From Bacillota bacterium (GTDB lineage: Bacteria; Bacillota; Negativicutes; Sporomusales; CTSoil-080), in assembly GCA_017889625.1 (NCBI GenBank), contig JAGGAD010000005.1, forward strand, positions 1-64,000: 64,000 nucleotides of DNA. Reading direction: 5' to 3'. The notes under the pieces are model-generated. The model was not told where the DNA came from. It ran no database searches and saw only the letters and a program-made list of their open reading frames with translations. The position numbers and the translations under genes were made by a program. This document shows positions 1-64,000 of this stretch, one piece after another; position 1 is the first letter of the stretch, and each line of letters opens with the position of its first letter.

Positions 1-43
1 TTGGCGTTTTTGCCGTTCGCGCCCCGCTTGAGGCGACTTTTAT

Positions 44-72
44 ATATTAACATTACCGTTCGGCTTTGTCAA
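44..72 (-). promoter_or_regulatory. Strong sigma-A promoter, proximal of a tandem pair firing left
   Basis: A second perfect TTGACA (72-67), 17 bp spacer and TAATAT (49-44) lies 88 bp downstream of the first in the same direction. Transcription would start near position 37 and run off the left edge through a GC-rich stretch. Bases 1-240 hold no credible gene; a 60-codon plus-strand frame there has no ribosome binding site and lies antisense to these promoters. Confidence 0.75.
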
Positions 73-131
73 TATGCTTTTTATTGGAATTTCGCTGTTT
101 TAATCGCGTCACCGTTTTCGACAGCTTTTGT

Positions 132-160
132 ATATTATCACGCTATTTTTATTATGTCAA
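132..160 (-). promoter_or_regulatory. Strong sigma-A promoter, distal of a tandem pair firing left
   Basis: On the minus strand a perfect TTGACA (160-155) is followed after exactly 17 bp by TAATAT (137-132). The bases just upstream are A/T-rich, like an UP element. It points out of the window and away from the pyruvate carboxylase gene. Two such boxes in tandem are typical of rRNA or other stable-RNA operons, but the transcribed gene lies outside the window. Confidence 0.75.
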
Positions 161-240
161 TCGTTTTAGCAAATTTATTTTGATTATAAATCAGCTAAGC
201 CGTTTCGTTTTAACTAAACCATAATTCTCAATTGAAGTAT

Positions 241-283
241 ATAAGGTCCATGACTTTCTAAAATAAGAAGTCATGGACCTTAT
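241..283 (-). terminator. Rho-independent terminator of pyc
   Basis: A perfect 16-bp inverted repeat (241-256 and 268-283) with an 11-nt loop sits 15 bp beyond the pyc stop codon. The tract after the stem on the minus strand is AT-rich but not a pure T-run, so termination strength is uncertain. Confidence 0.7.
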
Positions 284-298
284 TGTTAAATAAATTAA

Positions 299-3200
299 TT
301 ATTTCTCAATCTCAATCAAAAGATCTCCCGTAGAAATACTATCTTTAGCTACCACATACACTTCTTTAACATAGCCATCAAACGGAGCCTGAACCGTAGT
401 TTCCATCTTCATTGCCTCAGTTACCAACAGATGATCACCCTTTTTTACCTTAGCTCCCTTTTCTACCAGCACTTTAACCACCATACCAGACATGTTTGCG
501 CCGATTTGGCCTGGTTTGTTTTTATCCGCCTTAACTCTTAGAATAACGGTAGTTTTAGCGTTTTTATCCCGAACAAGAACATCACGCGACTGACCATTCA
601 ATTCAAAGGATACTGTTCTGGTACCATCAGGATTAGGCTCGCTGATTGCTTCTAATTTAATAACCAGCTTCTTGCCTTCTTCAATATCAACCTGGATTTG
701 TTCACCAATTTTCATTCCATAGAAGAAAGTTGGCGTATCCAAAACCGACACATCACCATACGTTTTAATAAATTCAACCCAGTCCAAAAAGACCTTAGGA
801 TATAGGGCATAAGCCACTGCATCTTTGTCGCTGACTGAACGAGAAAGTTTATCTTTTAACATCCGCGTAATTTCATCGAAATTAGCTGGCGGTAAAAGTT
901 CCCCTGGCCGCACATTGAGGGGTTCCTTGCCCTTTAAGATTATCCGTTGCAATTCTTTAGGAAATCCTTTATACGGCTGACCGATCTGACCCTCAAAAAA
1001 CTCTACCACCGAATTAGGGAAGTCCAAAAACTCACCCTGTTCATAAATATCGTCCTCGTTAAGGTTATTCTGCACCATGTAGAGTGCCATGTCACCAACG
1101 ATCTTAGAAGATGGCGTAACCTTAATAATATCGCCAAAAAGATCGTTAACCCGGCGATACATTACCTTTATTTCTTCCCATCTATTTTCCAATCCAACAG
1201 CTTTAGCCTGTTGGTGTAAATTGCTGTATTGACCACCCGGCATTTCATGAAGATAAACTTCTGGATTGGGGAAATTTACCCCTGTTTCGAAATTACTATA
1301 GAAACTTCGAATATCTTCCCAGTAATGAGAAAGTTTATGGATTTCTTTAATATTGATCTCAGGCTGATACTTGGTACCATCAAGTGCATAGTACAGCGAT
1401 CCGACACTTGGTTCAGAAGTTCCACCTGCCAAAGCTGATGAAGCAACATCCAGAATATCTACCCCTGCTTCGATCGCCCGAACATAAGTATAAATGCCAT
1501 TGCCGCTGGTATCATGACTGTGCAAATGAATAGGAATATCTACAGACTGTTTAAGTGAAGAAATCAAACGATAAGCCGCTTCCGGCTTTAACAGACCTGC
1601 CATGTCCTTAATACCTAGGATATTTGCTCCAGCAGATTCAAGTTCTTTAGCCATGTTTATGTAGTAATTAAGATCATACTTTGAGCGGCTGGCATCAAGT
1701 ATATCCCCAGAATAGCATATTGAGACCTCTGCTACCTTATTATTTTCGCGAACCGCGTCAATAGCTACCTGCATACCTTGTAACCAGTTTAGACTATCAA
1801 AAATACGGAAGACATCAATCCCGGACTGAGCTGATTTAACAACAAATTCACGAATTACATTGTCCGGATAATTTGTATACCCTACGGCATTCGCCCCTCG
1901 GAGCAGCATTTGGAACAAAATATTAGGTATTTCTTTACGCAAAAGTGCCAGCCGTTCCCATGGGTCTTCCTTCAAGAAGCGATACGCTACATCAAAAGTC
2001 GCTCCGCCCCACATTTCTAAGGAAAACGCCGTCGGCATAATTCTTGCTGTAGCCCCGGCAACTTTAAGCATATCAGCAGTACGAATTCTTGTAGCTAATA
2101 GTGATTGATGCGCATCCCTCATGCTAGTGTCTGTTAACAGGACTTTGTTTTGTTCTTTTATCCATTTTACTAACCCATCCGGGCCGCATTCATCCAAAAT
2201 CTGTTTTGTTCCCGGCTGAATTTCAGCCACAGTATTCGGCACACGCGGAGCTTTATACAGAGGCTTTATTTTATTATTAATACCAGCATAACCGTTAACC
2301 GAAATGTCACCCAAATAATTTAACAATTTACTGCCACGGTCTTTACGATCGCGAAGCACAAACAGCTCAGGAGATGCATCAATAAACATTGTATCATAAT
2401 TGCCATTAATAAACTTTTCGTGATTGACCACATTATATAAAAACGGAATATTGGTCTTCAACCCACGTATCCGAAATTCCGCCAAGCACCGCCGCATCTT
2501 AGTAATAGCGCTTTTGTGGGTCAACCCCCAAGTAGATACCTTAACTAACAACGAATCATAGTACGGTGTAATAATTGATCCGGTATACGCATTCCCGGCA
2601 TCAAGCCGCACCCCATTGCCACCGCCACTGCGATACACCGTAATTTTACCCGTATCCGGCATAAAGTGATTAGCCGCATCTTCCGTAGTAACCCGGCACT
2701 GAATGGCGTGACCGTTACAATACAATTTTTCTTGCGGAGGCATACCTATTTCTTCGCTAAAAAGGCTGTACCCATCAGCAATTAATAACTGAGACTGCAC
2801 AATATCAATCCCTGTTATCATTTCAGTAATAGTGTGCTCCACTTGAACCCGAGGATTAACTTCAATAAAATAGAACTTATGCTCCGGTGTAACCAAGAAT
2901 TCCACCGTACCAGCATTGACATAGCCAACATTTTTCATTAGCTTGACAGCCGCATTACAAATTTCAAGTCGAAACTCTTTCGGCAAATCAATACTAGGCG
3001 CAACTTCAACTACTTTTTGATGACGCCTTTGCACTGAACAATCCCGTTCAAATAAATGTACAACGTTACCTTGTTCGTCACCTAGAATCTGAACTTCAAT
3101 ATGTTTTATATTTTCTAACAGTTTTTCTACATAAACTTCATCGCTGCCAAACGAAGTTTTTGCTTCCGATCTGGCACGATTAAACGAATCCTCTAGCGAC

Positions 3201-3742
3201 TCGGCGTTACGAACAATGCGCATCCCACGTCCACCGCCACCAAGAGAGGCCTTAATGATAATAGGGAAACCATGTTCGTCAGCAAAATTTCTTACTTCTT
3301 CTAAATTTTTTACCGGACCGTCTGACCCTGGAATCATTGGAATATCTGCTATCTCAGCTTGCTTTCGGGCATTAATTTTGTCCCCGAACATTTCCAAATG
3401 TTCAATACGCGGACCAATAAAAGTAATACCTTCTTCTGCACAACGTTTGGCCAAATCAATATTTTCGGACAAAAATCCGTAGCCAGGGTGAATAGCATCG
3501 ACATCATGCTCTTTGGCAATTTTTATAATTGATTCAATATCAAGATATGCCGCGATAGGAGATTTGCCTTCACCAACAAGATACGCTTCATCAGCTTTGT
3601 AGCGATGCAACGATAAAATATCTTCATTAGAATAAATAGCTACAGTCCTTATGCCCAGCTCAAAGCAGGCCCGAAATACCCTTGTCGCAATTTCGCCACG
3701 ATTTGCCACCAGCACAGTGCGAATTTTATTCAATTTATACAC
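299..3742 (-). CDS. pyc: Pyruvate carboxylase
   Basis: This is a full-length 1147-residue biotin enzyme that makes oxaloacetate from pyruvate and bicarbonate using ATP, filling the TCA cycle and gluconeogenesis in the cytoplasm. The order is biotin carboxylase with ATP-grasp (about 1-455, glycine-rich GGGGRGM loop at 168-174), carboxyltransferase TIM barrel (from about 530, DTSMRDAHQS motif), conserved PYC/OADA domain, and a C-terminal biotinyl domain with Lys1112 in the AMKM motif. The start is GTG, 6 bp after a GGAGGGGG ribosome binding site. It stands alone: a terminator follows it and about 240 bp without a gene precede it. Single-chain pyruvate carboxylase is usual in Firmicutes. Confidence 0.97.
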   Translation of the reverse strand: MYKLNKIRTVLVANRGEIATRVFRACFELGIRTVAIYSNEDILSLHRYKADEAYLVGEGKSPIAAYLDIESIIKIAKEHDVDAIHPGYGFLSENIDLAKRCAEEGITFIGPRIEHLEMFGDKINARKQAEIADIPMIPGSDGPVKNLEEVRNFADEHGFPIIIKASLGGGGRGMRIVRNAESLEDSFNRARSEAKTSFGSDEVYVEKLLENIKHIEVQILGDEQGNVVHLFERDCSVQRRHQKVVEVAPSIDLPKEFRLEICNAAVKLMKNVGYVNAGTVEFLVTPEHKFYFIEVNPRVQVEHTITEMITGIDIVQSQLLIADGYSLFSEEIGMPPQEKLYCNGHAIQCRVTTEDAANHFMPDTGKITVYRSGGGNGVRLDAGNAYTGSIITPYYDSLLVKVSTWGLTHKSAITKMRRCLAEFRIRGLKTNIPFLYNVVNHEKFINGNYDTMFIDASPELFVLRDRKDRGSKLLNYLGDISVNGYAGINNKIKPLYKAPRVPNTVAEIQPGTKQILDECGPDGLVKWIKEQNKVLLTDTSMRDAHQSLLATRIRTADMLKVAGATARIMPTAFSLEMWGGATFDVAYRFLKEDPWERLALLRKEIPNILFQMLLRGANAVGYTNYPDNVIREFVVKSAQSGIDVFRIFDSLNWLQGMQVAIDAVRENNKVAEVSICYSGDILDASRSKYDLNYYINMAKELESAGANILGIKDMAGLLKPEAAYRLISSLKQSVDIPIHLHSHDTSGNGIYTYVRAIEAGVDILDVASSALAGGTSEPSVGSLYYALDGTKYQPEINIKEIHKLSHYWEDIRSFYSNFETGVNFPNPEVYLHEMPGGQYSNLHQQAKAVGLENRWEEIKVMYRRVNDLFGDIIKVTPSSKIVGDMALYMVQNNLNEDDIYEQGEFLDFPNSVVEFFEGQIGQPYKGFPKELQRIILKGKEPLNVRPGELLPPANFDEITRMLKDKLSRSVSDKDAVAYALYPKVFLDWVEFIKTYGDVSVLDTPTFFYGMKIGEQIQVDIEEGKKLVIKLEAISEPNPDGTRTVSFELNGQSRDVLVRDKNAKTTVILRVKADKNKPGQIGANMSGMVVKVLVEKGAKVKKGDHLLVTEAMKMETTVQAPFDGYVKEVYVVAKDSISTGDLLIEIEK

Positions 3743-3983
3743 TTTTTACCCCCTCCTAGCATGAGCTACAAACAAAACTATTGTTACATTACCAAATTGT
3801 TGTAAAAAAGTAAAGTATGTTGATTAATGTATACACATATACAAACAAAAGACATGACCATAGCTGAAAATTCAATAAAATAAACCAATAACTCCCAGAT
3901 TTATACTAACCAAATACGAGTGTTATTATTTAACTGCGAACTAGTTTGAATTAGTCCTTCATTGTAATTTATTTATTATAAAG

Positions 3984-4472
3984 TTACGCCTGACCACATT
4001 CGCCCGTTTCACCTTTTAGTATCGCCAACCCATGCTCAATTCCCGGAAGAACGACCTCCAGACACTCGCGCACGCCTTTCGGACTTCCCGGTAAGTTGAT
4101 AATAAGTGACCGCCCCCTAATTCCGGCTACCGCTCGACTGAGCATCGCCCGTGAGGTTTTCTCCAACGATTTAGCCCGCATAGCTTCGGGAATGCCGGGA
4201 ACAATTTTTTCAACTATTGATAACGTGGCCTCAGGCGTAACATCCCTCGGTCCAAGCCCGGTACCGCCGGTAGTAAGCACTAAGTCTATCTCTTGTTTAT
4301 CTATCATCGTTATCATAGTATCAGCTAGAAGCTTTTGATCATCAGGTACTACCACATACTGTTTTACTGCTCCGATTTTCACCAGCATATCAGCAATAGC
4401 TTTACCGCTAATATCTTCCCGTTCTCCCCTCGCCCCTTTGTCGCTAGCAGTAATAATTCCGATACTATACAT
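3984..4472 (-). CDS. mogA: Molybdopterin adenylyltransferase (MogA/MoaB family)
   Basis: It adenylates molybdopterin before molybdenum insertion in molybdenum cofactor synthesis. The 162-residue product is a single MoCF_biosynth domain with the family TTGGTGLGPRDVTPEAT signature and a PGSPKG loop. The chosen ATG (4472) has GAGGTG 7 bp upstream; the open frame runs 8 codons further without a better site. The ATG overlaps the end of the MOSC gene by 8 bp, so translation is probably coupled. It is last in the moaC - MOSC - mogA operon. MogA and MoaB proteins are hard to separate by sequence alone. Confidence 0.92.
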   Translation of the reverse strand: MYSIGIITASDKGARGEREDISGKAIADMLVKIGAVKQYVVVPDDQKLLADTMITMIDKQEIDLVLTTGGTGLGPRDVTPEATLSIVEKIVPGIPEAMRAKSLEKTSRAMLSRAVAGIRGRSLIINLPGSPKGVRECLEVVLPGIEHGLAILKGETGECGQA

Positions 4473-4905
4473 TTTCAAGCACCTCGATTGTATCACCGCT
4501 CGTTACCATCCCGCCTGTCAAGACAATCGCAAATATTCCCTCACGCGGCATAACACAGTCCCCAGCCTGATAATATATCGCACAGCGGTTATGACACTCC
4601 TTGCCAATCTGACTTACTTCTAACACGGTCTCACCAATTTTAAGTTTAGTCCCGATAGGTAAGTCAACCAAATTAATATTTTCCGTAGTCAAATTTTCGG
4701 CAAAATCTCCGGGACCAACATCCAGCCCAGCCTTACGCATCTTCTCAATACTTTCCATTGCCAAAAGGCTAACCTGACGATGCATAAAGCCAGCATGAGC
4801 GTCGCCTTCCAGTCCTTGCCCTGCCAGTAGTTTAGACGCACCGACATTTTTTTTCCGTTCACCTTTATTCTTACTTGTACATACTGCAATGATTTTACCG
4901 TTCAT
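4465..4905 (-). CDS. MOSC domain-containing protein
   Basis: A 146-residue stand-alone MOSC domain protein. MOSC domains occur at the C-terminus of molybdenum cofactor sulfurases and carry a conserved Cys; here the candidate is in the GKECHNRC segment. Small bacterial versions sit in molybdenum cofactor operons and are thought to handle or modify the cofactor, but the reaction is not established. The start at 4905 (MNGKIIAV) lies after a GGGGGACGAG stretch and overlaps the moaC end by 11 bp; the frame is open for 41 more codons inside moaC, which is not coding here. The overlaps on both sides suggest coupled expression. Confidence 0.88.
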
Positions 4906-5404
4906 TATGCTCGTCCCCCTTATTTTCCATGCTAGTACGTCGATATGTTCCGCTTTTGCCGCCTGATTTTTCGGCAAGTGCAACATACTCGACAACCATT
5001 CCTTTGTCAACGGCCTTACACATATCATAAATAGTTAAAGCAGCAATCGATACAGCAGTTAGCGCCTCCATTTCCACACCGGTTTTACCCGTTGTCTTGA
5101 CCGATGCGGTAATGTCAATATAACTTGCTTCTTCATCTAAACTAAACTCAATATTAATGCCGGTTAGGAGCAGCGGATGACACATCGGTATAAGCTGGCA
5201 AGTACTCTTAGCTCCCATAATCCCCGCCACCTGTGCAACGCCAAGGACATCACCTTTGCCAATTTGCCCAGCCTTAACCAAAGCAAGCGTCTCAGGCAAC
5301 ATACTAATCCGGCCAATTGCAACCGCACGCCGTGAACTATCATCTTTTTGAGAAACATCAACCATATGTGCCCGACCAGACTGATTAAAATGCGTTAACT
5401 CCAT
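4895..5404 (-). CDS. moaC: Cyclic pyranopterin monophosphate synthase
   Basis: MoaC forms cyclic pyranopterin monophosphate from the 8-cyclo-dihydro-GTP made by MoaA, an early step of molybdenum cofactor synthesis. The 169-residue protein has the family [10 protein letters not shown] and [13 protein letters not shown] segments and the conserved MCKAVDK loop near the end. Two adjacent ATG codons (5407, 5404) follow GGAGG; the second has the better 8-bp spacing. It leads the moaC - MOSC - mogA group. No moaA is in the window. Confidence 0.95.
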
Positions 5405-5508
5405 CATTTCATCCTCCTTGCTCCGATTCATTTCATACCATTAATTCTCTATATAAACATATTTTACCTGCTGAGGTTTGCTTATTTATAATAGGTATCA
5501 CTGTAAAA

Positions 5509-5545
5509 AAAATGAGTCAAAGCGCACTTTGCTTTGACTCATTTT
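5509..5545 (-). terminator. Rho-independent terminator of sepF
   Basis: Perfect 15-bp stem (5509-5523 and 5531-5545) with a 7-nt loop, followed on the minus strand by a run of Ts. It begins directly after the sepF stop and isolates sepF from moaC. The arms end in A and T tracts, so it may also work from the other strand. Confidence 0.9.
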
Positions 5546-5546
5546 T

Positions 5547-5960
5547 TTACAGGTCCTTTATACGTTTTATATAGGGTGGTAAGGAAAAACCTTGCCGCTC
5601 TTGTGTTATATCTACCCTAGCAGAAGCGAATAAAGTAACACCATCTGATACTTTTTGGTTTGAGCCGCCAGTTACAAAGGTTACCCCTTCGAGAAAATCA
5701 CAAATCCGCTGTTTAGTACAACTATCTGTACTCTCAAAATTAACAATTACCGACATGTTACTATTTAAGTAGTCCGCGCATACCCTGACATCATCAAAAA
5801 CCTTAGGATAGGTAACATACACTTTGAGCGTTGGCGTTGTTCCCTCATGAACCTTTAGCTGTGCCCGACGGTCACTTGCTTTCAATGGTTCATCTTCCAT
5901 ATCATATTCTTCTTCCGCCATGATGAAATTTGTCAACTTATTAATAAGTCCCACTGCCAA
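5547..5960 (-). CDS. sepF: Cell division protein SepF
   Basis: SepF bundles FtsZ filaments and tethers them to the membrane through an N-terminal amphipathic helix; Gram-positive bacteria use it in place of, or together with, FtsA. The 137-residue protein has that helix (GLINKLTNFIM), an acidic linker (about 15-30) and the SepF/DUF552 fold (about 45-130, with VIVNFE and DFLEGV). The TTG at 5960 lies 8 bp after GGAGG and gives the family-like N-terminus; the frame is open 11 codons further. It is transcribed alone here rather than in the usual ylm cluster. Confidence 0.9.
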   Translation of the reverse strand: MAVGLINKLTNFIMAEEEYDMEDEPLKASDRRAQLKVHEGTTPTLKVYVTYPKVFDDVRVCADYLNSNMSVIVNFESTDSCTKQRICDFLEGVTFVTGGSNQKVSDGVTLFASARVDITQERQGFSLPPYIKRIKDL

Positions 5961-6109
5961 AATAACCACCTCCTCGACAAAACACATTTTCATCCAATTT
6001 TTAGGTAGTTTTTCGACAACCGATTTATTATTCCTGCTAGTTTTTCTGATTTTTTTCTCAAAGTAAGCATAATCAGGACTTACGTCCTAGTTTTTTCGGC
6101 TAAATTAGC

Positions 6110-7933
6110 TTATTCGACAACTTGAGTCCGTTTCTTTTCCCTAGCTCTAGCGCTCCGATCAAGAATTGTTTTCCGTAACCGGATGCTTTTAGGAGTAACT
6201 TCAACTAGTTCATCATCATTAATATATTCAAGAGCTTGTTCCAAGCTAAGTATACGTGGTGAAGCCAACCGTAAAGCTTCATCAGCCGCACTTGACCGCA
6301 TGTTTGTTACATGTTTCTTTTTACATGGATTTACTTCCATATCCATTTCGCGAGCATTTTCACCAACAATCATGCCTTCATAAACCGCCTGGCCAGGAAC
6401 AACAAACATTATCCCCCGGTCCTGTACACTATAAATACCGTACCCGGTGGTTTCACCAGCTTCAAAAGCAACAAGAGCCCCACGGCTGCGTCCGGAAATT
6501 TCACCCTTGTACGGTGCATGTCCATGGAAAACATGATTCATTATCCCATTACCTTTGGTGCTGGTAAGGAACTCAGACCGGAACCCAATAAGGCCGCGAG
6601 CCGGAATAACAAACTCCATCCGAAGGTAACCAGCTAGTTCAATCATATTAACTAGCTCAGCCTTTCTTGTTCCCAAGCCTTCCATTACAGCACCCATAAA
6701 TTCCTGTGGTACATCAATGGTCAAAGCTTCGAGTGGCTCACAACGCTTACCGTTGATTTCTTTATAAATAACCCTAGGTTTACCAACCTGGAATTCAAAG
6801 CCTTCGCGGCGCATAGTTTCAATAAGAATAGATAGATGTAATTCACCACGGCCCGAAACTTCAAAGGAGTCGGCGCTTCCGGTTTCTGTAACCTTTAAAC
6901 TTACATTGGTTTCAACTTCTTTAAACAGCCGATCCCGTAAATGGCGTGAAGTTATATACTGGCCTTCTTTACCAGCAAATGGACTTGTGTTGACACTAAA
7001 TACCATCGCTAACGTTGGTTCGTCAATTTTAATGGTAGGAAGCGCTTCCGGGCTTTCAGCATCAGCTATCGTATCTCCGATATTAACTGAATCCAAGCCA
7101 GTAATTGCAACAATATCGCCCAGCGCCGCATCTTTTACTTCAGCTCGTTTGAGTCCCTCATAAACGAACAACTTACCAATTTTACCTTTGGTTTCAGTTT
7201 CGCCATTAAGTAACGCCACTTGCTGTCCGGCAGAAACCCTCCCACGAATAACCCGGCCAATAGCAATACGCCCAACATATTCATCCGAGTCAAGAGTAGT
7301 AACCATTATTTGCAACGACCCGTCGATATCACCTTTTGGAGCTGGGATAGTCTTTATCAAGAGGTCAAACAACGGAGTTAAGTCTTTGCTATCATCATCC
7401 ATTGACAATTTAGCAATGCCGTCCCTAGCGGTTGCATAAACAGTAGGAAAATCTAGTTGCTGATCATTGGCTTCAAGCTCAATAAACAATTCAAGAACTT
7501 CATCAACAACTTCTTCTACCCGTTCATCAGGACGATCAATTTTATTAATAACCACAATCGGCTGTAAATTTTGTTCCAGCGCTTTTCTCAATACATACTT
7601 GGTCTGCGGCATCGGTCCCTCAAAAGCATCAACTAATAAAAGCACACCGTCAACCATATTCAATACCCGTTCGACTTCACCGCCAAAATCAGCATGTCCC
7701 GGCGTATCAACGATATTGATTTTAATTCCTTCATGCATAACCGCAGTATTTTTCGAAAGAATAGTAATACCACGTTCCCGTTCCAGATCATTGGAGTCCA
7801 TTACGCGTTCTGCAACCTGTTCATTCGTGCGAAAAACGCCGCTTTGTTTAAGCATAGCGTCAACCAACGTAGTTTTACCATGATCGACATGGGCTATTAT
7901 TGCAATATTTCTTAGATCATTTCTTTGTTGCAT
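6110..7933 (-). CDS. typA: Ribosome-binding GTPase TypA/BipA
   Basis: A 607-residue translational GTPase of the EF-G/LepA superfamily that helps 50S assembly and stress or cold adaptation. The N-terminal GTPase has G1 (AHVDHGKTTL), G3 (DTPGHADF) and G4 (NKID), followed by domain 2, an EF-G-like domain V and the TypA-specific C-terminal domain. Length matches the family. A GGAGGAG ribosome binding site precedes the ATG. It is monocistronic, with unrelated genes on both sides. Confidence 0.97.
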   Translation of the reverse strand: MQQRNDLRNIAIIAHVDHGKTTLVDAMLKQSGVFRTNEQVAERVMDSNDLERERGITILSKNTAVMHEGIKINIVDTPGHADFGGEVERVLNMVDGVLLLVDAFEGPMPQTKYVLRKALEQNLQPIVVINKIDRPDERVEEVVDEVLELFIELEANDQQLDFPTVYATARDGIAKLSMDDDSKDLTPLFDLLIKTIPAPKGDIDGSLQIMVTTLDSDEYVGRIAIGRVIRGRVSAGQQVALLNGETETKGKIGKLFVYEGLKRAEVKDAALGDIVAITGLDSVNIGDTIADAESPEALPTIKIDEPTLAMVFSVNTSPFAGKEGQYITSRHLRDRLFKEVETNVSLKVTETGSADSFEVSGRGELHLSILIETMRREGFEFQVGKPRVIYKEINGKRCEPLEALTIDVPQEFMGAVMEGLGTRKAELVNMIELAGYLRMEFVIPARGLIGFRSEFLTSTKGNGIMNHVFHGHAPYKGEISGRSRGALVAFEAGETTGYGIYSVQDRGIMFVVPGQAVYEGMIVGENAREMDMEVNPCKKKHVTNMRSSAADEALRLASPRILSLEQALEYINDDELVEVTPKSIRLRKTILDRSARAREKKRTQVVE

Positions 7934-8025
7934 TATATTTTTTTCTCCTCCTAAGACGAACCATGATGCACTAATTATTGCCCATCATGTTTAATAACAC
8001 GCCAGATAACATTATACTGGATAGT

Positions 8026-9639
8026 TTAACCTTTATCGATAGTATTTAGCGTATTTTTCATAAACTTTAAGACATTTTCAACAATGCCAATTACTTTAGA
8101 CCCCTGACCACCATGAGCCAAAGCTTGTTCGATCCGTTTACGCAGGTCTAAATAATCGTTATCCAGTTGATCAAGATACTTGGTCGACAATATCGTTGAA
8201 ACTTCCGACATCTTGATCTTTGGTTCTTCCAGGGTATATTGTGTTCCTTCTAAAATTGCAGTTTCACCAAACTCCGGCACATAAGTCGAGAATCCGAATC
8301 GTTCTTCAATTACGGCACTCAGGCTTGCCGTTTTTTCTGGTTCACCATGAACCAGAAAAATATTAGCTGGGGGAGTTTGAACATGTGCCAGCCAATTTAT
8401 TAGTTGGTCCCGGTCGGCATGTGCTGAGAAACCATCTAAATTATAAATTTTAGCTTTAACACTGATATCTTCGCCCATTATCTTTACACGTTTAACGCCT
8501 TCGGTAAGCCTCCGGCCAAGACTTCCCACTGATTGATAGCCTACCAACAATACACTGGATTCTGGACGCCACAGATTATGCTTCAGATGATGCAATATCC
8601 GTCCGGCATCAGCCATCCCGCTGGCTGAGATAATAATCGCTGGCTTAATTAAAGAATTAATGGTTTTGGATTCATCTGCCGTTTTGGTAAAAATAAGTTG
8701 TGGCAATTTAAGCGGGTTATCCTTGTCTTTACACATCATTTCAAAGGCTTCAACATCAAAATCACCCGGATGGGCCATAAAAATATCGGTCGCTGAAATT
8801 GCTAGCGGACTATCGATAAACACAGGTATATCCGGAATTTTTCCAGTCTTTAAAAGCTGATGTAAGTAATATACAATCGTCTGAGTCCGACCTACAGCGA
8901 AAGCTGGTATTACAACATTACCACCGCGCTCAACCGTATCATTGATGACCTCGGCCAACTTATCCGGTCCATCAAAATAGCCATGGTTACGATTTCCATA
9001 GGTCGATTCCATCACAATATAATCAGCTTCTTGGATATAAGTAGGATCATTAATAATCGGTTGATCAGGTTGTCCAAGGTCACCAGAAAATACTAACTTA
9101 CTAGTTTTTCCATGTTCAGTAACCCAAATTTCAATAATTGATGAACCAAGAATATGCCCAGCATCACTGAACTTAACCACAATATTGGGAGTAAGTCTTA
9201 TTTTTTCACCATAAGGCACCGATTTAAACTGATTAAGACAATTGGCTGCGTCCGCTACCGTGTAAAGCGGCTCAACCACCTTACCCCCAGCCCGCCGCCC
9301 TTTGCGATTGGCAATTTCAGCTTCAAATTCCTGAATATGAGCACTATCCGCTAACATAATCCGGCACAAGGCTACAGTAGCATCAGTCGCATAAACCTTC
9401 CCCTTAAAGCCTGATTTACACAACTTAGGTAATAAGCCGCTATGGTCAATATGAGCATGCGTCAGCAATACGCAGTCAATCGCGGTTGAATCATATTCAA
9501 GTGCCTTGCGATTTAATGCCTCCGTAGCCTTTGAGCCCTGAAACATGCCACAATCTACTAAAAGTTTATAGCCATTTGTTTCCAAAAGGTAAGAAGACCC
9601 CGTAACCATCATCGCCGCGCCCCAGAAAGTCAGCCGCAT
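8026..9639 (-). CDS. Beta-CASP metallo-beta-lactamase RNase (CPSF/YSH1-like)
   Basis: A 537-residue protein of the mRNA 3-prime processing exonuclease family. The metallo-beta-lactamase domain carries the zinc motif HAHIDHSG (61-68) and later Asp/His ligands; the beta-CASP insert follows (about 245-375), then the RMMBL segment with the SAHAD motif. Bacterial homologues are RNases of uncertain target. The ATG has GGAGG 6 bp upstream, and the gene has its own sigma-A promoter at 9760-9787. About 90 C-terminal residues extend beyond the nuclease core and are probably helical. Confidence 0.9.
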   Translation of the reverse strand: MRLTFWGAAMMVTGSSYLLETNGYKLLVDCGMFQGSKATEALNRKALEYDSTAIDCVLLTHAHIDHSGLLPKLCKSGFKGKVYATDATVALCRIMLADSAHIQEFEAEIANRKGRRAGGKVVEPLYTVADAANCLNQFKSVPYGEKIRLTPNIVVKFSDAGHILGSSIIEIWVTEHGKTSKLVFSGDLGQPDQPIINDPTYIQEADYIVMESTYGNRNHGYFDGPDKLAEVINDTVERGGNVVIPAFAVGRTQTIVYYLHQLLKTGKIPDIPVFIDSPLAISATDIFMAHPGDFDVEAFEMMCKDKDNPLKLPQLIFTKTADESKTINSLIKPAIIISASGMADAGRILHHLKHNLWRPESSVLLVGYQSVGSLGRRLTEGVKRVKIMGEDISVKAKIYNLDGFSAHADRDQLINWLAHVQTPPANIFLVHGEPEKTASLSAVIEERFGFSTYVPEFGETAILEGTQYTLEEPKIKMSEVSTILSTKYLDQLDNDYLDLRKRIEQALAHGGQGSKVIGIVENVLKFMKNTLNTIDKG

Positions 9640-9759
9640 AACATTCCTCCGTTCATTATATTGTCCGAATAATATACTTGGTATGTTCTTTATTCGCCAT
9701 AAATAAAATCACAGATTGTCATCTTGACTACAGCCCCTGCCAAAGCCGGTTTCTAATCA

Positions 9760-9787
9760 ATCATACATTATTTTAGCTTTTTGTCAA
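9760..9787 (-). promoter_or_regulatory. Sigma-A promoter of the beta-CASP RNase gene
   Basis: TTGACA (787-782 in the 9700s) and TATGAT (765-760) are separated by 16 bp on the minus strand, about 120 bp upstream of the start codon at 9639. The -35 box is perfect and the -10 box differs from consensus at one position. Confidence 0.7.
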
Positions 9788-9856
9788 ATATTCCACAATT
9801 ATAGACCTTATTCCTGCTGAAAAGGTTTACAGTTTTCGCAGGCAGTGTCAGAAAAA

Positions 9857-9885
9857 AGTAACGTGAGTAGATAAATCACGTTACT
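9857..9885 (-). terminator. Rho-independent terminator of murB
   Basis: A 10-bp perfect stem (9857-9866 and 9876-9885) with a 9-nt loop, followed on the minus strand by six Ts. The 3-prime end of murB, including its stop codon, lies within the stem. Confidence 0.85.
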
Positions 9886-10846
9886 CTTCACCAATAATCC
9901 TCACTTCAGGGTGTAGCTCAACCCCAAATTTTTCAAAAACCCGTCGTTGAATTTCGCTAATTAGCGCCAAAACATCAGCCGCGGTAGCGTTTCCAGCGTT
10001 AATAACAAATCCCGCATGTTTTTCCGATACCTGAGCTCCGCCAACCGAATAACCCTTTAGGCCACTCTGCTCAATGAGTGTACCGGCGTAATATCCCGGC
10101 GGACGCTTAAACGTACTGCCAGCACTCGGCATTTCCAAAGGCTGTTTTGCTTCCCGGCTGACTGTGTATTCACTCATCTTAGCTTTAACAGCTTCAGCAT
10201 TTCCCGAAATCAGCGACATTTCAACCTCACAGACAATACTGCTGTTTTGTTGAAAAACGCTGTTTCGATAACCAAATTGAATTGCTTCGCCTTCAAATCG
10301 TTCAATCCTGCCATCCTGGCGAACCGCGGTAACCGCCGAAACGACCCGACTCATTTCACCGTCATAAGCCCCTGCATTCATAAACACCGCACCGCCGATA
10401 CTTCCGGGAATGCCAATTGCAAACTCCATTCCGGTAAAACCGCACTTCGCAGCAAATCGCGACACATCAGTTAACGTTGCTCCAGCGCCAGCAATAATAG
10501 TCTGACCATCCTGCCTAATCTCACCAAGAGCTTCACTAAACTTTACAACTATCGCCCGAATTCCTTTATCCCGCACCAAGATATTAGAGCCATTCCCAAG
10601 CGCCATAACCGGTACACCGTATTCTTTAGCTATCTTAAACACGGCAGCAACCTCATCAACCGATGCCGGAAAAACGAGAAAATCCGCCGGACCACCAATC
10701 TTGAAGGTGGTATGTTTCGCCATGGGTTCATTAACAAACAACCGTTTGGGATCAATAGCTATTTGTAATTTTTCCAGCAAATCATCGTTCGTTACATTTT
10801 TAACGTTTTGCAAAAATATCCATTCCTTCAGCGACTGAATCGCCAA
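9881..10846 (-). CDS. murB: UDP-N-acetylmuramate dehydrogenase MurB
   Basis: An FAD enzyme that reduces UDP-GlcNAc-enolpyruvate to UDP-MurNAc, the second committed step of peptidoglycan synthesis. The 321-residue product has the FAD-binding segment (HTTFKIGGPADF, ALGNGSNILVRD), the GIPGSIGGAVFMNAGAY loop, and the C-terminal catalytic GSTFKRP segment with an Arg/Ser pair; it resembles type II MurB of Firmicutes. The start is uncertain: TTG at 10846 directly follows the stop of a 21-codon ORF and has little Shine-Dalgarno signal, while TTG at 10813 has AAGGA about 10 bp upstream. Confidence 0.94.
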   Translation of the reverse strand: MAIQSLKEWIFLQNVKNVTNDDLLEKLQIAIDPKRLFVNEPMAKHTTFKIGGPADFLVFPASVDEVAAVFKIAKEYGVPVMALGNGSNILVRDKGIRAIVVKFSEALGEIRQDGQTIIAGAGATLTDVSRFAAKCGFTGMEFAIGIPGSIGGAVFMNAGAYDGEMSRVVSAVTAVRQDGRIERFEGEAIQFGYRNSVFQQNSSIVCEVEMSLISGNAEAVKAKMSEYTVSREAKQPLEMPSAGSTFKRPPGYYAGTLIEQSGLKGYSVGGAQVSEKHAGFVINAGNATAADVLALISEIQRRVFEKFGVELHPEVRIIGEE

Positions 10847-10912
10847 TTATTTTTCTTTAAGTTCATTTGCCAACTCATGGGCTTTATCATAACCTTCGTG
10901 TTTTTCCCCCAT
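10847..10912 (-). CDS. 21-codon ORF abutting murB, YlbF-like N-terminal fragment?
   Basis: The ORF encodes MGEKHEGYDKAHELANELK plus EK and a TAA that directly abuts the TTG used for murB. The YDKAHELA segment resembles, from memory, the first helix of YlbF/YheA-family proteins, which are normally more than 100 residues long. No Shine-Dalgarno sequence is visible before the ATG. It may be a leader peptide coupling translation to murB, or the stub of a lost ylbF-like gene. Confidence 0.35.
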   Translation of the reverse strand: MGEKHEGYDKAHELANELKEK

Positions 10913-10962
10913 TTATAATCTCTATATTATGCGTTAGCAATTTTTTTCATACATTACCCGGA

Positions 10963-11835
10963 TTAATTGACCGTTATTCCACTCATAATCCCCAGATAGT
11001 AATCTTGCATAAGTTTTGCATCTTTAGCCTGAGTACCTGCAGATTCACAAATAATCCGCGGCGTATAGTGTCGTGCCGCAATAACCTCCATCAACGGCTC
11101 AAACGGCGGCCCATACGAATCCTCAAATGTCCAATGCCGTTTTTCCCCGGCTTGGGTAAATTCAATCCGGCTAAAGTGAATATGTACATTTGACGCTAAT
11201 TTTTCGTCCAATTCCGCAGTCAAAAAATCAAATACTTCTTCGTATTCTTTGCGTTCCAGATACTTTCCCCCGGTAACTGCGTGCAAATGACCAAAATCCA
11301 ACGTCGGAATAAGCGCAGGATGCATTTTGCAAAACTCTACCACTTCGACCAAGTTACCTAATTGATTTTTCTTTCCCATTGTCTCCGGTGCTAAAACAAC
11401 ATCATTCAATAGTCCCTGCCGCTCAGCTTCTTCAATAATTTTTCCAAACAAATAACTGGATTTTTTTAACGCCGCCGAACGTTCCTGTTTACCCGGCCCG
11501 CCAATGTGAAAGACTACTCGGTCAGCACCCATCCACTGTGCGACCCGCAATGATTTTAAGATATGACCTTTAGTATTTAAAGCGATCTTCTCATCTTCAG
11601 TAGCTAAACTGATATAATACGGCGCATGAATACTTAGTTGTACACCATTTTTTTGGGCTGCTTCACCTATCAGCCTCGCCGTGTCTTCCTTAATTGTGAC
11701 ACCACGACTGCACTGATATTCATAGGCTCCCAACTCCATTCGGTTTAACCACCCCGGCATTTCCACCGAAGCTTTGCCACCAGCATTATAGAATGCATCC
11801 GGATTACCGGCCGGACCAAATTGTGCGTAGTTCAA
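10963..11835 (-). CDS. Endonuclease IV-like TIM-barrel protein
   Basis: A 290-residue protein of the apurinic endonuclease 2 superfamily (xylose isomerase-like TIM barrel). Segments that match the endonuclease IV metal ligands are SIHAPYY, VFHIGG, APETMG, TLDFGHLHA, HIHFSRIE and ICES, supplying His, Glu and Asp residues in the usual order. It is likely a metal-dependent AP-site endonuclease, though canonical Nfo is better conserved and the superfamily includes sugar isomerases. It lies 24 bp downstream of trmL and upstream of murB, probably in the same transcript. Confidence is high for the fold and moderate for the repair role. Confidence 0.78.
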   Translation of the reverse strand: MNYAQFGPAGNPDAFYNAGGKASVEMPGWLNRMELGAYEYQCSRGVTIKEDTARLIGEAAQKNGVQLSIHAPYYISLATEDEKIALNTKGHILKSLRVAQWMGADRVVFHIGGPGKQERSAALKKSSYLFGKIIEEAERQGLLNDVVLAPETMGKKNQLGNLVEVVEFCKMHPALIPTLDFGHLHAVTGGKYLERKEYEEVFDFLTAELDEKLASNVHIHFSRIEFTQAGEKRHWTFEDSYGPPFEPLMEVIAARHYTPRIICESAGTQAKDAKLMQDYYLGIMSGITVN

Positions 11836-11859
11836 ACCTTCACCCCTTTTAGCCTGTTT

Positions 11860-12318
11860 CTAACAAAGACCGCTATATCCCTGCTGCCGCAAGGCTTCAT
11901 AAGCGACTATCGCTACAGCATTAGATAAGTTGAGTGAACGGGCCTCACTTTGCATCGGGATACGCACACACCGCTCACGGTTTTTCGCTAAAAGACTCTC
12001 CGGCAATCCAGCCGTCTCTTTGCCAAACACAAGTACCGCTTCTGGGTCATAGCTAACCTCATTGTAGAATTTAGCGGCTTTTGTAGTATTAAAATAAAAA
12101 TTATGCCCGACTAAAGCCTGCTCAACCTCAGCAAAGCTGTCGTGATAATGAACCTTGACTAAATGCCAATAATCCAGTCCAGCCCGTTTAAGATAACGGT
12201 CATCAGTAGAAAATCCCAGCGGCCTAACTAAATGTAAATCACACTTTGTAGCCGCACAAAGCCGAGAAATATTCCCTGTATTACCCGGTATTTCCGGTTC
12301 AACTAGAACAATATGCAT
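11860..12318 (-). CDS. trmL: tRNA (cytidine/uridine-34 2'-O)-methyltransferase TrmL
   Basis: A minimal SPOUT methyltransferase (152 residues) that methylates the ribose at the wobble base of leucine tRNAs using S-adenosylmethionine. All three SPOUT motifs are seen: EIPGNTGNISRLC near the N-terminus, VFGKETAGLP in the middle and RSLNLSNAVAIVAYEAL in the C-terminal knot. Length is typical of TrmL. It lies between yjbQ and the endonuclease IV-like gene. Confidence 0.93.
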   Translation of the reverse strand: MHIVLVEPEIPGNTGNISRLCAATKCDLHLVRPLGFSTDDRYLKRAGLDYWHLVKVHYHDSFAEVEQALVGHNFYFNTTKAAKFYNEVSYDPEAVLVFGKETAGLPESLLAKNRERCVRIPMQSEARSLNLSNAVAIVAYEALRQQGYSGLC

Positions 12319-12374
12319 TAATGCTCACCCCATACTGTAAAATATCATGTCTAAATAAATCCGGGCTATACATC

Positions 12375-12430
12375 AAAACCGGCAGGATAGTAAGCTACCC
12401 TGCACGGCTTGATAAAATACTCAGTATTTT
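12375..12430 (-). terminator. Possible terminator downstream of yjbQ
   Basis: Two small hairpins follow the yjbQ stop: a GC-rich one around 12380-12405 and an 8-bp stem (12414-12421 and 12423-12430). On the minus strand neither has a long T-run, so read-through into trmL is possible. Confidence 0.35.
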
Positions 12431-12436
12431 TTGCCT

Positions 12437-12829
12437 TTAGGCACCAACACAATTAACTCGAATTTTCCGTACTCTCGGTCCATCAAACTCGCAGAGAAAT
12501 ACCCCCTGCCATGGGCCAAGATAAAGTTTACCATCGGTAACCGGAATAGTGACCGACGATCCGATAAGAGAGGCCTTGATATGCGCTAGAGAATTACCTT
12601 CAGCATGCTTATACCCTAAATGAGGCGTAAGCGCGTCCAAGCCTGCTAAAATATCTTTGCTCACATCGCAATCCGTAGCTTCATTAATTGTTATTCCGGC
12701 TGTGGTATGCGGTACAAAAATCAGACATATTCCTTCCCGTATACCAATTTTCTTCAGTGCGTCCGCTATTTTCTCAGAAATATTGACCATGCCTTCTTCA
12801 CAAGTACATACCTCAAACTCTTGCACCAT
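12437..12829 (-). CDS. YjbQ/UPF0047 family protein
   Basis: A 130-residue protein of the secondary thiamine-phosphate synthase (YjbQ) family. Conserved features are the PHTTAGITINE segment with a metal-binding His, a central HAEGNSLAH segment, and the C-terminal GPWQGVFLCEFDGPR signature. E. coli YjbQ has weak thiamine phosphate synthase activity, but the true role is unknown. Nothing in the neighbourhood (trmL, endonuclease IV-like) hints at thiamine; the true thiE is at 63.2 kb. Confidence 0.88.
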   Translation of the reverse strand: MVQEFEVCTCEEGMVNISEKIADALKKIGIREGICLIFVPHTTAGITINEATDCDVSKDILAGLDALTPHLGYKHAEGNSLAHIKASLIGSSVTIPVTDGKLYLGPWQGVFLCEFDGPRVRKIRVNCVGA

Positions 12830-12902
12830 CTCAATCCCTCCTTATGGTTTATATACTTCCACAAATCAGCAAAAACTCCTACTATCTCATCAATATAACT
12901 AG

Positions 12903-12947
12903 AAGAAACTGTAGAAAAACTTATAGCTAAGTTTTCCACAGTTTCTT
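12903..12947 (-). terminator. Rho-independent terminator of the atoE-like gene
   Basis: A long stem of about 20 bp with one mismatch (arms around 12903-12922 and 12928-12947) ends in a short T-rich tract. It lies about 90 bp after the transporter stop codon. Confidence 0.7.
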
Positions 12948-13037
12948 ATTATCTACATTTAAATTTTAGCAATTGCCTAACGCAAGTTTCAGCCAATTTA
13001 GCTAACTGGTATGACTAGTTTCTAAGTTAATAGTTGT

Positions 13038-14360
13038 TTATAGGAAAACCAACCCTATTACAAATATCAACGTGGAAAATAAAAGCGCTGTTACACAATA
13101 GCCCATAATATCTCTTACGCCAAGACCAGCAATCGCCAGTGCAGGCAGCGCCCAGAACGGCTGGGCCATATTCATCCATTCTTCCCCATAAGCAATAGCC
13201 ATCGCGGCTTTACCTACATCTGCCCCCAGAGCTTGCGCTGCCGGAATAACGAACGGCCCTTGTACAACCCAATGTCCACCGCCTGACGGTACTGCGAAAT
13301 TGACAATTGCCGAACTGAAGAATACAAGTACCGGGAAAGTTTGAGCGTTAGCAATATTAATAAACCAATTGGTAATAATTCCACCAAGACCGGAATGTTC
13401 CATCATCATCTGAATACCGGCATAGAACGGAAACTGAATCAGTATTCCAGCGGTACCGCGCGCCGCGGCGGTAATTGCTCGAACATAGGCCATCGGAGTT
13501 TTATGAAGTAAAATACCGGCCGTCAGAAAAAGTAGATTTACAGTATTGACATTAAGATCAAAACCTTTTTGGGCAAAATACGCAACCAGATAAACTATAC
13601 CAAAGGCACCGACAACCAAGGATAAAATTCGGCTTTCTTCCAACCGTTCTGCCAAAGTAGCGTCGTCACTTAACACTTTGGTCATAGCGGCCTCATCTTC
13701 TAACAATGCTGGATCTACAGCAACAATTTGATCTTCTTTCGGCATCATCATCCGGGCTAAAAACGGAATTAAAATAATTAATGCTACGGTAATAAAAATA
13801 TTATAAGCACTAAAAATCGTACTGGATATTGGTACTAGTCCACACATTTTTTCCATGGGATTTCCCGGGGTTGCCGCAACAAGCGGAATTGAAGCTGACA
13901 ACCCGCCATGCCAAGTCATAAAGCCCATATACGCAGTGGCAATCAACAGCCGGTAATCTGCTTTCGGAATCCGGCGAGCAACTTCTCGCGCAAACATTGC
14001 TCCTACCACCAAACCAAAGCCCCAATTAATCGCGCAAGCCACAGCTGAGCTAAAACCTACCAGCATTACGCCCTGGGCCGGAGTTTTCGCTACTGAAGCC
14101 AGCATTGTCATTGATCTTTTTACCGGACTGGAGCTAGCCAAGGCATGACCGGTAACCAAAACCAATGCCATCTGCATGGCGAATGCCAACAGATTCCAAA
14201 AGCCATTCCCCCACATATTTACCATATCCATGGCCGAATGCGGCGTTATGGTAATACCCAAGAGAAACATAAGTATTGTAAGTATTATTGCAAACACCAA
14301 CGGATCAGGCAAATACTTATTGACGATGTTAGTAAAAAACTTTGATATCATTCCAACCAT
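13038..14360 (-). CDS. atoE: Short-chain fatty acid transporter, AtoE family
   Basis: A 440-residue integral membrane protein with about 11-12 hydrophobic segments, of the AtoE/ScfA family that moves short-chain fatty acids such as acetoacetate or butyrate across the inner membrane. The SGGGHWVVQGPF motif near residue 370 is characteristic. The ATG has a GGAGAG site 6 bp upstream. A sigma-54 promoter precedes it, and a sigma-54 activator and kinase pair lies just beyond, the arrangement of AtoS-AtoC in E. coli. No acetoacetate CoA-transferase or thiolase genes are adjacent, so the substrate is unproven. Confidence 0.92.
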   Translation of the reverse strand: MVGMISKFFTNIVNKYLPDPLVFAIILTILMFLLGITITPHSAMDMVNMWGNGFWNLLAFAMQMALVLVTGHALASSSPVKRSMTMLASVAKTPAQGVMLVGFSSAVACAINWGFGLVVGAMFAREVARRIPKADYRLLIATAYMGFMTWHGGLSASIPLVAATPGNPMEKMCGLVPISSTIFSAYNIFITVALIILIPFLARMMMPKEDQIVAVDPALLEDEAAMTKVLSDDATLAERLEESRILSLVVGAFGIVYLVAYFAQKGFDLNVNTVNLLFLTAGILLHKTPMAYVRAITAAARGTAGILIQFPFYAGIQMMMEHSGLGGIITNWFINIANAQTFPVLVFFSSAIVNFAVPSGGGHWVVQGPFVIPAAQALGADVGKAAMAIAYGEEWMNMAQPFWALPALAIAGLGVRDIMGYCVTALLFSTLIFVIGLVFL

Positions 14361-14500
14361 TACTATCTCTCCTTTAATAAAATGCTGTGCCTAGATTTAA
14401 TTGCCACTTTCTTGGTACATGGCCTTACCCATTACAAAACAACCAATTTTATGTTTGTACTATACCGTCCCTCCTAGTTAGTGAACTCAGTAACAATTAA

Positions 14501-14517
14501 TGCAAGATGCATACCAA
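14501..14517 (-). promoter_or_regulatory. Sigma-54 promoter of the atoE-like gene
   Basis: On the minus strand TTGGTATGCATCTTGCA matches the -24/-12 pattern: GG (14515-14514), exactly 10 bp, GC (14503-14502), with the conserved TTGC. A start near 14490 would leave a 5-prime UTR of about 130 nt. The adjacent gene encodes a sigma-54 activator, which supports the call. Confidence 0.8.
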
Positions 14518-14523
14518 AAAAAA

Positions 14524-14556
14524 ATAAGATTTTATCAAAATTTGATAAAATCTTAT
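14524..14556 (-). repeat. 33-bp perfect palindrome upstream of the sigma-54 promoter
   Basis: Two 16-bp arms (14524-14539 and 14541-14556) with a single central base form a perfect palindrome of low GC content. On the minus strand about ten Ts follow it. It may be a terminator for the two-component operon, an activator binding site for the sigma-54 promoter centred about 50 bp downstream, or both. The terminator at 14633-14656 already lies closer to the response regulator stop, which favours the binding-site reading. Confidence 0.6.
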
Positions 14557-14632
14557 AGCCCTTGCTATCACTAACTTGAAAACTCTATATATTAAGAAAA
14601 CTATAAACTTACAATTTATTTAATCGACAAAA

Positions 14633-14656
14633 TTAGCGCATCTTTTTGCGCACTAA
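14633..14656 (-). terminator. Terminator of the two-component operon
   Basis: On the minus strand a TTAGTGCGCA / TGCGCTAA stem with a 2-nt bulge and 6-nt loop is followed by TTTTG, 17 bp past the response regulator stop codon. Confidence 0.6.
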
Positions 14657-14673
14657 GGAATTTTTTTTCACAC

Positions 14674-16050
14674 CTATTCAAGCTCATACTCCTGAATCTT
14701 GTATAAGATTGAACGTCTACTCATCCCTAACTCCTGAGCTGTTTTCATTCTATTTCCTTGATTACGCTCAAGCGCTTCCTTAATTAATGAGCACTCCACT
14801 TTCTTTATCTTTTCTTTTAATGTTTGCCCTTCCGTCTTATTGTCTATACTCGCTACATCCGTCAAACTCTTAACTTTTTTTACATTATCCGGTAAGTCTT
14901 CGGTAAAAACAATACTGCCGGTTCCCATGATAACTGCTCGTTCGACAACGTTGGATAATTCACGCACATTCCCCGGCCAGTCATACTGTTCCAGCAGCTT
15001 TAAGACCTCTGGATCAAACCCCATAATATCTTTGTAATTTTCATCGGCAAACTTGCGCAAAAAATAGTCAGCTAAAAGTTCAATATCTTCACGACGCTCC
15101 CGTAAGGGCGGCGCCAGCAAGCACACCACATTCAATCGATAATATAAATCCTGGCGAAACTCACCGGCACTTACCATCTCTTCCAAGCTGCGATTCGTCG
15201 CCGCTATCACCCGGATATCAGTTTTGATTGTTTCGTTTCCGCCAACCCGCTCAAATTCTCGTTCCTGCAGTACTCTTAATAGTTTAACCTGCAAATTTGG
15301 TGAAATTTCTCCGATTTCATCTAAAAACAAGGTGCCCTGATTGGCTTGTTCAAACCGGCCAGACCGCCTAACTATCGCCCCGGTAAACGCCCCTTTTTCG
15401 TGTCCAAACAACTCGCTTTCTAACAGACTTTCGGACAGTGCTCCACAATTAATCTTTATAAACGGGCCGCCTTTCCGTTTACTATTATAATGGATTATGT
15501 TAGCAATCAATTCTTTTCCGGTGCCACTCTCCCCCGTAATCAGGACACTGGCGTTACTATCGGCTATTTTACCGATAGTTTTACACAACTCCAGCATCTT
15601 CGGACTGTTTGTCAATATCTTATCCAACCGGTAATTCTCAAGTAATTGCTGATTTAAAACACTTATTTTTTTGGTCATCCTTTTTAATTGAATCGCTCGG
15701 TCAACAATTAACTTAACCTCTTCGATATCAAACGGCTTAATAATATAATCAAAAGCACCCAGTTTGACTGCCTCTACCGCGGTTTCAACCGCAGCGAAGG
15801 CGGTCATTAAAATTACGGTAATATCACGGCTTATTTTTCGCAATTCTTTTAATGCGCTTAAGCCATCCATATTGGACATACGGATATCCATCAGAATTAC
15901 ATCAACCTGATTGGCTTTGAACTTTTCAAGCGCAGCTTCGCCGCTTTCGGCAACCATGACCTGAAAACCTTCCCGCTTAAATACCGCCGATAATAACTTG
16001 CAAAGACTTTCTTCATCATCAACCACCAATATTGTGTAATCGCTATTCAT
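14674..16050 (-). CDS. Sigma-54-dependent response regulator (AtoC/NtrC family)
   Basis: A 458-residue transcription activator. Domains: receiver (1-120, phosphoacceptor Asp55, Lys105), AAA+ ATPase (about 143-375, Walker A GESGTGKE 173-180, sigma-54 contact loop GAFTGA 220-225), and a C-terminal Fis-type helix-turn-helix (RMKTAQELGMSRRSI). The ATG at 16050 has GGGGGGAG 5 bp upstream and overlaps the kinase stop by 8 bp, indicating translational coupling. It most likely activates the sigma-54 promoter of the neighbouring transporter gene. The frame stays open 6 codons upstream. Confidence 0.94.
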   Translation of the reverse strand: MNSDYTILVVDDEESLCKLLSAVFKREGFQVMVAESGEAALEKFKANQVDVILMDIRMSNMDGLSALKELRKISRDITVILMTAFAAVETAVEAVKLGAFDYIIKPFDIEEVKLIVDRAIQLKRMTKKISVLNQQLLENYRLDKILTNSPKMLELCKTIGKIADSNASVLITGESGTGKELIANIIHYNSKRKGGPFIKINCGALSESLLESELFGHEKGAFTGAIVRRSGRFEQANQGTLFLDEIGEISPNLQVKLLRVLQEREFERVGGNETIKTDIRVIAATNRSLEEMVSAGEFRQDLYYRLNVVCLLAPPLRERREDIELLADYFLRKFADENYKDIMGFDPEVLKLLEQYDWPGNVRELSNVVERAVIMGTGSIVFTEDLPDNVKKVKSLTDVASIDNKTEGQTLKEKIKKVECSLIKEALERNQGNRMKTAQELGMSRRSILYKIQEYELE

Positions 16051-17884
16051 TTTCGCTCCCCCCACCATGTATAACCGGAATTTCTACCGTAACCGCTGTA
16101 CCAACTCCAATCTCACTACTTATATCTACCCGCCCATAATGAGCGTTAACAATTCGTTGTACCACTGCTAAGCCCAAGCCAGTCCCCGCAGTTTTGGTTG
16201 TAAAAAATGGATCAAAAACTTTTTCCAGTTCTTCCGGCTTAATACCGTTGCCAGTATCAGTAATCCTTAGACAAACAAAGTTCTCTTCTTTCTGCCACGT
16301 CTCAATACCGATCTCACCATGTTCGTCAATAGCTTGAACAGCGTTAATCAACAGATTTAACAGAACTTGTTTCAGTTGTTCAGCATCACCTTCAATAACA
16401 CTGACCTGAGCATCTAATTTAAAGTCAAACTGTACTTTTTGACTGGTATTAATGTTCTTAACCAACACCAAGGTTTCTTCAACTAATTTATTAATATTTA
16501 CTAATGTATAATCAGTTTTGTTGGGACGCGCAAAATATAACAAGGTTTCAATAACCCGGTTAACCCGGTCGACTTCCTTAATAATTATTGGCATATACTC
16601 TTTACGTTCCGCCTCATTATCCGTCCCCGTTAGATATTGGACAAAACCCTTAATCGCTGTCAAAGGATTACGTATCTCATGGGCAACTCCGGCCATTAAC
16701 TCGCCCAACGCCGCCAGGCGCTCTGCTTTCATAATTTGCGCCTGCATATGCTGTCGCTCAGTCAAATCCTGAAAAACCACCACCGCACCAATAATCTTAT
16801 CGGAACTGTCTTTTAACCGGCTGGTACTAATACTAATATGGATGTGCTTATCCTTGACCGGATAATCGGTCTCCAACCCAATATAATTAGTTCCGTTCGC
16901 TAAAGTATCTAGCAACATACTGTTAAAATCTTTGCCCTCGCAGAATATTTCCCTATATAGCTTGTCAATAATTTCCTCAGCCTTAAATCCAGTCAACCGT
17001 TCCGCCGCTTCATTCACACTGGTAATGATTGCCTTGGTATCCACTGTAATAACTCCATCGGCAATACTATGCATAATATTTTCATTTAACGTCCAGGCAT
17101 CAATTAACGACTGCGCCATATGATTAATAGCTTCGCCAATCTGCCCCATTTCTCCCTGCAGGGGAATAATCTTCTTGCGCAAATCAAACCGCAAGTCCTC
17201 TAAGCCATTTTTTATTATTTCAACATCATTGATAAACTTATAGATCATCCACAGAATTAGCAAAACACTTAGTACCATATCGATACCGACCGCCATGAAT
17301 ATATTGTAATCAATTGTTGCCATCTGCAAATGAATATCGTCCGTCAGCTCGTTCGCCCAGATATAGCCAATAACATCACCATCTCGACTAATCGGAATCA
17401 TGGCATTCATAATATTGCCACGTACCAGTGAAGCAGACTCAACCAATCTTTCACCATTATCCATAACCTTACGGCCTGGATGCGTTGCTTCAATCGAAAT
17501 CCCGACCTTATCTTCATAATAAGCACTTGGCCCATAAGTAATAATTGCGTCGAGTTCCTTACTATAGTAACCGGCTCCGACATTAGGATAAGCACTTGCC
17601 ACGCTATCGGTATAATCTTTCAAAGCCTCATTTAATACTTTTATTTTGGTAGCCCGATCAGCATCTACCGCATTATTTTTAGCTAATATTGCGGTATAAC
17701 CATCACCAAGATAACTATCCAATATTACCGCGATCCCGAATAATTTTCTTTGTTTCTCTGCTAATAGGGCTTCCTGTGTCTTCATTTTAATGATATATCC
17801 GGTACATAAAATAGGAATACTTACAATAATTAATGTAAATAAAATCATCTTACTTCGCAAAGTCTGCGGTAAAAAGCGTCGCAT
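16043..17884 (-). CDS. Sensor histidine kinase (AtoS-like)
   Basis: A 613-residue membrane kinase. One transmembrane helix at about 12-32, an extracytoplasmic sensor of Cache type (about 35-195), a second helix at about 195-217, a linker, a PAS domain (about 265-375), HisKA with phosphoacceptor His402 (GVAHEIRNPL), and an HATPase domain with N box (NLLINAVQAI), G1 (DTGNGI) and G2 (GTGLGLAVV). It phosphorylates the response regulator encoded next. The ligand may be a short-chain fatty acid, by analogy with AtoS, but nothing in the sequence shows it directly. Confidence 0.94.
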   Translation of the reverse strand: MRRFLPQTLRSKMILFTLIIVSIPILCTGYIIKMKTQEALLAEKQRKLFGIAVILDSYLGDGYTAILAKNNAVDADRATKIKVLNEALKDYTDSVASAYPNVGAGYYSKELDAIITYGPSAYYEDKVGISIEATHPGRKVMDNGERLVESASLVRGNIMNAMIPISRDGDVIGYIWANELTDDIHLQMATIDYNIFMAVGIDMVLSVLLILWMIYKFINDVEIIKNGLEDLRFDLRKKIIPLQGEMGQIGEAINHMAQSLIDAWTLNENIMHSIADGVITVDTKAIITSVNEAAERLTGFKAEEIIDKLYREIFCEGKDFNSMLLDTLANGTNYIGLETDYPVKDKHIHISISTSRLKDSSDKIIGAVVVFQDLTERQHMQAQIMKAERLAALGELMAGVAHEIRNPLTAIKGFVQYLTGTDNEAERKEYMPIIIKEVDRVNRVIETLLYFARPNKTDYTLVNINKLVEETLVLVKNINTSQKVQFDFKLDAQVSVIEGDAEQLKQVLLNLLINAVQAIDEHGEIGIETWQKEENFVCLRITDTGNGIKPEELEKVFDPFFTTKTAGTGLGLAVVQRIVNAHYGRVDISSEIGVGTAVTVEIPVIHGGGSENE

Positions 17885-17923
17885 AGCAAAACTCCTCTTA
17901 ACCTAACTTATATCTTTTATATC

Positions 17924-17962
17924 AAAAACTAAGACTCGGTCAACAGCCAAGTCTTAGTTTTT
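17924..17962 (-). terminator. Rho-independent terminator of the dehydratase-related pair
   Basis: A 13-bp perfect outer stem (17924-17936 and 17950-17962) with A and T tracts on both sides. It lies about 55 bp past the stop of the gene at 18016 and can stop transcripts from either strand. Confidence 0.8.
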
Positions 17963-18015
17963 TCAGCATTTATAATCTTTTCTTCTTCACTCTTACCCCA
18001 TTTTCCTCCCCTGCC

Positions 18016-19092
18016 TTAGGCTTGCTTTCTCCGCCGATATGTCAACAGATCAACAAAGGCTTCCAATCTCGTCACCATCCCAGCAGTACCAGTATGTTCG
18101 TCAAACCCCAGCGACAATACCGGAATATCGATAGCATCGCTGACTTCAGGCAGAATGTTCTTAGCGATTACCTCTGGCATACAGGTAATCGGAAAAACTT
18201 GAATTATGCCATCAAACCCTTCCTGCCCCAGTTTTATGGTGTTACCAATGCTATCTATTCCATGCCCACCAATATAATGACCAAGATACGGTGCCGCTAG
18301 CTTCAAAACAGTCTGATACGAATGGCGGGCAACGCGATTTTTACTAATATGGGTATGCACATAGTCACCAAGCAAAATTGTGCCATAAACCTCCGCGCCT
18401 AACTGTCCTAGTTTCTTAACAAGGTCCTGATTAGCAAAGTGATCCAGCATCACATATATCTCCCCGACCAAACCAATGCGCAGGGGCTGAAAATCTGGCT
18501 TTATCACAAGTTTAGCCAGGTTACCGGCAAACTTAGATAAGGCGCTAGCTACTCCCGCCTTATCTATTGCCGCATCTACCGTTTGCAGCACGTTGTTGCG
18601 TAGTTGATCAACCTGCCCCACCGCTACTTCGCGGGGACGATAAAACCAGCTTTGCCGTTCAATGCTATCTGTAGCTGCCAATTTAGCTCCAGCCAACTGA
18701 ATAGCCTGGTACAATTGGCGCCATTTTTTTATCCCAACTAATTCATTTACTACATGCCAAACACTTTTAATATTCGGTTCAATCGCAATCATATCAAATT
18801 TATAACCAAGTCCAGTTAAAATATTTTTTTGAACTTCAGCATAATAGCCCAGCCGGCACGGCCCCTCTCCGCCACAAGTAATAATTGTATCAGCACCTAA
18901 TGAAAGCCCCTGAATATAATTTCCTAAAGCAATTTTGAACGGCAGGCACGCCGTCTCCGGTGAATACTTTGCGCCAAGTTCCAATGTTTGCCGCGTCACT
19001 AAAGGAGGCGGCAAAACCAGTAATCCAGCCCCCCGAAATAAAGCCTTTAATATAATATCTAACGTGCCCATATGCGGAAAAGTTACCAACAT
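18016..19092 (-). CDS. 2-hydroxyacyl-CoA dehydratase-related protein
   Basis: A 358-residue protein of the family annotated as acyl-CoA dehydratase activase-related or DUF2229-like. It has Cys residues in TACLPFK and CGGEGPCRLGYY that could bind an iron-sulfur cluster, and the C-terminal DEHTGTAGMVTRLEAF motif shared with the next gene. The ATPase activase domain with its sugar-kinase fold is absent. Its function is unknown; relatives are widespread in anaerobes and are often fused to an activase. It overlaps the 19083-19997 gene by 10 bp, so the two probably act together. Confidence 0.82.
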   Translation of the reverse strand: MLVTFPHMGTLDIILKALFRGAGLLVLPPPLVTRQTLELGAKYSPETACLPFKIALGNYIQGLSLGADTIITCGGEGPCRLGYYAEVQKNILTGLGYKFDMIAIEPNIKSVWHVVNELVGIKKWRQLYQAIQLAGAKLAATDSIERQSWFYRPREVAVGQVDQLRNNVLQTVDAAIDKAGVASALSKFAGNLAKLVIKPDFQPLRIGLVGEIYVMLDHFANQDLVKKLGQLGAEVYGTILLGDYVHTHISKNRVARHSYQTVLKLAAPYLGHYIGGHGIDSIGNTIKLGQEGFDGIIQVFPITCMPEVIAKNILPEVSDAIDIPVLSLGFDEHTGTAGMVTRLEAFVDLLTYRRRKQA

Positions 19093-19997
19093 AACTTATT
19101 TCTCCGGTCCAACATGTCCACAAACGCCTCCAGTCTTGTAACCAGTCCGGCTTCGCCGGTATGTTCGTCCAACGCCAGCGTAAGCAACGGAATATTACAT
19201 TTTCGTGCATGCCAACCAAGCATTTCACCCAGCAAGGAATCCGGCCCGCAAGAAAACGAAGTAACATAAACTAAACCATCCAACCGTCGCGGGGAATAAA
19301 TAAGCGCAAGCGCTGCTCCGACAAGCCTTTGACAATAATTCCAAAAGATTGGTTTGGTCAGCCGCTCCGCCGCCGAGTTAGCCTCTTCCCGCGGTACATC
19401 TCCCACATCAATTACCCGCACGCCAAGCCTCACTAATTTCCCGGTAATATCCATACTAATCTGACTATCTTTCAAAATATAGGGATGGCCAACCAACCCT
19501 ATTCTTATTCCTGAAACTGATTCATCTTGTTTTACCGCAACCGCATCAATCTGTCTTGATGCTCTAACCCAAGTCTTTAAGCTACTCCAAGGCGACTTGC
19601 CAAGCCGCTTCCCCAGGTCCACTACCGCCCGGTATAAAACAAACCTACTCTTGCGTAAATTTACATCAACAGATAACATCGGCGGCAAATCAGGAAAATT
19701 AGCCCGAACCACATCCGGTAACCCCATCATCTTCGGACAACTGTACTGCTTAGGCGCGACACTAATCACCCGCGGAATAAACAACCAATCCACTTTACCA
19801 CGTAGCGCACATACATGCCCTAGGTATACCTTTACTGGCAGACACACTTCATCTATTTTGCTGCCTTGATCCAGCATCTGTTTTGTTGTAGTTCCTGAGA
19901 CTACTACCTCTATCCCCAGCAGTTGAAAAAAATTTCGCCATAAATCACCATAGTAATAATATAATAACCCCCGTGGAATTCCCACTTTTAGTGCCAC
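19083..19997 (-). CDS. 2-hydroxyacyl-CoA dehydratase-related protein, paralogue
   Basis: A 304-residue paralogue of the downstream protein, of the DUF2229 type. It has MALKVGIPRGLLYYYYGDLW at the N-terminus, Cys residues in DEVCLPVK, the QYSCPKMMG segment and SFSCGPDSL, and the same DEHTGEAGLVTRLEAF ending. The start is GTG, 7 bp after GGAGG. Together the pair resembles the two non-activase parts of larger fused CoA-dehydratase activase proteins split into separate genes. The substrate is unknown. Confidence 0.82.
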   Translation of the reverse strand: MALKVGIPRGLLYYYYGDLWRNFFQLLGIEVVVSGTTTKQMLDQGSKIDEVCLPVKVYLGHVCALRGKVDWLFIPRVISVAPKQYSCPKMMGLPDVVRANFPDLPPMLSVDVNLRKSRFVLYRAVVDLGKRLGKSPWSSLKTWVRASRQIDAVAVKQDESVSGIRIGLVGHPYILKDSQISMDITGKLVRLGVRVIDVGDVPREEANSAAERLTKPIFWNYCQRLVGAALALIYSPRRLDGLVYVTSFSCGPDSLLGEMLGWHARKCNIPLLTLALDEHTGEAGLVTRLEAFVDMLDRRNKLCW

Positions 19998-20385
19998 AAA
20001 ACCGCCTCCGCTTACTTTGGCTTAACCTTAGTAATGTTGGCACTTCATGGTCGTACTATACATACCCCTAGGATTATCTATCTTTTATATTTATTTATTT
20101 TGAATCATCAAGCAAAAAATCTTCAACTTATCTACCAATTATTTAAGCTAATATAATATAATTTTTTCGAACATTTTCTTTCAAATTTTTCAAAAAAAGT
20201 GTATACTATAAAAAATAGTATCCAGAAATAGCAATTAACCTGCTCATCGAAATCAATTTAGCTGACAATCTGAAGCTATGACGTTTAGCCAATGCAGAGG
20301 ATATTCGAAATTTCGTATATGCGATTTGTACCTTCTATTGCTGTGTGCAAGAGGAGGTATTTTATATGTGGGAGGAATAAAAGGT
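19998..20385. other. Intergenic region, divergent control
   Basis: This 390-bp AT-rich gap separates divergent genes. A weak plus-strand promoter may lie around 20187-20215 (TTTCAA, 17 bp, TATACT). A 10-bp palindrome CGAAATTTCG lies at about 20306. The leader ends in two Shine-Dalgarno sequences. No recognised riboswitch is seen. Confidence 0.4.
20366..20380 (+). CDS. Four-codon leader ORF (MWEE)
   Basis: An ATG preceded by GAGGAGGT (20351-20358) at 7 bp encodes Met-Trp-Glu-Glu and a stop. Its Trp-Glu-Glu codons contain the GGAGGAA that serves as ribosome binding site for the next gene. Translation of the mini-ORF could therefore control or re-initiate into the regulator gene. It may also be chance, since purine-rich sites readily read as such codons. 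Confidence 0.3.
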   Translation: MWEE

Positions 20386-20652
20386 ATGGCAAAACGAATC
20401 GGTGTCATCGGCATTGTCATTGATGAACCAAAAATGGTCGGCGATAAAGTTAACGCTGTTATCAGCGACTTCAGCCATCTTATTATTGGCCGTATGGGTA
20501 TTCCACGTAAGGAATCCCAAGTCGGGGTCATTGCGCTTATTATCGAGGGAACCACTGATGAAGTCGGTGCGTTCACCGGAAAACTAGGCCGTATTGCTGG
20601 TGTAAATGTAAAATCAGCACTTACCTCTAAAATCATATCTGAAGAATGTTAG
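20386..20652 (+). CDS. TM1266-type iron-only hydrogenase system regulator
   Basis: An 88-residue protein of the family found with hydE-hydG-hydF, the maturation genes of [FeFe]-hydrogenase. It has the MAKRIGVIGIVIDEP start, GRMGIPRKE and the GKLGRIAGVNVKS ending, and resembles a NikR C-terminal or ACT-like ligand-binding fold. The start is ATG 20386, 8 bp after GGAGGAA; the frame is open 36 codons upstream but that part has no counterpart in the family. No hydEFG genes are in the window. A terminator follows directly. Its role as a regulator is inferred from gene context in other genomes. Confidence 0.85.
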   Translation: MAKRIGVIGIVIDEPKMVGDKVNAVISDFSHLIIGRMGIPRKESQVGVIALIIEGTTDEVGAFTGKLGRIAGVNVKSALTSKIISEEC

Positions 20653-20665
20653 ACCCGAGAACTGC

Positions 20666-20715
20666 AAAATGAAAGCTCCCGGTAAGATTAATCTCGTGCC
20701 CGGAGCTTTCATTTT
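20666..20715 (+). terminator. Rho-independent terminator of the TM1266-type gene
   Basis: A stem with GAAAGCTCC (20671-20679) and GGAGCTTTC (20702-20710), extended by A and T tracts, is followed by ATTTTTCC on the plus strand. Confidence 0.85.
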
Positions 20716-20725
20716 TCCTTCGACT

Positions 20726-20766
20726 ATATTAACATATAGCTTTACTCGCAAGATATATGTTAATAT
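20726..20766 (+). repeat. 13-bp perfect inverted repeat upstream of the SGNH hydrolase
   Basis: ATATTAACATATA (20726-20738) and TATATGTTAATAT (20754-20766) are exact inverted copies with a 15-bp spacer. They lie 45 bp before the hydrolase start, in the place of a promoter, and look like an operator for a dimeric regulator. Confidence 0.6.
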
Positions 20767-20811
20767 ATAATAGTGATATTTTAACAAAAAAATAACATTA
20801 GTGAGGACTCA

Positions 20812-22401
20812 ATGAAACGCACCCTTTTGTTGATCTTTATCGCCTTAGGTATTATATACACAATAGAATCCACCGATATTCTCGGTTTCCGAAGCTATCG
20901 ACCACGCTTAGAAGCGGCCATCATTAATAATGAATATGTATTATCATGGGCTCGTCTTCCTTATCTCAGCTATTACGACGTCGAAGTATTCCAGTCTCCA
21001 ACCGACCAGCATAACCCATCCGGGGAACGAGTAATGGTGTACCGCACCTGGAATAACCACCTAACTGTGAGCCAAGATCTTCCAGCGAATACTTACTGGC
21101 GGGTTTCGGCCCACGGGCTTTTTTTTAAGCCGCTTGGCACCTATTCGAACTTGCTTCGACTATCCGAAATCGCCGGAGATAATTCCCTGATAAAACCAGA
21201 ATCAATTTTAGATTACACCCAGGCTTCACCAGCCTCTGACAGGCCTATACTGACCTGGACTTCAGTTCCAGGAGCAGTTTTCTATGAATTTGAGCTTCTT
21301 GCTGCCCCACCGGAAAATCCCAATGATGTTTTGCCATCCGATTACCGACTGTACGCCTCACGGGAAGTATTTACTAATGGCTATAACCCCGATTTATCAC
21401 ACTATGCTGGCAACTCACTGTTTTGGCGCGTACGGGCTATGGATTATGACGGTAATCCCATTGGTGTTTTCTCAGATGCCAAGGAAATATATATAAGCCA
21501 TACGTCGAGTGAGCATTTAAAACCGAGAATTAATGTTGATTTTGAAGATAATCCTCCGCCATTATATCCGGTATACTCTTGGATTCCACTAACCGGGGCC
21601 ACAAGCTACGAGGTGGAAATCTTAGACCAGCCGCCAGAGAACCCAAATGACATAATCCCATCTGAGCATCGCATCTGGAGTTCTACGGTAACCGGTTTTG
21701 ATTGCTATGATGAAGAGCCACGAATCACCCCTGGCGTTTATTATTGGCGAGTTCGCGGCCTTGATGACTCTGGAAACCCGGTTGGAGTATACTCCGACAC
21801 TGGTCAGTATGTCATTCTCCCCCCCAAAAAGCTATATGCCGCAACTTTTGGCGACAGTATAACCCATGGCGGCGGAGCGGTTTCTTATTCTCCGGCCAAT
21901 CCTGAATATAACTACCAGACGTATCTCAACTTTCCTGCCTTTAATTTAGGCCGAAGCGGCGATACCACCGCAACAATGCTGGACCGATTTGACCAAGACG
22001 TATTGCCGTTCTGCCCCCAGTATCTCATTATTCTCGGAGGTTCTAACAGTCTGAGGGGAGGGACTCCAGCCAGTTCGGTAATTGCGGATCTTTCCACAAT
22101 CCGCGATAAATGTCTGGCCCGGGGTATCAGACCAATATTTTTGACCCTGCCGCCAGTCAACCCAGCAGCAGTTAAAAAAGTCTTCGATGAAAGCACCGTA
22201 CCTGATTGGCAACTAGAATTTGCAAAGGTAAACTCTTTTATTCGCCAACAGCGCTATTATATTGACATTGCCCCTTATTTAACTGGCGCCAACGGCGAGT
22301 TGCCAGATTCTATGGCCGTCGATGGGCTTCATCCAGATATTCCCGGGAAACAATTAATGGCCCAGGCCATTAACGCCTCATGGACAAGAGTTACGCATTA
22401 G
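20812..22401 (+). CDS. Secreted SGNH/GDSL hydrolase with fibronectin III-like repeats
   Basis: A 529-residue protein with an N-terminal hydrophobic segment (about 3-20), probably an uncleaved anchor or signal peptide. Residues about 30-335 contain three repeats that resemble fibronectin type III domains; two share PPENPND followed by a YWRVR or FWRVR strand and GNPxGVYSD. The C-terminal SGNH hydrolase has Ser349 in FGDSITHGGG, the GGSNS block, and the catalytic pair Asp504-His507 in DGLHPD. It likely hydrolyses an ester at the cell surface, perhaps deacetylating a polysaccharide. It is one of few plus-strand genes here, and its last 24 bp overlap the end of tyrA. Confidence 0.83.
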   Translation: MKRTLLLIFIALGIIYTIESTDILGFRSYRPRLEAAIINNEYVLSWARLPYLSYYDVEVFQSPTDQHNPSGERVMVYRTWNNHLTVSQDLPANTYWRVSAHGLFFKPLGTYSNLLRLSEIAGDNSLIKPESILDYTQASPASDRPILTWTSVPGAVFYEFELLAAPPENPNDVLPSDYRLYASREVFTNGYNPDLSHYAGNSLFWRVRAMDYDGNPIGVFSDAKEIYISHTSSEHLKPRINVDFEDNPPPLYPVYSWIPLTGATSYEVEILDQPPENPNDIIPSEHRIWSSTVTGFDCYDEEPRITPGVYYWRVRGLDDSGNPVGVYSDTGQYVILPPKKLYAATFGDSITHGGGAVSYSPANPEYNYQTYLNFPAFNLGRSGDTTATMLDRFDQDVLPFCPQYLIILGGSNSLRGGTPASSVIADLSTIRDKCLARGIRPIFLTLPPVNPAAVKKVFDESTVPDWQLEFAKVNSFIRQQRYYIDIAPYLTGANGELPDSMAVDGLHPDIPGKQLMAQAINASWTRVTH

Positions 22402-23253
22402 TACCGTATCCCGGCATAGCTTTGCTTCTTTAAAGTAAGCATACAACGCGGCTCGGTCCCCTTCACGGGTTGCTGAAATCACCCCATCGACCAACATCTG
22501 AAAGTTTTCTAAACCACTGGCAATTGCTTCAGCATTGGCAATACAAATATCCGCCCACATATCTGCATCAGAAGAAGCGATTCGCGTAGTATCACAAAAC
22601 CCGCCGCCAGCCAAACTAAGCATTTCTTCCGCATAACCAGGATAGAAATTAAGCAAATTCGCTAACGCCGCTGCGGCCACATGCGGTACATGGCTAATGA
22701 TAGCTGCGCAAAGATCATGGTGTTCTTCGTCCATAACTGTAACCTTTGCGCCAAGCCGTTGTACTAATTCTGATATTGTAGCCACAGCCGCCGCTGGCGC
22801 ATCTAACACATTAGTTAATATATACCATTTATTCTTAAATAAGTCCTTATCGGCGGCAGCTATGCCGCTTTTTTCACGTCCTGCCATGGGATGACCGCCT
22901 ACATAGTAAATTTTCTGCGGTAACTGTTGCCGAATATTTTCTTTTATCAATAGTTTGCTGCTGCCTGTATCGGTTAGAATAGCACCTTGTTTGAGATGGG
23001 GAATAACCAGCTGCGCCAGCCGGGAAATTTGGAGTACCGGGGTGCAAAGAAACACCACATCAGCATCGGCAACTGCTGTCAAATCCGTATCAGCCTTATC
23101 AATCGCTCCCCGTTCAAGCGCTTGTGCTAAACTAGCCTGGTTCGTATCAATTCCGGTAATCTCAACCGGACTATTGTCACTTGCTTTAAAAGCCAGCCCC
23201 AGAGACCCGCCAATCAGCCCCACACCAATAATCGCAATTTTGCTTAAGGTCAT
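22378..23253 (-). CDS. tyrA: Prephenate dehydrogenase
   Basis: It oxidatively decarboxylates prephenate to 4-hydroxyphenylpyruvate with NAD, the route to tyrosine. The 291-residue protein has a Rossmann [10 protein letters not shown] loop at the N-terminus, the [12 protein letters not shown] active-site segment and a helical dimerisation domain. The C-terminal ACT domain found in many Firmicute TyrA proteins is absent, so feedback control probably rests on the T-box and on AroF. It overlaps aroF by 4 bp. Confidence 0.94.
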
Positions 23254-24266
23254 TTTAGTTTTCGGCCAATAGCTTCTGCTATTGCCGCTACCTCCTGCAT
23301 CATAACTTCAAAATTCTCCGGATTAAGCGACTGCGGACCATCGGATAAAGCATCTGCCGGATTAGGATGCACTTCAATCATAAGACCATCGGCTCCGGCA
23401 GCTACTGCCGCCCGCGCCATCGGACTAACCAGTTTCCACCGTCCGGTGCCATGGCTTGGATCTACCACCACCGGCAAATGCGTCATATTTTTAAGGGCCG
23501 CAACCGCACTTAAGTCTAACGTATTGCGAGTGTATGTCTCAAAGGTACGAATACCGCGTTCACACATTATGACATTCTGATTTCCCTCACTCAAAATGTA
23601 CTCGGCTGCATTCAACCATTCATCCAAAGTCGCTGATAACCCCCGTTTCAACAATACTGGTTTCGTTAATCGTCCAACTGCTTTTAAAAGTTGAAAGTTC
23701 TGCATGTTGCGCGCACCAATCTGGAACATATCAACGTATTCATTAACCAATGGTAGAGACACAGCATCGACTACTTCGGTAACAATCTTTAGCCCAGTTA
23801 TCTCACCAGCTTCAGCCAGCATTTTCAGGCCTTTCTCTTCTAACCCTTGAAAAGCATAAGGAGAAGTTCTAGGCTTATAGGCTCCGCCCCGCAAGAATTT
23901 GGCCCCGCCCTTTTTTACTGCATACGCTGACTCAATTAGCTGTTCGCGACTTTCTACAGCGCACGGACCAGCCATAACTACAATATTTTCACCACCGATT
24001 TTAACCCCGCTTACGTCAATTATCGTATCGGTAACTTTAAATTTACGACTGGCTAATTTATAGCTTTCCGTAACTGCCAAGACCTTTTCAACCCCCGGCA
24101 AAGCTTCGCCATCAAAACGGGCAATTAGGCTTTTCTCACCAATAACCCCAATAATGGTACATTCTTTACCCTCCGACACATGGGCTTTTAACCCACTTTC
24201 CGTTACCTTAGCAACGACCCCGGCCACTTCTTCGGGCGTGGCCGCAAAATTCATGACAATAATCAT
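23250..24266 (-). CDS. aroF: DAHP synthase, type I-beta
   Basis: It condenses phosphoenolpyruvate and erythrose-4-phosphate into DAHP, the first step of the shikimate pathway. The 338-residue chain has an N-terminal ferredoxin-like regulatory domain (about 1-70), which in the Thermotoga enzyme binds tyrosine, then the TIM barrel with [29 protein letters not shown] and DPSHGTGR. It is the first gene after the tyrosine T-box and is followed by tyrA with a 4-bp overlap, so both are controlled together. Confidence 0.96.
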
Positions 24267-24342
24267 TTTCGCTTCCTCCTTAATATTTGTTATATCTTTT
24301 GATTTCCGGCAATTTTTATATTATCATCCGGAAAATATAAAA

Positions 24343-24600
24343 ATCCCGCCCCTGATATATATCAGGGGCGGGATACTATACCCGCGGTACCACCCTGCTT
24401 GCTTGCAGCAAGCCAACTCTTAATCAGGTACGGGAGTAAATATCCGATACCCTAGCCCATGTTAACGGAGGCGTTCCGGCACTGTCTACTTGCCAAAGCT
24501 TTCAACATGCTGCTCACGGGTGTATTTCAGTCAGCGCATTTACCCGGTCTCACCACCCCCAGGCTCTCTAAAAAATGCCTCCAGCTTACTTCTCCACGTT
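24343..24600 (-). ncRNA. T-box leader of aroF-tyrA, probable tyrosine specifier
   Basis: Reading the minus strand, Stem I contains AAGTA, AGAGAG and GGTGGTGAGACC and then GAAATACACCCGTGAG, in which UAC (Tyr) followed by A occupies the specifier position. Next comes the T-box sequence GGGTGGTACCGCGGG (within 24381-24400), which pairs with the tRNA acceptor end; UGGU fits a discriminator A, as in tRNA-Tyr. A strong terminator follows (24343-24374, 14-bp arms, then Ts). An uncharged tRNA would stabilise the antiterminator and allow aroF-tyrA transcription. Confidence 0.92.
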
Positions 24601-24615
24601 CATTGCATTTAAATC

Positions 24616-24634
24616 TTATTGTTAATAACAATAA
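24616..24634 (-). promoter_or_regulatory. 19-bp palindrome over the T-box promoter -10 box
   Basis: TTATTGTTA-A-TAACAATAA is a perfect dyad (24616-24624, centre 24625, 24626-24634). It covers the -10 hexamer at 24633-24628. It could be an operator that adds repression to the T-box, or an accident of AT-rich sequence. Confidence 0.45.
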
Positions 24635-24656
24635 CAGAATTTTTAAACTACGTCAA
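24628..24656 (-). promoter_or_regulatory. Sigma-A promoter of the T-box aroF-tyrA transcript
   Basis: On the minus strand TTGACG (24656-24651), a 17-bp spacer and TATTGT (24633-24628) precede the T-box Stem I by about 20 bp. Confidence 0.65.
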
Positions 24657-24694
24657 TGCATTTTAAAAAATTTTAAGACTTACTTCAGGCAAAA

Positions 24695-24940
24695 TTATGA
24701 TTGCGTATTGAAATCTGGCGGAAATAATTCCACACGGTCACCATCATATAAAACGTTACTGCTATCACCATCAGTCCCATTTATTGTACTTACATTTATT
24801 TTACTACTATCTATTTCTAATTCATCTAAAAGTTCGCCTAAAGTAATGCTATCGGGCACATCTACTGTCACCAACCCACTATCCGAACCAGAAGGTCTAT
24901 AGCACCTTAGTGAAGCATAAAGCCGCACTTCTATAACCAA
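24695..24940 (-). CDS. ThiS/MoaD-like ubiquitin-fold protein without GG tail
   Basis: An 81-residue beta-grasp protein of the MoaD/ThiS superfamily: an N-terminal strand (VIEVRLYASLRCYRP), LGELLDEL helix and DGDRVELFPP near the end. True sulfur carriers end in Gly-Gly; this one ends in DFNTQS, so it probably cannot be adenylated in the usual way. The start is TTG after AAGGTGGGG. It lies downstream of addA with no shared function visible. It might be a divergent carrier or a binding protein. Confidence 0.7.
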   Translation of the reverse strand: MVIEVRLYASLRCYRPSGSDSGLVTVDVPDSITLGELLDELEIDSSKINVSTINGTDGDSSNVLYDGDRVELFPPDFNTQS

Positions 24941-25119
24941 ATTATCCCCACCTTCTCTAACTGAAATTTTCTATGTTTCTTTATCTTATTTATACTTATT
25001 CGGACTTTAATGTAACTTTACCTGCAATCAACAAATGTTTCTCTGTTAATTTTTTACAGTTATTAGTACATCTGCTAATTATTCCCGTTTTCGCCCTAAT
25101 AATATCAACATTAATCCAA
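24941..25119. other. Intergenic region between addA and the MoaD-like gene
   Basis: This 180-bp AT-rich stretch contains only a short frame running on from the shadow of addA. No clear promoter or hairpin is visible. Confidence 0.3.
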
Positions 25120-28100
25120 CTACACCTTGGGGCAAAAATACCCGAACTCACAATACCCACACCACTCTCGATTACAGGCAAAATCATTTTCCTGCCTAGC
25201 CTGTTGTCCGTGACGGCAGACAGCAACAGTCTCAGCCATAACCGCCTGTCTAAGCTCCGCCGTTAGCAAAATATCTACCGTTATCCCCAGCCGCGCAAAA
25301 TAGACTTTGACGTCTTTTACCGTCCGTCCCAGAACCAATTCTGCCGCCACTGCATATAATACAAGTTGCAAACTATGCTCCTTGGCTCGAGCCGGAGTTT
25401 GTTCAACCGTAATATTATCTGTTTTATAGTCAACAATCCCTAGCGTCCCATCAGGATAAAATACTAAACAGTCGACAACACCGCGAAACAGATAATCTTC
25501 GCCTTCATAATCTGGGTTAGGCAGACTAAAGAAAAACGGCCATTCTTTCAAAATCTTAAATTCTAAAAGGCGCTTGCCCAATTGACTTGTTAAATACCGC
25601 TCCACTAACGGAACAACTTGGCGTTTTAATGCCTGTTCCCTATGACTAGGAACTAATTCTTCTACCGCCTGATTTACCCATTGCTGCCATTCATCATCAG
25701 GTTCTAACAGCTCTAGTACCCTATGAAATGCCGACCCGATCAAATTCCCCGGCAGTTCTTCATAATCTCCGGTTGACTCTGACGTATTTATCTCTAAATC
25801 TGGTATCTTTACAATCTTTTTATAATAAAAAGACCGCTGGCACTTTCTATATTGAATAATATCACTGGGAGATAAAATCAGCTTATCACTATCACCAAGC
25901 TCTATTGCCCCCATTTGATATTCAAGTTGTTTTATAAACTCAAGGCTTACCGCCGCAGCTGCTTCTCTTATATGGGCCGCAGGCAGACTATCATAACCAG
26001 CCTGAAATTCCTCAGTATTTTTTACAATAATAGTGGCTTCATCCACCGCCAACCGCTCCGGCAGTTCATTAAAATCATCGAAGGCATATACCTTGCCCAA
26101 CCAATCCAGCCAATTACTAAGTTCAGTATAATCTTTTGTTCGGACCGCCTTTTCCGCGACCGCCGATAATACCAGATAATCCTTGGCCCTGGTAAAGGCG
26201 ACATACATTACCCGTTTTAATTCTAAGTACTCCAGCCGTTTAGCGTCAGCGGCAATAGTCTGATAAACCGAAGTAAAAGTCAACAGTCCATTTTTATCGG
26301 GGACCTTAATGCCAATTTTACCTGCGCCCACTACCATTGGCGCACTATCACTATTAAATTTACGGTTAAGATCCGGAATAAACACCACCGGAAACTCCAG
26401 ACCTTTTGCTTTATGAATGGTCATAAGCCGAACCGTATCACCGCTCTCACTTTCAATCTGAGCCTCGCCTTCTTTAGCATCATCTTCCACCAATAACGAC
26501 AACTGGCGAATAAAATCGCCCAGACTAGTCAGCCCTTTAGTTTCCAGATTAGCCGCCATTGACATCAACTTCACTAAGTTGGCATATTTTTGTTCTCCCA
26601 TAAATTGCGTAAGAACAAAACTAAGATACCCAGTCTTAGCCAAAGCCCGCCGCAATAGTTCAGTTGGCCGAATAATGCCCCTGAAACCGCGCAAATAAGT
26701 TAACACTTGCCAAGCCCGTTCAACCATAAACCGGTCTTCAGCCGCTAACTGGTCAAGGCTGGCGTAGTTTTCCAGACCTTGCCACAGATCTTTGCCATGA
26801 TTTTTTAATAATACAAGCGTATCGTCAGCCAATAAAAACATTGGTGATCTCAGCACCCCGGCCAGTGCAGTTTCCTGATAACGGTTTTCCACTACCCGCA
26901 ATAGGTTAAGAACATCCAATACTTCCTGACAGCGAAAAAACCCCCGTCCGCCGACAATATAATACGGCACCCCGGCCTGCTTCAGCGCCGCGGCATAAAC
27001 ATCAATATCACTTGCCACGCGAAATAATATTGCAATATCGCCATAGCACACATTTCGGCGCTCAACATCATGGTTTACCAAACGTTCCCGGTTATCTACC
27101 ATCGCCCGGATACGCCTGGCGATAGCTGACGCCTCCGCCTCCCGGGGAAGTTGACCGGGAAGCAAATTAGCTTTAGGAATAGCTAAAAACTCGGCCCGGG
27201 GCTCATCCTCTCCTACAGCTTGCCGGTGTCCGGCAAGTTGGCAGAATTTCACCTGATCCGCCGCTGTTCCCATAATCGCGGCAAAACATTCATTAAATAT
27301 GGCGAGTAAGCCATCCATAGACCGAAAATTAATATCCAGTTCTATCGGTTTACCGCCGCTGGCAATGATGTCCCGCCGCACCCGGTCAAAAACGGCAACA
27401 TCCGCTCCCCTAAATCGATAAATCGACTGCTTAGCATCACCAACAACAAATAGTTTATTACCTAAAAGTTGTTCAGCGTCGCCCCCTGCTAGGAGATAGA
27501 TAATCTGGCGCTGCAGGTCGTTGGTATCCTGGAACTCATCTACCATAATCCGGCGAATCCGCTTATGATATTTACCGCAAACAGCCGGATTGTTTTTTAG
27601 TAAGGTTACGGTGCGCACTTCCATATCATTAAAGGTCAATACCCGATGTTCGACTTTATACTTGTCCAAAGCCACTTTTAAACTAAGTAATAATTTACAT
27701 AAATCCGGAACAATTCCCAGCGCCTGCTGGTCAGCCTCAATTAGATTAAGTGTCTTCAAAGTTTCCTTGATTTCATTTACAATTTCCTTATCCTTAGACC
27801 GAGCACTAAGCCCGCCCAGATAATGATCCAGTATCTGCCTATCAGTATTTTCAATCGCTTTATCAACTTCAGGCCAGTTGTTTTCAATCCATTCTACCAA
27901 AGTATAATGGGCGCTACCCGGCTTTAGATTTGCCTTAAATGCGAAAAGCTCACCACACAACTGCCTAAGTTTATCTTTTATAGTATCACTTTTTGCAACA
28001 GCTGTTAAATAAGGCTGGTTCAAGCATTCTTCAAGCTGACTTGTCAATAATCCCTCAGCTAATAAACTATCATATAGTTTTATTACATTTTCAACCAGAA

Positions 28101-28599
28101 GTGGTTTATCATAAATGCGAAACAGGCGTTCCAGCCATGGAGCCTGAACAGTCAACGCGGTCTCCAACACCCCGGTCAATACTTTATCCATAACCGTAGC
28201 GGCTTCAAATTCATCTAGCACGGCAAAATTAGGATCAAGCGCCGCTTCTACCGGATTTTCTCTGAGCACCCTGGCACAAAAGCTGTGAAAAGTCCCAATA
28301 AGGGCATACTCCAAACTATTTTTTATTTCGCCCCAATATAGTTGTTCCGCTTCATCTGCTTCGGGATTTTCCGCTAAAACAGCAGCTAACCCCCGAATCC
28401 GTTCTTTCATTTCTTTCGCCGCTTTATTGGTAAAAGTGATTGCCAAGATTTCGTCGCAAGCGGCTTCACGTTTTTGCAGTATATATATATAGCGCTCGAC
28501 CAATACCCTGGTTTTACCCGCCCCGGCTCCCGCCGAGACAATTAAATTAGTTGATAAATTATAAATTGCTTCATGTTGGGCTGGGGTAAAGTTAGCCAA
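25120..28599 (-). CDS. addA: ATP-dependent helicase-nuclease subunit A
   Basis: AddA is the 3'-5' helicase and nuclease subunit of AddAB, which processes double-strand breaks for RecA-dependent repair. The 1159-residue chain has Walker A AGAGAGKT (23-30), UvrD motifs including DEFQDTN, QSIYRFRGADV and the VMYVAFTRAKD motif VI, and a C-terminal PD-(D/E)XK nuclease with VDYKTD. Its end carries four Cys (one in RKCQRSF and CNREWCGYCEFGYFC) that could bind an Fe-S cluster. The TTG at 28599 has GGAGG 8 bp upstream and overlaps the addB stop by 8 bp; the longer upstream frame is only addB sequence. Confidence 0.95.
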   Translation of the reverse strand: MANFTPAQHEAIYNLSTNLIVSAGAGAGKTRVLVERYIYILQKREAACDEILAITFTNKAAKEMKERIRGLAAVLAENPEADEAEQLYWGEIKNSLEYALIGTFHSFCARVLRENPVEAALDPNFAVLDEFEAATVMDKVLTGVLETALTVQAPWLERLFRIYDKPLLVENVIKLYDSLLAEGLLTSQLEECLNQPYLTAVAKSDTIKDKLRQLCGELFAFKANLKPGSAHYTLVEWIENNWPEVDKAIENTDRQILDHYLGGLSARSKDKEIVNEIKETLKTLNLIEADQQALGIVPDLCKLLLSLKVALDKYKVEHRVLTFNDMEVRTVTLLKNNPAVCGKYHKRIRRIMVDEFQDTNDLQRQIIYLLAGGDAEQLLGNKLFVVGDAKQSIYRFRGADVAVFDRVRRDIIASGGKPIELDINFRSMDGLLAIFNECFAAIMGTAADQVKFCQLAGHRQAVGEDEPRAEFLAIPKANLLPGQLPREAEASAIARRIRAMVDNRERLVNHDVERRNVCYGDIAILFRVASDIDVYAAALKQAGVPYYIVGGRGFFRCQEVLDVLNLLRVVENRYQETALAGVLRSPMFLLADDTLVLLKNHGKDLWQGLENYASLDQLAAEDRFMVERAWQVLTYLRGFRGIIRPTELLRRALAKTGYLSFVLTQFMGEQKYANLVKLMSMAANLETKGLTSLGDFIRQLSLLVEDDAKEGEAQIESESGDTVRLMTIHKAKGLEFPVVFIPDLNRKFNSDSAPMVVGAGKIGIKVPDKNGLLTFTSVYQTIAADAKRLEYLELKRVMYVAFTRAKDYLVLSAVAEKAVRTKDYTELSNWLDWLGKVYAFDDFNELPERLAVDEATIIVKNTEEFQAGYDSLPAAHIREAAAAVSLEFIKQLEYQMGAIELGDSDKLILSPSDIIQYRKCQRSFYYKKIVKIPDLEINTSESTGDYEELPGNLIGSAFHRVLELLEPDDEWQQWVNQAVEELVPSHREQALKRQVVPLVERYLTSQLGKRLLEFKILKEWPFFFSLPNPDYEGEDYLFRGVVDCLVFYPDGTLGIVDYKTDNITVEQTPARAKEHSLQLVLYAVAAELVLGRTVKDVKVYFARLGITVDILLTAELRQAVMAETVAVCRHGQQARQENDFACNREWCGYCEFGYFCPKV

Positions 28600-31500
28600 T
28601 CTCTTCACCTCCAGCCGCAGGCTGACTTTGCCGAAATCGGCAGATTTGCCGGGCAACACAAAACCCGGAACAATTGTCCGCCGGCTTGGCCATAAACCGC
28701 CCAGCTTTGATTGATGCTGCTATTTCAATAACCCGTTGACTGATTTTTTCTTGTAATTGCCGCCAACCCTCAGCATCAAGGTTACCATTCTTCTTTTTTA
28801 TCCGGTGCGCAATATCACTAACTAACTCGTTACGCCACATGCCACCATCTTTTTTCCGGCCCTCAATCGAATAATAACCACCGCCGGCTACCTGCCCCTC
28901 CAGCGGACACAACAGTTGCTCAACAGCCATAATATAAAGAGCGGCCTGCAAATCAAGGCCATTGTCTAGGTCCGAAAACTGCGGACAGGTTTTTCGTTTG
29001 TAATCAATTATCGCTAAAGTATCGCCAGATCGATCAACGCGATCTACCTTGCCGACTAGTTCAATAGCTGTTCCCGCTTGCCCTATCTTCAAAGGAGAGC
29101 GGGTAGACGCGCCGTCCATATCATCAGTCACCGGCAAACCAAAGCCCCATTCAAGCCAGGCCGGAGTAAACGCCAAGCCTTCGCTGCCCTGCTCTGCTAC
29201 TTCAAAATCAAGCCACCGCCGAAGTGCACGCAACAGATGAATCCGCCTATAGCTCCACCATTTGCCAGAAATAATTTTTCCTTGCGACATTAGCCGCTTA
29301 GCACTATTATCCAGCGCAGCTTTAATTTCCGCATAATAATCATCAAGGTGTTCGGGCCACAGCCGCTCGCCGAGATGCTCTCGCATAAACAAGGCCAGCA
29401 CAGAGTGATACAGCGTACCAATCACATCGGCTCCAGTCTCTTCATCCTGTACTTCCCATTCGCCCAATTTTAAAACCTGACTGGCTAAATACCTAAACGG
29501 GCAGGCGGCATACGCCTCCAGCGCGGTTATACTGTAATACTTATCAGGCTTGACAATTGATTCTAAGCCGCCAACCAAACCATTATAGCGGCTTAATTTT
29601 CCGACTATCCGCTCAGCCTCAGCCTCAACGCGGCGTTCAAAATCACTATCAACAAATTTTGCCAAAACGTAGTTTAAAACCGCCTGCTTCTCAGCGTTAA
29701 TCCCGCCATAGCTATAACCAGCAATAAGGGTTCGCCCGATCAGTTCTTTTACGCCATATATCTGTTGATAGTCACCAGCAAAAATATCACTTACTGTATA
29801 CCGTTCTTCCGACACAGTATCCTTGACAAACAGCCGACGTATTTCATCTACATAAGGCGAAGGAAGTATTTCCGCATCCTCCCGGCAACTTAAAACCAAG
29901 TGCTTATCGGCCAAGCTCACCGCCACCGCAAAATATAAATTTTCCTCAGCCCGCCGAAACGGTGAGGTCATTAATTCTACGCCCAATTCGTTGAATAAAG
30001 CCCGGTCGCGTTCATTAAACAGCCAACTGTCCCGCTCGCGGCGGGGAAATTCCCCATCCGCCAGCCCCAGAACAAAAGCCGCCCCAAACACAGCCCCGCG
30101 GGCTTCCGCCGGAGTAACCACCTTTATCCCACCATTATCCTTACTAAGGTTGAGCTTTCTTTGAGCTCCCGCCTGACGGAAATAGCGCAAAAACGCGGTT
30201 ACAGAAAGATCGCGCTCTTGTTGACCGACAACTTTAAAATCATCGGCAAGTTTCTCCACCAAATCCTTTAACGCCGCAAAAGTCACCAGCCCAGTCTTTA
30301 GGTCCGTCAAACTTAAAAGGCCTTGCTGATAGCGTTCACCTAATATAAGCGGGATCTTTAGTTTCAACAATAGTTCGTTAAGGCTCTTAGTCCATGCTTC
30401 ACAGCAGTCGCTTTCCGGCAAGCGGCTCATTATCTCATAAAACGTGTTCAGACCAGCCTGCAGCCGGTAATCCGCAAATTTTAAATGCAGCCAATCCGCC
30501 CAACCATTAATTACGCACTTCAGAGCTGCCTGTTCTACACTGTCCGCATCAAGCCCAAACGCAATTTCTACAAACGGTGATTTTAGTACATTCATAACTG
30601 TATCACGTGATCCGCCATCACTTTTAGCTTCAAGCACCGCGGTGAGCAGGGTAAATAAAGGCTGCTCGCCCACACATTCCGTACGGGCCAAATTAAGCGG
30701 CAATTTATATTCCGTACATATCTGGCTGAAGTCGGCATATTTATCTTTGTCCCGTACTACCACAACAATGTCTTCCGGCAAAAAACTTTGTTCAAGTATC
30801 AATTTTTTAATTTTTCCGGCCGTAACTGCCATTTCTTTAGCCGGATTAGGCGTAGACACAACTTGGGCTTGTCCACCCCCCGCTACTTTTACCGGTCTGG
30901 TAGCATACAAATTATTTCTAATATGCGCTAAATCGCCAGCAGTCTTCTCCCGGCTTTTAGCAAGAAAATTAACATTAAAACCGGCGCCAACTAACGCCGC
31001 ATAGGTTGGCTCAACGGCTTGAAATACATTTGGCCGGTTTTTTTCATACATTAAACCGATATTTATCTCCAGCATTGGCCGCAGTTGACGTACTACCTCC
31101 AGTTGAAGCGGCGTAAATATGTCAAACTCACTGATATAGAGCCGGCGGTACGGTAATGTTACCCGATTTTCCGCCAAGGCGACAATCGCCCAAAAGTACA
31201 TTTCTTCCATATCAGCTAAATTATATTGTTTCAGCCGGTCTTGATAAAGGTCATAAATAGCAACAACTTCGCGGTCTCGCGGATGATTCCCCCTAGCCTC
31301 AGCTGCCGCGTCGGCAGCTGAGGCTAGTTCTTCCGGCAAGGTCCCGGTTCGTTTTATCTCCGTCACTAGAGCATTGACTGCGCCAACATAGCTAGGAAAA
31401 GCGGCTATTGTCCCGAAATATGGCAGTCTACCGTCGGCCGTTAAATCCGCCAAAACCTTTTCCATTATTAATTCACGCTTTATGCTGCTCATAACCTGTT

Positions 31501-31723
31501 GCCGCCCGCCGGCCAACTGGACAATTTCCACTACCAAATCATCAAACAGCATCATTTGGGGTTGATGGTAACCTTGCATCGTTTGCCGCATTGTCTGCCG
31601 TACCTCGGTTAATAGGTAAATGCTTGGCAAAAGATAAACTATCTCCTGGCCGTCTTCCACAATACGACGTACAAACTCAGCCCGGCTCGACTCGCCAAGC
31701 GGTGTGCAATACAGATTATGCAT
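28592..31723 (-). CDS. addB: ATP-dependent nuclease subunit B
   Basis: AddB is the partner of AddA; it cuts the 5' strand and recognises Chi sequences. The 1043-residue protein has an inactivated helicase-like region and a C-terminal nuclease domain (IDYKRK). Cys residues at ACPFRYLA and CSGFCVARQIC are placed like the iron-sulfur ligands of B. subtilis AddB, though the spacing C-x3-C differs from the usual C-x2-C. At the N-terminus PLGESSRAEF stands where other AddB proteins have a Walker A motif, so ATP binding there is doubtful. The ATG follows GGGGGACG. It is overlapped by addA and lies 44 bp after the CorC-like gene. Confidence 0.93.
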   Translation of the reverse strand: MHNLYCTPLGESSRAEFVRRIVEDGQEIVYLLPSIYLLTEVRQTMRQTMQGYHQPQMMLFDDLVVEIVQLAGGRQQVMSSIKRELIMEKVLADLTADGRLPYFGTIAAFPSYVGAVNALVTEIKRTGTLPEELASAADAAAEARGNHPRDREVVAIYDLYQDRLKQYNLADMEEMYFWAIVALAENRVTLPYRRLYISEFDIFTPLQLEVVRQLRPMLEINIGLMYEKNRPNVFQAVEPTYAALVGAGFNVNFLAKSREKTAGDLAHIRNNLYATRPVKVAGGGQAQVVSTPNPAKEMAVTAGKIKKLILEQSFLPEDIVVVVRDKDKYADFSQICTEYKLPLNLARTECVGEQPLFTLLTAVLEAKSDGGSRDTVMNVLKSPFVEIAFGLDADSVEQAALKCVINGWADWLHLKFADYRLQAGLNTFYEIMSRLPESDCCEAWTKSLNELLLKLKIPLILGERYQQGLLSLTDLKTGLVTFAALKDLVEKLADDFKVVGQQERDLSVTAFLRYFRQAGAQRKLNLSKDNGGIKVVTPAEARGAVFGAAFVLGLADGEFPRRERDSWLFNERDRALFNELGVELMTSPFRRAEENLYFAVAVSLADKHLVLSCREDAEILPSPYVDEIRRLFVKDTVSEERYTVSDIFAGDYQQIYGVKELIGRTLIAGYSYGGINAEKQAVLNYVLAKFVDSDFERRVEAEAERIVGKLSRYNGLVGGLESIVKPDKYYSITALEAYAACPFRYLASQVLKLGEWEVQDEETGADVIGTLYHSVLALFMREHLGERLWPEHLDDYYAEIKAALDNSAKRLMSQGKIISGKWWSYRRIHLLRALRRWLDFEVAEQGSEGLAFTPAWLEWGFGLPVTDDMDGASTRSPLKIGQAGTAIELVGKVDRVDRSGDTLAIIDYKRKTCPQFSDLDNGLDLQAALYIMAVEQLLCPLEGQVAGGGYYSIEGRKKDGGMWRNELVSDIAHRIKKKNGNLDAEGWRQLQEKISQRVIEIAASIKAGRFMAKPADNCSGFCVARQICRFRQSQPAAGGEEIG

Positions 31724-31767
31724 AGCGTCCCCCTAAAAAAAAGCAAGGCACTATGACCTTACAGTTT

Positions 31768-33114
31768 TTACTCCAATATAATCTCACCATTTTCCGCGCT
31801 TGCAACTTTTGTCACCAACACTTTATCAACCCGAACCCGGTCCATATCAACAACCTCAAACCGGAATTCATTCCACTCAAAGCTTTCCCCTAACTCCGGA
31901 ATATAGCCCAAATACGAAACAACAAATCCACCAAGGGTTTGGAAATGATCCCGTTCTTCGCCAGGCAATTCACTTGCCTCAGCGAATTCTTTAAATTCTT
32001 CAATACTGAGCATACCATCAATCAGCCATGAACCATCATCTCTGGAAAAAATTTCCGGTTCATCAACTGCATCCTGTTGTACCATATCGCCAACAATTTC
32101 TTCCATGATATCATCCAAAGTTACAATTCCTAAGAACCCGCCGTATTCATCAATAGCAAAGGCGATATGATTTCCCGACTGCTTAAACATTTCCAGCATT
32201 CGAATAACCTTAACACTTTTGGGCACATATAATGGCGCTTTAACTGCTTTTTCAACTTCAAGCCTATTAGTTGCTAATTTTCCAGCCAGCAAATCTTTAG
32301 CAGTAGCAATTCCTAGTACTTCATCTAAGCTTTCTCGAGCCACAATGAACCACGAATCGCCGCTGTCCAATACTATCCGCAGATTATTTTCTTCGCTGTC
32401 TTCAATATCCAGCCATTCAACCTGGGTTCGCGGCGTCAAAAGACCGCTAATTTTCATATCGCCCAGTTGAAATACATTATCTACCATTTCTTTTTCAGTC
32501 TCTTCAAACGTCCCGTTACGCGTTCCTTCCGCAATAAGCCCCTTTATTTCTTCTTCCGTAACCGGTTCTTCAGGGCGTTGCGACATGCCAAAAAAGGTAA
32601 GGGTTTTCCGGGTAAAAAAACTAAAGACTTTAACTATAGGCCAAGTCAGCCTAACCAAAAACCATATCGGCCCCGCCACAAAACAAGCAATCGACTCCGG
32701 ACTATTTAAAGCCACTTTTTTCGGGATCATTTCACCGATAATTAACAACATAAAAGTAATAATCAGAACCGTAACCACTAAACCAATCGGCTTGCTATAC
32801 ACCGGAAAGATAGCGGCACCGCTTAAATAGCTTGCTAAAAACATTGCTAAAGTAGCTCCACCAAACACTCCTGCTAAAACCCCAATTGAAGTAGTTGCGA
32901 ACTGGACCATCGCCTGCAAACGACCTGCATCATTTAACAGCGCCATGGCCGCCTTAGCCCCTCGCTTGCCTTCGGCCAGATAAGTTTCCAGCCGGGTACG
33001 GCGCGATGAGACTACCGCAATTTCCGCCATTACTAATAACCCATTAATAATAATCATAAGAAGTACAATAATACACTCAAGGCCAACTGGATCAGTATCC
33101 AAGTACAATACCAC
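31768..33114 (-). CDS. CNNM/CorC (TlyC) family membrane protein
   Basis: A 448-residue protein with an N-terminal DUF21 membrane domain (4 hydrophobic segments, about 5-150), a CBS domain pair (about 215-340, including LLTPRTQVEWLD and DEYGGFLGIVTLDDIMEEIVGD) and a C-terminal CorC_HlyC domain (about 355-440). Members are linked to magnesium or cobalt efflux; the old name hemolysin C is misleading. The start is uncertain: GTG at 33114 or TTG at 33108, which has GGGAG 5 bp before it. It may be cotranscribed with addB-addA. Confidence 0.88.
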   Translation of the reverse strand: MVLYLDTDPVGLECIIVLLMIIINGLLVMAEIAVVSSRRTRLETYLAEGKRGAKAAMALLNDAGRLQAMVQFATTSIGVLAGVFGGATLAMFLASYLSGAAIFPVYSKPIGLVVTVLIITFMLLIIGEMIPKKVALNSPESIACFVAGPIWFLVRLTWPIVKVFSFFTRKTLTFFGMSQRPEEPVTEEEIKGLIAEGTRNGTFEETEKEMVDNVFQLGDMKISGLLTPRTQVEWLDIEDSEENNLRIVLDSGDSWFIVARESLDEVLGIATAKDLLAGKLATNRLEVEKAVKAPLYVPKSVKVIRMLEMFKQSGNHIAFAIDEYGGFLGIVTLDDIMEEIVGDMVQQDAVDEPEIFSRDDGSWLIDGMLSIEEFKEFAEASELPGEERDHFQTLGGFVVSYLGYIPELGESFEWNEFRFEVVDMDRVRVDKVLVTKVASAENGEIILE

Positions 33115-33252
33115 TCCCTAAATACTTATCGTTTTATAATTTACAATTATATCATATAACGGCCAAATCACTCGACAGCATCTTTTAGCTAAAACTCCGC
33201 CGTGTCACAGCTACAACTAAGCTATAGCAATCTATTCCTTTCTCACCCCAAA

Positions 33253-33295
33253 AAATCCTGCTTTACGCACGATAATGCGTTGTTTTGCCGGATTT
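33253..33295 (-). terminator. Second terminator after the HD-GYP gene
   Basis: AAATCC (33253-33258) and GGATTT (33290-33295) close a bulged stem with an inner ACGCA/TGCGT hairpin. On the minus strand a T-run follows. Confidence 0.5.
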
Positions 33296-33369
33296 ATCTA
33301 AAACAAACTATTTTATAAATACTATTAAATGACTGGATTTTTCTTACGCTGCTATCGTGATATAATAAA

Positions 33370-33390
33370 CACCTAGTTTTTAACTAGGTG
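33370..33390 (-). terminator. Hairpin over the stop codon of the HD-GYP gene
   Basis: A 9-bp perfect stem with a 3-nt loop (33370-33378 and 33382-33390) covers the last codons and stop. The following minus-strand sequence is T-rich (TTTATTATAT). It may be a terminator or a barrier that stabilises the mRNA end. Confidence 0.55.
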
Positions 33391-34476
33391 ACTTAAATTA
33401 GCTACTTCTTCCGGCAAATAAACTTTCACAATAAATGTGGTTAACTCTTGCGTTAAATCAACCAGCTTATTATCAGCTAGTATCCGGTTTCCTTGAGCAT
33501 CAATAAAAATCTTAATTACCGGGCGTGACTGCAGCTTAGGATATACTTTTACAACAGCGCCGATTTCGCCATTGTCCAACAACACCATTGTACCAACCGG
33601 ATATAGGGCGGCATACTCCAAGAATACGTCCAAGTACTCGGGATCAAGCTTTTTACCTCTTAACCCCAGTAGTATTTCATTAGCTTCATGCGGCAGCATC
33701 GCTGCCCGATATGGCCGCTCCGAAGTAAGCGCATCATAAATATCCGCGATGGCCGTTATTTTAGCATAGCGATGAACTTTATCACCAAAAATTCCCCGCG
33801 GATAGCCTAAACCATCAAAGTTTTCATGATGCTGATAAGCAACATGGGCTGAAACCAACGGAATATATAGATTCTTACGCAAAATCTCAAACCCTTGTTC
33901 GGAATGAGTTTGGATGACTTCCCATTCATCATCGGTAAGTTTACCACTTTTACATAATAATTCAGTCGGTATTAGCATTTTACCCACATCATGTAAAAGC
34001 GCCCCTAAGGCTAGTTCTTTTATTTCTCGCTCGGGAAAGCCCAACTTAATTCCAATCATAGTTGCGATAAGACACACATTGATCGAATGACCAAACGTAT
34101 ACTCATCGTGCGTGCGAATGTCCGTAAGATGAATTAACATTGTTGGGTTATTCACAATGTCTTCAACCATTTTTTTTATTACATCCTGCAACGCATCCAC
34201 ATTTAAAATCTTCTTTACGCGCAACTCTTCAAACGTATTTAATGTAATCCGTACTGCCTCAACTCGCGTTTTCTCCTGTAATACTTGATCCTCGACCTCA
34301 ATATCACACAGAGAATTTTTTATATAAATTGCATCAATCCCCATATTGCTAAGCCGGCGAATCAATTTTCGATCCAACACAACATTTTTAGCTAATAAGA
34401 GACTGCCGTTAGCACTATAAATATTGCGAGAAGTTATCATACCTTCTTTTACATGTTGTAGCACTAAACGCAGCAT
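33373..34476 (-). CDS. HD-GYP cyclic di-GMP phosphodiesterase
   Basis: A 367-residue cytoplasmic protein. The N-terminal 100 residues are unclassified; the HD-GYP domain follows with LHDVGK (His162-Asp163) and HHENFDGLGYPRG (GYP at 224-226), both matching active enzymes that degrade c-di-GMP. A C-terminal extension of about 70 residues holds a small beta domain. The ATG has GAGGAG 7 bp upstream. The gene stands alone. A diguanylate cyclase lies at 41.7 kb, so the window holds both arms of c-di-GMP turnover. Confidence 0.92.
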   Translation of the reverse strand: MLRLVLQHVKEGMITSRNIYSANGSLLLAKNVVLDRKLIRRLSNMGIDAIYIKNSLCDIEVEDQVLQEKTRVEAVRITLNTFEELRVKKILNVDALQDVIKKMVEDIVNNPTMLIHLTDIRTHDEYTFGHSINVCLIATMIGIKLGFPEREIKELALGALLHDVGKMLIPTELLCKSGKLTDDEWEVIQTHSEQGFEILRKNLYIPLVSAHVAYQHHENFDGLGYPRGIFGDKVHRYAKITAIADIYDALTSERPYRAAMLPHEANEILLGLRGKKLDPEYLDVFLEYAALYPVGTMVLLDNGEIGAVVKVYPKLQSRPVIKIFIDAQGNRILADNKLVDLTQELTTFIVKVYLPEEVANLSHLVKN

Positions 34477-34608
34477 TTCTTGTCTCCTCTATAATTTCTT
34501 GTATCTTCTATAATTTATTTTCCTTTATATTCGACATCATTCTTATATATTCCTATTAAACTGCAAAAAAAACGTATTTATCACGCATATTCGATCAAAT
34601 AAAATAAA

Positions 34609-34640
34609 AAACAGCCTTTTTTCCCAAAACAAGGCTGTTT
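34609..34640 (-). terminator. Rho-independent terminator of the GNAT gene
   Basis: 10-bp stem AAACAGCCTT (34609-34618) and AAGGCTGTTT (34631-34640), followed by Ts on the minus strand, 30 bp after the stop codon. Confidence 0.85.
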
Positions 34641-34670
34641 AACATGAATTAAATTTTTTTCATAAATATT

Positions 34671-35123
34671 TTACAAGGTTTTAGTCATGGCAATTTCGTC
34701 GCAATTAGGGAATTTAGGACAATTTATACATTCCTTCCAAACCTTGTGCGGCAGCTTTTCCTTGGGAATTATCGCAAAACCATGTTTTTTAAAAAAATCA
34801 TCCCGGTAAGTCAACGTAAATAACGTTTTTACCCCTAATAGCTCAGCTTCCTTAGTCAACTTCTCAACAATGCGGCTGCCAATACCCTGCCTTTTTTTTT
34901 CCGGCGCTACCGCTAACGCCCGAATCTCAGCGAGTTCATCCCATATCAAATGTAGCGCTCCTACACCGATAATAACTCCGTCTTCTTCCGCCAAAACCAT
35001 ATCCCTCAGCGTTTCATAAAGCACATTACGTGAACGCGCCAGCATTGCTCCATCTTCAGCATGAGCGTTGACCAGCTTATGTATCGCCTCAACATCTTTA
35101 AAAATTGCCTTGCGATAAATCAT
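34671..35123 (-). CDS. GNAT family N-acetyltransferase
   Basis: A 150-residue acetyl-CoA-dependent transferase of the single-domain ArgA-like type. It has the GNAT fold with the acetyl-CoA loop VAPEKKRQGIGSRIVEKL, and a C-terminal Cys pair (ECINCPKFPNCDE) typical of bacterial ArgA/GNAT proteins in Firmicutes, where glutamate is the usual substrate guess. The start at 35123 has GGAGG 7 bp upstream. The frame is open for 58 more codons, but the gene's own sigma-A promoter lies inside that stretch, so the longer form is ruled out. Confidence 0.9.
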   Translation of the reverse strand: MIYRKAIFKDVEAIHKLVNAHAEDGAMLARSRNVLYETLRDMVLAEEDGVIIGVGALHLIWDELAEIRALAVAPEKKRQGIGSRIVEKLTKEAELLGVKTLFTLTYRDDFFKKHGFAIIPKEKLPHKVWKECINCPKFPNCDEIAMTKTL

Positions 35124-35190
35124 CGTCATCCCTCCGCCGTGTATATTTATGTTGTTACGTTTATATTTATACATTCGTTTAACTATTTTT

Positions 35191-35219
35191 ACTATAAAGC
35201 TGCATTCAGACAATGTCAA
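35191..35219 (-). promoter_or_regulatory. Sigma-A promoter of the GNAT gene
   Basis: Perfect TTGACA (35219-35214), 17-bp spacer and TATAGT (35196-35191) on the minus strand, about 70 bp upstream of the start at 35123. Confidence 0.75.
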
Positions 35220-35257
35220 CACTAAACTCAATAATAGAAAGAACCACCAATATTCAA

Positions 35258-35890
35258 CTATATTCCCACCCTTGGGCAAACCCCGCTCAACGGACACGCT
35301 AAGCAGCCAGGACTCTTGGCCTTACAAACTTTACGACCATGCCAAATTAACCAATGGTGAGCCGCCGACCAGTCTTGTTGCGGAATTGCCTGCATCAACT
35401 CAAATTCTACTTTTTCCGGAGTCAAACCATTAGCTAGGCCTAACCGCTTGGCTACCCGAAAAACATGAGTATCTACAGCAATAGCCGGAACATTAAAAAG
35501 TTGGCTTAATAATACATTTGCTGTTTTTCGTCCAACCCCCGGCAATTTTATCAATTGCGCAAAACTATCCGGTACGCTGCCGCCATATTCCTCACAAAGA
35601 ATGGCGCAGGTCTTAATCAGATTACTGGCTTTTGCACGATACAGGCCACAGTCTCGAATAAGTTCGGCCAACCGTTCTTCACCTAAAGCCAACATCTCGC
35701 CCGGGGTATTATATTTAGGAAACAGTCTGCCGGTAATCATATTCACTCTTACATCAGTACACTGTGCGGATAAAACTACCGCAACTAATAGTTCAAACGG
35801 CGATGAATATGTCAAGGCCGTAGTAGTGCCATGATAAGTTTCTGCTAATATTTGTAATATTTTTTGTTTCCGAGCATTGGTGTTCCGCAC
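35258..35890 (-). CDS. nth: Endonuclease III
   Basis: A base-excision repair DNA glycosylase and AP lyase for oxidised pyrimidines. The 210-residue enzyme has the helix-hairpin-helix LPGVGRKTANVLL with catalytic Lys122, Asp140 in VDTHVFR, and the four iron-sulfur cysteines at 189, 196, 199 and 205 (C-x6-C-x2-C-x5-C). The start is GTG, 6 bp after GGAGG. It follows the molybdopterin-binding gene by 18 bp and is probably cotranscribed. Confidence 0.96.
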   Translation of the reverse strand: MRNTNARKQKILQILAETYHGTTTALTYSSPFELLVAVVLSAQCTDVRVNMITGRLFPKYNTPGEMLALGEERLAELIRDCGLYRAKASNLIKTCAILCEEYGGSVPDSFAQLIKLPGVGRKTANVLLSQLFNVPAIAVDTHVFRVAKRLGLANGLTPEKVEFELMQAIPQQDWSAAHHWLIWHGRKVCKAKSPGCLACPLSGVCPRVGI

Positions 35891-35908
35891 TCCATGCCTC
35901 CATTTTGC

Positions 35909-36934
35909 TTATTTTCCAAAGGAGCATTGTGGATACCGGCAAGTTTCACACGCCATACAAAGACCGCCGTACCCCAGTTTCGCAATGTCAGTTTTAGTCA
36001 GTTTTTCTCCAATTAGTATACGTGGCAAAACCATATCCAACACCGTTATTTTCGAATACATTCCACATGCCGGCATCCCAATGACAGCCATGTCACCTAG
36101 GTAAGCCAGCATAAACATTGCACCAGGAAGCACTGGCGAACCATAAGTCACAACTTTAGCCCCGGTCGAACGGATGGCGGCGGCAGTAACATCATCAGGG
36201 TCTACCGACATGCCCCCGGTGGCAATAACAATATCTGCGCCTCTACGTTTAAATTCCATTATCGCCGCAACAATTTTTTCGCGATCATCAGGCTGAAATA
36301 CCGTGTCCATTACTTGAGCCCCATAAAGGTTCATTTTAGCGGCAATTACCGGAGCATATTTATCCTCAATCCGCCCATAAAACACTTCGTTCCCGGTTAT
36401 AACTACGCCAACAGCCTTATTCTCCAGCGGCTTAACACTTATAAGGCCCTGACTATTCCGCCCCAAGGCTTCAACAGCACTGACCGTAGCCTCCTCCACC
36501 ACTAGCGGCACAATTTTAACCCCGGCTACCAATTCTCCAGCCCTTACTACCCGGTTACTGTGCAAGGTCGACAAAACTGCATGTTCGACCAAATTAACCG
36601 CCTCCACAGCTTCGCGATTTATTTTTAAAAGACCATCAACCGCGGCCTTTATGTTAACCCGTCCTTCTTGCGCCGCTGTTAAAAAAACATTCTCACCAGC
36701 CACAGCTTCAGCCATCCGGCGGACAGCTTCATCTTCATGAAGCTGTCCTTCATGTAAATCAATTAGAAAAATATGTTCCTTCCCCATGTCTTTCAAATGC
36801 TGGATATCATCACTGCGAATAATATGGCCTTTTCTGAATACCGGTCCTTTATATTCACCAGGTATTATTTGGGTCATATCATGAGCTACTACCATACCAA
36901 CAGCGTCGTCCACCCGAACCTTCCGAATACTCAA
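35909..36934 (-). CDS. Molybdopterin-binding protein with Cys-rich tail
   Basis: A 341-residue protein with a MoeA/MogA-type domain (MoCF_biosynth, about 180-300; ITGNEVFYGR and ATGGMSVDPDDVT) preceded by an N-terminal domain about 170 residues long that resembles part of MoeA weakly. The C-terminus carries CMACETCRYPQC, four Cys that could bind metal. The likely start is TTG at 36934, after GGAGGTGG; a longer frame adds five residues. Such proteins occur in anaerobes and are of unknown role, possibly cofactor handling or binding. It precedes nth. Confidence 0.82.
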   Translation of the reverse strand: MSIRKVRVDDAVGMVVAHDMTQIIPGEYKGPVFRKGHIIRSDDIQHLKDMGKEHIFLIDLHEGQLHEDEAVRRMAEAVAGENVFLTAAQEGRVNIKAAVDGLLKINREAVEAVNLVEHAVLSTLHSNRVVRAGELVAGVKIVPLVVEEATVSAVEALGRNSQGLISVKPLENKAVGVVITGNEVFYGRIEDKYAPVIAAKMNLYGAQVMDTVFQPDDREKIVAAIMEFKRRGADIVIATGGMSVDPDDVTAAAIRSTGAKVVTYGSPVLPGAMFMLAYLGDMAVIGMPACGMYSKITVLDMVLPRILIGEKLTKTDIAKLGYGGLCMACETCRYPQCSFGK

Positions 36935-36996
36935 AACTCCACCTCCCATATATCACACGTAAAATTGCTAATAAGCAAGCCTTTAATCAGATTAAT

Positions 36997-37038
36997 CCGT
37001 TTTCTACCAGAAAAAAACCGTTTTCTGGTAGAAAACGG
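36997..37038 (-). terminator. Strong hairpin after the UPF0210 gene
   Basis: Perfect 18-bp stem (36997-37014 and 37021-37038) with a 6-nt loop. No long T-run follows on the minus strand; the stem carries four Ts at its end. It separates the UPF0210 gene from the molybdopterin-binding gene. Confidence 0.65.
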
Positions 37039-37089
37039 TAAACCATTTCTATTAGATTATAAGATATAAACCATTTACTGTAAAGCAAA

Positions 37090-38448
37090 CTAATTGGTCA
37101 AACTACGTATCGGTGCCGGAATACGTCCGCCCCGGGCAATAAAATCATCGGACTTAAATTTATTAACCTTTAGAATCGGACTATGTCCCAACAAACCGCC
37201 AAAGTTAACTTGATCGCCAACCTTTTTCCCCGGTACCGGAATAATTCTCACTGCCGTTGTTTTGTTGTTAATCATACCAATAGCCGCTTCGTCAGCAATT
37301 ATAGCGGAAATAGTCGCCGCTGAAGTGTCGCCAGGTACCGCAATCATATCTAAGCCAACCGAACAAACACAGGTCATTGCTTCTAATTTTTCCAAAGTCA
37401 GGCTGCCACACTCGACTGCGGCAATCATCCCGGCATCTTCACTAACTGGAATAAAGGCTCCACTCAACCCGCCAACAAAAGACGACGCCATCAAGCCGCC
37501 TTTTTTTACAGCATCATTTAGCAGGGCTAAAGCGGCTGTAGTTCCTGGTGCACCGCAGCTTTCAATCCCCATTTCTTCAAGAATATGGGCCACGCTGTCT
37601 CCTACCGCCGGAGTCGGCGCTAACGATAAATCAATAATGCCAAAGGGCACGCCTAATCGCCGCGAAGCTTCTTGCGCTACCAATTGTCCTACTCTGGTAA
37701 TTTTAAACGCTGTCCGCTTAATAGTTTCAGCTACCGCGCCAAAATTTTCTCCCTTGACATCTTCCAGGGCGCGCTTGACCACGCCAGGGCCGCTTACACC
37801 AACGTTAATGGTATTTTCAGCTTCACCAACACCATGGAAGGCTCCCGCCATAAACGGATTATCTTCAGGAACATTGGCAAACACGACTAGTTTAGCACAC
37901 CCCAACGCATCATGCTCAGCGGTAAGTTCAGCTGCCTTTTTAATAATTTCGCCCATTTCCCGTACACAATCCATATTTATGCCGGATTTAGTTGATGCCA
38001 AATTTACTGATGAGCAAACCCGCTCGGTTTTGGCCAACGCTTCAGGAATGGATGAAATTAGTATGCGGTCCCCCTTAGTAAAGCCCTTTTCCACCAAGGC
38101 AGAAAAACCGCCAATAAAATTAACCCCTACAGCCTTTGCAGCAGCATCCATGGCTTCAGCTACAGCCAAATAGTTATCTGTATGGCAGCTTTCCGCCGCA
38201 ATGGCGATGGGCGTTACTGATATTCGTTTATTGATAATCGGTATGCCGTACTCAGCTTCAATGTCTTCACCTGTCGCAACCAGATGTTCGGCAGTACGGG
38301 TTATTTTATCATAAATATTATTACAGAAGGTTTTAACATCCGGATTAGCACAATCTCGTAAACTAATCCCCATCGTAATAGTTCGCACGTCCAGTTTGTT
38401 TTCTTCAATCATTCTGTTGGTTTCAAGAATATCCTGAATTGATAACAT
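37090..38448 (-). CDS. PFL-like protein, UPF0210/DUF711
   Basis: A 452-residue protein related in fold to pyruvate formate-lyase, of unknown function, conserved in Firmicutes and archaea. Typical segments are [15 protein letters not shown]-like text near residue 20, [12 protein letters not shown], and the C-terminal [11 protein letters not shown]. There is no glycyl-radical loop, so no radical chemistry is expected. It follows the ACT-domain gene by 36 bp; this pair is conserved in many genomes, suggesting that the ACT protein regulates it. A 303-codon frame on the opposite strand is a shadow. Confidence 0.9.
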
Positions 38449-38484
38449 TAAAAAACCCCTTTTGCAAAAGTTTTTACATCTAGC

Positions 38485-38754
38485 CTAAATACGGTGCATG
38501 ATATTAAAAATATCTTCATGCTGAGCTTTAACATCTACGCCGAGATTTTGACCTTCATCTTTTAATAACTGTTGAAATTCTTTGAGTTGTATTGAGGCAC
38601 TCTTCATATCAGCAATCATTACCATGTTAAAAAAACCGTTCATGATATTTTGATTAATATCAAGGATATTAATCTTATGCTCAGCCAATATTGTACTTAT
38701 ACGAGCAACAATGCCAACCCGGTCTTGTCCAATTATTGAAATGACGATTTTCAT
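38485..38754 (-). CDS. ACT domain protein, UPF0237 family
   Basis: An 89-residue protein made of one ACT domain (VISIIGQDRVGIVARISTIL at the N-terminus), which usually binds amino acids. It is likely a small regulatory partner of the UPF0210 protein encoded downstream. The ATG at 38754 has GGAG 10 bp upstream; two GTG codons further upstream are too close to the same site. Confidence 0.9.
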   Translation of the reverse strand: MKIVISIIGQDRVGIVARISTILAEHKINILDINQNIMNGFFNMVMIADMKSASIQLKEFQQLLKDEGQNLGVDVKAQHEDIFNIMHRI

Positions 38755-38953
38755 GCACACCACGCTCCGCTTATTGTTTTAATTATTTTATTGCAACATC
38801 AGCTACCACTTTCGCTATGTTGAATAATATTATATCGCATTTACCCGAAAAGCCAATAGTAAATACGAATATTTTTACAGATAATCCAACATAATCCTGA
38901 ATATAAATACAAAACACTTCATAGTCCGTGAACGAACTACATCTATAAAACAA

Positions 38954-38975
38954 AATGCCCGCTTTGGCGGGCATT
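38954..38975 (-). terminator. Rho-independent terminator of uraA
   Basis: 9-bp GC-rich perfect stem AATGCCCGC (38954-38962) and GCGGGCATT (38967-38975) with a 4-nt loop, followed by TTGTTTT on the minus strand. Confidence 0.85.
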
Positions 38976-38995
38976 AATTCATCCTATAAAAATGT

Positions 38996-40330
38996 TTACT
39001 TGGTTCCTTCTTCTGCAACATGGATTCCAGGCGCACTTGTATCCCGGCTCGTCCACCCCAGAACATCAAAACACTCAAATACCAGACTAAAGATAATAGC
39101 TATAACCGTTCCCAGTGCCATTCCTTTTAATTCAATCGTTCCTACCTTTATTGCCGCACCACTAATACCACTCACCAAAACTAACGAAGTCAATACCAAA
39201 TTCTTGGCTTTAGTATAATCTACCCGTTTTTCAATCAGCATTCTAATCCCAGCTACGGCAATTACACCAAACAACAAAATGGACACGCCGCCCATAACCG
39301 GAACCGGAATACTACGAATAAGTGCGGCAAATTTACCGATGAATGATACTACAACCGCTATAATCGCGGCTCCGCCAATTACCCATACACTAAACACTTT
39401 TGTAATCGCCATAACGCCAATATTTTCACCATAGGTAGTATTAGGAGTAGCCCCAACAAACCCCGATAAAATGTTTGATATCCCATCCCCTAACAGCGAC
39501 TGGTCAAGACCAGGTTCTTTAAGCAGATCTTTACCGACAATATTTCCTGTCACTACTAGGTGACCAATATGTTCCGCCAGTACTACTAACGCAGCTGGCA
39601 TAATCATCAATATTGCCTGGAGATTAAATACGGGGCTGTATATTTCCGGCATTTCAAACCAACCTGCGCGTACAACACTGCCTAGATCAACAATCCCCAT
39701 ATAAAGGGATAACAAATAACCGGCAACAACACCAATAAGGATCGGAATAATTGAAAGAAACCCGCGAAAAAGTACTGACCCCAAAATGGTCACTAACAGG
39801 GTAAACATTGAAACTATAACGGCTTGTCCAGCGGTAATTGCCGACGCATCCGTAAACGTAGTTCCCGTCAATCCAGCCATATTTGTTGCTGTCGGCACAA
39901 GTTCAAGACCAATAACCGCTACTATAGCCCCCATCGCCGCGGGTGGGAAAATCACATCAATCCACCGAACTCCCACAATCCGAACTATGAATGAAACAAT
40001 TACAAAAAATAAACCAAATATTATAAATCCACCCTGAGCCGCGGCGTAACCGCCGAGTTCAGGCACCGCCATTACTGCAAACACTGGCGCAAGAAATGCA
40101 AAACTAGATCCTAAATAAGCAGGAATCTTTCCTTTTGCAAAAAACAGATAAATAAGGGTACCAATACCATTCATAAACAATGAGGTTGCGGGATTTACCT
40201 TAAACAAAAAAGGTACCAGCACCGTAGAACCAAACATCGCAAATAAGTGCTGAATGCTAAGCGGCAACGTCTGCGCGATTGGCAATCGTTCTTCAACTTT
40301 GACAATTCGTCTTTCCATTTCTAAATCCAC
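38996..40330 (-). CDS. uraA: Uracil/xanthine permease, uracil type
   Basis: A 444-residue NCS2 transporter with 12-14 predicted membrane segments, for proton-coupled uptake of uracil. It shows the NCS2 signature (VGATPNTTYGENIG, residues about 280-293) and a Glu in the VLAEHIGHL segment, both typical of UraA/PyrP proteins rather than xanthine carriers. It is monocistronic with a structured leader upstream. Confidence 0.93.
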   Translation of the reverse strand: MDLEMERRIVKVEERLPIAQTLPLSIQHLFAMFGSTVLVPFLFKVNPATSLFMNGIGTLIYLFFAKGKIPAYLGSSFAFLAPVFAVMAVPELGGYAAAQGGFIIFGLFFVIVSFIVRIVGVRWIDVIFPPAAMGAIVAVIGLELVPTATNMAGLTGTTFTDASAITAGQAVIVSMFTLLVTILGSVLFRGFLSIIPILIGVVAGYLLSLYMGIVDLGSVVRAGWFEMPEIYSPVFNLQAILMIMPAALVVLAEHIGHLVVTGNIVGKDLLKEPGLDQSLLGDGISNILSGFVGATPNTTYGENIGVMAITKVFSVWVIGGAAIIAVVVSFIGKFAALIRSIPVPVMGGVSILLFGVIAVAGIRMLIEKRVDYTKAKNLVLTSLVLVSGISGAAIKVGTIELKGMALGTVIAIIFSLVFECFDVLGWTSRDTSAPGIHVAEEGTK

Positions 40331-40379
40331 ACCTTTTAAATTTTTTACGGCTCCATTAATGAAAACTGCATAAAAATAA

Positions 40380-40442
40380 GCCCCTACTGCCGCCTGTCTG
40401 CATCGTTGAGACAGGTTACCAGTGCCCCTTCAATGGTAAACC
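40380..40442 (-). promoter_or_regulatory. Structured leader of uraA
   Basis: Between the promoter region and the start codon of uraA (40330) the minus strand folds into a hairpin TTACCA/TGGTAA (40434-40439 and 40416-40421) followed by a 7-bp perfect hairpin CCTGTCT/AGACAGG (40409-40415 and 40393-40399, 9-nt loop). GGGGC occurs twice, in the first loop (40424-40428) and just downstream (40380-40384). It does not match the PyrR-binding or purine riboswitch consensus that I know. A regulatory role is inferred from structure only. Confidence 0.4.
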
Positions 40443-40552
40443 AGTTATTAATTCGTAATTATTCGAAAAAGTCCTGCCCACTGTGGCATTTTTTTGTCTT
40501 TTTATGACTAATAATTCTATTAATCCCCATTTATCATCAAATAAAGCGCCCC

Positions 40553-40581
40553 TTGCAACTTTAATAGTATTTTGGTAGTAT
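40553..40581 (+). promoter_or_regulatory. Sigma-A promoter of the DUF896 gene
   Basis: TTGCAA (40553-40558), a 17-bp spacer and TAGTAT (40576-40581) lie 30 bp upstream of the DUF896 start. Confidence 0.55.
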
Positions 40582-40610
40582 TTCTACATAGCATTAATGA
40601 GGTGATAATA

Positions 40611-40817
40611 ATGACTCCTGAACAAATTTCTCGAATCAATGAACTGGCCCGCAAGAGTCGGGATAATATGCTGACCGAGGCCGAAAAAATCGAACAGTCC
40701 CAACTACGCCGAGCATATATTGATACCATTAAAAGCCAAATTAAGCATGTCTTTGATGGTGCCAAGGAAAACGCCCATGACCATGATTGCAATTGCGGCT
40801 GTAATCATAATCACTAG
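40611..40817 (+). CDS. DUF896 family protein
   Basis: A 68-residue protein of the YnzC/DUF896 family, a small three-helix cytoplasmic protein of unknown role (a B. subtilis member is linked to the SOS response). It shows INELARKSRDNMLTEAEKIEQ and a conserved RRAYID. The C-terminus is unusual: HDHDCNCGCNHNH-type His/Cys cluster that could bind metal. The start ATG 40611 has GAGGTG upstream; the frame is open 13 codons before it without a better site. Confidence 0.88.
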   Translation: MTPEQISRINELARKSRDNMLTEAEKIEQSQLRRAYIDTIKSQIKHVFDGAKENAHDHDCNCGCNHNH

Positions 40818-40880
40818 ACAAATATTTTTCCAGAAAAAGGTTAAGCGAAGTTAATTTAATTAAGTCTATATTACATTGAT

Positions 40881-40911
40881 AAAACGAGGGGCTATAATAG
40901 TCCCTCGTTTT
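40881..40911. terminator. Convergent terminator between DUF896 and DUF1540 genes
   Basis: 10-bp perfect stem (40881-40890 and 40902-40911) with A and T tracts at its ends, so it works on both strands. It overlaps the DUF1540 stop codon. Confidence 0.8.
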
Positions 40912-41299
40912 ATCTTACTTTAAAGGTTTGACAATCTGTATCACTAGCTTTTGATACATTAAGTCCATTAACCTCAATGGCAGAGGCTTGGCAATGGTTT
41001 CCCTGCTGCCAAAATGTACAGTTTGCAACATAACATTCTACTTGTGGTGTAATCTGGGTCCCATCCATAAATGGCGCTTTAATCGTTCCACCGATGTTGG
41101 CATTATGCAATGCGCCTACATAATCACCAACGTCGTCACCTAGATGAAACGATTTACACTGAGTATCGGACACTGCTTTTGTTGTTCCGGCTTGTTCATT
41201 GTTGTACACGCTAATTTCTTCAGCCATACATTGATTGCCTGACATCCAATGGGTACATTTGTCTACTGTGCATTTTACACGCGGATTATCTTTCGCCAT
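40910..41299 (-). CDS. DUF1540 protein with two copies of the domain
   Basis: A 129-residue cytoplasmic protein with two DUF1540 units, VKCTVDKCTHWMSGNQCMA (about 9-45) and VECYVANCTFWQQGNHCQA (about 86-125), each with three spaced Cys plus a later Cys. The Cys pattern suggests zinc or another metal. The function is unknown; family members are common in Clostridia and spore formers. Confidence 0.87.
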   Translation of the reverse strand: MAKDNPRVKCTVDKCTHWMSGNQCMAEEISVYNNEQAGTTKAVSDTQCKSFHLGDDVGDYVGALHNANIGGTIKAPFMDGTQITPQVECYVANCTFWQQGNHCQASAIEVNGLNVSKASDTDCQTFKVR

Positions 41300-41353
41300 A
41301 ATTTATCCCCTTTGTTATATATTCTTAGTCTATTATGCCGCAGGATTATATTT

Positions 41354-41584
41354 TTAAACCGCAACTAAATCCCAGGCTACCCGCATGTCATAACTGCAAT
41401 TAGGACAAAAAAACAGATGCACACAACAGGTCGTTTTTTCATGAAAAAGGTCATTATCCATGTACGGGCTATACGGGCCAAAATAATTTTCTAAAACTCC
41501 GCCATCTGTAAGTAAACTGCCACACTGCGGGCACTCCACATAATAATCTCGCATACAATTACAGATCGGACATACTTTTTCCAC
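41354..41584 (-). CDS. Small zinc-ribbon protein
   Basis: A 76-residue protein with three Cys pairs: CPICNC, CPQC and CCVHLFFCPNC. It has a GPYSPYMD segment in the middle. The arrangement suggests one or two zinc-binding knuckles. I do not recognise a named family. The likely start is GTG at 41584, about 10 bp after GGAGG; TTG at 41605 is possible. Confidence 0.6.
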   Translation of the reverse strand: MEKVCPICNCMRDYYVECPQCGSLLTDGGVLENYFGPYSPYMDNDLFHEKTTCCVHLFFCPNCSYDMRVAWDLVAV

Positions 41585-41687
41585 TATTGAACAGCCTCCT
41601 GTCAATTACTTTAGTAAATGTTTTACTCCATCTAGCATAAGATACATTACAGAAGAACTTTACTTGTTTCACAAGGAGGTGAAACTT

Positions 41688-44078
41688 ATGAAGTTAAAAC
41701 TTTATTATCGTTCTAGTGCTCAAAAACTACTTATCTTATCAACGCTTGGCTTATTTACGTTTATTATTTTTACCGGTCTAACTTCAGTTGAGCTTAGCAC
41801 GCCTTATTTAGTAATTTTTCACGGTTTGTTTGAAATTGGCAGTATTATTTTAGGTTTTGTAACCTTTTTCATCGGCTGGTACGGAGCCAACTCCCAGAAT
41901 CATTCCCGGATCACTGCTATTAGCCTTATTATCCTTAGCGCAACGATCCTCGAATTAGTACACATGTTATTTTATACCGGATTACTCAGCTTAAATTCAG
42001 CAGGCGAACACGTCTGGATAACGACCTGGATATTTTCCCGTCTTATTTGGTCCTCTGGCCTGCTTTTTGCTATAACGTTGCCAACAGTGAATACTAATAC
42101 GAATAATGCGCTCTTATCTAAACAAGCCTTATTTTACTGCACGCTTATCGCCTTAATCGGACTTGTGACTAATATTGTCATGAATTATAATTTGTGGCCA
42201 AATATAATTATTTCAACTTTTAATCATCCTTTAGCCATATATTTACAGTATGCCGCTTGTCTGATTGATTTTATGGCCTTATTTATTCTGCGCGATCATT
42301 CTGATACTAATACGAGCAATCTCTTGCCAGCTACTTTGTTGTTTTCGCTGTTGACGGACTTATGTTTTTCTTTAGGCCTCCATACTCCCTACAGTATAAA
42401 TTTTGCTGGTCACTTTTTTAAATTACTGGCTGATTTTTTTATGCTAAAGTATGTCTATATTTTAGTTATCGGTCACTCTAAAAATGAAATTGTCAAATTA
42501 AGAAAAGAGACCGCTGAGCTTACGAATAAAAACATCCAACTGTCTAATGATTTCGAGCAACAACGTGATTTATTTGAAGATACGCTCGCCAAAGTTGGCA
42601 TGATTATCTCTTCCCAGCTTAATGTCGATGAAACTATCGAAGCCATCGCCGATATGATCGCCGATACAATGAATGCCAGGCAAAGCATTATTGCTTTATT
42701 TAACAATGATCATTCTGTACTGCAGGTGGCATTTGCCTATGGTATCAATACTCCACCCGACCAAATTCCGCTGCAAAATAGTCTTGCCGGGCAAGCTTGT
42801 CTTGACAAGACCATTCATCAAATTGATGATACTTCACTCCACCCTGATATGTTCAAGCCAGTACTGGTTTTTTCTAATATCCGTTCGATGATTTGTGCCC
42901 CTTTGGTTAAAGACCACGAGGTCTTCGGGATTATCGAAGCTTATTCGAGTCAAAAAGGCGCTTTCAATGAGCGGGATGCTTTGCTGCTAAAAGCGTTAGC
43001 TCATCACGCCAGTGCCGCGATAACCAGCGCTAAGTTATTCGAGCAAACCAAGATGCGGCTTAGCGAAGAACAATTTCTGTACCAAATAGCTCAATTTTCC
43101 GCCGCGACCAGTGATATTGATACGATTTTAGAGAAAAGTACCCATCACGCGGTTACAGCGTTAGGTGCTGATATTGGAATAGGTTTTTTAGCTACCGACG
43201 AGATCAATTATTTTCTAAATTATAAAGTTTCTGTAGGTTTAAGCTCAGCCCCCGAAAGTTTTGAGTTAACAGCTTATCCTGAGTTAGCCGGTTTAGTAAA
43301 ACGCTTAGTGCCAACAGTCACTTCCGTAGATGTTTACCCGCCGCTTAAAGATATTTATCCAAAATGCATTGGTAGCACTCCCGGCATGATTATGGTTTTA
43401 CCGTTACCTGTTGATCATCGTCCTTTAGGACTAATAATTCTTGGCTGGCGCCGTTTTGCTAGTTTTGAACAGTTGGAGCGGCATTCGTTTGCTGCGCTTA
43501 TGGCACAACAAATAGCCTTAGGTCTGGAAAAGGCTAATCTTGATAATCAAGTCAAAGCAATGGCTCTCTCCGACAGTTTAACCGGTCTCGCCAACCGAAG
43601 AAATTTTGATATGTTTCTTAAAACCGAGCTCAGACGGGCAGCAGCCCTTAAACGTCCGCTCAGTCTTATTATGCTTGATTTGGATAAATTCAAAGTTTAC
43701 AACGACACTTACGGTCACCCGATTGGCGATGAACTGCTCAATCGATTGGGAAAAATTATTCAACAAGCCGTACGCGGGATTGATTTGCCAGCCCGCTATG
43801 GCGGCGAAGAATTTTCGATCATTTTGCCGGAATGTACCAAGGCTGATGCCATTTGTATTTCCGAAAAAATTCGTCAAACTATAGAAATTAGCGCCTTTCC
43901 CGATAATATTGGCACTTTTACTGCACGTATTACCGCCAGTATCGGTGTCGCAACTTATGATCCAGCCACAAACGCCCAAGTGCCTGACAACGTTAATTTT
44001 ATCGCTATGGCTGATTGCGCCCTATATCAAGCTAAAAACCAAGGCCGAAACCAAGTCTGTACCGCCCCAATAATTTAG
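41688..44078 (+). CDS. Membrane GAF-GGDEF diguanylate cyclase
   Basis: A 796-residue protein that makes c-di-GMP. The N-terminus has about seven hydrophobic segments (about 10-265) resembling the MASE3 sensor domain, then a coiled-coil linker, two GAF-type domains (about 300-440 and 465-610), and a C-terminal GGDEF domain with the active-site GGEEF at about 705. RGID five residues before it is a classical inhibitory I-site, so product feedback is likely. The ATG at 41688 has AAGGAGG 8 bp upstream. A terminator follows the gene. Confidence 0.9.
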   Translation: MKLKLYYRSSAQKLLILSTLGLFTFIIFTGLTSVELSTPYLVIFHGLFEIGSIILGFVTFFIGWYGANSQNHSRITAISLIILSATILELVHMLFYTGLLSLNSAGEHVWITTWIFSRLIWSSGLLFAITLPTVNTNTNNALLSKQALFYCTLIALIGLVTNIVMNYNLWPNIIISTFNHPLAIYLQYAACLIDFMALFILRDHSDTNTSNLLPATLLFSLLTDLCFSLGLHTPYSINFAGHFFKLLADFFMLKYVYILVIGHSKNEIVKLRKETAELTNKNIQLSNDFEQQRDLFEDTLAKVGMIISSQLNVDETIEAIADMIADTMNARQSIIALFNNDHSVLQVAFAYGINTPPDQIPLQNSLAGQACLDKTIHQIDDTSLHPDMFKPVLVFSNIRSMICAPLVKDHEVFGIIEAYSSQKGAFNERDALLLKALAHHASAAITSAKLFEQTKMRLSEEQFLYQIAQFSAATSDIDTILEKSTHHAVTALGADIGIGFLATDEINYFLNYKVSVGLSSAPESFELTAYPELAGLVKRLVPTVTSVDVYPPLKDIYPKCIGSTPGMIMVLPLPVDHRPLGLIILGWRRFASFEQLERHSFAALMAQQIALGLEKANLDNQVKAMALSDSLTGLANRRNFDMFLKTELRRAAALKRPLSLIMLDLDKFKVYNDTYGHPIGDELLNRLGKIIQQAVRGIDLPARYGGEEFSIILPECTKADAICISEKIRQTIEISAFPDNIGTFTARITASIGVATYDPATNAQVPDNVNFIAMADCALYQAKNQGRNQVCTAPII

Positions 44079-44087
44079 AATCAATTA

Positions 44088-44125
44088 CCGGAGTTGGGAT
44101 AGTTATCCAAACTCCGGATTTTTTT
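44088..44125 (+). terminator. Rho-independent terminator of the diguanylate cyclase
   Basis: CCGGAGTT and AACTCCGG arms with an inner GGAT/ATCC pairing (44088-44117), followed by seven Ts. Confidence 0.85.
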
Positions 44126-44206
44126 CAATTAATAAAGGAAACTTATAAAGATGGACAAAATAATATACGAATACATACAAAATAGATATTACAAAGAGGT
44201 GTTTAT

Positions 44207-45601
44207 GTGAGCAAGGAACCGAAACATTTTAATATTAAACCACGCATTCTCTATCAAGTAGCAAAGGCCGCTTGGGAGGGACAACTTTTTGAGCGCCGCG
44301 AAGAAATATGCCAACTTGTCCATGAAGAATTTGCTGATCATACCACGCGCCGCAATGTGGCAAACCAAATCCGTATTGCCATGGGATTAAATCCACATGA
44401 TGATGACACCGTCATTAGCGAAGATGAGCAGGAAGCCCTTATGGGAATGGCCACTGACCCAGTCATCGTAGCCAATCCCGACGCCTGTTCAAAGTGCAGC
44501 GAAGGCAGCCGTACCTGCGAAGCAGTCTGTCCAGTACAAGCAATCAGCCACAATGAACTAGGCCAGGTAAGAATCGACCAGTCTAAGTGCTTAGGCGAAG
44601 GTCATTGTGTCGCAGCTTGTTCCTTTGGCGCGCTTACGGAAAAGGCTAATTTTGTTCCCTTAATTAAGCTTTTACGTCAACAAGCCAGTCCAGTATATGC
44701 TTCGGTAGCTCCAGCCTTTGCCGGGCAATTTGGCAAAGATGTTACGCCAGGCAAATTACGCTCAGCCCTTGTCAAGCTTGGCTTTAAAGAGATGGTCGAA
44801 ACGGCGTTGTACGCTGATATTGTTACAATAAAGGAGGCCTTTGAATTTGACAATTTTGTTAAGAATGAGAACGATTTCCTAATTACCAGTTGTTGCTGTC
44901 CCGTGTGGATTAAATTAATCGAAAATAAATATCCTGAACTATTTAATCATATTTCCCCCTCTGTTTCACCGATGGTTGCCTCGGCACGAATTATCAAAAC
45001 GTTTGAACCCACGGCCAAGGTAGTATTTATTGGACCATGTATCGCCAAAAAAGCCGAGGCTTTATTACCCGAGCTAAAAGGTGCTATAGATTTCGTACTT
45101 ACTTTCCAAGAACTGTCAACTATTTTTGAAGCAGCCGAAATCGACCCTACTCTTGAGAAAGATGAAGAAAACCCACAAGCCTCCTGGGGCGGCCGGGTAT
45201 ACGGCCGTACCGGCGGGGTAAGCGCCGCGGTCGAAGCTACGTTAAAAACTCTTGTACCGCGCCGTGCCGAAATTTTTTCGGCATTACAGTTAGACGGTAT
45301 CCCCGATTGCCAGAAAGCTCTGGAAAAACTAAAGCATGGCGAAATCACCGCCAATTTTATTGAAGGCATGGCCTGTAAAGGCGGCTGTGTTGGCGGACCA
45401 GGAAGAATTATCTCAGCAGATGAAGGTACTATCGCCGTAAATAACTATGGCCGAGCCTCAACTAGTCCCACGCCAGTAGAAAATCCCCAAGTATATTCAC
45501 TGCTGGCTCGTCTTGGTTACGACGCTAATGTCACTAATCTTACCGGCGAGGGTCCTGCCGCTACTATTTTAGCCCGTCATGCTTTGAATAAACCCGAGTA
45601 A
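44207..45601 (+). CDS. [FeFe]-hydrogenase-like iron-sulfur protein
   Basis: A 464-residue cytoplasmic protein related to the large subunit of [FeFe]-hydrogenase. An N-terminal helical region (1-80) is followed by ferredoxin-type clusters: C94, C97, C104, C108 and then C128, C134, C138 with Glu131 where a Cys is usual. The H-cluster domain has TSCCCPVW (227-234, normally TSCCP-x-W), GPCIAKK (276-282, normally MPC-x2-KK) and MACKGGC with C390 and C394. The four ligating Cys are probably present, but the Met of motif 2 is missing and a Cys is added in motif 1. It may be a sensory or slow hydrogenase. Start GTG 44207. Confidence 0.87.
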   Translation: MSKEPKHFNIKPRILYQVAKAAWEGQLFERREEICQLVHEEFADHTTRRNVANQIRIAMGLNPHDDDTVISEDEQEALMGMATDPVIVANPDACSKCSEGSRTCEAVCPVQAISHNELGQVRIDQSKCLGEGHCVAACSFGALTEKANFVPLIKLLRQQASPVYASVAPAFAGQFGKDVTPGKLRSALVKLGFKEMVETALYADIVTIKEAFEFDNFVKNENDFLITSCCCPVWIKLIENKYPELFNHISPSVSPMVASARIIKTFEPTAKVVFIGPCIAKKAEALLPELKGAIDFVLTFQELSTIFEAAEIDPTLEKDEENPQASWGGRVYGRTGGVSAAVEATLKTLVPRRAEIFSALQLDGIPDCQKALEKLKHGEITANFIEGMACKGGCVGGPGRIISADEGTIAVNNYGRASTSPTPVENPQVYSLLARLGYDANVTNLTGEGPAATILARHALNKPE

Positions 45602-45603
45602 AC

Positions 45604-45641
45604 AACTACCCCTAGCCAACATTAAGTCGGTAGGGGTAGTT
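45604..45641. terminator. Convergent terminator between hydrogenase-like and kinase genes
   Basis: 11-bp perfect stem AACTACCCCTA (45604-45614) and TAGGGGTAGTT (45631-45641). It serves the plus-strand gene and, from the other side, the kinase gene. Confidence 0.75.
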
Positions 45642-45644
45642 GCT

Positions 45645-47144
45645 CTATTCTTTATAAAAACATGATTTTCCCAAAAACTCGCGTAATATAGAGTTAGAAG
45701 GGACATTTTCACTATCGATTGCGCGAAAAAATGCTAAAAAGTTTAATAGCCGCTGAGCTTCGGCATATTCAGGCTTATCGGGTCCTACTTTAGCCAATAA
45801 TGCTTCTGCATATGGTTTAAGTACACCTAATTCATAAATCAGCGCCGAATTAAACATAATATCGGCTTCTTCCTGAAACGGAAAAATATTCCGTTCTTCA
45901 CCACGCCGCACCGACGGCCAGAGTTCTAGGGTTTGCAATGCATCATGGGCACGAAATTGGCTATCCCTCACAATCCGACGAATTAGCCTTGTATCAGTGG
46001 TGGGAATCCGATTATGATTATCAATAGATAACTGGGTTATCGCACTAATATAAATTTTGATTTTCTGGTCATGCGGCACGGAAAGCGTTAAGCGCTCATT
46101 AAGTCCATGAATCCCTTCAATAATCACTGGCTGATCCGGTTCTAGGTGTAGAGTATGGCCACGGTATTCGCGTTGACCAAGCAGAAAATTATAACTTGGC
46201 ATTTTTACATTTTCACCTTTTAACAACCGCACTAGATGTTCGTTAAAAAGTTCCAAATCCAACGCTTCGATAGATTCAAAATCGTAGTTGCCTTGCTCGT
46301 CCCGCGGCGTAAGCACCCGATCAAGAAAGTAATCATCAAGAGAAATGGAAGCCGGTCTAACCCCATTGACCCGAAGCTGTACATTTAGTCGCTGAGCAAA
46401 TGTTGTTTTGCCCGACGAAGACGGCCCAGCCACCAATATAATTCTCACTTCATTTCGATGTTCCGCAATATAGTCGGCAATTTGCGCCAATTTCTTTTCA
46501 TGTAAGGCTTCAGCTACCCGAACAATTTCCTCTATACTATTTTCTTCAACCGCTTGATTGAGCGCACTAACATAGCTACACCTTAGTATCCGGCCCCATT
46601 CCTCAGCTTCTTTAAAAATCCGCGCAAGTTTAGGTTGCTCGACAAATTCCGGCAAAACATCCGGTTTTTCCTTTTCCGGCAAACACAGAATTAGTCCCGA
46701 TTGGTAATATCTAAGTTTAAACAGCTTTAAATATCCAGTACTCGGAACCATTGTGCCATAAAAATAGTCATAAGCATCGCCACAATAATAGATACTTAAC
46801 ATCTCACGCTCAAGCTGCCTAAGCAATCGAACCTTTTCCGGTTGGCCTGCGGCTTCAAATAAAGCTATCGCTTCATATTTGCTTACCATTTTTTTTATAA
46901 ATAAACGATCTTGCGCTACAATACGGTGCATACGATCTTCGATATGCTTTACATCTTCCGGCGTCAAATTACGACCCAAATATACTTCGCAATATATTCC
47001 CTTGTTTAGTGAGTGTTCAATCGTCACTTCACCTAACGGATAAAGTTCACGCACAGCAGCCACCATAACAAATGTAAGGCTCCGCAAATATACCCGCATA
47101 CCTTCAGTCGTTGTTAGATCTAAGAACTTAACCTTATCAACCAT
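45645..47144 (-). CDS. Uridine kinase-like nucleoside kinase
   Basis: A 499-residue cytoplasmic protein. The N-terminal 60 residues are a TGS-like domain and the next 140 resemble the threonyl-tRNA synthetase additional domain, as in other large bacterial uridine kinases. The kinase follows with Walker A GPSSSGKTTF (about 239-248), SLDDYF and a FEGIHGLN-like IEGIHGL motif. Substrate is probably uridine or another nucleoside, but related proteins are not well studied. A GGGAGG site precedes the ATG. Confidence 0.86.
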   Translation of the reverse strand: MVDKVKFLDLTTTEGMRVYLRSLTFVMVAAVRELYPLGEVTIEHSLNKGIYCEVYLGRNLTPEDVKHIEDRMHRIVAQDRLFIKKMVSKYEAIALFEAAGQPEKVRLLRQLEREMLSIYYCGDAYDYFYGTMVPSTGYLKLFKLRYYQSGLILCLPEKEKPDVLPEFVEQPKLARIFKEAEEWGRILRCSYVSALNQAVEENSIEEIVRVAEALHEKKLAQIADYIAEHRNEVRIILVAGPSSSGKTTFAQRLNVQLRVNGVRPASISLDDYFLDRVLTPRDEQGNYDFESIEALDLELFNEHLVRLLKGENVKMPSYNFLLGQREYRGHTLHLEPDQPVIIEGIHGLNERLTLSVPHDQKIKIYISAITQLSIDNHNRIPTTDTRLIRRIVRDSQFRAHDALQTLELWPSVRRGEERNIFPFQEEADIMFNSALIYELGVLKPYAEALLAKVGPDKPEYAEAQRLLNFLAFFRAIDSENVPSNSILREFLGKSCFYKE

Positions 47145-47250
47145 AAAAAACCTCCCTAGTCCTTTATGGATCAGCGTATTTTAGTTTTACCAACATCCAT
47201 CTTACATAATCGAGTTAAACAGCCACAATTCTAATATATTGCAGCAACAA

Positions 47251-48123
47251 TTATTCTGTTCCACAATAATACAAAACAACAACACTAAGCATTATGAGGA
47301 TACCACCTAATGCCTGCAACAAATTTAATGTTTCCCCCAGTAATATCCACGCCATGATAATTGTTAAAGGAATTTCCGCCGTGCTAATTATTGATGAAAT
47401 ACCAGAACCAATTCGTTTTATTCCTGCGTAATAAAGCATTATCGGCAATAGTAATACCAGACCACCAGTCACCAATAACTCAATCTGGTACCACGTTAGC
47501 GCTATTTCTGCCATCCACAGCGGCTGATATACCACTAAAATCGCCACAAAAGAAATAGTCTGCGACCAGGCTGTTACAACCGGCAGAGCCACCTTAGATA
47601 AAAGTTTTTCGCCATTCACAACCAAAAATGCGTTAGTAACAGCAGACGCAAGAACAAGCCCAATTGCACTGGCCCCCACTGTGTCAATACTAATTTCCGG
47701 CAAATTGACACAAAACGCCAACCCCACAATTGCCATAACCAGCGCTATTTTTTCATACCTAGTAACTGAATATCCAGTGAATACTGCATTGTAAATAAGC
47801 ACAATAGCCGGATAAGTAAAAAGAAGCAGCGTTGCTAGCGCCGCATCTAATTTAGCAAGAGCTGAAAAAAACAGTACTGATGTTAAAAATGATCCTATCA
47901 GCCCTTGAAGTAACATCGTAATAATAAGTTTTTTCGGTATCAACAGTCTATTTCCACTGACCAAAACCCAACCCCAGGAAATGCCCAACGCTAATATGTA
48001 TTGCAGAATAAGAACTGTCACCGGGTTTAACCCGGTAGCATAAGTATATTTGCAAACAATCGAAGATGCAGCAAAAAAAAACGCGGCCGCAATCATCAAT
48101 ATATATCCATACCAATTTGCCAT
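47251..48123 (-). CDS. EamA/DMT family transporter
   Basis: A 290-residue membrane protein with ten predicted helices and two EamA repeats (about 5-140 and 155-288), of the drug/metabolite exporter superfamily. The substrate is unknown. The ATG has GGAG 6 bp upstream. It follows the phosphate transporter gene by 34 bp on the same strand. Confidence 0.88.
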   Translation of the reverse strand: MANWYGYILMIAAAFFFAASSIVCKYTYATGLNPVTVLILQYILALGISWGWVLVSGNRLLIPKKLIITMLLQGLIGSFLTSVLFFSALAKLDAALATLLLFTYPAIVLIYNAVFTGYSVTRYEKIALVMAIVGLAFCVNLPEISIDTVGASAIGLVLASAVTNAFLVVNGEKLLSKVALPVVTAWSQTISFVAILVVYQPLWMAEIALTWYQIELLVTGGLVLLLPIMLYYAGIKRIGSGISSIISTAEIPLTIIMAWILLGETLNLLQALGGILIMLSVVVLYYCGTE

Positions 48124-48157
48124 GGAAAACTCCTATTTTTAGTTCACTAACCCTATT

Positions 48158-49150
48158 CTATTTAATTAACAATGAAGTTAGCTTATATACTATGGCACTT
48201 ACTATAGCCGTACAAGGAATCGTCAGCACCCAAGCGACTAGCATTTGCTGAGCAACACCCCACCGCACAGCATTAATCCGTTTGGCAGTTCCCACGCCCA
48301 TTATTGAACCTGACACAACATGGGTAGTACTAACTGGTAAATGTAGCAGTGTTGCCCCAAAGATAACACACGATGAATTTAAATCAGCTGCAAATCCACT
48401 CACCGGTTCTAATTTAAAGATTTTAGCCCCCATCGTCCGGATGATTCGCCATCCCCCGGCCGCTGTTCCTGCGCCCATGGCTGTCGCTGCTGTTATTTTA
48501 ACCCATATCGGTACTTCAAAAGTCTGCAAGTATCCCGTACTAACCAACGTAAGGGTAATAATACCCATTGCTTTCTGAGCATCGTTGGAGCCATGAGCAA
48601 AAGACATCATGGCTGCAGAAACAATTTGCAGGCGACGAAACTTATTATTTAGCTTTGATGGAGCGACTCGCCCCACCAGCCAATAAATCCCCGTCATTAT
48701 GATAACACCAGTGATAATCGCAATTACCGGCGAACAAATCAGCGCCATAACAATTCTTATAATCCCATCAATTTTAAGTGCATCAGAACCGGTCGAAACT
48801 AGCACCGAACCAATAACCCCACCAACTAAAGCATGTGATGAACTGCTGGGAATTCCAAGCCACCAAGTAATAAGATTCCAACAAATCGCGCCAATCATCG
48901 CCGCAATAATTATATGTTCATTAATCATTTGGGCTGATTTTACAAGGTCAGCGCCAATAGTTTTTGCTACTCCTGTACTATACATCGCTCCGATAAAATT
49001 AAGTCCGGCAGAAAGCCATACGGCCATTCTCGGTGTTAAAGCACGCGTCGATACCGACGTCGCAATAGCGTTAGCAGTATCATGAAAGCCATTGATATAA
49101 TCAAACGCCAAACATAAAACAAAGACAACTAATATTAATATATCAGGCAT
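48158..49150 (-). CDS. pit: Inorganic phosphate transporter, PiT family
   Basis: A 330-residue low-affinity phosphate carrier with about 10 helices and the two PiT signatures, GFHDTANAIATSVSTRAL near the N-terminus and GSNDAQKAMGI in the second half. It overlaps the DUF47 gene by 8 bp, the standard arrangement of PiT with its accessory protein, and the pair is probably cotranslated. Confidence 0.95.
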   Translation of the reverse strand: MPDILILVVFVLCLAFDYINGFHDTANAIATSVSTRALTPRMAVWLSAGLNFIGAMYSTGVAKTIGADLVKSAQMINEHIIIAAMIGAICWNLITWWLGIPSSSSHALVGGVIGSVLVSTGSDALKIDGIIRIVMALICSPVIAIITGVIIMTGIYWLVGRVAPSKLNNKFRRLQIVSAAMMSFAHGSNDAQKAMGIITLTLVSTGYLQTFEVPIWVKITAATAMGAGTAAGGWRIIRTMGAKIFKLEPVSGFAADLNSSCVIFGATLLHLPVSTTHVVSGSIMGVGTAKRINAVRWGVAQQMLVAWVLTIPCTAIVSAIVYKLTSLLIK

Positions 49151-49769
49151 ATTTCATAACCACGCCCCGAACTAAGTCCGCTATTTTTTCGCAATGATCC
49201 AGAGCGTCCTCCAAATGTTCTAATATCTCTTTCCACTTAATTATCTTAACCGGATCAGGGCAGGTATTGAATAGATTAGCAATTTCCTGACGGTAAATGC
49301 GATCACCTTCACTTTCCAGAACCGAAATTTTACGGATATGATCAAGAATTTTATCCCGATTCCCCCTAATGTTCGGCAGCAGATCAAAGCATTTTACCAC
49401 TTCCTCGGTACAGTCCTCTAGAAGCCGAGCCAACTCAGTAGCTCCAGGCGACGGCGCACCAGCCTTGTAAAGCACGATTCTTTCAATTATTCCTTGCAAA
49501 AAGTCTACTACATCATCAATCATGGTTGCCAAAAGATTAATGTCTTCCCGGTCCAAAGGCGTAATAAATGTCCGGTTAAGCAAATCAACTATTTCATCAT
49601 TAGTTTCATCAGCCTGATGCTCTATATCCGAAATAATTTTCATTTTTTGCTCTAAGTCATCCTCACCCTTCATCGATTCATGAAGTACTTGAGCCCCTTG
49701 GCGAAGTATCCTGGTACTTTCAGAAAACAATTTGAAAAACTTGTCCTCCCGCGGCTTTAAACGAAACAT
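49143..49769 (-). CDS. DUF47/PhoU-like phosphate transport accessory protein
   Basis: A 208-residue all-helical protein of the DUF47 (TIGR00153, Pit accessory) family, related to PhoU. It carries the E-x-E/D residues typical of metal binding in the repeats (ISDIEHQADET and VLESEGDRIY). It is thought to regulate the neighbouring Pit carrier. It is first in the operon. Confidence 0.93.
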   Translation of the reverse strand: MFRLKPREDKFFKLFSESTRILRQGAQVLHESMKGEDDLEQKMKIISDIEHQADETNDEIVDLLNRTFITPLDREDINLLATMIDDVVDFLQGIIERIVLYKAGAPSPGATELARLLEDCTEEVVKCFDLLPNIRGNRDKILDHIRKISVLESEGDRIYRQEIANLFNTCPDPVKIIKWKEILEHLEDALDHCEKIADLVRGVVMKYA

Positions 49770-49891
49770 TCATTAGCCCCCATTATTACAGATTATTATT
49801 TTGTTTCCCAAAGTATAATTATAACGATTTTAGTAAAAAAATGCTAGTCTTTGTATATAACGCCATTTTTATAAAGCCGTCATCTTTCACC

Positions 49892-49926
49892 AAAAAAGAC
49901 TTGACCTTCACCGTCAAGTCTTTTTT
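49892..49926. terminator. Bidirectional terminator near the small membrane gene
   Basis: 14-bp perfect stem (49892-49905 and 49913-49926) with a 7-nt loop and A/T tracts on both ends. It lies 10 bp after the stop of the gene at 49937 and before the DUF47 gene. Confidence 0.85.
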
Positions 49927-49936
49927 GTAATCTAAT

Positions 49937-50119
49937 TTAACGGTGCGCCAACATTTTTAATATCTTATAAGCAATAATCGGAAAAGGAGCCCGCCGAACT
50001 GAAAACCGCATTCCCAAAAGAAAAATCACAACCGCACCGATAAGGTGAACCCCCCAAAATCCAGCGCGCGGAAATTTTAACGTTGTGCCATCCACCCAGT
50101 TTTCATTATATTGCCCCAT
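49937..50119 (-). CDS. Small single-pass membrane protein
   Basis: A 60-residue protein with one hydrophobic helix (about 22-37, GVHLIGAVVIFLLGMRF) and a basic C-terminus (SVRRAPF and KILKML). The ATG has a clear GGAGGG site 9 bp upstream and its own terminator, so the gene is very likely real. I do not recognise the family. Confidence 0.6.
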   Translation of the reverse strand: MGQYNENWVDGTTLKFPRAGFWGVHLIGAVVIFLLGMRFSVRRAPFPIIAYKILKMLAHR

Positions 50120-50190
50120 ATGTTATATCCCTCCTTTATCATAGTATTGCCAGCAAGCGCATAACACCTTAATGGGTATTAAAGGAAAAA

Positions 50191-50237
50191 ATAAACCCAG
50201 ATTACTTCACCCTTAAATGAAGTGAACCTGGGTTTAT
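50191..50237 (-). terminator. Rho-independent terminator of the aminotransferase
   Basis: 10-bp outer stem ATAAACCCAG (50191-50200) and CTGGGTTTAT (50228-50237) with an inner CTTCAC/GAAGTG pairing, then T-rich sequence on the minus strand. Confidence 0.85.
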
Positions 50238-50238
50238 T

Positions 50239-51483
50239 TTATCGTACTAAACTAACCACTTTCGCCATTTTGGTAGCCATACCCTTAACCTTCTTGAGCG
50301 GCACCCCACAGATAGCGATCCTTATCCCCCCGATCATCGGCACCGCAAAAACATTATCGTCACATAATTTTTCACAAGCATAATCCGGATCTTTAGCCAA
50401 GACTGACATAAAAAATCCCGCATTATAGGGCATCATCTCTAGGTTCGCTTCTTTGGCATCAACAATAAAGGCATCAGATCGCGCGCGAAGCATTTTGTAA
50501 TAACCATCACGTTCTTGTTCAATCTGCTCGGTTAATGCTTTATCTTTATAAATAATCGTTAATAGATCCATCGCACTTCGGTTAATGCTTGACCACGTAG
50601 CCCGGCAAAGATAATTATTAACCGACTCGAATTCTTTAATAACTTCGCGGCTGGAAGATATCCCAATCATAGCCCCAGTACGCTGACCATAAATCGTGTA
50701 TCCCTTGGACATGCTAAACCCAATAATAATCAGCACATTTTCCGGCAAACCGGAAAATTTCTTCATAAAAGTCCGACATTCATGCTGGTCGCCAACATAC
50801 GCAATGTAGGCCATATCGACAAATATTACAAAGTTTTTATCCTTGTTTTTCGCCGCAGTCTTAACAATATCAAGTACGCCGTCCCATTCGTCGTCATCAA
50901 GGCTATACCCTACCGGATTATGCGCCGGAGTATTAAGAATAACAAACACATTAGTTTGTTTAGCCTGCAATTCAGCTAATTTCGCTGCAAAGCCTTTAAT
51001 GTTAAACCGTTTATGTTCGTCAAGCATGGTAAACGTTTCAAGCTTGCGGACAAAGGCTTCTGCCATAATTTGATAAGGACCCCAATACCAGTCAGGAGTA
51101 AGGATACTATCACCCAAGTCAGTATAGTTCCAGATGGCATGATGAATCGCTCCGGTACCGCCAGCCGTGGCTAAAGCCGAAAAATAAGCATCAGGTTTAC
51201 AATCCCCCAGCGCTACGTCAACAACCGCTTTCGTATATTCAGGCAAACCGGCAATTGGTGCATAATCAGATATTTCTGTCATTGGCAGATTACGATAAAT
51301 TTTTTCCACTGTGGATAGTGTAACCAAATTCTCTTTCTCATCCAAAAGAACACCAATTGACGCATCAATTACCTGCTCCGCGCCCACTTTTTTAATAGCT
51401 GCTTTAGCAGCGGCACTCGCTTTAAAAATTTTATCATTTATAACTTTATCATGCATATGCGATCCGGAAACTCGAATAGCCAT
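50239..51483 (-). CDS. PLP-dependent aminotransferase, class I/II
   Basis: A 414-residue fold type I aminotransferase. ILNTPAHNPVGYS is the usual NP-x-G cofactor region, FVDMAYIAYVG supplies the Asp/Tyr that hold the pyridine ring, and SMSKGYTIYGQRTGAMIG holds the Schiff-base Lys and phosphate ligands. It is likely specific for aromatic amino acids or aspartate, given the overall resemblance to class I enzymes, but the exact substrate cannot be read from sequence. ATG 51483 follows GGGGG by 7 bp; the GTG just before is less favoured. Confidence 0.85.
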   Translation of the reverse strand: MAIRVSGSHMHDKVINDKIFKASAAAKAAIKKVGAEQVIDASIGVLLDEKENLVTLSTVEKIYRNLPMTEISDYAPIAGLPEYTKAVVDVALGDCKPDAYFSALATAGGTGAIHHAIWNYTDLGDSILTPDWYWGPYQIMAEAFVRKLETFTMLDEHKRFNIKGFAAKLAELQAKQTNVFVILNTPAHNPVGYSLDDDEWDGVLDIVKTAAKNKDKNFVIFVDMAYIAYVGDQHECRTFMKKFSGLPENVLIIIGFSMSKGYTIYGQRTGAMIGISSSREVIKEFESVNNYLCRATWSSINRSAMDLLTIIYKDKALTEQIEQERDGYYKMLRARSDAFIVDAKEANLEMMPYNAGFFMSVLAKDPDYACEKLCDDNVFAVPMIGGIRIAICGVPLKKVKGMATKMAKVVSLVR

Positions 51484-51522
51484 CACTCTTCCCCCTCTTA
51501 TCCAAACAATTATTTATCAAAA

Positions 51523-51556
51523 ATTAATGAATAAATATTAAATATTTTTCATTAAT
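51523..51556 (-). repeat. 9-bp inverted repeat upstream of the aminotransferase
   Basis: ATTAATGAA (51523-51531) and TTCATTAAT (51548-51556) are exact inverted copies with a 16-bp AT-rich spacer, 40 bp upstream of the start codon. It could be an operator, or chance in AT-rich sequence. Confidence 0.4.
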
Positions 51557-51625
51557 TCCTTTTTTCCTGCTTGTTCTTACATTTTTTTTATTTTCAAACA
51601 GGATATTGATAAATTATAGGATCAA

Positions 51626-52918
51626 TCAGGGATACATTTTATGTAGCATTCTCGGAAATGGTATCGTCTCGCGAATATGATCAAGACCACATATCCATGC
51701 AACAGCCCGTTCTATGCCCATACCAAAACCGGAATGTGGTACTGATCCGTAACGACGTAAATCCAAATACCAATCAAACGCTTCTGGCGGCAGATTATGT
51801 TCAGCAATCCGTTGCTCTAATAACTTGAGATCATCAATCCGCTGTCCACCGCCAATAATTTCACCATATCCTTCCGGCGCTAATAAATCAGCCCCCAAAA
51901 CTACATCCTTATTTTCTGGATCAGGCTTCATATAAAACGCCTTAATAGCCGTCGGATAGCGATGAACAAAAACAGGAGCGTCAAAATAATTAGATATGAT
52001 CGTTTCGTGCGGTGCGCCAAAGTCATCGCCCCAAGTAAATTCTTCGCCTGCCTTGTTAAGAATTTCAACGGCTTCAGTGTAGCTGATCCGCGGAAATGGC
52101 AAGGTAATTTTTTCTAATTTTGTTAGATCTCGTTCTAAAGTTTTAAGTTCCTGTTTACACCTTTCAAGCACCCGCTGAATAACATAATAAACCATTTCTT
52201 CCTGCACTTTAATATTATCATTAATATCAAAGTATGCCATTTCCGCTTCAACCATCCAAAACTCCATAAGATGACGCCGCGTTTTTGACTTTTCAGCTCG
52301 GAAAGTCGGCCCAAAACAATAAATTCGCCCTAAGGCCATTGCAGCTGCTTCACTATAAAGTTGTCCACTTTGGGATAAAAACGCCTTATCGCCATGATAA
52401 TCAAGTTCAAACAGAGTCGTAGTTCCTTCGCATGCCGCCGGAGTAATAATCGGAGCATCAGCTAAAACAAAATCTCGCTGATAAAAAAATTCCCGAATAG
52501 CATGTTCAATTTCTGATCGTATCCGCATAACCGCATTCTGCCGCGGCGTACGCAGCCACAAATGACGCCGATCCGCCAAAAATTCTACACCATGTTCCTT
52601 GTGTGTTATCGGATACTCTTCGGCAATATTAACCAGTTCTACACCTGTTACCTGGATTTCATACCCTCCCACCGACCGTGCTTCCTCACGAACAATACCA
52701 CGCATAATTATTGAACTTTCCTGAGTTAACGACCCGACTAAACTTACCAATTCATCACTTACTTCTTTTTTTACCAAAACACCTTGCACCAGACCCGTTC
52801 CGTCCCGTACAATCAAAAAAGAAATTTTTCCAGAAGATCGTAAGTTGTATAGCCAGCCTTGAATAAATACTTCTTCACCTACATGCTCACCTAATCTTTT
52901 TATTAATACTGTCGGCAC
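51626..52918 (-). CDS. asnS: Asparaginyl-tRNA synthetase
   Basis: A 430-residue class IIb tRNA synthetase that charges tRNA-Asn. It has an N-terminal OB-fold anticodon domain (about 15-105, [19 protein letters not shown]) and a catalytic core with motif 2 ([19 protein letters not shown]) and motif 3 ([16 protein letters not shown]). Start is GTG at 52918, after GGAAG; the open frame continues 47 codons upstream but lacks the family pattern. No T-box leader is seen upstream. Confidence 0.95.
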
Positions 52919-53049
52919 CTTTTTACACTTCCTTTTTATGTTTACATAGTATTTCTTTATCCAACCAATCTTTTCCTTTAAATTTTTTTTATCTAAACCA
53001 AGGCTTTTTGTTGAATGTTTAACTATATTTTTAGAATAATATAAGGAAA

Positions 53050-53069
53050 AGCAGGCCATTTGGCCTGCT
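53050..53069 (-). terminator. Rho-independent terminator of the SASP gene
   Basis: 8-bp GC-rich stem (53050-53057 and 53062-53069) with a 4-nt loop, overlapping the SASP stop codon and followed by TTTTCC on the minus strand. Confidence 0.8.
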
Positions 53070-53334
53070 AAGCTTTATTATTTGCATCGTACGCCGCAGT
53101 AAGAGTTTTTCCCGTCGGAGCCGTTGATGCAGCAGTACCAGCAAAATTCTGTTCCTGAGCCTGAATCATCTTCCGAACCATCTGACCGCCTACCCGTCCA
53201 TTATCGGCGGAAGTCAAAGCACCTTTGTAAGTGTTTTGGTAATTCGCAAGGCCGAGTTCAGACGCAGTCTCGATCTTCAACCGATCAAGAGCCTGCTGGG
53301 CAGCGGGATTCACAGTTTTACGACTCCTCGACAT
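53068..53334 (-). CDS. Alpha/beta-type small acid-soluble spore protein
   Basis: An 88-residue DNA-binding protein that coats and protects spore DNA and is degraded on germination. It contains the two family signatures, [15 protein letters not shown] with the germination protease site and [10 protein letters not shown] sigma-G-type promoter lies just upstream. This gene is direct evidence that the organism makes endospores. An Ala/Thr-rich tail after residue 65 is longer than in B. subtilis SASPs. Confidence 0.95.
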
Positions 53335-53374
53335 AATGCAAACCTCCCGTTAATAAATTTTTTGAACCCGTTTA

Positions 53375-53403
53375 TAGCATGGCTTAAACTAATCATTACA
53401 TAC
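53375..53403 (-). promoter_or_regulatory. Sigma-G promoter of the SASP gene
   Basis: On the minus strand GTATG (53403-53399), 17 bp and CATGCTA (53381-53375) match the sigma-G -35 GHATR and -10 CATNHTA boxes. It lies 40 bp upstream of the SASP start. The context of a SASP gene makes the match convincing. Confidence 0.8.
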
Positions 53404-53423
53404 CTTGAAATAACTGGGCAAAT

Positions 53424-53455
53424 AAAAAAGGCGGCCAAACTCAGCCGCCTTTTTT
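53424..53455 (-). terminator. Rho-independent terminator of the porin gene
   Basis: 12-bp GC-rich perfect stem (53424-53435 and 53444-53455) with A/T tracts, directly after the porin stop codon. Confidence 0.9.
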
Positions 53456-53457
53456 AT

Positions 53458-54336
53458 TTAGAATATAACCGTAAGTTCGGCCTTTGCTCGATTCAGCGCA
53501 GTAGCATCACTATTTTTATCAGTAAAGTCTTTAAAGACATTAATATTTACATTATCGGCAAATTTGTAATTAGCTTCAACCCTGAACCCCTTAGAATCAT
53601 TGTAAGCACTATCAGTACTCCAGCCACCATCAACAGCTTTATCCTCAATGTTACGGTAAGAAAGAGCGTAATTGAACTCCCCTTTATGGGCGGCTTCGCC
53701 GACAGTCGCTTTAACCAAGAAACCATTGGCATTATCAGTGTTGTTTTTTACATAATTACCAGAAAGTACCATGTTGTTATTTAATCGCCGATCAGCATTT
53801 AAGGCCAAATATTTGACGTCATCTTTTTGCAAATAGCCAACACTAAAATCTACCACATCACCCTTGGTTTTTAAGTTAGCCGCAGTAACATCGTCAGTTC
53901 CAGAACGGCCAAGAAATGCCTCAAACCCAATATTTTGACTATCCGTCGCTAATGACATACCCTGTACATTAACATCTGCAAGTATTCCATTGCCTACAAA
54001 TAACCCCTGGCGACCAGCCTTAACATCAACCGCCCCCATTTTGGTTCCCAGGTAAAGTTGATCCATAGTCGCCGTAACACCTTGAGAAGCGCCTGTAGCA
54101 AATTGTGAAACGCCACTTTGCTCATCAAGTCCTTGAATTCGTGCATGAGCGTAGAAACCGTCACCAATTTCAGAATCAGCATTCAAACGAAAACGAGTAT
54201 CAGTGGTTGTATGGGCCCCTTCATCCTTCTGCGTTAAAATTCGAGCCTCACCAGTAAACGTCGGAGAAGCAAAAGTAGTCGTGGTGGAAACGGTCAGCGC
54301 AGCCAAAATCGCGGCAACAAGCAATTTCTTGTTCAT
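53458..54336 (-). CDS. Outer-membrane beta-barrel porin
   Basis: A 292-residue secreted protein. Signal peptide at 1-23 (MNKKLLVAAILAALT, then TFAS); the mature part alternates polar and hydrophobic residues and is predicted to be almost all beta strands. It ends in AELTVIF, and a C-terminal Phe is the sorting signal recognised by the BAM machinery. It resembles putative porins of Negativicutes. This is the strongest evidence here for an outer membrane. A GGAGG site lies 7 bp upstream, and the transcript begins with a folded leader. Confidence 0.88.
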   Translation of the reverse strand: MNKKLLVAAILAALTVSTTTTFASPTFTGEARILTQKDEGAHTTTDTRFRLNADSEIGDGFYAHARIQGLDEQSGVSQFATGASQGVTATMDQLYLGTKMGAVDVKAGRQGLFVGNGILADVNVQGMSLATDSQNIGFEAFLGRSGTDDVTAANLKTKGDVVDFSVGYLQKDDVKYLALNADRRLNNNMVLSGNYVKNNTDNANGFLVKATVGEAAHKGEFNYALSYRNIEDKAVDGGWSTDSAYNDSKGFRVEANYKFADNVNINVFKDFTDKNSDATALNRAKAELTVIF

Positions 54337-54380
54337 GCTTTGTCCTCCTCAGATTTTTGTGGTTATTTGTTCTTTTCCCA

Positions 54381-54514
54381 CAACTATAAAATCCGTTGAG
54401 CGCTATGAGTATCCACGTTTCCTCACCATGCTCGCCAATATTTATAGTTGCTAACTAAGAACTCACCAACAGTATAACTACTGCTTTAATTTTCATCTAA
54501 CCTAAATGAGTTCT
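54381..54514 (-). ncRNA. Structured 5-prime leader of the porin gene
   Basis: The porin mRNA appears to start near 54515 and to carry two folded domains. The proximal domain has a 10-bp perfect outer stem (54381-54390 and 54441-54450), inside which GAGC/GCTC (54398-54401, 54430-54433) and TGAG/CTCA (54406-54409, 54422-54425) form an inner hairpin. The distal domain has AGAACTCA/TGAGTTCT (54458-54465, 54507-54514) around a CAGTA/TACTG hairpin (54470-54483). It matches no riboswitch class that I know. Control of porin expression is inferred only from position. Confidence 0.5.
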
Positions 54515-54630
54515 CGTTATAGTATTTCAATATAGTTTACATAACCCCTTTATATTTTGTGATAATTACTGCATGAAAATATTGTTTTATTATTTTTGTT
54601 TTAGACAATCAGGAATAATAAAACAAAAAA

Positions 54631-54653
54631 AGAATCCGGCTAAGCCGGATTCT
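54631..54653 (-). terminator. Rho-independent terminator of lysC
   Basis: 11-bp perfect stem (54631-54641 and 54643-54653) around a single base, followed by TTTTTTTG on the minus strand. Confidence 0.85.
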
Positions 54654-54678
54654 AATATTATATCATTGCTACTAAATT

Positions 54679-55905
54679 TTAAGCTTCGTCACTAAAAAAA
54701 CGACTATGAATTACTTTAACCGCATCCTCCGCCTGATTTGCCTGAATAAGGCAAGAAATACTAATTTCCGACGTGCTGATAACTTCAATATTAATGCCGG
54801 CATCAGACAGCGCACCAAACATGGTTGCCGCTATACCAGGGCTCCCGAACATCCCGGCCCCGACTACTGAAACCTTGGCAACATTTTCCTCAATGACTAC
54901 ACCAAGAATATTTAGCTCTTTTCCCACTTTTTCGGCAATAGCGCGAGCTTCAACAACATCTGCCTTGGAAATAGTAAACACCATATCAATGATACTTTTA
55001 TCAACATTACGAATACTTTGTACAATCATATCCACATCAATATTTGCTTTAGCTAATGCCGCAAAGATTTTGTAGGCAATGCCTGGGCTGTCAGGCACAC
55101 CCAGTATCGCTATTTTGGCTACATTAGTATCATGAGTTACGCCTCTAATAACAAACTCTTTTTCTTCCACAGTATATACCTCCCTGATAATAGTACCCGG
55201 TTGTTGACTAAAAGTAGATCTGACATGAATCGGCACACCATAACGTTTACCCATTTCAACTGACCGCGGCTGCATAACTACAGCCCCTAACCTTGCCATT
55301 TCCAACATCTCGTTATAAGTAATTTCCTTCATTCTCTTAGCAGTACTTACCGCTCGTGGATCAGCTGAATATACTCCATCCACGTCAGTATAAATTTCAC
55401 ATACATCCGCCTTCATCGCACCAGCCAATGCTACCGCAGTAGTATCTGAGCCACCGCGTCCCAGAGTAGTAATATCACCATCTTCTGTCATTCCTTGAAA
55501 ACCGGCCACAACCACGATTTTCCCCTTATCCAGCTCCGACAATACTCTTGATGGTTCAATATGAGTAATATTCGCTTTATTAAAAGCGGTATTAGTGGAT
55601 ACTCCTGCTTGAAACCCCGTCATGGATATAGCAGGATATCCAAGCTTGGTAAACGCCATGGCTAAAAGAGCTATCGAAACCTGCTCGCCAGTAGATAACA
55701 ACATATCCATCTCCCGGCCAGTTGTAACATTGGTCATTAATTTCGCCATCTCAACCAGATGATCTGTAGTATCACCCATCGCTGATACTACAACAACAAC
55801 TTTGTCCTCCGACCGCTTATCGTTTATTACCCGCTGGGCAACAGCCATAATCTTTTCCGGAGTGGCGACCGAACTGCCGCCAAACTTCTTTACCATTAGC
55901 GTCAT
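54679..55905 (-). CDS. lysC: Aspartate kinase
   Basis: A 408-residue monofunctional enzyme that phosphorylates aspartate, feeding lysine, diaminopimelate, threonine and methionine synthesis. Catalytic domain (1-250) with KFGGSSVATPEK and TLGRGGSDTTAVALA, then two ACT domains (about 262-400) that bind the feedback inhibitor. Diaminopimelate is needed for peptidoglycan, and dipicolinate for spores. The ATG follows GGAGG by 6 bp. The 139-bp upstream gap is too short for a lysine riboswitch. Confidence 0.95.
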   Translation of the reverse strand: MTLMVKKFGGSSVATPEKIMAVAQRVINDKRSEDKVVVVVSAMGDTTDHLVEMAKLMTNVTTGREMDMLLSTGEQVSIALLAMAFTKLGYPAISMTGFQAGVSTNTAFNKANITHIEPSRVLSELDKGKIVVVAGFQGMTEDGDITTLGRGGSDTTAVALAGAMKADVCEIYTDVDGVYSADPRAVSTAKRMKEITYNEMLEMARLGAVVMQPRSVEMGKRYGVPIHVRSTFSQQPGTIIREVYTVEEKEFVIRGVTHDTNVAKIAILGVPDSPGIAYKIFAALAKANIDVDMIVQSIRNVDKSIIDMVFTISKADVVEARAIAEKVGKELNILGVVIEENVAKVSVVGAGMFGSPGIAATMFGALSDAGINIEVISTSEISISCLIQANQAEDAVKVIHSRFFSDEA

Positions 55906-56001
55906 TCATATCCTCCTCAACTGGTACAAATAAAATTTCACAATATCTATATTATAATTATTCATAGTATTTGTCGATTCCTTCTTTATGACAATAAAAT
56001 A

Positions 56002-56020
56002 ATCCCGGCTCAGCCGGGAT
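56002..56020 (-). terminator. Rho-independent terminator of the gene at 56045
   Basis: 9-bp GC-rich stem around one base (56002-56010 and 56012-56020), followed by TATTTTATT on the minus strand. Confidence 0.7.
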
Positions 56021-56044
56021 AGCTCTAACTAATCAATTACGTAT

Positions 56045-56296
56045 TTATCTTTTTATTTTTACCGTAATCATCGATCGGGCAACTACATAGAAAAAAGCCA
56101 ATGTACCACCTATAGTGAAGAAAAAGGCGTTAGGTTTGGACATCATAATTTCCGAACTGCCAATCAAGCTGAATAATAGCGCTGCCATATAAGCAAGAAA
56201 CCATTCACCAAAATTAGCTGTCCTTTTCTTTGGGGCCATTGCTACCCAAACCAAAAAGCCTACAATAATTACATTGCTATAACTACTAAATTCCAT
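56045..56296 (-). CDS. Small membrane protein
   Basis: An 83-residue protein with about three hydrophobic segments (7-20, 29-47 and 56-74) and a basic ending (VKIKR). The ATG 56296 has GGAGGT 4 bp upstream; the frame is open 21 codons further. I do not recognise the family. It has its own terminator. Confidence 0.6.
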   Translation of the reverse strand: MEFSSYSNVIIVGFLVWVAMAPKKRTANFGEWFLAYMAALLFSLIGSSEIMMSKPNAFFFTIGGTLAFFYVVARSMITVKIKR

Positions 56297-56359
56297 TACT
56301 ACCTCCGCATTTTCAACAACAAATAAGCTTTTTTTATATATTCTTATTCGGGGAAACAA

Positions 56360-56626
56360 CTATTTTTCCTGCTCGACATTTTACTCGTTTTTTCTAGTTC
56401 ATCGACTAGTGCACCCTAGGGACTGTTTCAACATATTATATTTATAGAATCAGAAGTTCTCACCTTTTGTTACACTTTACCACAAGGACTATTAAAAATA
56501 CATTGTTTCATCAGCCAACAGTGTTAACCAAAAGTAACATTATGTTATAAAATTTCATATTATATATCAGGTGAGATACTAAGAACTTTGACATTCGTCA
56601 AAAAGATAAAGGAGGATATTAGGCCT
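56360..56626. other. Intergenic region before the Cys-rich small gene
   Basis: An AT-rich stretch. AAGTTCTCACCT (56454-56465) reappears inverted as AGGTGAGA (56569-56576) and AACTT (56584-56588) interrupted by seven bases. No tRNA or clear riboswitch is seen. Confidence 0.3.
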
Positions 56627-56836
56627 ATGGATTGCAAATATCCGCATTGGTATCAAGGAGAAAAAATGGACCGCGGCTATGAAGATTACATGGTTCCAGA
56701 CCCCTGCTGCGAAGAAGCCCTACCTTACAAAATGTATGACTTTCATCGCGAAAGTATGAAAGATCGCATTTTGTGCCTCTTAGGCTGCGAAGTTATTTTT
56801 AGTGTTGATGCTAGAATTTGCAATATTGTAGCATAA
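56627..56836 (+). CDS. Small Cys-containing protein of unknown function
   Basis: A 69-residue protein with Cys in MDCKYPHW, PDPCCEEALPY, ILCLLGCEVIF and near the end (ARICNIV). GGAGG lies 11 bp before the ATG. Its composition is acidic and aromatic and it has no signal peptide or helix. A bidirectional terminator follows. It might be a small regulatory or metal-handling protein, but no family is recognised. Confidence 0.55.
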   Translation: MDCKYPHWYQGEKMDRGYEDYMVPDPCCEEALPYKMYDFHRESMKDRILCLLGCEVIFSVDARICNIVA

Positions 56837-56861
56837 ATAATAACATCATTTATCTACAACA

Positions 56862-56905
56862 ACGAAAAACCTGATGACCGTAAATCAGGTCATCAGGTTT
56901 TTCGT
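56862..56905. terminator. Bidirectional terminator
   Basis: 18-bp perfect stem (56862-56879 and 56888-56905) with an 8-nt loop and T/A tracts in the arms. It separates the convergent genes at 56627 and 56936. Confidence 0.85.
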
Positions 56906-56935
56906 TAATACCAATAAAGATACCATTTGATTAAT

Positions 56936-57412
56936 TTAAGAATATCTCCACCACCACGCAAAAAAAGCATCCCGGCTTATTTCCTCGTCATGATCGGCAC
57001 TAATTCTAACAAATACCCCATCACACATAAACCCTACACTCACTAATTCATCCTCATCATCATAAAAGAAAACCGCATCGGTTATCCAATGGTCTCTATA
57101 CATAAATCCATCGTCACCAGGGCCTTCCGGCCCGCCATTGCCCCCAGGTTCACCATGCCAACGGTAAATATGCATACCCGGAAACTTATCATGCCATTCA
57201 GGTTGATTAATTCGCTCCATCCTGGAGCTGCGCAAAAAACGTGCCCGTTTTTGATGCCATCTAAATGGGTATTGGTGTTGTTGATCCAGACTATCCTCTT
57301 CCTGGTACCCCGGCGGCGGTCCCGCCGGTGGATATTCTCTAGCATAAACCGATGTTGCCGAAAAAATAGTAGCAAAAACCAGTAAAAGCCCCCATGCCAA
57401 AGCTTTTTTCAC
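56936..57412 (-). CDS. Secreted protein of unknown function
   Basis: A 158-residue protein with a signal peptide (MKKALAWGLLLVFATIF, cleavage around VYA-RE). The mature part is Pro- and Gly-rich (PPAGPPPGY, EPGGNGGPEGPGDDG), with basic patches and many Trp (HWITDA, FFAWWW). The C-terminal half may be a small beta domain. Start is GTG, 7 bp after GGAGGG. No family is recognised; it could be periplasmic or surface exposed. Confidence 0.6.
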   Translation of the reverse strand: MKKALAWGLLLVFATIFSATSVYAREYPPAGPPPGYQEEDSLDQQHQYPFRWHQKRARFLRSSRMERINQPEWHDKFPGMHIYRWHGEPGGNGGPEGPGDDGFMYRDHWITDAVFFYDDEDELVSVGFMCDGVFVRISADHDEEISRDAFFAWWWRYS

Positions 57413-57749
57413 AGTCGGTCCCTCCTATCTTATTTTTAATTTTGTTTTAAACTATATTCTTGCTTATTATATCGTTTGCATATCACAAATTATGTCAATT
57501 CGTGTAAGTATATATAATATTTTGTGTTATTAGAAACTATTCCCAATATAAATTTAAAAATATTCCTCCATACATATATTTATGCAACCAACAATTTATT
57601 TATCGCTATTTTTTTAGTCATTATAGTTAATACGCTTGTAATGATTAGTACTACTTCCTACATATATTTGATAAAGCCAAATAAACAAGGCTTTATCTAG
57701 CAATCGGAAAAATTAATGTCTGAATTATATCCTTCGGGGAGGGGTCGCC
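57413..57749. other. Intergenic region upstream of the recombinase
   Basis: A 337-bp AT-rich gap without a gene. It ends in the hairpin at 57670-57697 and a purine-rich ribosome binding site. A TATAAT box for the secreted protein may lie near 57466, but its -35 spacing is poor. Confidence 0.4.
57670..57697 (+). repeat. 9-bp inverted repeat before the recombinase gene
   Basis: GATAAAGCC (57670-57678) and GGCTTTATC (57689-57697) with a 10-nt spacer, 53 bp before the recombinase start, and without a T-run. It could be an operator, a recombinase site or an attenuator. Confidence 0.4.
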
Positions 57750-59171
57750 ATGCATGCAATCTATTGCCGTGTCAGCACAACAGAACAGGCTGAAAGAGGC
57801 TACTCTATTGATTATCAGCTCACAGCCTGTCGTGATTATGCCCATAAAGCCGGTATGGTTACAGTGGAAGAATATGTAGACGATGGGTATAGCGGCGAAT
57901 ATCTTGAGCGCCCGGCGCTTGATAAACTCCGAGAAAAGCTTAACCAGCACCAACTTTCTAGTGTAATAACGCTCGATCCTGACCGGCTAAGCCGCAACCT
58001 TACCAACCAATTGTTGTTGGCTGATGAGATTGAAAAGACTGGGACAAAACTTTTTTTTACTACCGCAGATTATGATGCTTCGCCAGAAGGGCGACTCTTT
58101 TTCTCCATCCGCGGTGCAGTAAGCGCTTTTGAAAAGGCTAAAACCCGTGAACGGACTATGCGCGGCAAACGGGCCAAAGCTTTACAAGGTAAACTAACCT
58201 ATAATGACAAGGCTCTAGGCTATAATTTTGACCATGAAACACAGATGTATATTATTAACGAAAATGAAGCCGCTATTATCCGTAAAATTTATGAATTGTG
58301 CGTAAAAAAACATTATGGAGTCCGAACTATTGCCACCGAGCTAAATATACATGGTTATCGAACCAAAAACGGCAAAAAGTTTTATTCTGCTGCAGTATGG
58401 AGAATATTAAAAAACGAAATGTACGCTGGTACCAAGTGGGCGTTCAAATTCTACGACAAGTTAGTACAACAGCGAAAAAAGAAGCGCATTATCCGCCCCC
58501 TTGAAGAATGCGTTCCCATCACCGTACCGGCAATTATTGACAAAGAAACCTGGAACACGGCGCAGCGAGTGCTTGAGGAAAACAGTAAATTATCTAAACG
58601 CAACACCCACAATGAGTATTTGCTCGCCAAAATTATTAAATGCGGCTACTGCGGCCATAATTTAATAGGAGCTGACTATGCTGCTCATGGTACGCATTAT
58701 CGCTATTATCGTTGCAGCTATAAGCGCTACAATAATTGTCCCAGTCATGAACTTCCCGTAGAACTACTCGATAATATTGTTTGGAATAAACTCCTAAGCC
58801 TTATCACCCCTCAAGTTAAAATTGACCCTATAGCCCCACCCCTGGATACCCAGGCAGCAGAAAGTAAATTGCTATTTTCGGAACTTAAAAATCTAGAAGC
58901 TCGCCAGCTGGCTATTCTAAATTGGGTACGAGATGGAAAGATCGAAGTTTCAGCCGCCGACCAAGCACTTAATACCATGGTCAGGGAAATTGCCGATATC
59001 AAAAAAGCAATAACCAGGAATCAGCAAGAAACAGCCGCCACGGCCCCGGTTACTACCGATATTCCTCTCACAAGCTTTGACCAGCGGCGGCTTATCATTA
59101 TTAAATCCGGCCTTATTATTTATGCTAGACGCGACCAATATAAAGGAATTTATTGGGGCTTTGGACCATAA
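57750..59171 (+). CDS. Large serine recombinase
   Basis: A 473-residue site-specific recombinase. Resolvase domain at 1-145 with catalytic Ser9 (YCRVSTTEQ) and LDPDRLSRN, recombinase domain (about 155-255), and a zinc ribbon (about 285-345, CGYCGHNL and RCSYKRYNNC). This type excises or integrates phages, transposons or developmental elements such as the skin element at sigK. The start ATG has GGGGAGGGG 5 bp upstream. No integrase partner, excisionase, phage genes or cargo lie near it, so it may be a remnant or act in trans. Confidence 0.92.
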   Translation: MHAIYCRVSTTEQAERGYSIDYQLTACRDYAHKAGMVTVEEYVDDGYSGEYLERPALDKLREKLNQHQLSSVITLDPDRLSRNLTNQLLLADEIEKTGTKLFFTTADYDASPEGRLFFSIRGAVSAFEKAKTRERTMRGKRAKALQGKLTYNDKALGYNFDHETQMYIINENEAAIIRKIYELCVKKHYGVRTIATELNIHGYRTKNGKKFYSAAVWRILKNEMYAGTKWAFKFYDKLVQQRKKKRIIRPLEECVPITVPAIIDKETWNTAQRVLEENSKLSKRNTHNEYLLAKIIKCGYCGHNLIGADYAAHGTHYRYYRCSYKRYNNCPSHELPVELLDNIVWNKLLSLITPQVKIDPIAPPLDTQAAESKLLFSELKNLEARQLAILNWVRDGKIEVSAADQALNTMVREIADIKKAITRNQQETAATAPVTTDIPLTSFDQRRLIIIKSGLIIYARRDQYKGIYWGFGP

Positions 59172-59414
59172 TTTTTAGTTCTTGTGTTTCACGTTTATGC
59201 CATCGGGAAAGCTTTTGCGGTACTCTCTGCTATGTTGGCTGCGACTTTATTATAGTAAACGTCAATGTACGTCACAGGTGTTTGTCGATGCACATTCCTA
59301 TTAAGATGATTCGTTTTATTGCCCCATTTAAATGATTGGCACATAGCGCTGACTTAACATCTAATTTCGCGGCGGCATAGAATATATAAAATACCCTTAT
59401 GGGAGGGGGTTGCC

Positions 59415-59885
59415 GTGAAAAGTTTTCGTGACCTAAGACATATCACTCTCGATGTTGAACACATGCGTAGACTGCATCAGGAAGCCATTGAGCAACTGGA
59501 GCTTATGCGAACATCATTAGACGCAGCCGAGCAAGCTATCGGCACAATACGGGATAAGTTAGAAACAATGTTTATTGAGCATTGGAACGGATACTTGGAT
59601 GTTCTTCACATGTTAATTATGCACGATGAAGCCATGGCTGCTGTTATTAATAAGTATGGCATGCCGCTACGTGACGACAATCCAATGGATGACATTGATA
59701 CTCCGCATTTAGGCCACCCGTCGCTTCTTTTGCTCCTTGTAACCGCACTAATCCGCCATCACCGCCGATTCTGTGATATATACGGTTGGCGCGGAAATCC
59801 GATGAGTGATTATCTCAAAGAATCTATGACTATGGAAAGAGAACATATCGCCGAATTAATTTCGATGATCCAACAAACACTATAA
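59415..59885 (+). CDS. Helical protein of unknown function
   Basis: A 156-residue soluble protein predicted to be mostly alpha-helical, with a coiled-coil-like first 55 residues and a His-rich middle (IRHHRRFCDIYGW). The GTG start has GGGAGGGGG 6 bp upstream and resembles the recombinase start context. A terminator follows. It has no recognised family. The 243-bp gap between it and the recombinase contains no clear promoter. Confidence 0.55.
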   Translation: MKSFRDLRHITLDVEHMRRLHQEAIEQLELMRTSLDAAEQAIGTIRDKLETMFIEHWNGYLDVLHMLIMHDEAMAAVINKYGMPLRDDNPMDDIDTPHLGHPSLLLLLVTALIRHHRRFCDIYGWRGNPMSDYLKESMTMEREHIAELISMIQQTL

Positions 59886-59902
59886 TATAATGAAAAAATG
59901 CC

Positions 59903-59929
59903 GCTGCCTGCCAAGGCAGTAATTTTTTT
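59903..59929 (+). terminator. Rho-independent terminator of the helical protein gene
   Basis: CTGCCT/AGGCAG stem with a 4-nt loop (59904-59919), followed by seven Ts. Confidence 0.8.
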
Positions 59930-60047
59930 CTGTTTTACCCCTTCAACTTTTTAGCTGTTGTGTAAATCATCCATAATACAGGATTTTTTTTTTTAACCAA
60001 GAATATTTATTGATGCTAATAAAAATTTTCGGTAAAGGACACAACTA

Positions 60048-60929
60048 ATGCTTTCATTTTCTCTTCCGGCACACAGCCAGCCACAACTACTGCCAGAGGT
60101 TCTCCGCCACTTAAAAATATCCTTAACCCTGCGCCGCAAACTAAAAAAAGCTAGTGATGCTATTCTTGTTAATAATCATCCGGTACCTTGGAATACGCTA
60201 ATTCACCCCGGCGACACCGTGAGTATAAATTGGCCCTCTGATTGCACCATTGAACCCCATGCTCTGCCATTAACTATTTGTTATGAAGACTCCTCACTTT
60301 TAGTAATAGACAAGCCTGCGGGGCTTTTAGTCCATCCCGCCAGTGGCAACCACAGCGAACTTACCTTAGCCAATGCTGTTATCCATCACCTAAAGAGCGA
60401 AACCGTAGCCCCAAGCTTCCATCCCGTGCATCGGTTGGACCGCAACACTTCTGGCCTATTATTAGTAGCGAAAAATCCCTACTGTCAACATCTCTTCTCC
60501 GTCAGCAGCGATAAAAATCTGCGCCGCTCTTATCTGGCAGTAGTTACTGGCATTCCGTCGCCACCAGAAGGAATTATTGACGCCCCGATAGGACGGCTGG
60601 CCGGTAGTATAATTGAACGCTCTGTCCAGCCTGACGGACAAAATGCAATTACACACTATAAAACTTTAGCCGTCTTTCCCCAGCACAGTCTAGTTGAACT
60701 ACGTCTGGAAACAGGGCGTACCCATCAAATACGGGTACATTTATCCTATATCGGCCACCCCATAGTAGGTGATGATCTTTATGGCGGGTCCCGGGAACTA
60801 ATCAGCCGTCAGGCCCTCCATGCCACCAGACTCCAATTTATCCACCCGATCAGTGGCGAACCCTTAGATATCACTAGTCCGCTACCAGAAGATATCGAGT
60901 TCCTGATTAACAACCTGCAAAACCAATAA
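60048..60929 (+). CDS. RluA family pseudouridine synthase
   Basis: A 293-residue enzyme that isomerises uridine to pseudouridine in rRNA or tRNA. An S4-like N-terminal part (about 15-75) precedes the catalytic domain; the catalytic Asp is in HPVHRLDRNTSG and RTHQIRVHL lies near the end. Paralogues differ in target position, so RluC/RluD-type specificity cannot be set from sequence alone. A 9-bp-scale terminator follows. Confidence 0.9.
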   Translation: MLSFSLPAHSQPQLLPEVLRHLKISLTLRRKLKKASDAILVNNHPVPWNTLIHPGDTVSINWPSDCTIEPHALPLTICYEDSSLLVIDKPAGLLVHPASGNHSELTLANAVIHHLKSETVAPSFHPVHRLDRNTSGLLLVAKNPYCQHLFSVSSDKNLRRSYLAVVTGIPSPPEGIIDAPIGRLAGSIIERSVQPDGQNAITHYKTLAVFPQHSLVELRLETGRTHQIRVHLSYIGHPIVGDDLYGGSRELISRQALHATRLQFIHPISGEPLDITSPLPEDIEFLINNLQNQ

Positions 60930-60936
60930 GCAGGTT
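60912..60936 (+). terminator. Possible terminator of the pseudouridine synthase gene
   Basis: AACCTGC/GCAGGTT stem (60912-60918 and 60930-60936) across the stop codon, followed by CTTTGTT. The T-tract is weak. Confidence 0.5.
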
Positions 60937-61000
60937 CTTTGTTAGTTCAAGTATTATTATCACGCTATACTCTCCCGTTCAAACAGCTGCATAAATAACC

Positions 61001-61080
61001 TTTTTCAAGTTTAATCAACATCAATATGCTATACTATACCTTTCATCCTCCCTCAAGAAGTAACATTTTTCAAGATTAAT
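61001..61080 (+). repeat. Direct repeat in the fba promoter region
   Basis: TTTTTCAAGTTTAAT (61001-61015) and TTTTTCAAGATTAAT (61066-61080) match at 14 of 15 positions, 65 bp apart. Both lie upstream of the fba start and each is followed by AT-rich sequence with -10-like boxes. They may be regulator sites. Confidence 0.4.
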
Positions 61081-61110
61081 TAGTATTATTATCCTTTTTT
61101 AACAACACTG

Positions 61111-61119
61111 TGGTATAAT
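61111..61119 (+). promoter_or_regulatory. Extended -10 promoter of fba
   Basis: TGGTATAAT is an extended -10 element with consensus TATAAT (61114-61119), about 33 bp before the ATG of fba. A weak -35 region is present. A second -10-like TATACT lies at about 61030. Confidence 0.55.
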
Positions 61120-61151
61120 ATAACCGCTAAATATACTTGGGAGGAATTTTT

Positions 61152-62078
61152 ATGCCATTAATCTCAACAACGGAAATGTTTAAAAAAGCTTACGGTAACT
61201 ATGCCGTTGGCGCTTTTAATGTCAACAACATGGAAATAATCCAAGGAATAGTTGATGCTGCCAAAGAAGAGCAGTCGCCCCTTATCCTGCAAGTATCAGC
61301 AGGAGCCCGTAAATATGCCAAACATATCTACCTTATGAAACTTGTCGAAGCCGCTGTTGAAGATTCCGGGTTGGACATTTGTCTCCATCTTGATCATGGC
61401 GCTGACTTTGAAATATGTAAAGCTTGCGTTGATGGCGGCTTTACTTCCGTTATGATCGACGGTTCTAAACATTCATTTGAAGATAATATCGCCTTAACTA
61501 AAAAGGTTGTAGAATATGCTCATGCCCATGGCGTAGTTGTTGAAGGCGAGCTTGGCCGCTTAGCAGGCGTTGAAGATGCCGTCAAAGTTAATGCCAAAGA
61601 TGCCACCTATACTGACCCCGATCAAGCCGTCGAATTCGTTAAATGCACCGGCGTTGACTCGCTGGCCATTGCTATCGGCACCAGCCACGGGGCTTACAAA
61701 TTTAAAGGCGAACCCCAGCTTGACTTTGCTCGATTGGAAAAAATATCCAAACTGTTACCTGGCTTCCCAATCGTCCTCCATGGAGCTTCCACCGTACTGC
61801 CAGAGTTTGTCGCCAAATGCAATGAGTATGGCGGCAGCCTCAATGATGCCCAGGGGGTACCTGAAGCAATGCTCCACAAAGCAGGAACAATGGGTGTCTG
61901 CAAAATCAACATTGATACTGATCTTCGTTTGGCCATGACGGCCTCAATACGTGAGCACATGGCCAAAAATCCTGGCGACTTTGACCCTCGCCAATATCTC
62001 AGCCCAGCGCGTGACGCGATTAAATCCATGGTTCAACATAAAATCAAAAATGTATTGAATTGCAGCAACCGCCTGTAA
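61152..62078 (+). CDS. fba: Class II fructose-bisphosphate aldolase
   Basis: A 308-residue zinc aldolase of glycolysis and gluconeogenesis that splits fructose-1,6-bisphosphate. The catalytic/metal segment is CLHLDHGAD with Asp81 and His82; further ligands lie in EGELGRLAG and VLHGAST. It belongs to the FbaA/GatY branch. The ATG 61152 has GGGAGG 7 bp upstream; the frame is open 5 codons further. Confidence 0.96.
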   Translation: MPLISTTEMFKKAYGNYAVGAFNVNNMEIIQGIVDAAKEEQSPLILQVSAGARKYAKHIYLMKLVEAAVEDSGLDICLHLDHGADFEICKACVDGGFTSVMIDGSKHSFEDNIALTKKVVEYAHAHGVVVEGELGRLAGVEDAVKVNAKDATYTDPDQAVEFVKCTGVDSLAIAIGTSHGAYKFKGEPQLDFARLEKISKLLPGFPIVLHGASTVLPEFVAKCNEYGGSLNDAQGVPEAMLHKAGTMGVCKINIDTDLRLAMTASIREHMAKNPGDFDPRQYLSPARDAIKSMVQHKIKNVLNCSNRL

Positions 62079-62121
62079 AAAATAACGAGCTGAACCGCAA
62101 TGGTTCAGCTCGTTATTTTTT
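62079..62121. terminator. Bidirectional terminator between fba and ytfJ
   Basis: 16-bp perfect stem (62081-62096 and 62102-62117) with a short loop, followed by Ts on the plus strand and A-rich sequence on the other side. The ytfJ stop codon lies inside it. Confidence 0.9.
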
Positions 62122-62503
62122 CTGGCATTTCGCCATTATTTTCAACTTTAGACTTATCTTTCTTTTTTAGTGAATGCAAAAAGTCAGGCACCATTTCCAA
62201 TAGCCGGTCAGCTGCAGCAACATTCTTCAGCTTTAAAACCTGAACCTCTGACCCCCGTACCACTAAAACAGCCGACGCACTCATTTTTGCTCCCGCGGCC
62301 CCACCGCCAGACCCTTGACTACGTTCACCCGTTTTTTCGCCTATACCGCCACCCGCGCCTGCCCCAAAGGCTATGTCAACAATTGGGACAAGAACCACTT
62401 CGCCAATCGTAATTGGCTCACCAAAAACAGTCTTACTGCTTACTAAATTCTCTAGGTTTTCAAATAACACCTCAATTGACTGCGTTACACTTTCTCCACT
62501 CAT
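62105..62503 (-). CDS. ytfJ: Spore protein YtfJ/GerW
   Basis: A 132-residue protein needed in B. subtilis for normal spore germination and resistance. The family pattern is IGEVVLVPIVDIAFGAGAGGG, a Gly/Ser-rich region (about 57-72), then ASAVLVVRG and LKLKN. It is paired with the DUF2953 gene as in other spore formers. It ends in a charged tail (KKKDKSK). No sigma-F or sigma-G promoter match stands out. Confidence 0.93.
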   Translation of the reverse strand: MSGESVTQSIEVLFENLENLVSSKTVFGEPITIGEVVLVPIVDIAFGAGAGGGIGEKTGERSQGSGGGAAGAKMSASAVLVVRGSEVQVLKLKNVAAADRLLEMVPDFLHSLKKKDKSKVENNGEMPEKITS

Positions 62504-62516
62504 TTAGCCGTTCCTC

Positions 62517-63122
62517 CTAACCTCTGTCGAATACTATTTTTACCAATCTAAACTTGCAATAACCACTTATTGGCTTAATTATATCCATTAGCCGTACCGA
62601 AGACACAACTTCAACGCAGCCCCACCAGCCGTAAGCCTCAAAATCTGGCGTTATCTTAAGCTCTTTGAGCGGCTTTACCGCTTGAAACACACAAATCAGG
62701 CCATAAACCCAGGCCGCTATAGCCGGGTCCTCCAAACCATACCTGACCTCGCCTTTAACCCTTATCTTAATGACGGTTAAAATGCCTTCCATCAGATGTA
62801 AGATAGGACGCCGCTCCTCAAATTTAACCGTTGTTCTAACTTTGTCTAAAATAGTGCGAACTCTGGCCGGAGCCGTAAGCTTAGCCTCACCCTGAACTGT
62901 TTTGGGATAAATATCTCGTTTCCAACCACCAACAGCAAAAAAGATTGCATCAGGTTGGCGGACTAACCGTACCAATCCGGCAAGACAATTTATTTCCACT
63001 GCCCATTCCGGCTGGCAATCACCAGTTATCCGCACCAGCAACTGTACAGGTACAACTAGTATAACCAGTACTACAACCGCAACAACAGCCAGCACTAACC
63101 CCATAGCCTTCCCTCCTGCCAT
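62517..63122 (-). CDS. DUF2953 family membrane-anchored protein
   Basis: A 201-residue protein with one N-terminal helix (about 8-30). The rest is soluble, with the family pattern GLEDPAIAAWVYGLICV near 130. It resembles B. subtilis YtfI, encoded beside YtfJ and expressed in the forespore. A weak sigma-A-like promoter (TTGGAA, TAATAA) lies upstream. The exact role is unknown. Confidence 0.85.
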   Translation of the reverse strand: MAGGKAMGLVLAVVAVVVLVILVVPVQLLVRITGDCQPEWAVEINCLAGLVRLVRQPDAIFFAVGGWKRDIYPKTVQGEAKLTAPARVRTILDKVRTTVKFEERRPILHLMEGILTVIKIRVKGEVRYGLEDPAIAAWVYGLICVFQAVKPLKELKITPDFEAYGWWGCVEVVSSVRLMDIIKPISGYCKFRLVKIVFDRG

Positions 63123-63175
63123 TATAATACCCTATTATTACCTCATTGCCAACACATTCCAACAAACGGTCAAAA

Positions 63176-63207
63176 TAAGACTCCCTGCCTATTCGCGGGG
63201 AGTCTTA
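63176..63207 (-). terminator. Rho-independent terminator of thiE
   Basis: A 10-bp stem (63176-63185 and 63198-63207) overlaps the end of thiE. On the minus strand it is followed by TTTTG. Confidence 0.75.
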
Positions 63208-63830
63208 TCAATAATCTGGCGAAAATTTTTAGCGGCCAAGCCCGGCTGTTTCTGTGCAATAATTGCCGAAACCACGGCCAAACCATCGACTCCGGTTGTC
63301 ACCACTTGACTGGCATTCTGGATATTGATGCCGCCAATTGCCACCACCGGAATGTTCACCCTTGCTTTAATCTCACTGAGCAACTCAAGACTAACACTTC
63401 TCGCATCAGCTTTAGTGCCGGTTGGAAAAACAGCTCCTACTCCAAGATAATCAGCCCCCTCATTCTCAGCCGCTACCGCTTCCGCCAGCGTTGCAACCGA
63501 CACCCCGATAACCATGGTCGGTCCCACTAGCTTTCGCGCTGTCACTAGCGGCATATCACTTTGCCCAATATGAATGCCGTCGGCTTCCACCGCCAAAGCT
63601 ACATCAATTCGATCATTGATAATGAACGGTACCTTATATTGCAACACTGCCTTTTTTACAGCTAAAGCTATACTATAAAACTGCTGCGTCGAAACATCCT
63701 TTTCCCTTAGTTGAACAACAGTTACCCCACCTTTTATCGCGTCTTCCACTGTAGCTACCAGCTCCTTGTTCCCTAACAACCGGCGGTCAGTCACAAGATA
63801 CAACGAATAATCAACAGCCTTAGCCTTCAC
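63189..63830 (-). CDS. thiE: Thiamine phosphate synthase
   Basis: It joins HMP pyrophosphate and the thiazole phosphate into thiamine phosphate. The 213-residue TIM barrel has VQLREKD, IINDRIDVA, GIHIGQSD and VVAIGGIN, all typical of ThiE. It starts with GTG at 63830 and overlaps the end of thiM by 11 bp, so translation is coupled. Confidence 0.95.
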   Translation of the reverse strand: MKAKAVDYSLYLVTDRRLLGNKELVATVEDAIKGGVTVVQLREKDVSTQQFYSIALAVKKAVLQYKVPFIINDRIDVALAVEADGIHIGQSDMPLVTARKLVGPTMVIGVSVATLAEAVAAENEGADYLGVGAVFPTGTKADARSVSLELLSEIKARVNIPVVAIGGINIQNASQVVTTGVDGLAVVSAIIAQKQPGLAAKNFRQIIDKTPRE

Positions 63831-64000
63831 TAACTCGTCCTCCCTGCAAAACTATTTCACTAGTCATTTTTGAAACCGCATCAAACAGCCGTACCCTAAA
63901 CATCCCTAACCCGTCATCGGCTTCCAGCGATTTATTGGCTATTTCCCCAGCTAATCCCATAATCATAATACCAGCCACCGCCCCAACAAGCAGATCACTA
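63820..64000 (-). CDS. thiM: Hydroxyethylthiazole kinase, C-terminal part
   Basis: The last 59 residues or so of a protein that runs off the right edge. The segment DLLVGAVAGIMIMGLAGEIA and MFRVRLFDAVSKM matches the C-terminus of ThiM, which phosphorylates hydroxyethylthiazole, the substrate that ThiE uses. It shares the thiM-thiE operon. Confidence 0.8.
   Translation of the reverse strand, partial: SDLLVGAVAGIMIMGLAGEIANKSLEADDGLGMFRVRLFDAVSKMTSEIVLQGGRVSEG

Follow-up and report, generated by a model that had tools for sequence, protein, structure and literature searches.

A conserved hairpin in the leaders of outer-membrane protein genes of diderm Firmicutes, probably a shared control tag for building the outer membrane

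Introduction

What is the role of the long, folded mRNA leader that precedes a porin gene in the Bacillota bacterium analysed here, and which part of it, if any, is common to other genes? The question arises from a stretch of 64,000 nucleotides (the window) and touches on the coordination of outer-membrane protein (OMP) synthesis, of which, to our knowledge, little is known outside the Proteobacteria. A preliminary description of this DNA had taken the leader for a functional structure of no known class, and had offered as possible roles a small-RNA target, a thermosensor, a riboswitch or a stabilising structure.

Results and Discussion

The porin gene and its leader

The porin gene encodes a barrel protein of 292 residues with a signal peptide, for which a Pfam/NCBIfam scan gave no family over the cut-off. 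An AlphaFold model built with 12 relatives (pLDDT 84.9) has 16 strands, and its best match in the PDB is OmpM1 of Veillonella parvula (8bys, E 4.9e-15); on this predicted structure we class the product as a porin of the OmpM type that lacks the SLH stalk. The gene is followed by one for a SASP spore protein, which suggests a spore-forming diderm Firmicute as the probable host. The gene order lysC, porin, SASP (window 53068-55905, minus strand) is the same in a congener (L002).

The leader lies on the minus strand, between the terminator of the aspartate kinase gene (54631-54653) and the porin ATG (54336), and the region holds these features:

54458 to 54514, minus strand: second unit, an 8-bp stem with an inner hairpin at 54468-54485 (fold, pair probabilities)
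54381 to 54450, minus strand: whole stem-loop, with a 10-bp basal stem and, above it, irregular middle stems topped by the apical hairpin (fold, flank shuffles, pair probabilities)
54406 to 54425, minus strand: conserved apical hairpin TGAG[GAAACGTGGATA]CTCA, loop 54410-54421 (model R1; class, family and phylum searches; covariation)
54344 to 54350, minus strand: Shine-Dalgarno GAGGAGG (sequence)
53458 to 54336, minus strand: gene of the 292-aa porin, a 16-strand barrel of OmpM type lacking an SLH domain (ORF, AlphaFold model, PDB match)

The perfect 10-bp stem that had been described around an inner hairpin is present as placed (54441-54450 with 54381-54390, CAACUAUAAA/UUUAUAGUUG on the minus strand, 100% Watson-Crick), and so is the second unit, in which 54507-54514 pairs with 54458-54465 (AGAACUCA/UGAGUUCU, minus strand) around the hairpin at 54468-54485. 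The minimum free energy of 54381-54514 is -37.2, against -24.9 +/- 3.0 for shuffled sequences (z -4.1, with none of 200 shuffles as low), and the whole leader, 54340-54520, reaches z -5.0 against shuffles. In longer sequence context the pair probabilities are 0.79-0.98 for the basal stem and 1.00 for the apical stem, and 0.00-0.32 for the 8-bp unit, varying with the 5' end chosen, since its 5' strand has a rival pairing with the Shine-Dalgarno. For the stem enclosing the apical hairpin, shuffling of the flanks in the window leader gave z -3.8. The leader had also been placed between promoter and ribosome-binding site; the latter is there as GAGGAGG, and a sigma-70 promoter scan gave no match on the minus strand at the leader. 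Upstream of the leader, at 54535-54543 (minus strand), the window carries TATGTAAAC, a candidate promoter part or regulator site; related leaders hold 20 exact copies of it ahead of their hairpins, mostly at a distance of about 65-75 nt.

In Rfam 15 the leader element has no match, either at gathering or at permissive thresholds, in the window or at 28 related loci. The sole Rfam match above its gathering score in the window is a T-box leader (24361-24612, minus strand, 115 bits). A match to sroD at 54627-54696 (minus strand), which scores 34.3 bits against a cut-off of 50 and spans the lysC end together with the terminator, was set aside as probably due to chance.

A short hairpin with a covarying stem

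The first recurrence came from a DNA search of three genomes of the family: 21 exact bases of the leader reappeared before an SLH-domain OMP (SLH-OMP) gene of the same genome, and the congener's orthologous porin also shared the stretch in its leader. What recurs is the apical hairpin, with the consensus NNAG[GAAACNNGGANA]CUNN, that is, a nearly invariant loop of 12 nt on a covarying stem. Our alignment A1 has 70 rows, 3 of them chosen and 67 drawn at random out of 201 distinct hairpins; the searches or filters that supplied all rows hold most of the loop and part of the stem constant, so the loop conservation is partly produced by the way in which the sequences were fetched. Model R1, made from 70 rows that include the window hairpin, finds in the window 54403-54428 with 36.7 bits (E 2.6e-7), and the second-best match there has an E-value of 0.73.

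The preliminary description had named covariation in homologous leaders as the check to be made, and the stem passes it. At the outer-stem positions left free by the searches, 133 of 166 cells are paired (83 distinct sequences), compared with 85.2 +/- 4.5 when the arms are shuffled; the set of 140 matches used here includes 11 without a closing pair, which were kept in the count. The 70-row alignment contains 85 cells with double changes, compared with 42 +/- 5 by shuffling, a number reached in none of 500 shuffles, and pairing drops from 79% to at most 52% when the stem partner is slid along. Constrained folds also point to a stem enclosing the hairpin, with a mean z of -2.35 against mononucleotide-shuffled flanks in 220 deduplicated leaders, a set that still held the phage locus L031 described below and that came down to 218 leaders once the chance loci were removed. 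As related genomes and paralogues are to some degree treated as independent in these statistics, the p-values of this study are too small.

A fixed loop on basal stems whose sequence differs freely between leaders is the pattern to be expected of a loop that is recognised. In the window, the 10-bp stem is this variable basal stem, below the conserved hairpin. There is strong support for the earlier view that the structured leader is functional, the meaningful part being the short apical hairpin and not the whole fold. In the Sporomusa-like OmpM leaders (L004, L055, L056, L059 and L060), extra common blocks flank the conserved hairpin, with ACCUGC...GCAGG forming a hairpin upstream of it and GGUG...CACC another one downstream, and these leaders may contain a larger structured RNA.

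Covariation also bears on the idea that the conserved letters encode a leader peptide, MRKRGYS, which was prompted by ATG AGG AAA CGT GGA TAC TCA in three leaders. The window does have the frame ATG GTG AGG AAA CGT GGA TAC TCA TAG, with similar ones in L004 and L002, but the changes elsewhere are non-synonymous (e.g. AAACATGGACAC, AAACAAGGCAAC), the motif has no conserved start codon ahead of it and the stem covaries. The non-synonymous variants and the covariation refute this candidate, whose chance of being right we consider negligible.

Distribution across genomes

Allowing up to three mismatches, the hairpin was found in 166 of 300 genomes of the class, where a control with the reversed pattern rarely matched. 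Fixing the loop and freeing the stem gave matches in 59 of 90 class genomes and in 25 of the 28 genomes of one family, f30. Overall, the hairpin ranges over most families of the Negativicutes, other diderm Firmicutes and one MAG labelled Armatimonadetes (L164), which lies outside the Bacillota and has two hairpins, each before an SLH-OMP gene. A strict pattern, TGAGGAAACNNGGANACTCA, matched 30 of 398 genomes in a sample of the phylum, 22 of these 30 being outside the class.

Families f22 and f10 gave almost no matches to the strict pattern. Their OmpM leaders carry diverged loops (e.g. GAAACAAGGCAA, GAAACTAGGCACA), with GGC for GGA or one extra base, and model R1 places a match at the leader position in 36 of 50 of these loci, with E-values up to 10 and many of the matches individually weak. 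The genomes behind these loci (L248-L297) mostly do not have csrA, and f30, which also does not have it, keeps GGA in the loop. Together, f22 and f10 versus f30 provide a natural test set for a putative binding factor.

Matches in a Prevotella MAG (L079/L339), a Bryobacterales MAG (L126/L328/L341) and a Bacteroidetes MAG (L167/L340), where no OMP gene was recognised downstream, were set aside as due to chance. The 18-mer GAGGAAACGTGGATACTC is also found in one phage sequence present on two contigs (L031, 1071-1088; L032, 5883-5900), probably by chance.

The hairpin precedes outer-membrane protein genes and tracks the outer membrane

All seven exact matches to AGGRAACNNGGANACT in the genome of the window stand before OMP genes, namely six SLH-OMP genes and the window porin. 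There are five further matches with one mismatch, and inspection of the downstream sequence for four of them showed one (C94) before an SLH-OMP gene and three without a visible gene of this kind. Exact matches lie before OMP genes in 9 of 10 cases in one relative (G001) and in 3 of 4 in another (G002), where the remaining one is at a contig end. Automatic sorting of the genes that follow 178 distinct matches gave 127 of SLH type, 27 for other proteins with a signal peptide, 13 'other' and 11 with none; several of the 13, among them the window gene, are clearly porins, and several of the 11 lie at contig ends.

In the phylum sample, the hairpin is followed at each of the 30 loci listed, after 16-151 nt, by an ORF for an envelope protein with signal peptide; by eye these proteins are SLH or barrel-like. 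We scanned ten of them, picked mostly for showing no SLH domain: one had SLH, one exceeded a porin cut-off, four matched porin, OMP or SlpA-barrel families weakly and below the cut-off, one gave nothing but a weak match of no relevance, and the other three gave no match. Five more were scanned, giving SLH in four and porin in one.

As a marker of the outer membrane we used Omp85 (PF01103), which was detected in 102 of the 398 genomes of the phylum sample, in 101 of them over the cut-off. All 30 genomes with the hairpin have Omp85, and none of the 296 genomes without Omp85 has the hairpin (hypergeometric 5e-20, counting genomes as independent). The hairpin tracks the outer membrane. The strict pattern is absent from 72 of the 102 Omp85 genomes; it misses variant stems and variant loops.

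Possible mechanisms

The Shine-Dalgarno and terminator analyses were made after removal of the phage and MAG chance loci. In 211 leaders the Shine-Dalgarno is unpaired at 0.41, compared with 0.46 for shuffled flanks (p 0.004), and is thus slightly more masked than expected. In the window the value is 0.22, and in the orthologues L002 and L131 it is 0.69 and 0.67; in the window GAGGAGG can pair with the second unit's 5' strand, a pairing that both orthologues have lost, and a Shine-Dalgarno switch was rejected. As this pairing is not kept and the masking excess across the set is only slight, we treat the second 8-bp unit as a local feature. None of 218 leaders has a terminator-like site, which led us to reject attenuation as well.

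These results weigh on the roles first offered for the leader. A thermosensor is disfavoured, as there is no conserved melting stem over the Shine-Dalgarno of the ROSE or FourU type (set mean 0.41). A riboswitch would require an aptamer for a small ligand, which in this case would be the published 'SLH' candidate with a cell-wall signal such as c-di-GMP; the distribution and gene association agree with that candidate and the window leader can refold with its Shine-Dalgarno, but the conserved core amounts to a 20-nt hairpin, and neither Shine-Dalgarno masking nor terminators are kept across the members as an expression platform would be. We regard this possibility as disfavoured and distinctly improbable.

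The distance between the hairpin and the ATG has a median of 70 nt (5th-95th percentile 39-112 nt), a loose spacing that does not point to one mechanism. Strong promoter-like pairs were found in 36 of 214 leaders, compared with a shuffle rate of 6%, and 22 of these 36 sit 20-60 nt upstream of the hairpin, which suggests from the sequence that the hairpin is probably near the 5' end of the transcript. Such a position would suit a sequence-tuned stabiliser, in which a 5'-end stem-loop guards abundant OMP mRNAs from decay and the loop is fixed for tertiary stability, not for binding a particular partner. OmpM-type porins are abundant proteins, and the missing terminators and the uncovered Shine-Dalgarno fit this proposal equally; a stabiliser, however, would not need a near-invariant loop of 12 nt across class and phylum. 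Among the first suggestions the stabilising structure therefore stays as a rival, if an unlikely one, together with the small-RNA target, to which we assign a rather low probability. The latter supposes that a conserved small RNA pairs with the loop, which is exposed, and OMP mRNAs are classical targets of small RNAs in Proteobacteria. Against it, the free loop letters vary between paralogues in 30 of the 38 genomes with at least two hairpins, which argues against pairing with one small RNA, and the seven exact loop matches in the genome of the window all precede OMP genes, leaving no separate full-length antisense copy, although a seed of 6-8 nt would escape such a search.

The loop letters themselves suggest another partner, since ACRUGGANAC with GGA in a hairpin loop resembles the CsrA/RsmE consensus. 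In alignment A1 the GGA is exposed in the loop, and 163 of 300 class genomes carry csrA, that of the window among them. However, none of the f30 genomes is csrA-positive, and two further genomes without csrA (G031 and G054) have four strict-pattern hairpins each. CsrA was dropped as a required partner after the csrA search, and a CsrA/RsmA binding site seems to us very unlikely.

In our view, the best explanation is that the leader carries a cis-acting RNA element of diderm-Firmicute OMP mRNAs, which acts as a post-transcriptional tag for a putative trans-acting factor, a proposal to which we give about an even chance. It builds on what the computation establishes, namely the conserved hairpin, its covarying stem, its place in the leaders of OmpM and porin genes and the way in which it tracks the outer membrane. 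The element would consist of an irregular, variable basal stem and a cap hairpin with the nearly invariant 12-nt loop; a conserved trans-acting factor, for which an RNA-binding protein distinct from CsrA is the most likely candidate, would recognise this loop and would bind near the 5' end, upstream of a Shine-Dalgarno left uncovered. Binding may set the stability or the translation of the OMP mRNAs jointly, up or down, and OMP output could thereby be matched to envelope assembly. The changed loops of f22 and f10 count against this explanation, and recognition would have to tolerate or follow them; the loose spacing to the start codon and the 72 Omp85 genomes without the strict pattern also weigh against it.

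Outlook on outer-membrane evolution

On a wider and more speculative reading, which we find plausible while leaning slightly against it, the hairpin would be the mark of an ancient post-transcriptional outer-membrane regulon that predates the split of the diderm Firmicutes and that Armatimonadota and Synergistota perhaps have in common with them, would be read by a putative RNA-binding factor as a general coordinator of OMP synthesis beyond the Proteobacteria, and would have been lost along with the outer membrane. In the phylum sample most genomes have no Omp85 and the hairpin was found only in those that do, which makes it a marker with which to follow the diderm Firmicutes through their history. 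Its 20 nt, common to porin and OmpM leaders, probably act as a joint control tag in outer-membrane construction and offer a bait for finding the regulator.

Comparison with known systems

The verdict of no known class, which holds for Rfam 15, does not extend to the literature, where the element is probably the published, uncharacterised 'SLH motif'. The accessible text of Stav et al. 2019 (PMC6429828) describes 80 examples of this motif, taken there as a candidate riboswitch, from Synergistaceae, Clostridia and Negativicutes; genes with SLH domains follow about 60% of them and genes of unknown function the rest, and its authors, referring to S-layers, suggest a cell-wall signal such as c-di-GMP. 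As far as that text goes, both are cis-regulatory candidates of Negativicutes and other Firmicutes. The gene association likewise agrees, as 127 of our 178 distinct matches precede SLH-type ORFs and others precede porin-like ORFs, so that SLH-OMPs are joined here by non-SLH porins, of which the window gene is one. Our matches also include Negativicutes and other Bacillota, with no Synergistaceae among those listed (at least 117 stretches, contig scan). In contrast to the 80 examples described there, we find a short hairpin in most Negativicutes families and outer-membrane proteins as the products of the genes, and, on the scale of the hairpin compared here, no aptamer-like conserved core beyond it. 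The window hairpin is thus a probable new member of the SLH motif, matched to it by distribution and genes, and with its role read differently; if the two are the same element, the published S-layer riboswitch candidate would be recast as an outer-membrane element. Our literature search found no follow-up on the SLH motif, the main text of two later ncRNA surveys being without 'SLH', and no study of OmpM leaders, including in the accessible text of PMC10628300.

With CsrA/RsmA sites the hairpin shares a GGA in the loop of an mRNA-leader hairpin, and differs from them in being kept without csrA and in lying usually well upstream of the Shine-Dalgarno. The iron-responsive element and similar elements are stem-loops read by proteins. 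The present element differs from the iron-responsive element in being bacterial, in its unrelated sequence and in a reader protein that is only putative, but resembles it in the way it would work, as an irregular and variable stem under a fixed loop, common to mRNAs of one function.
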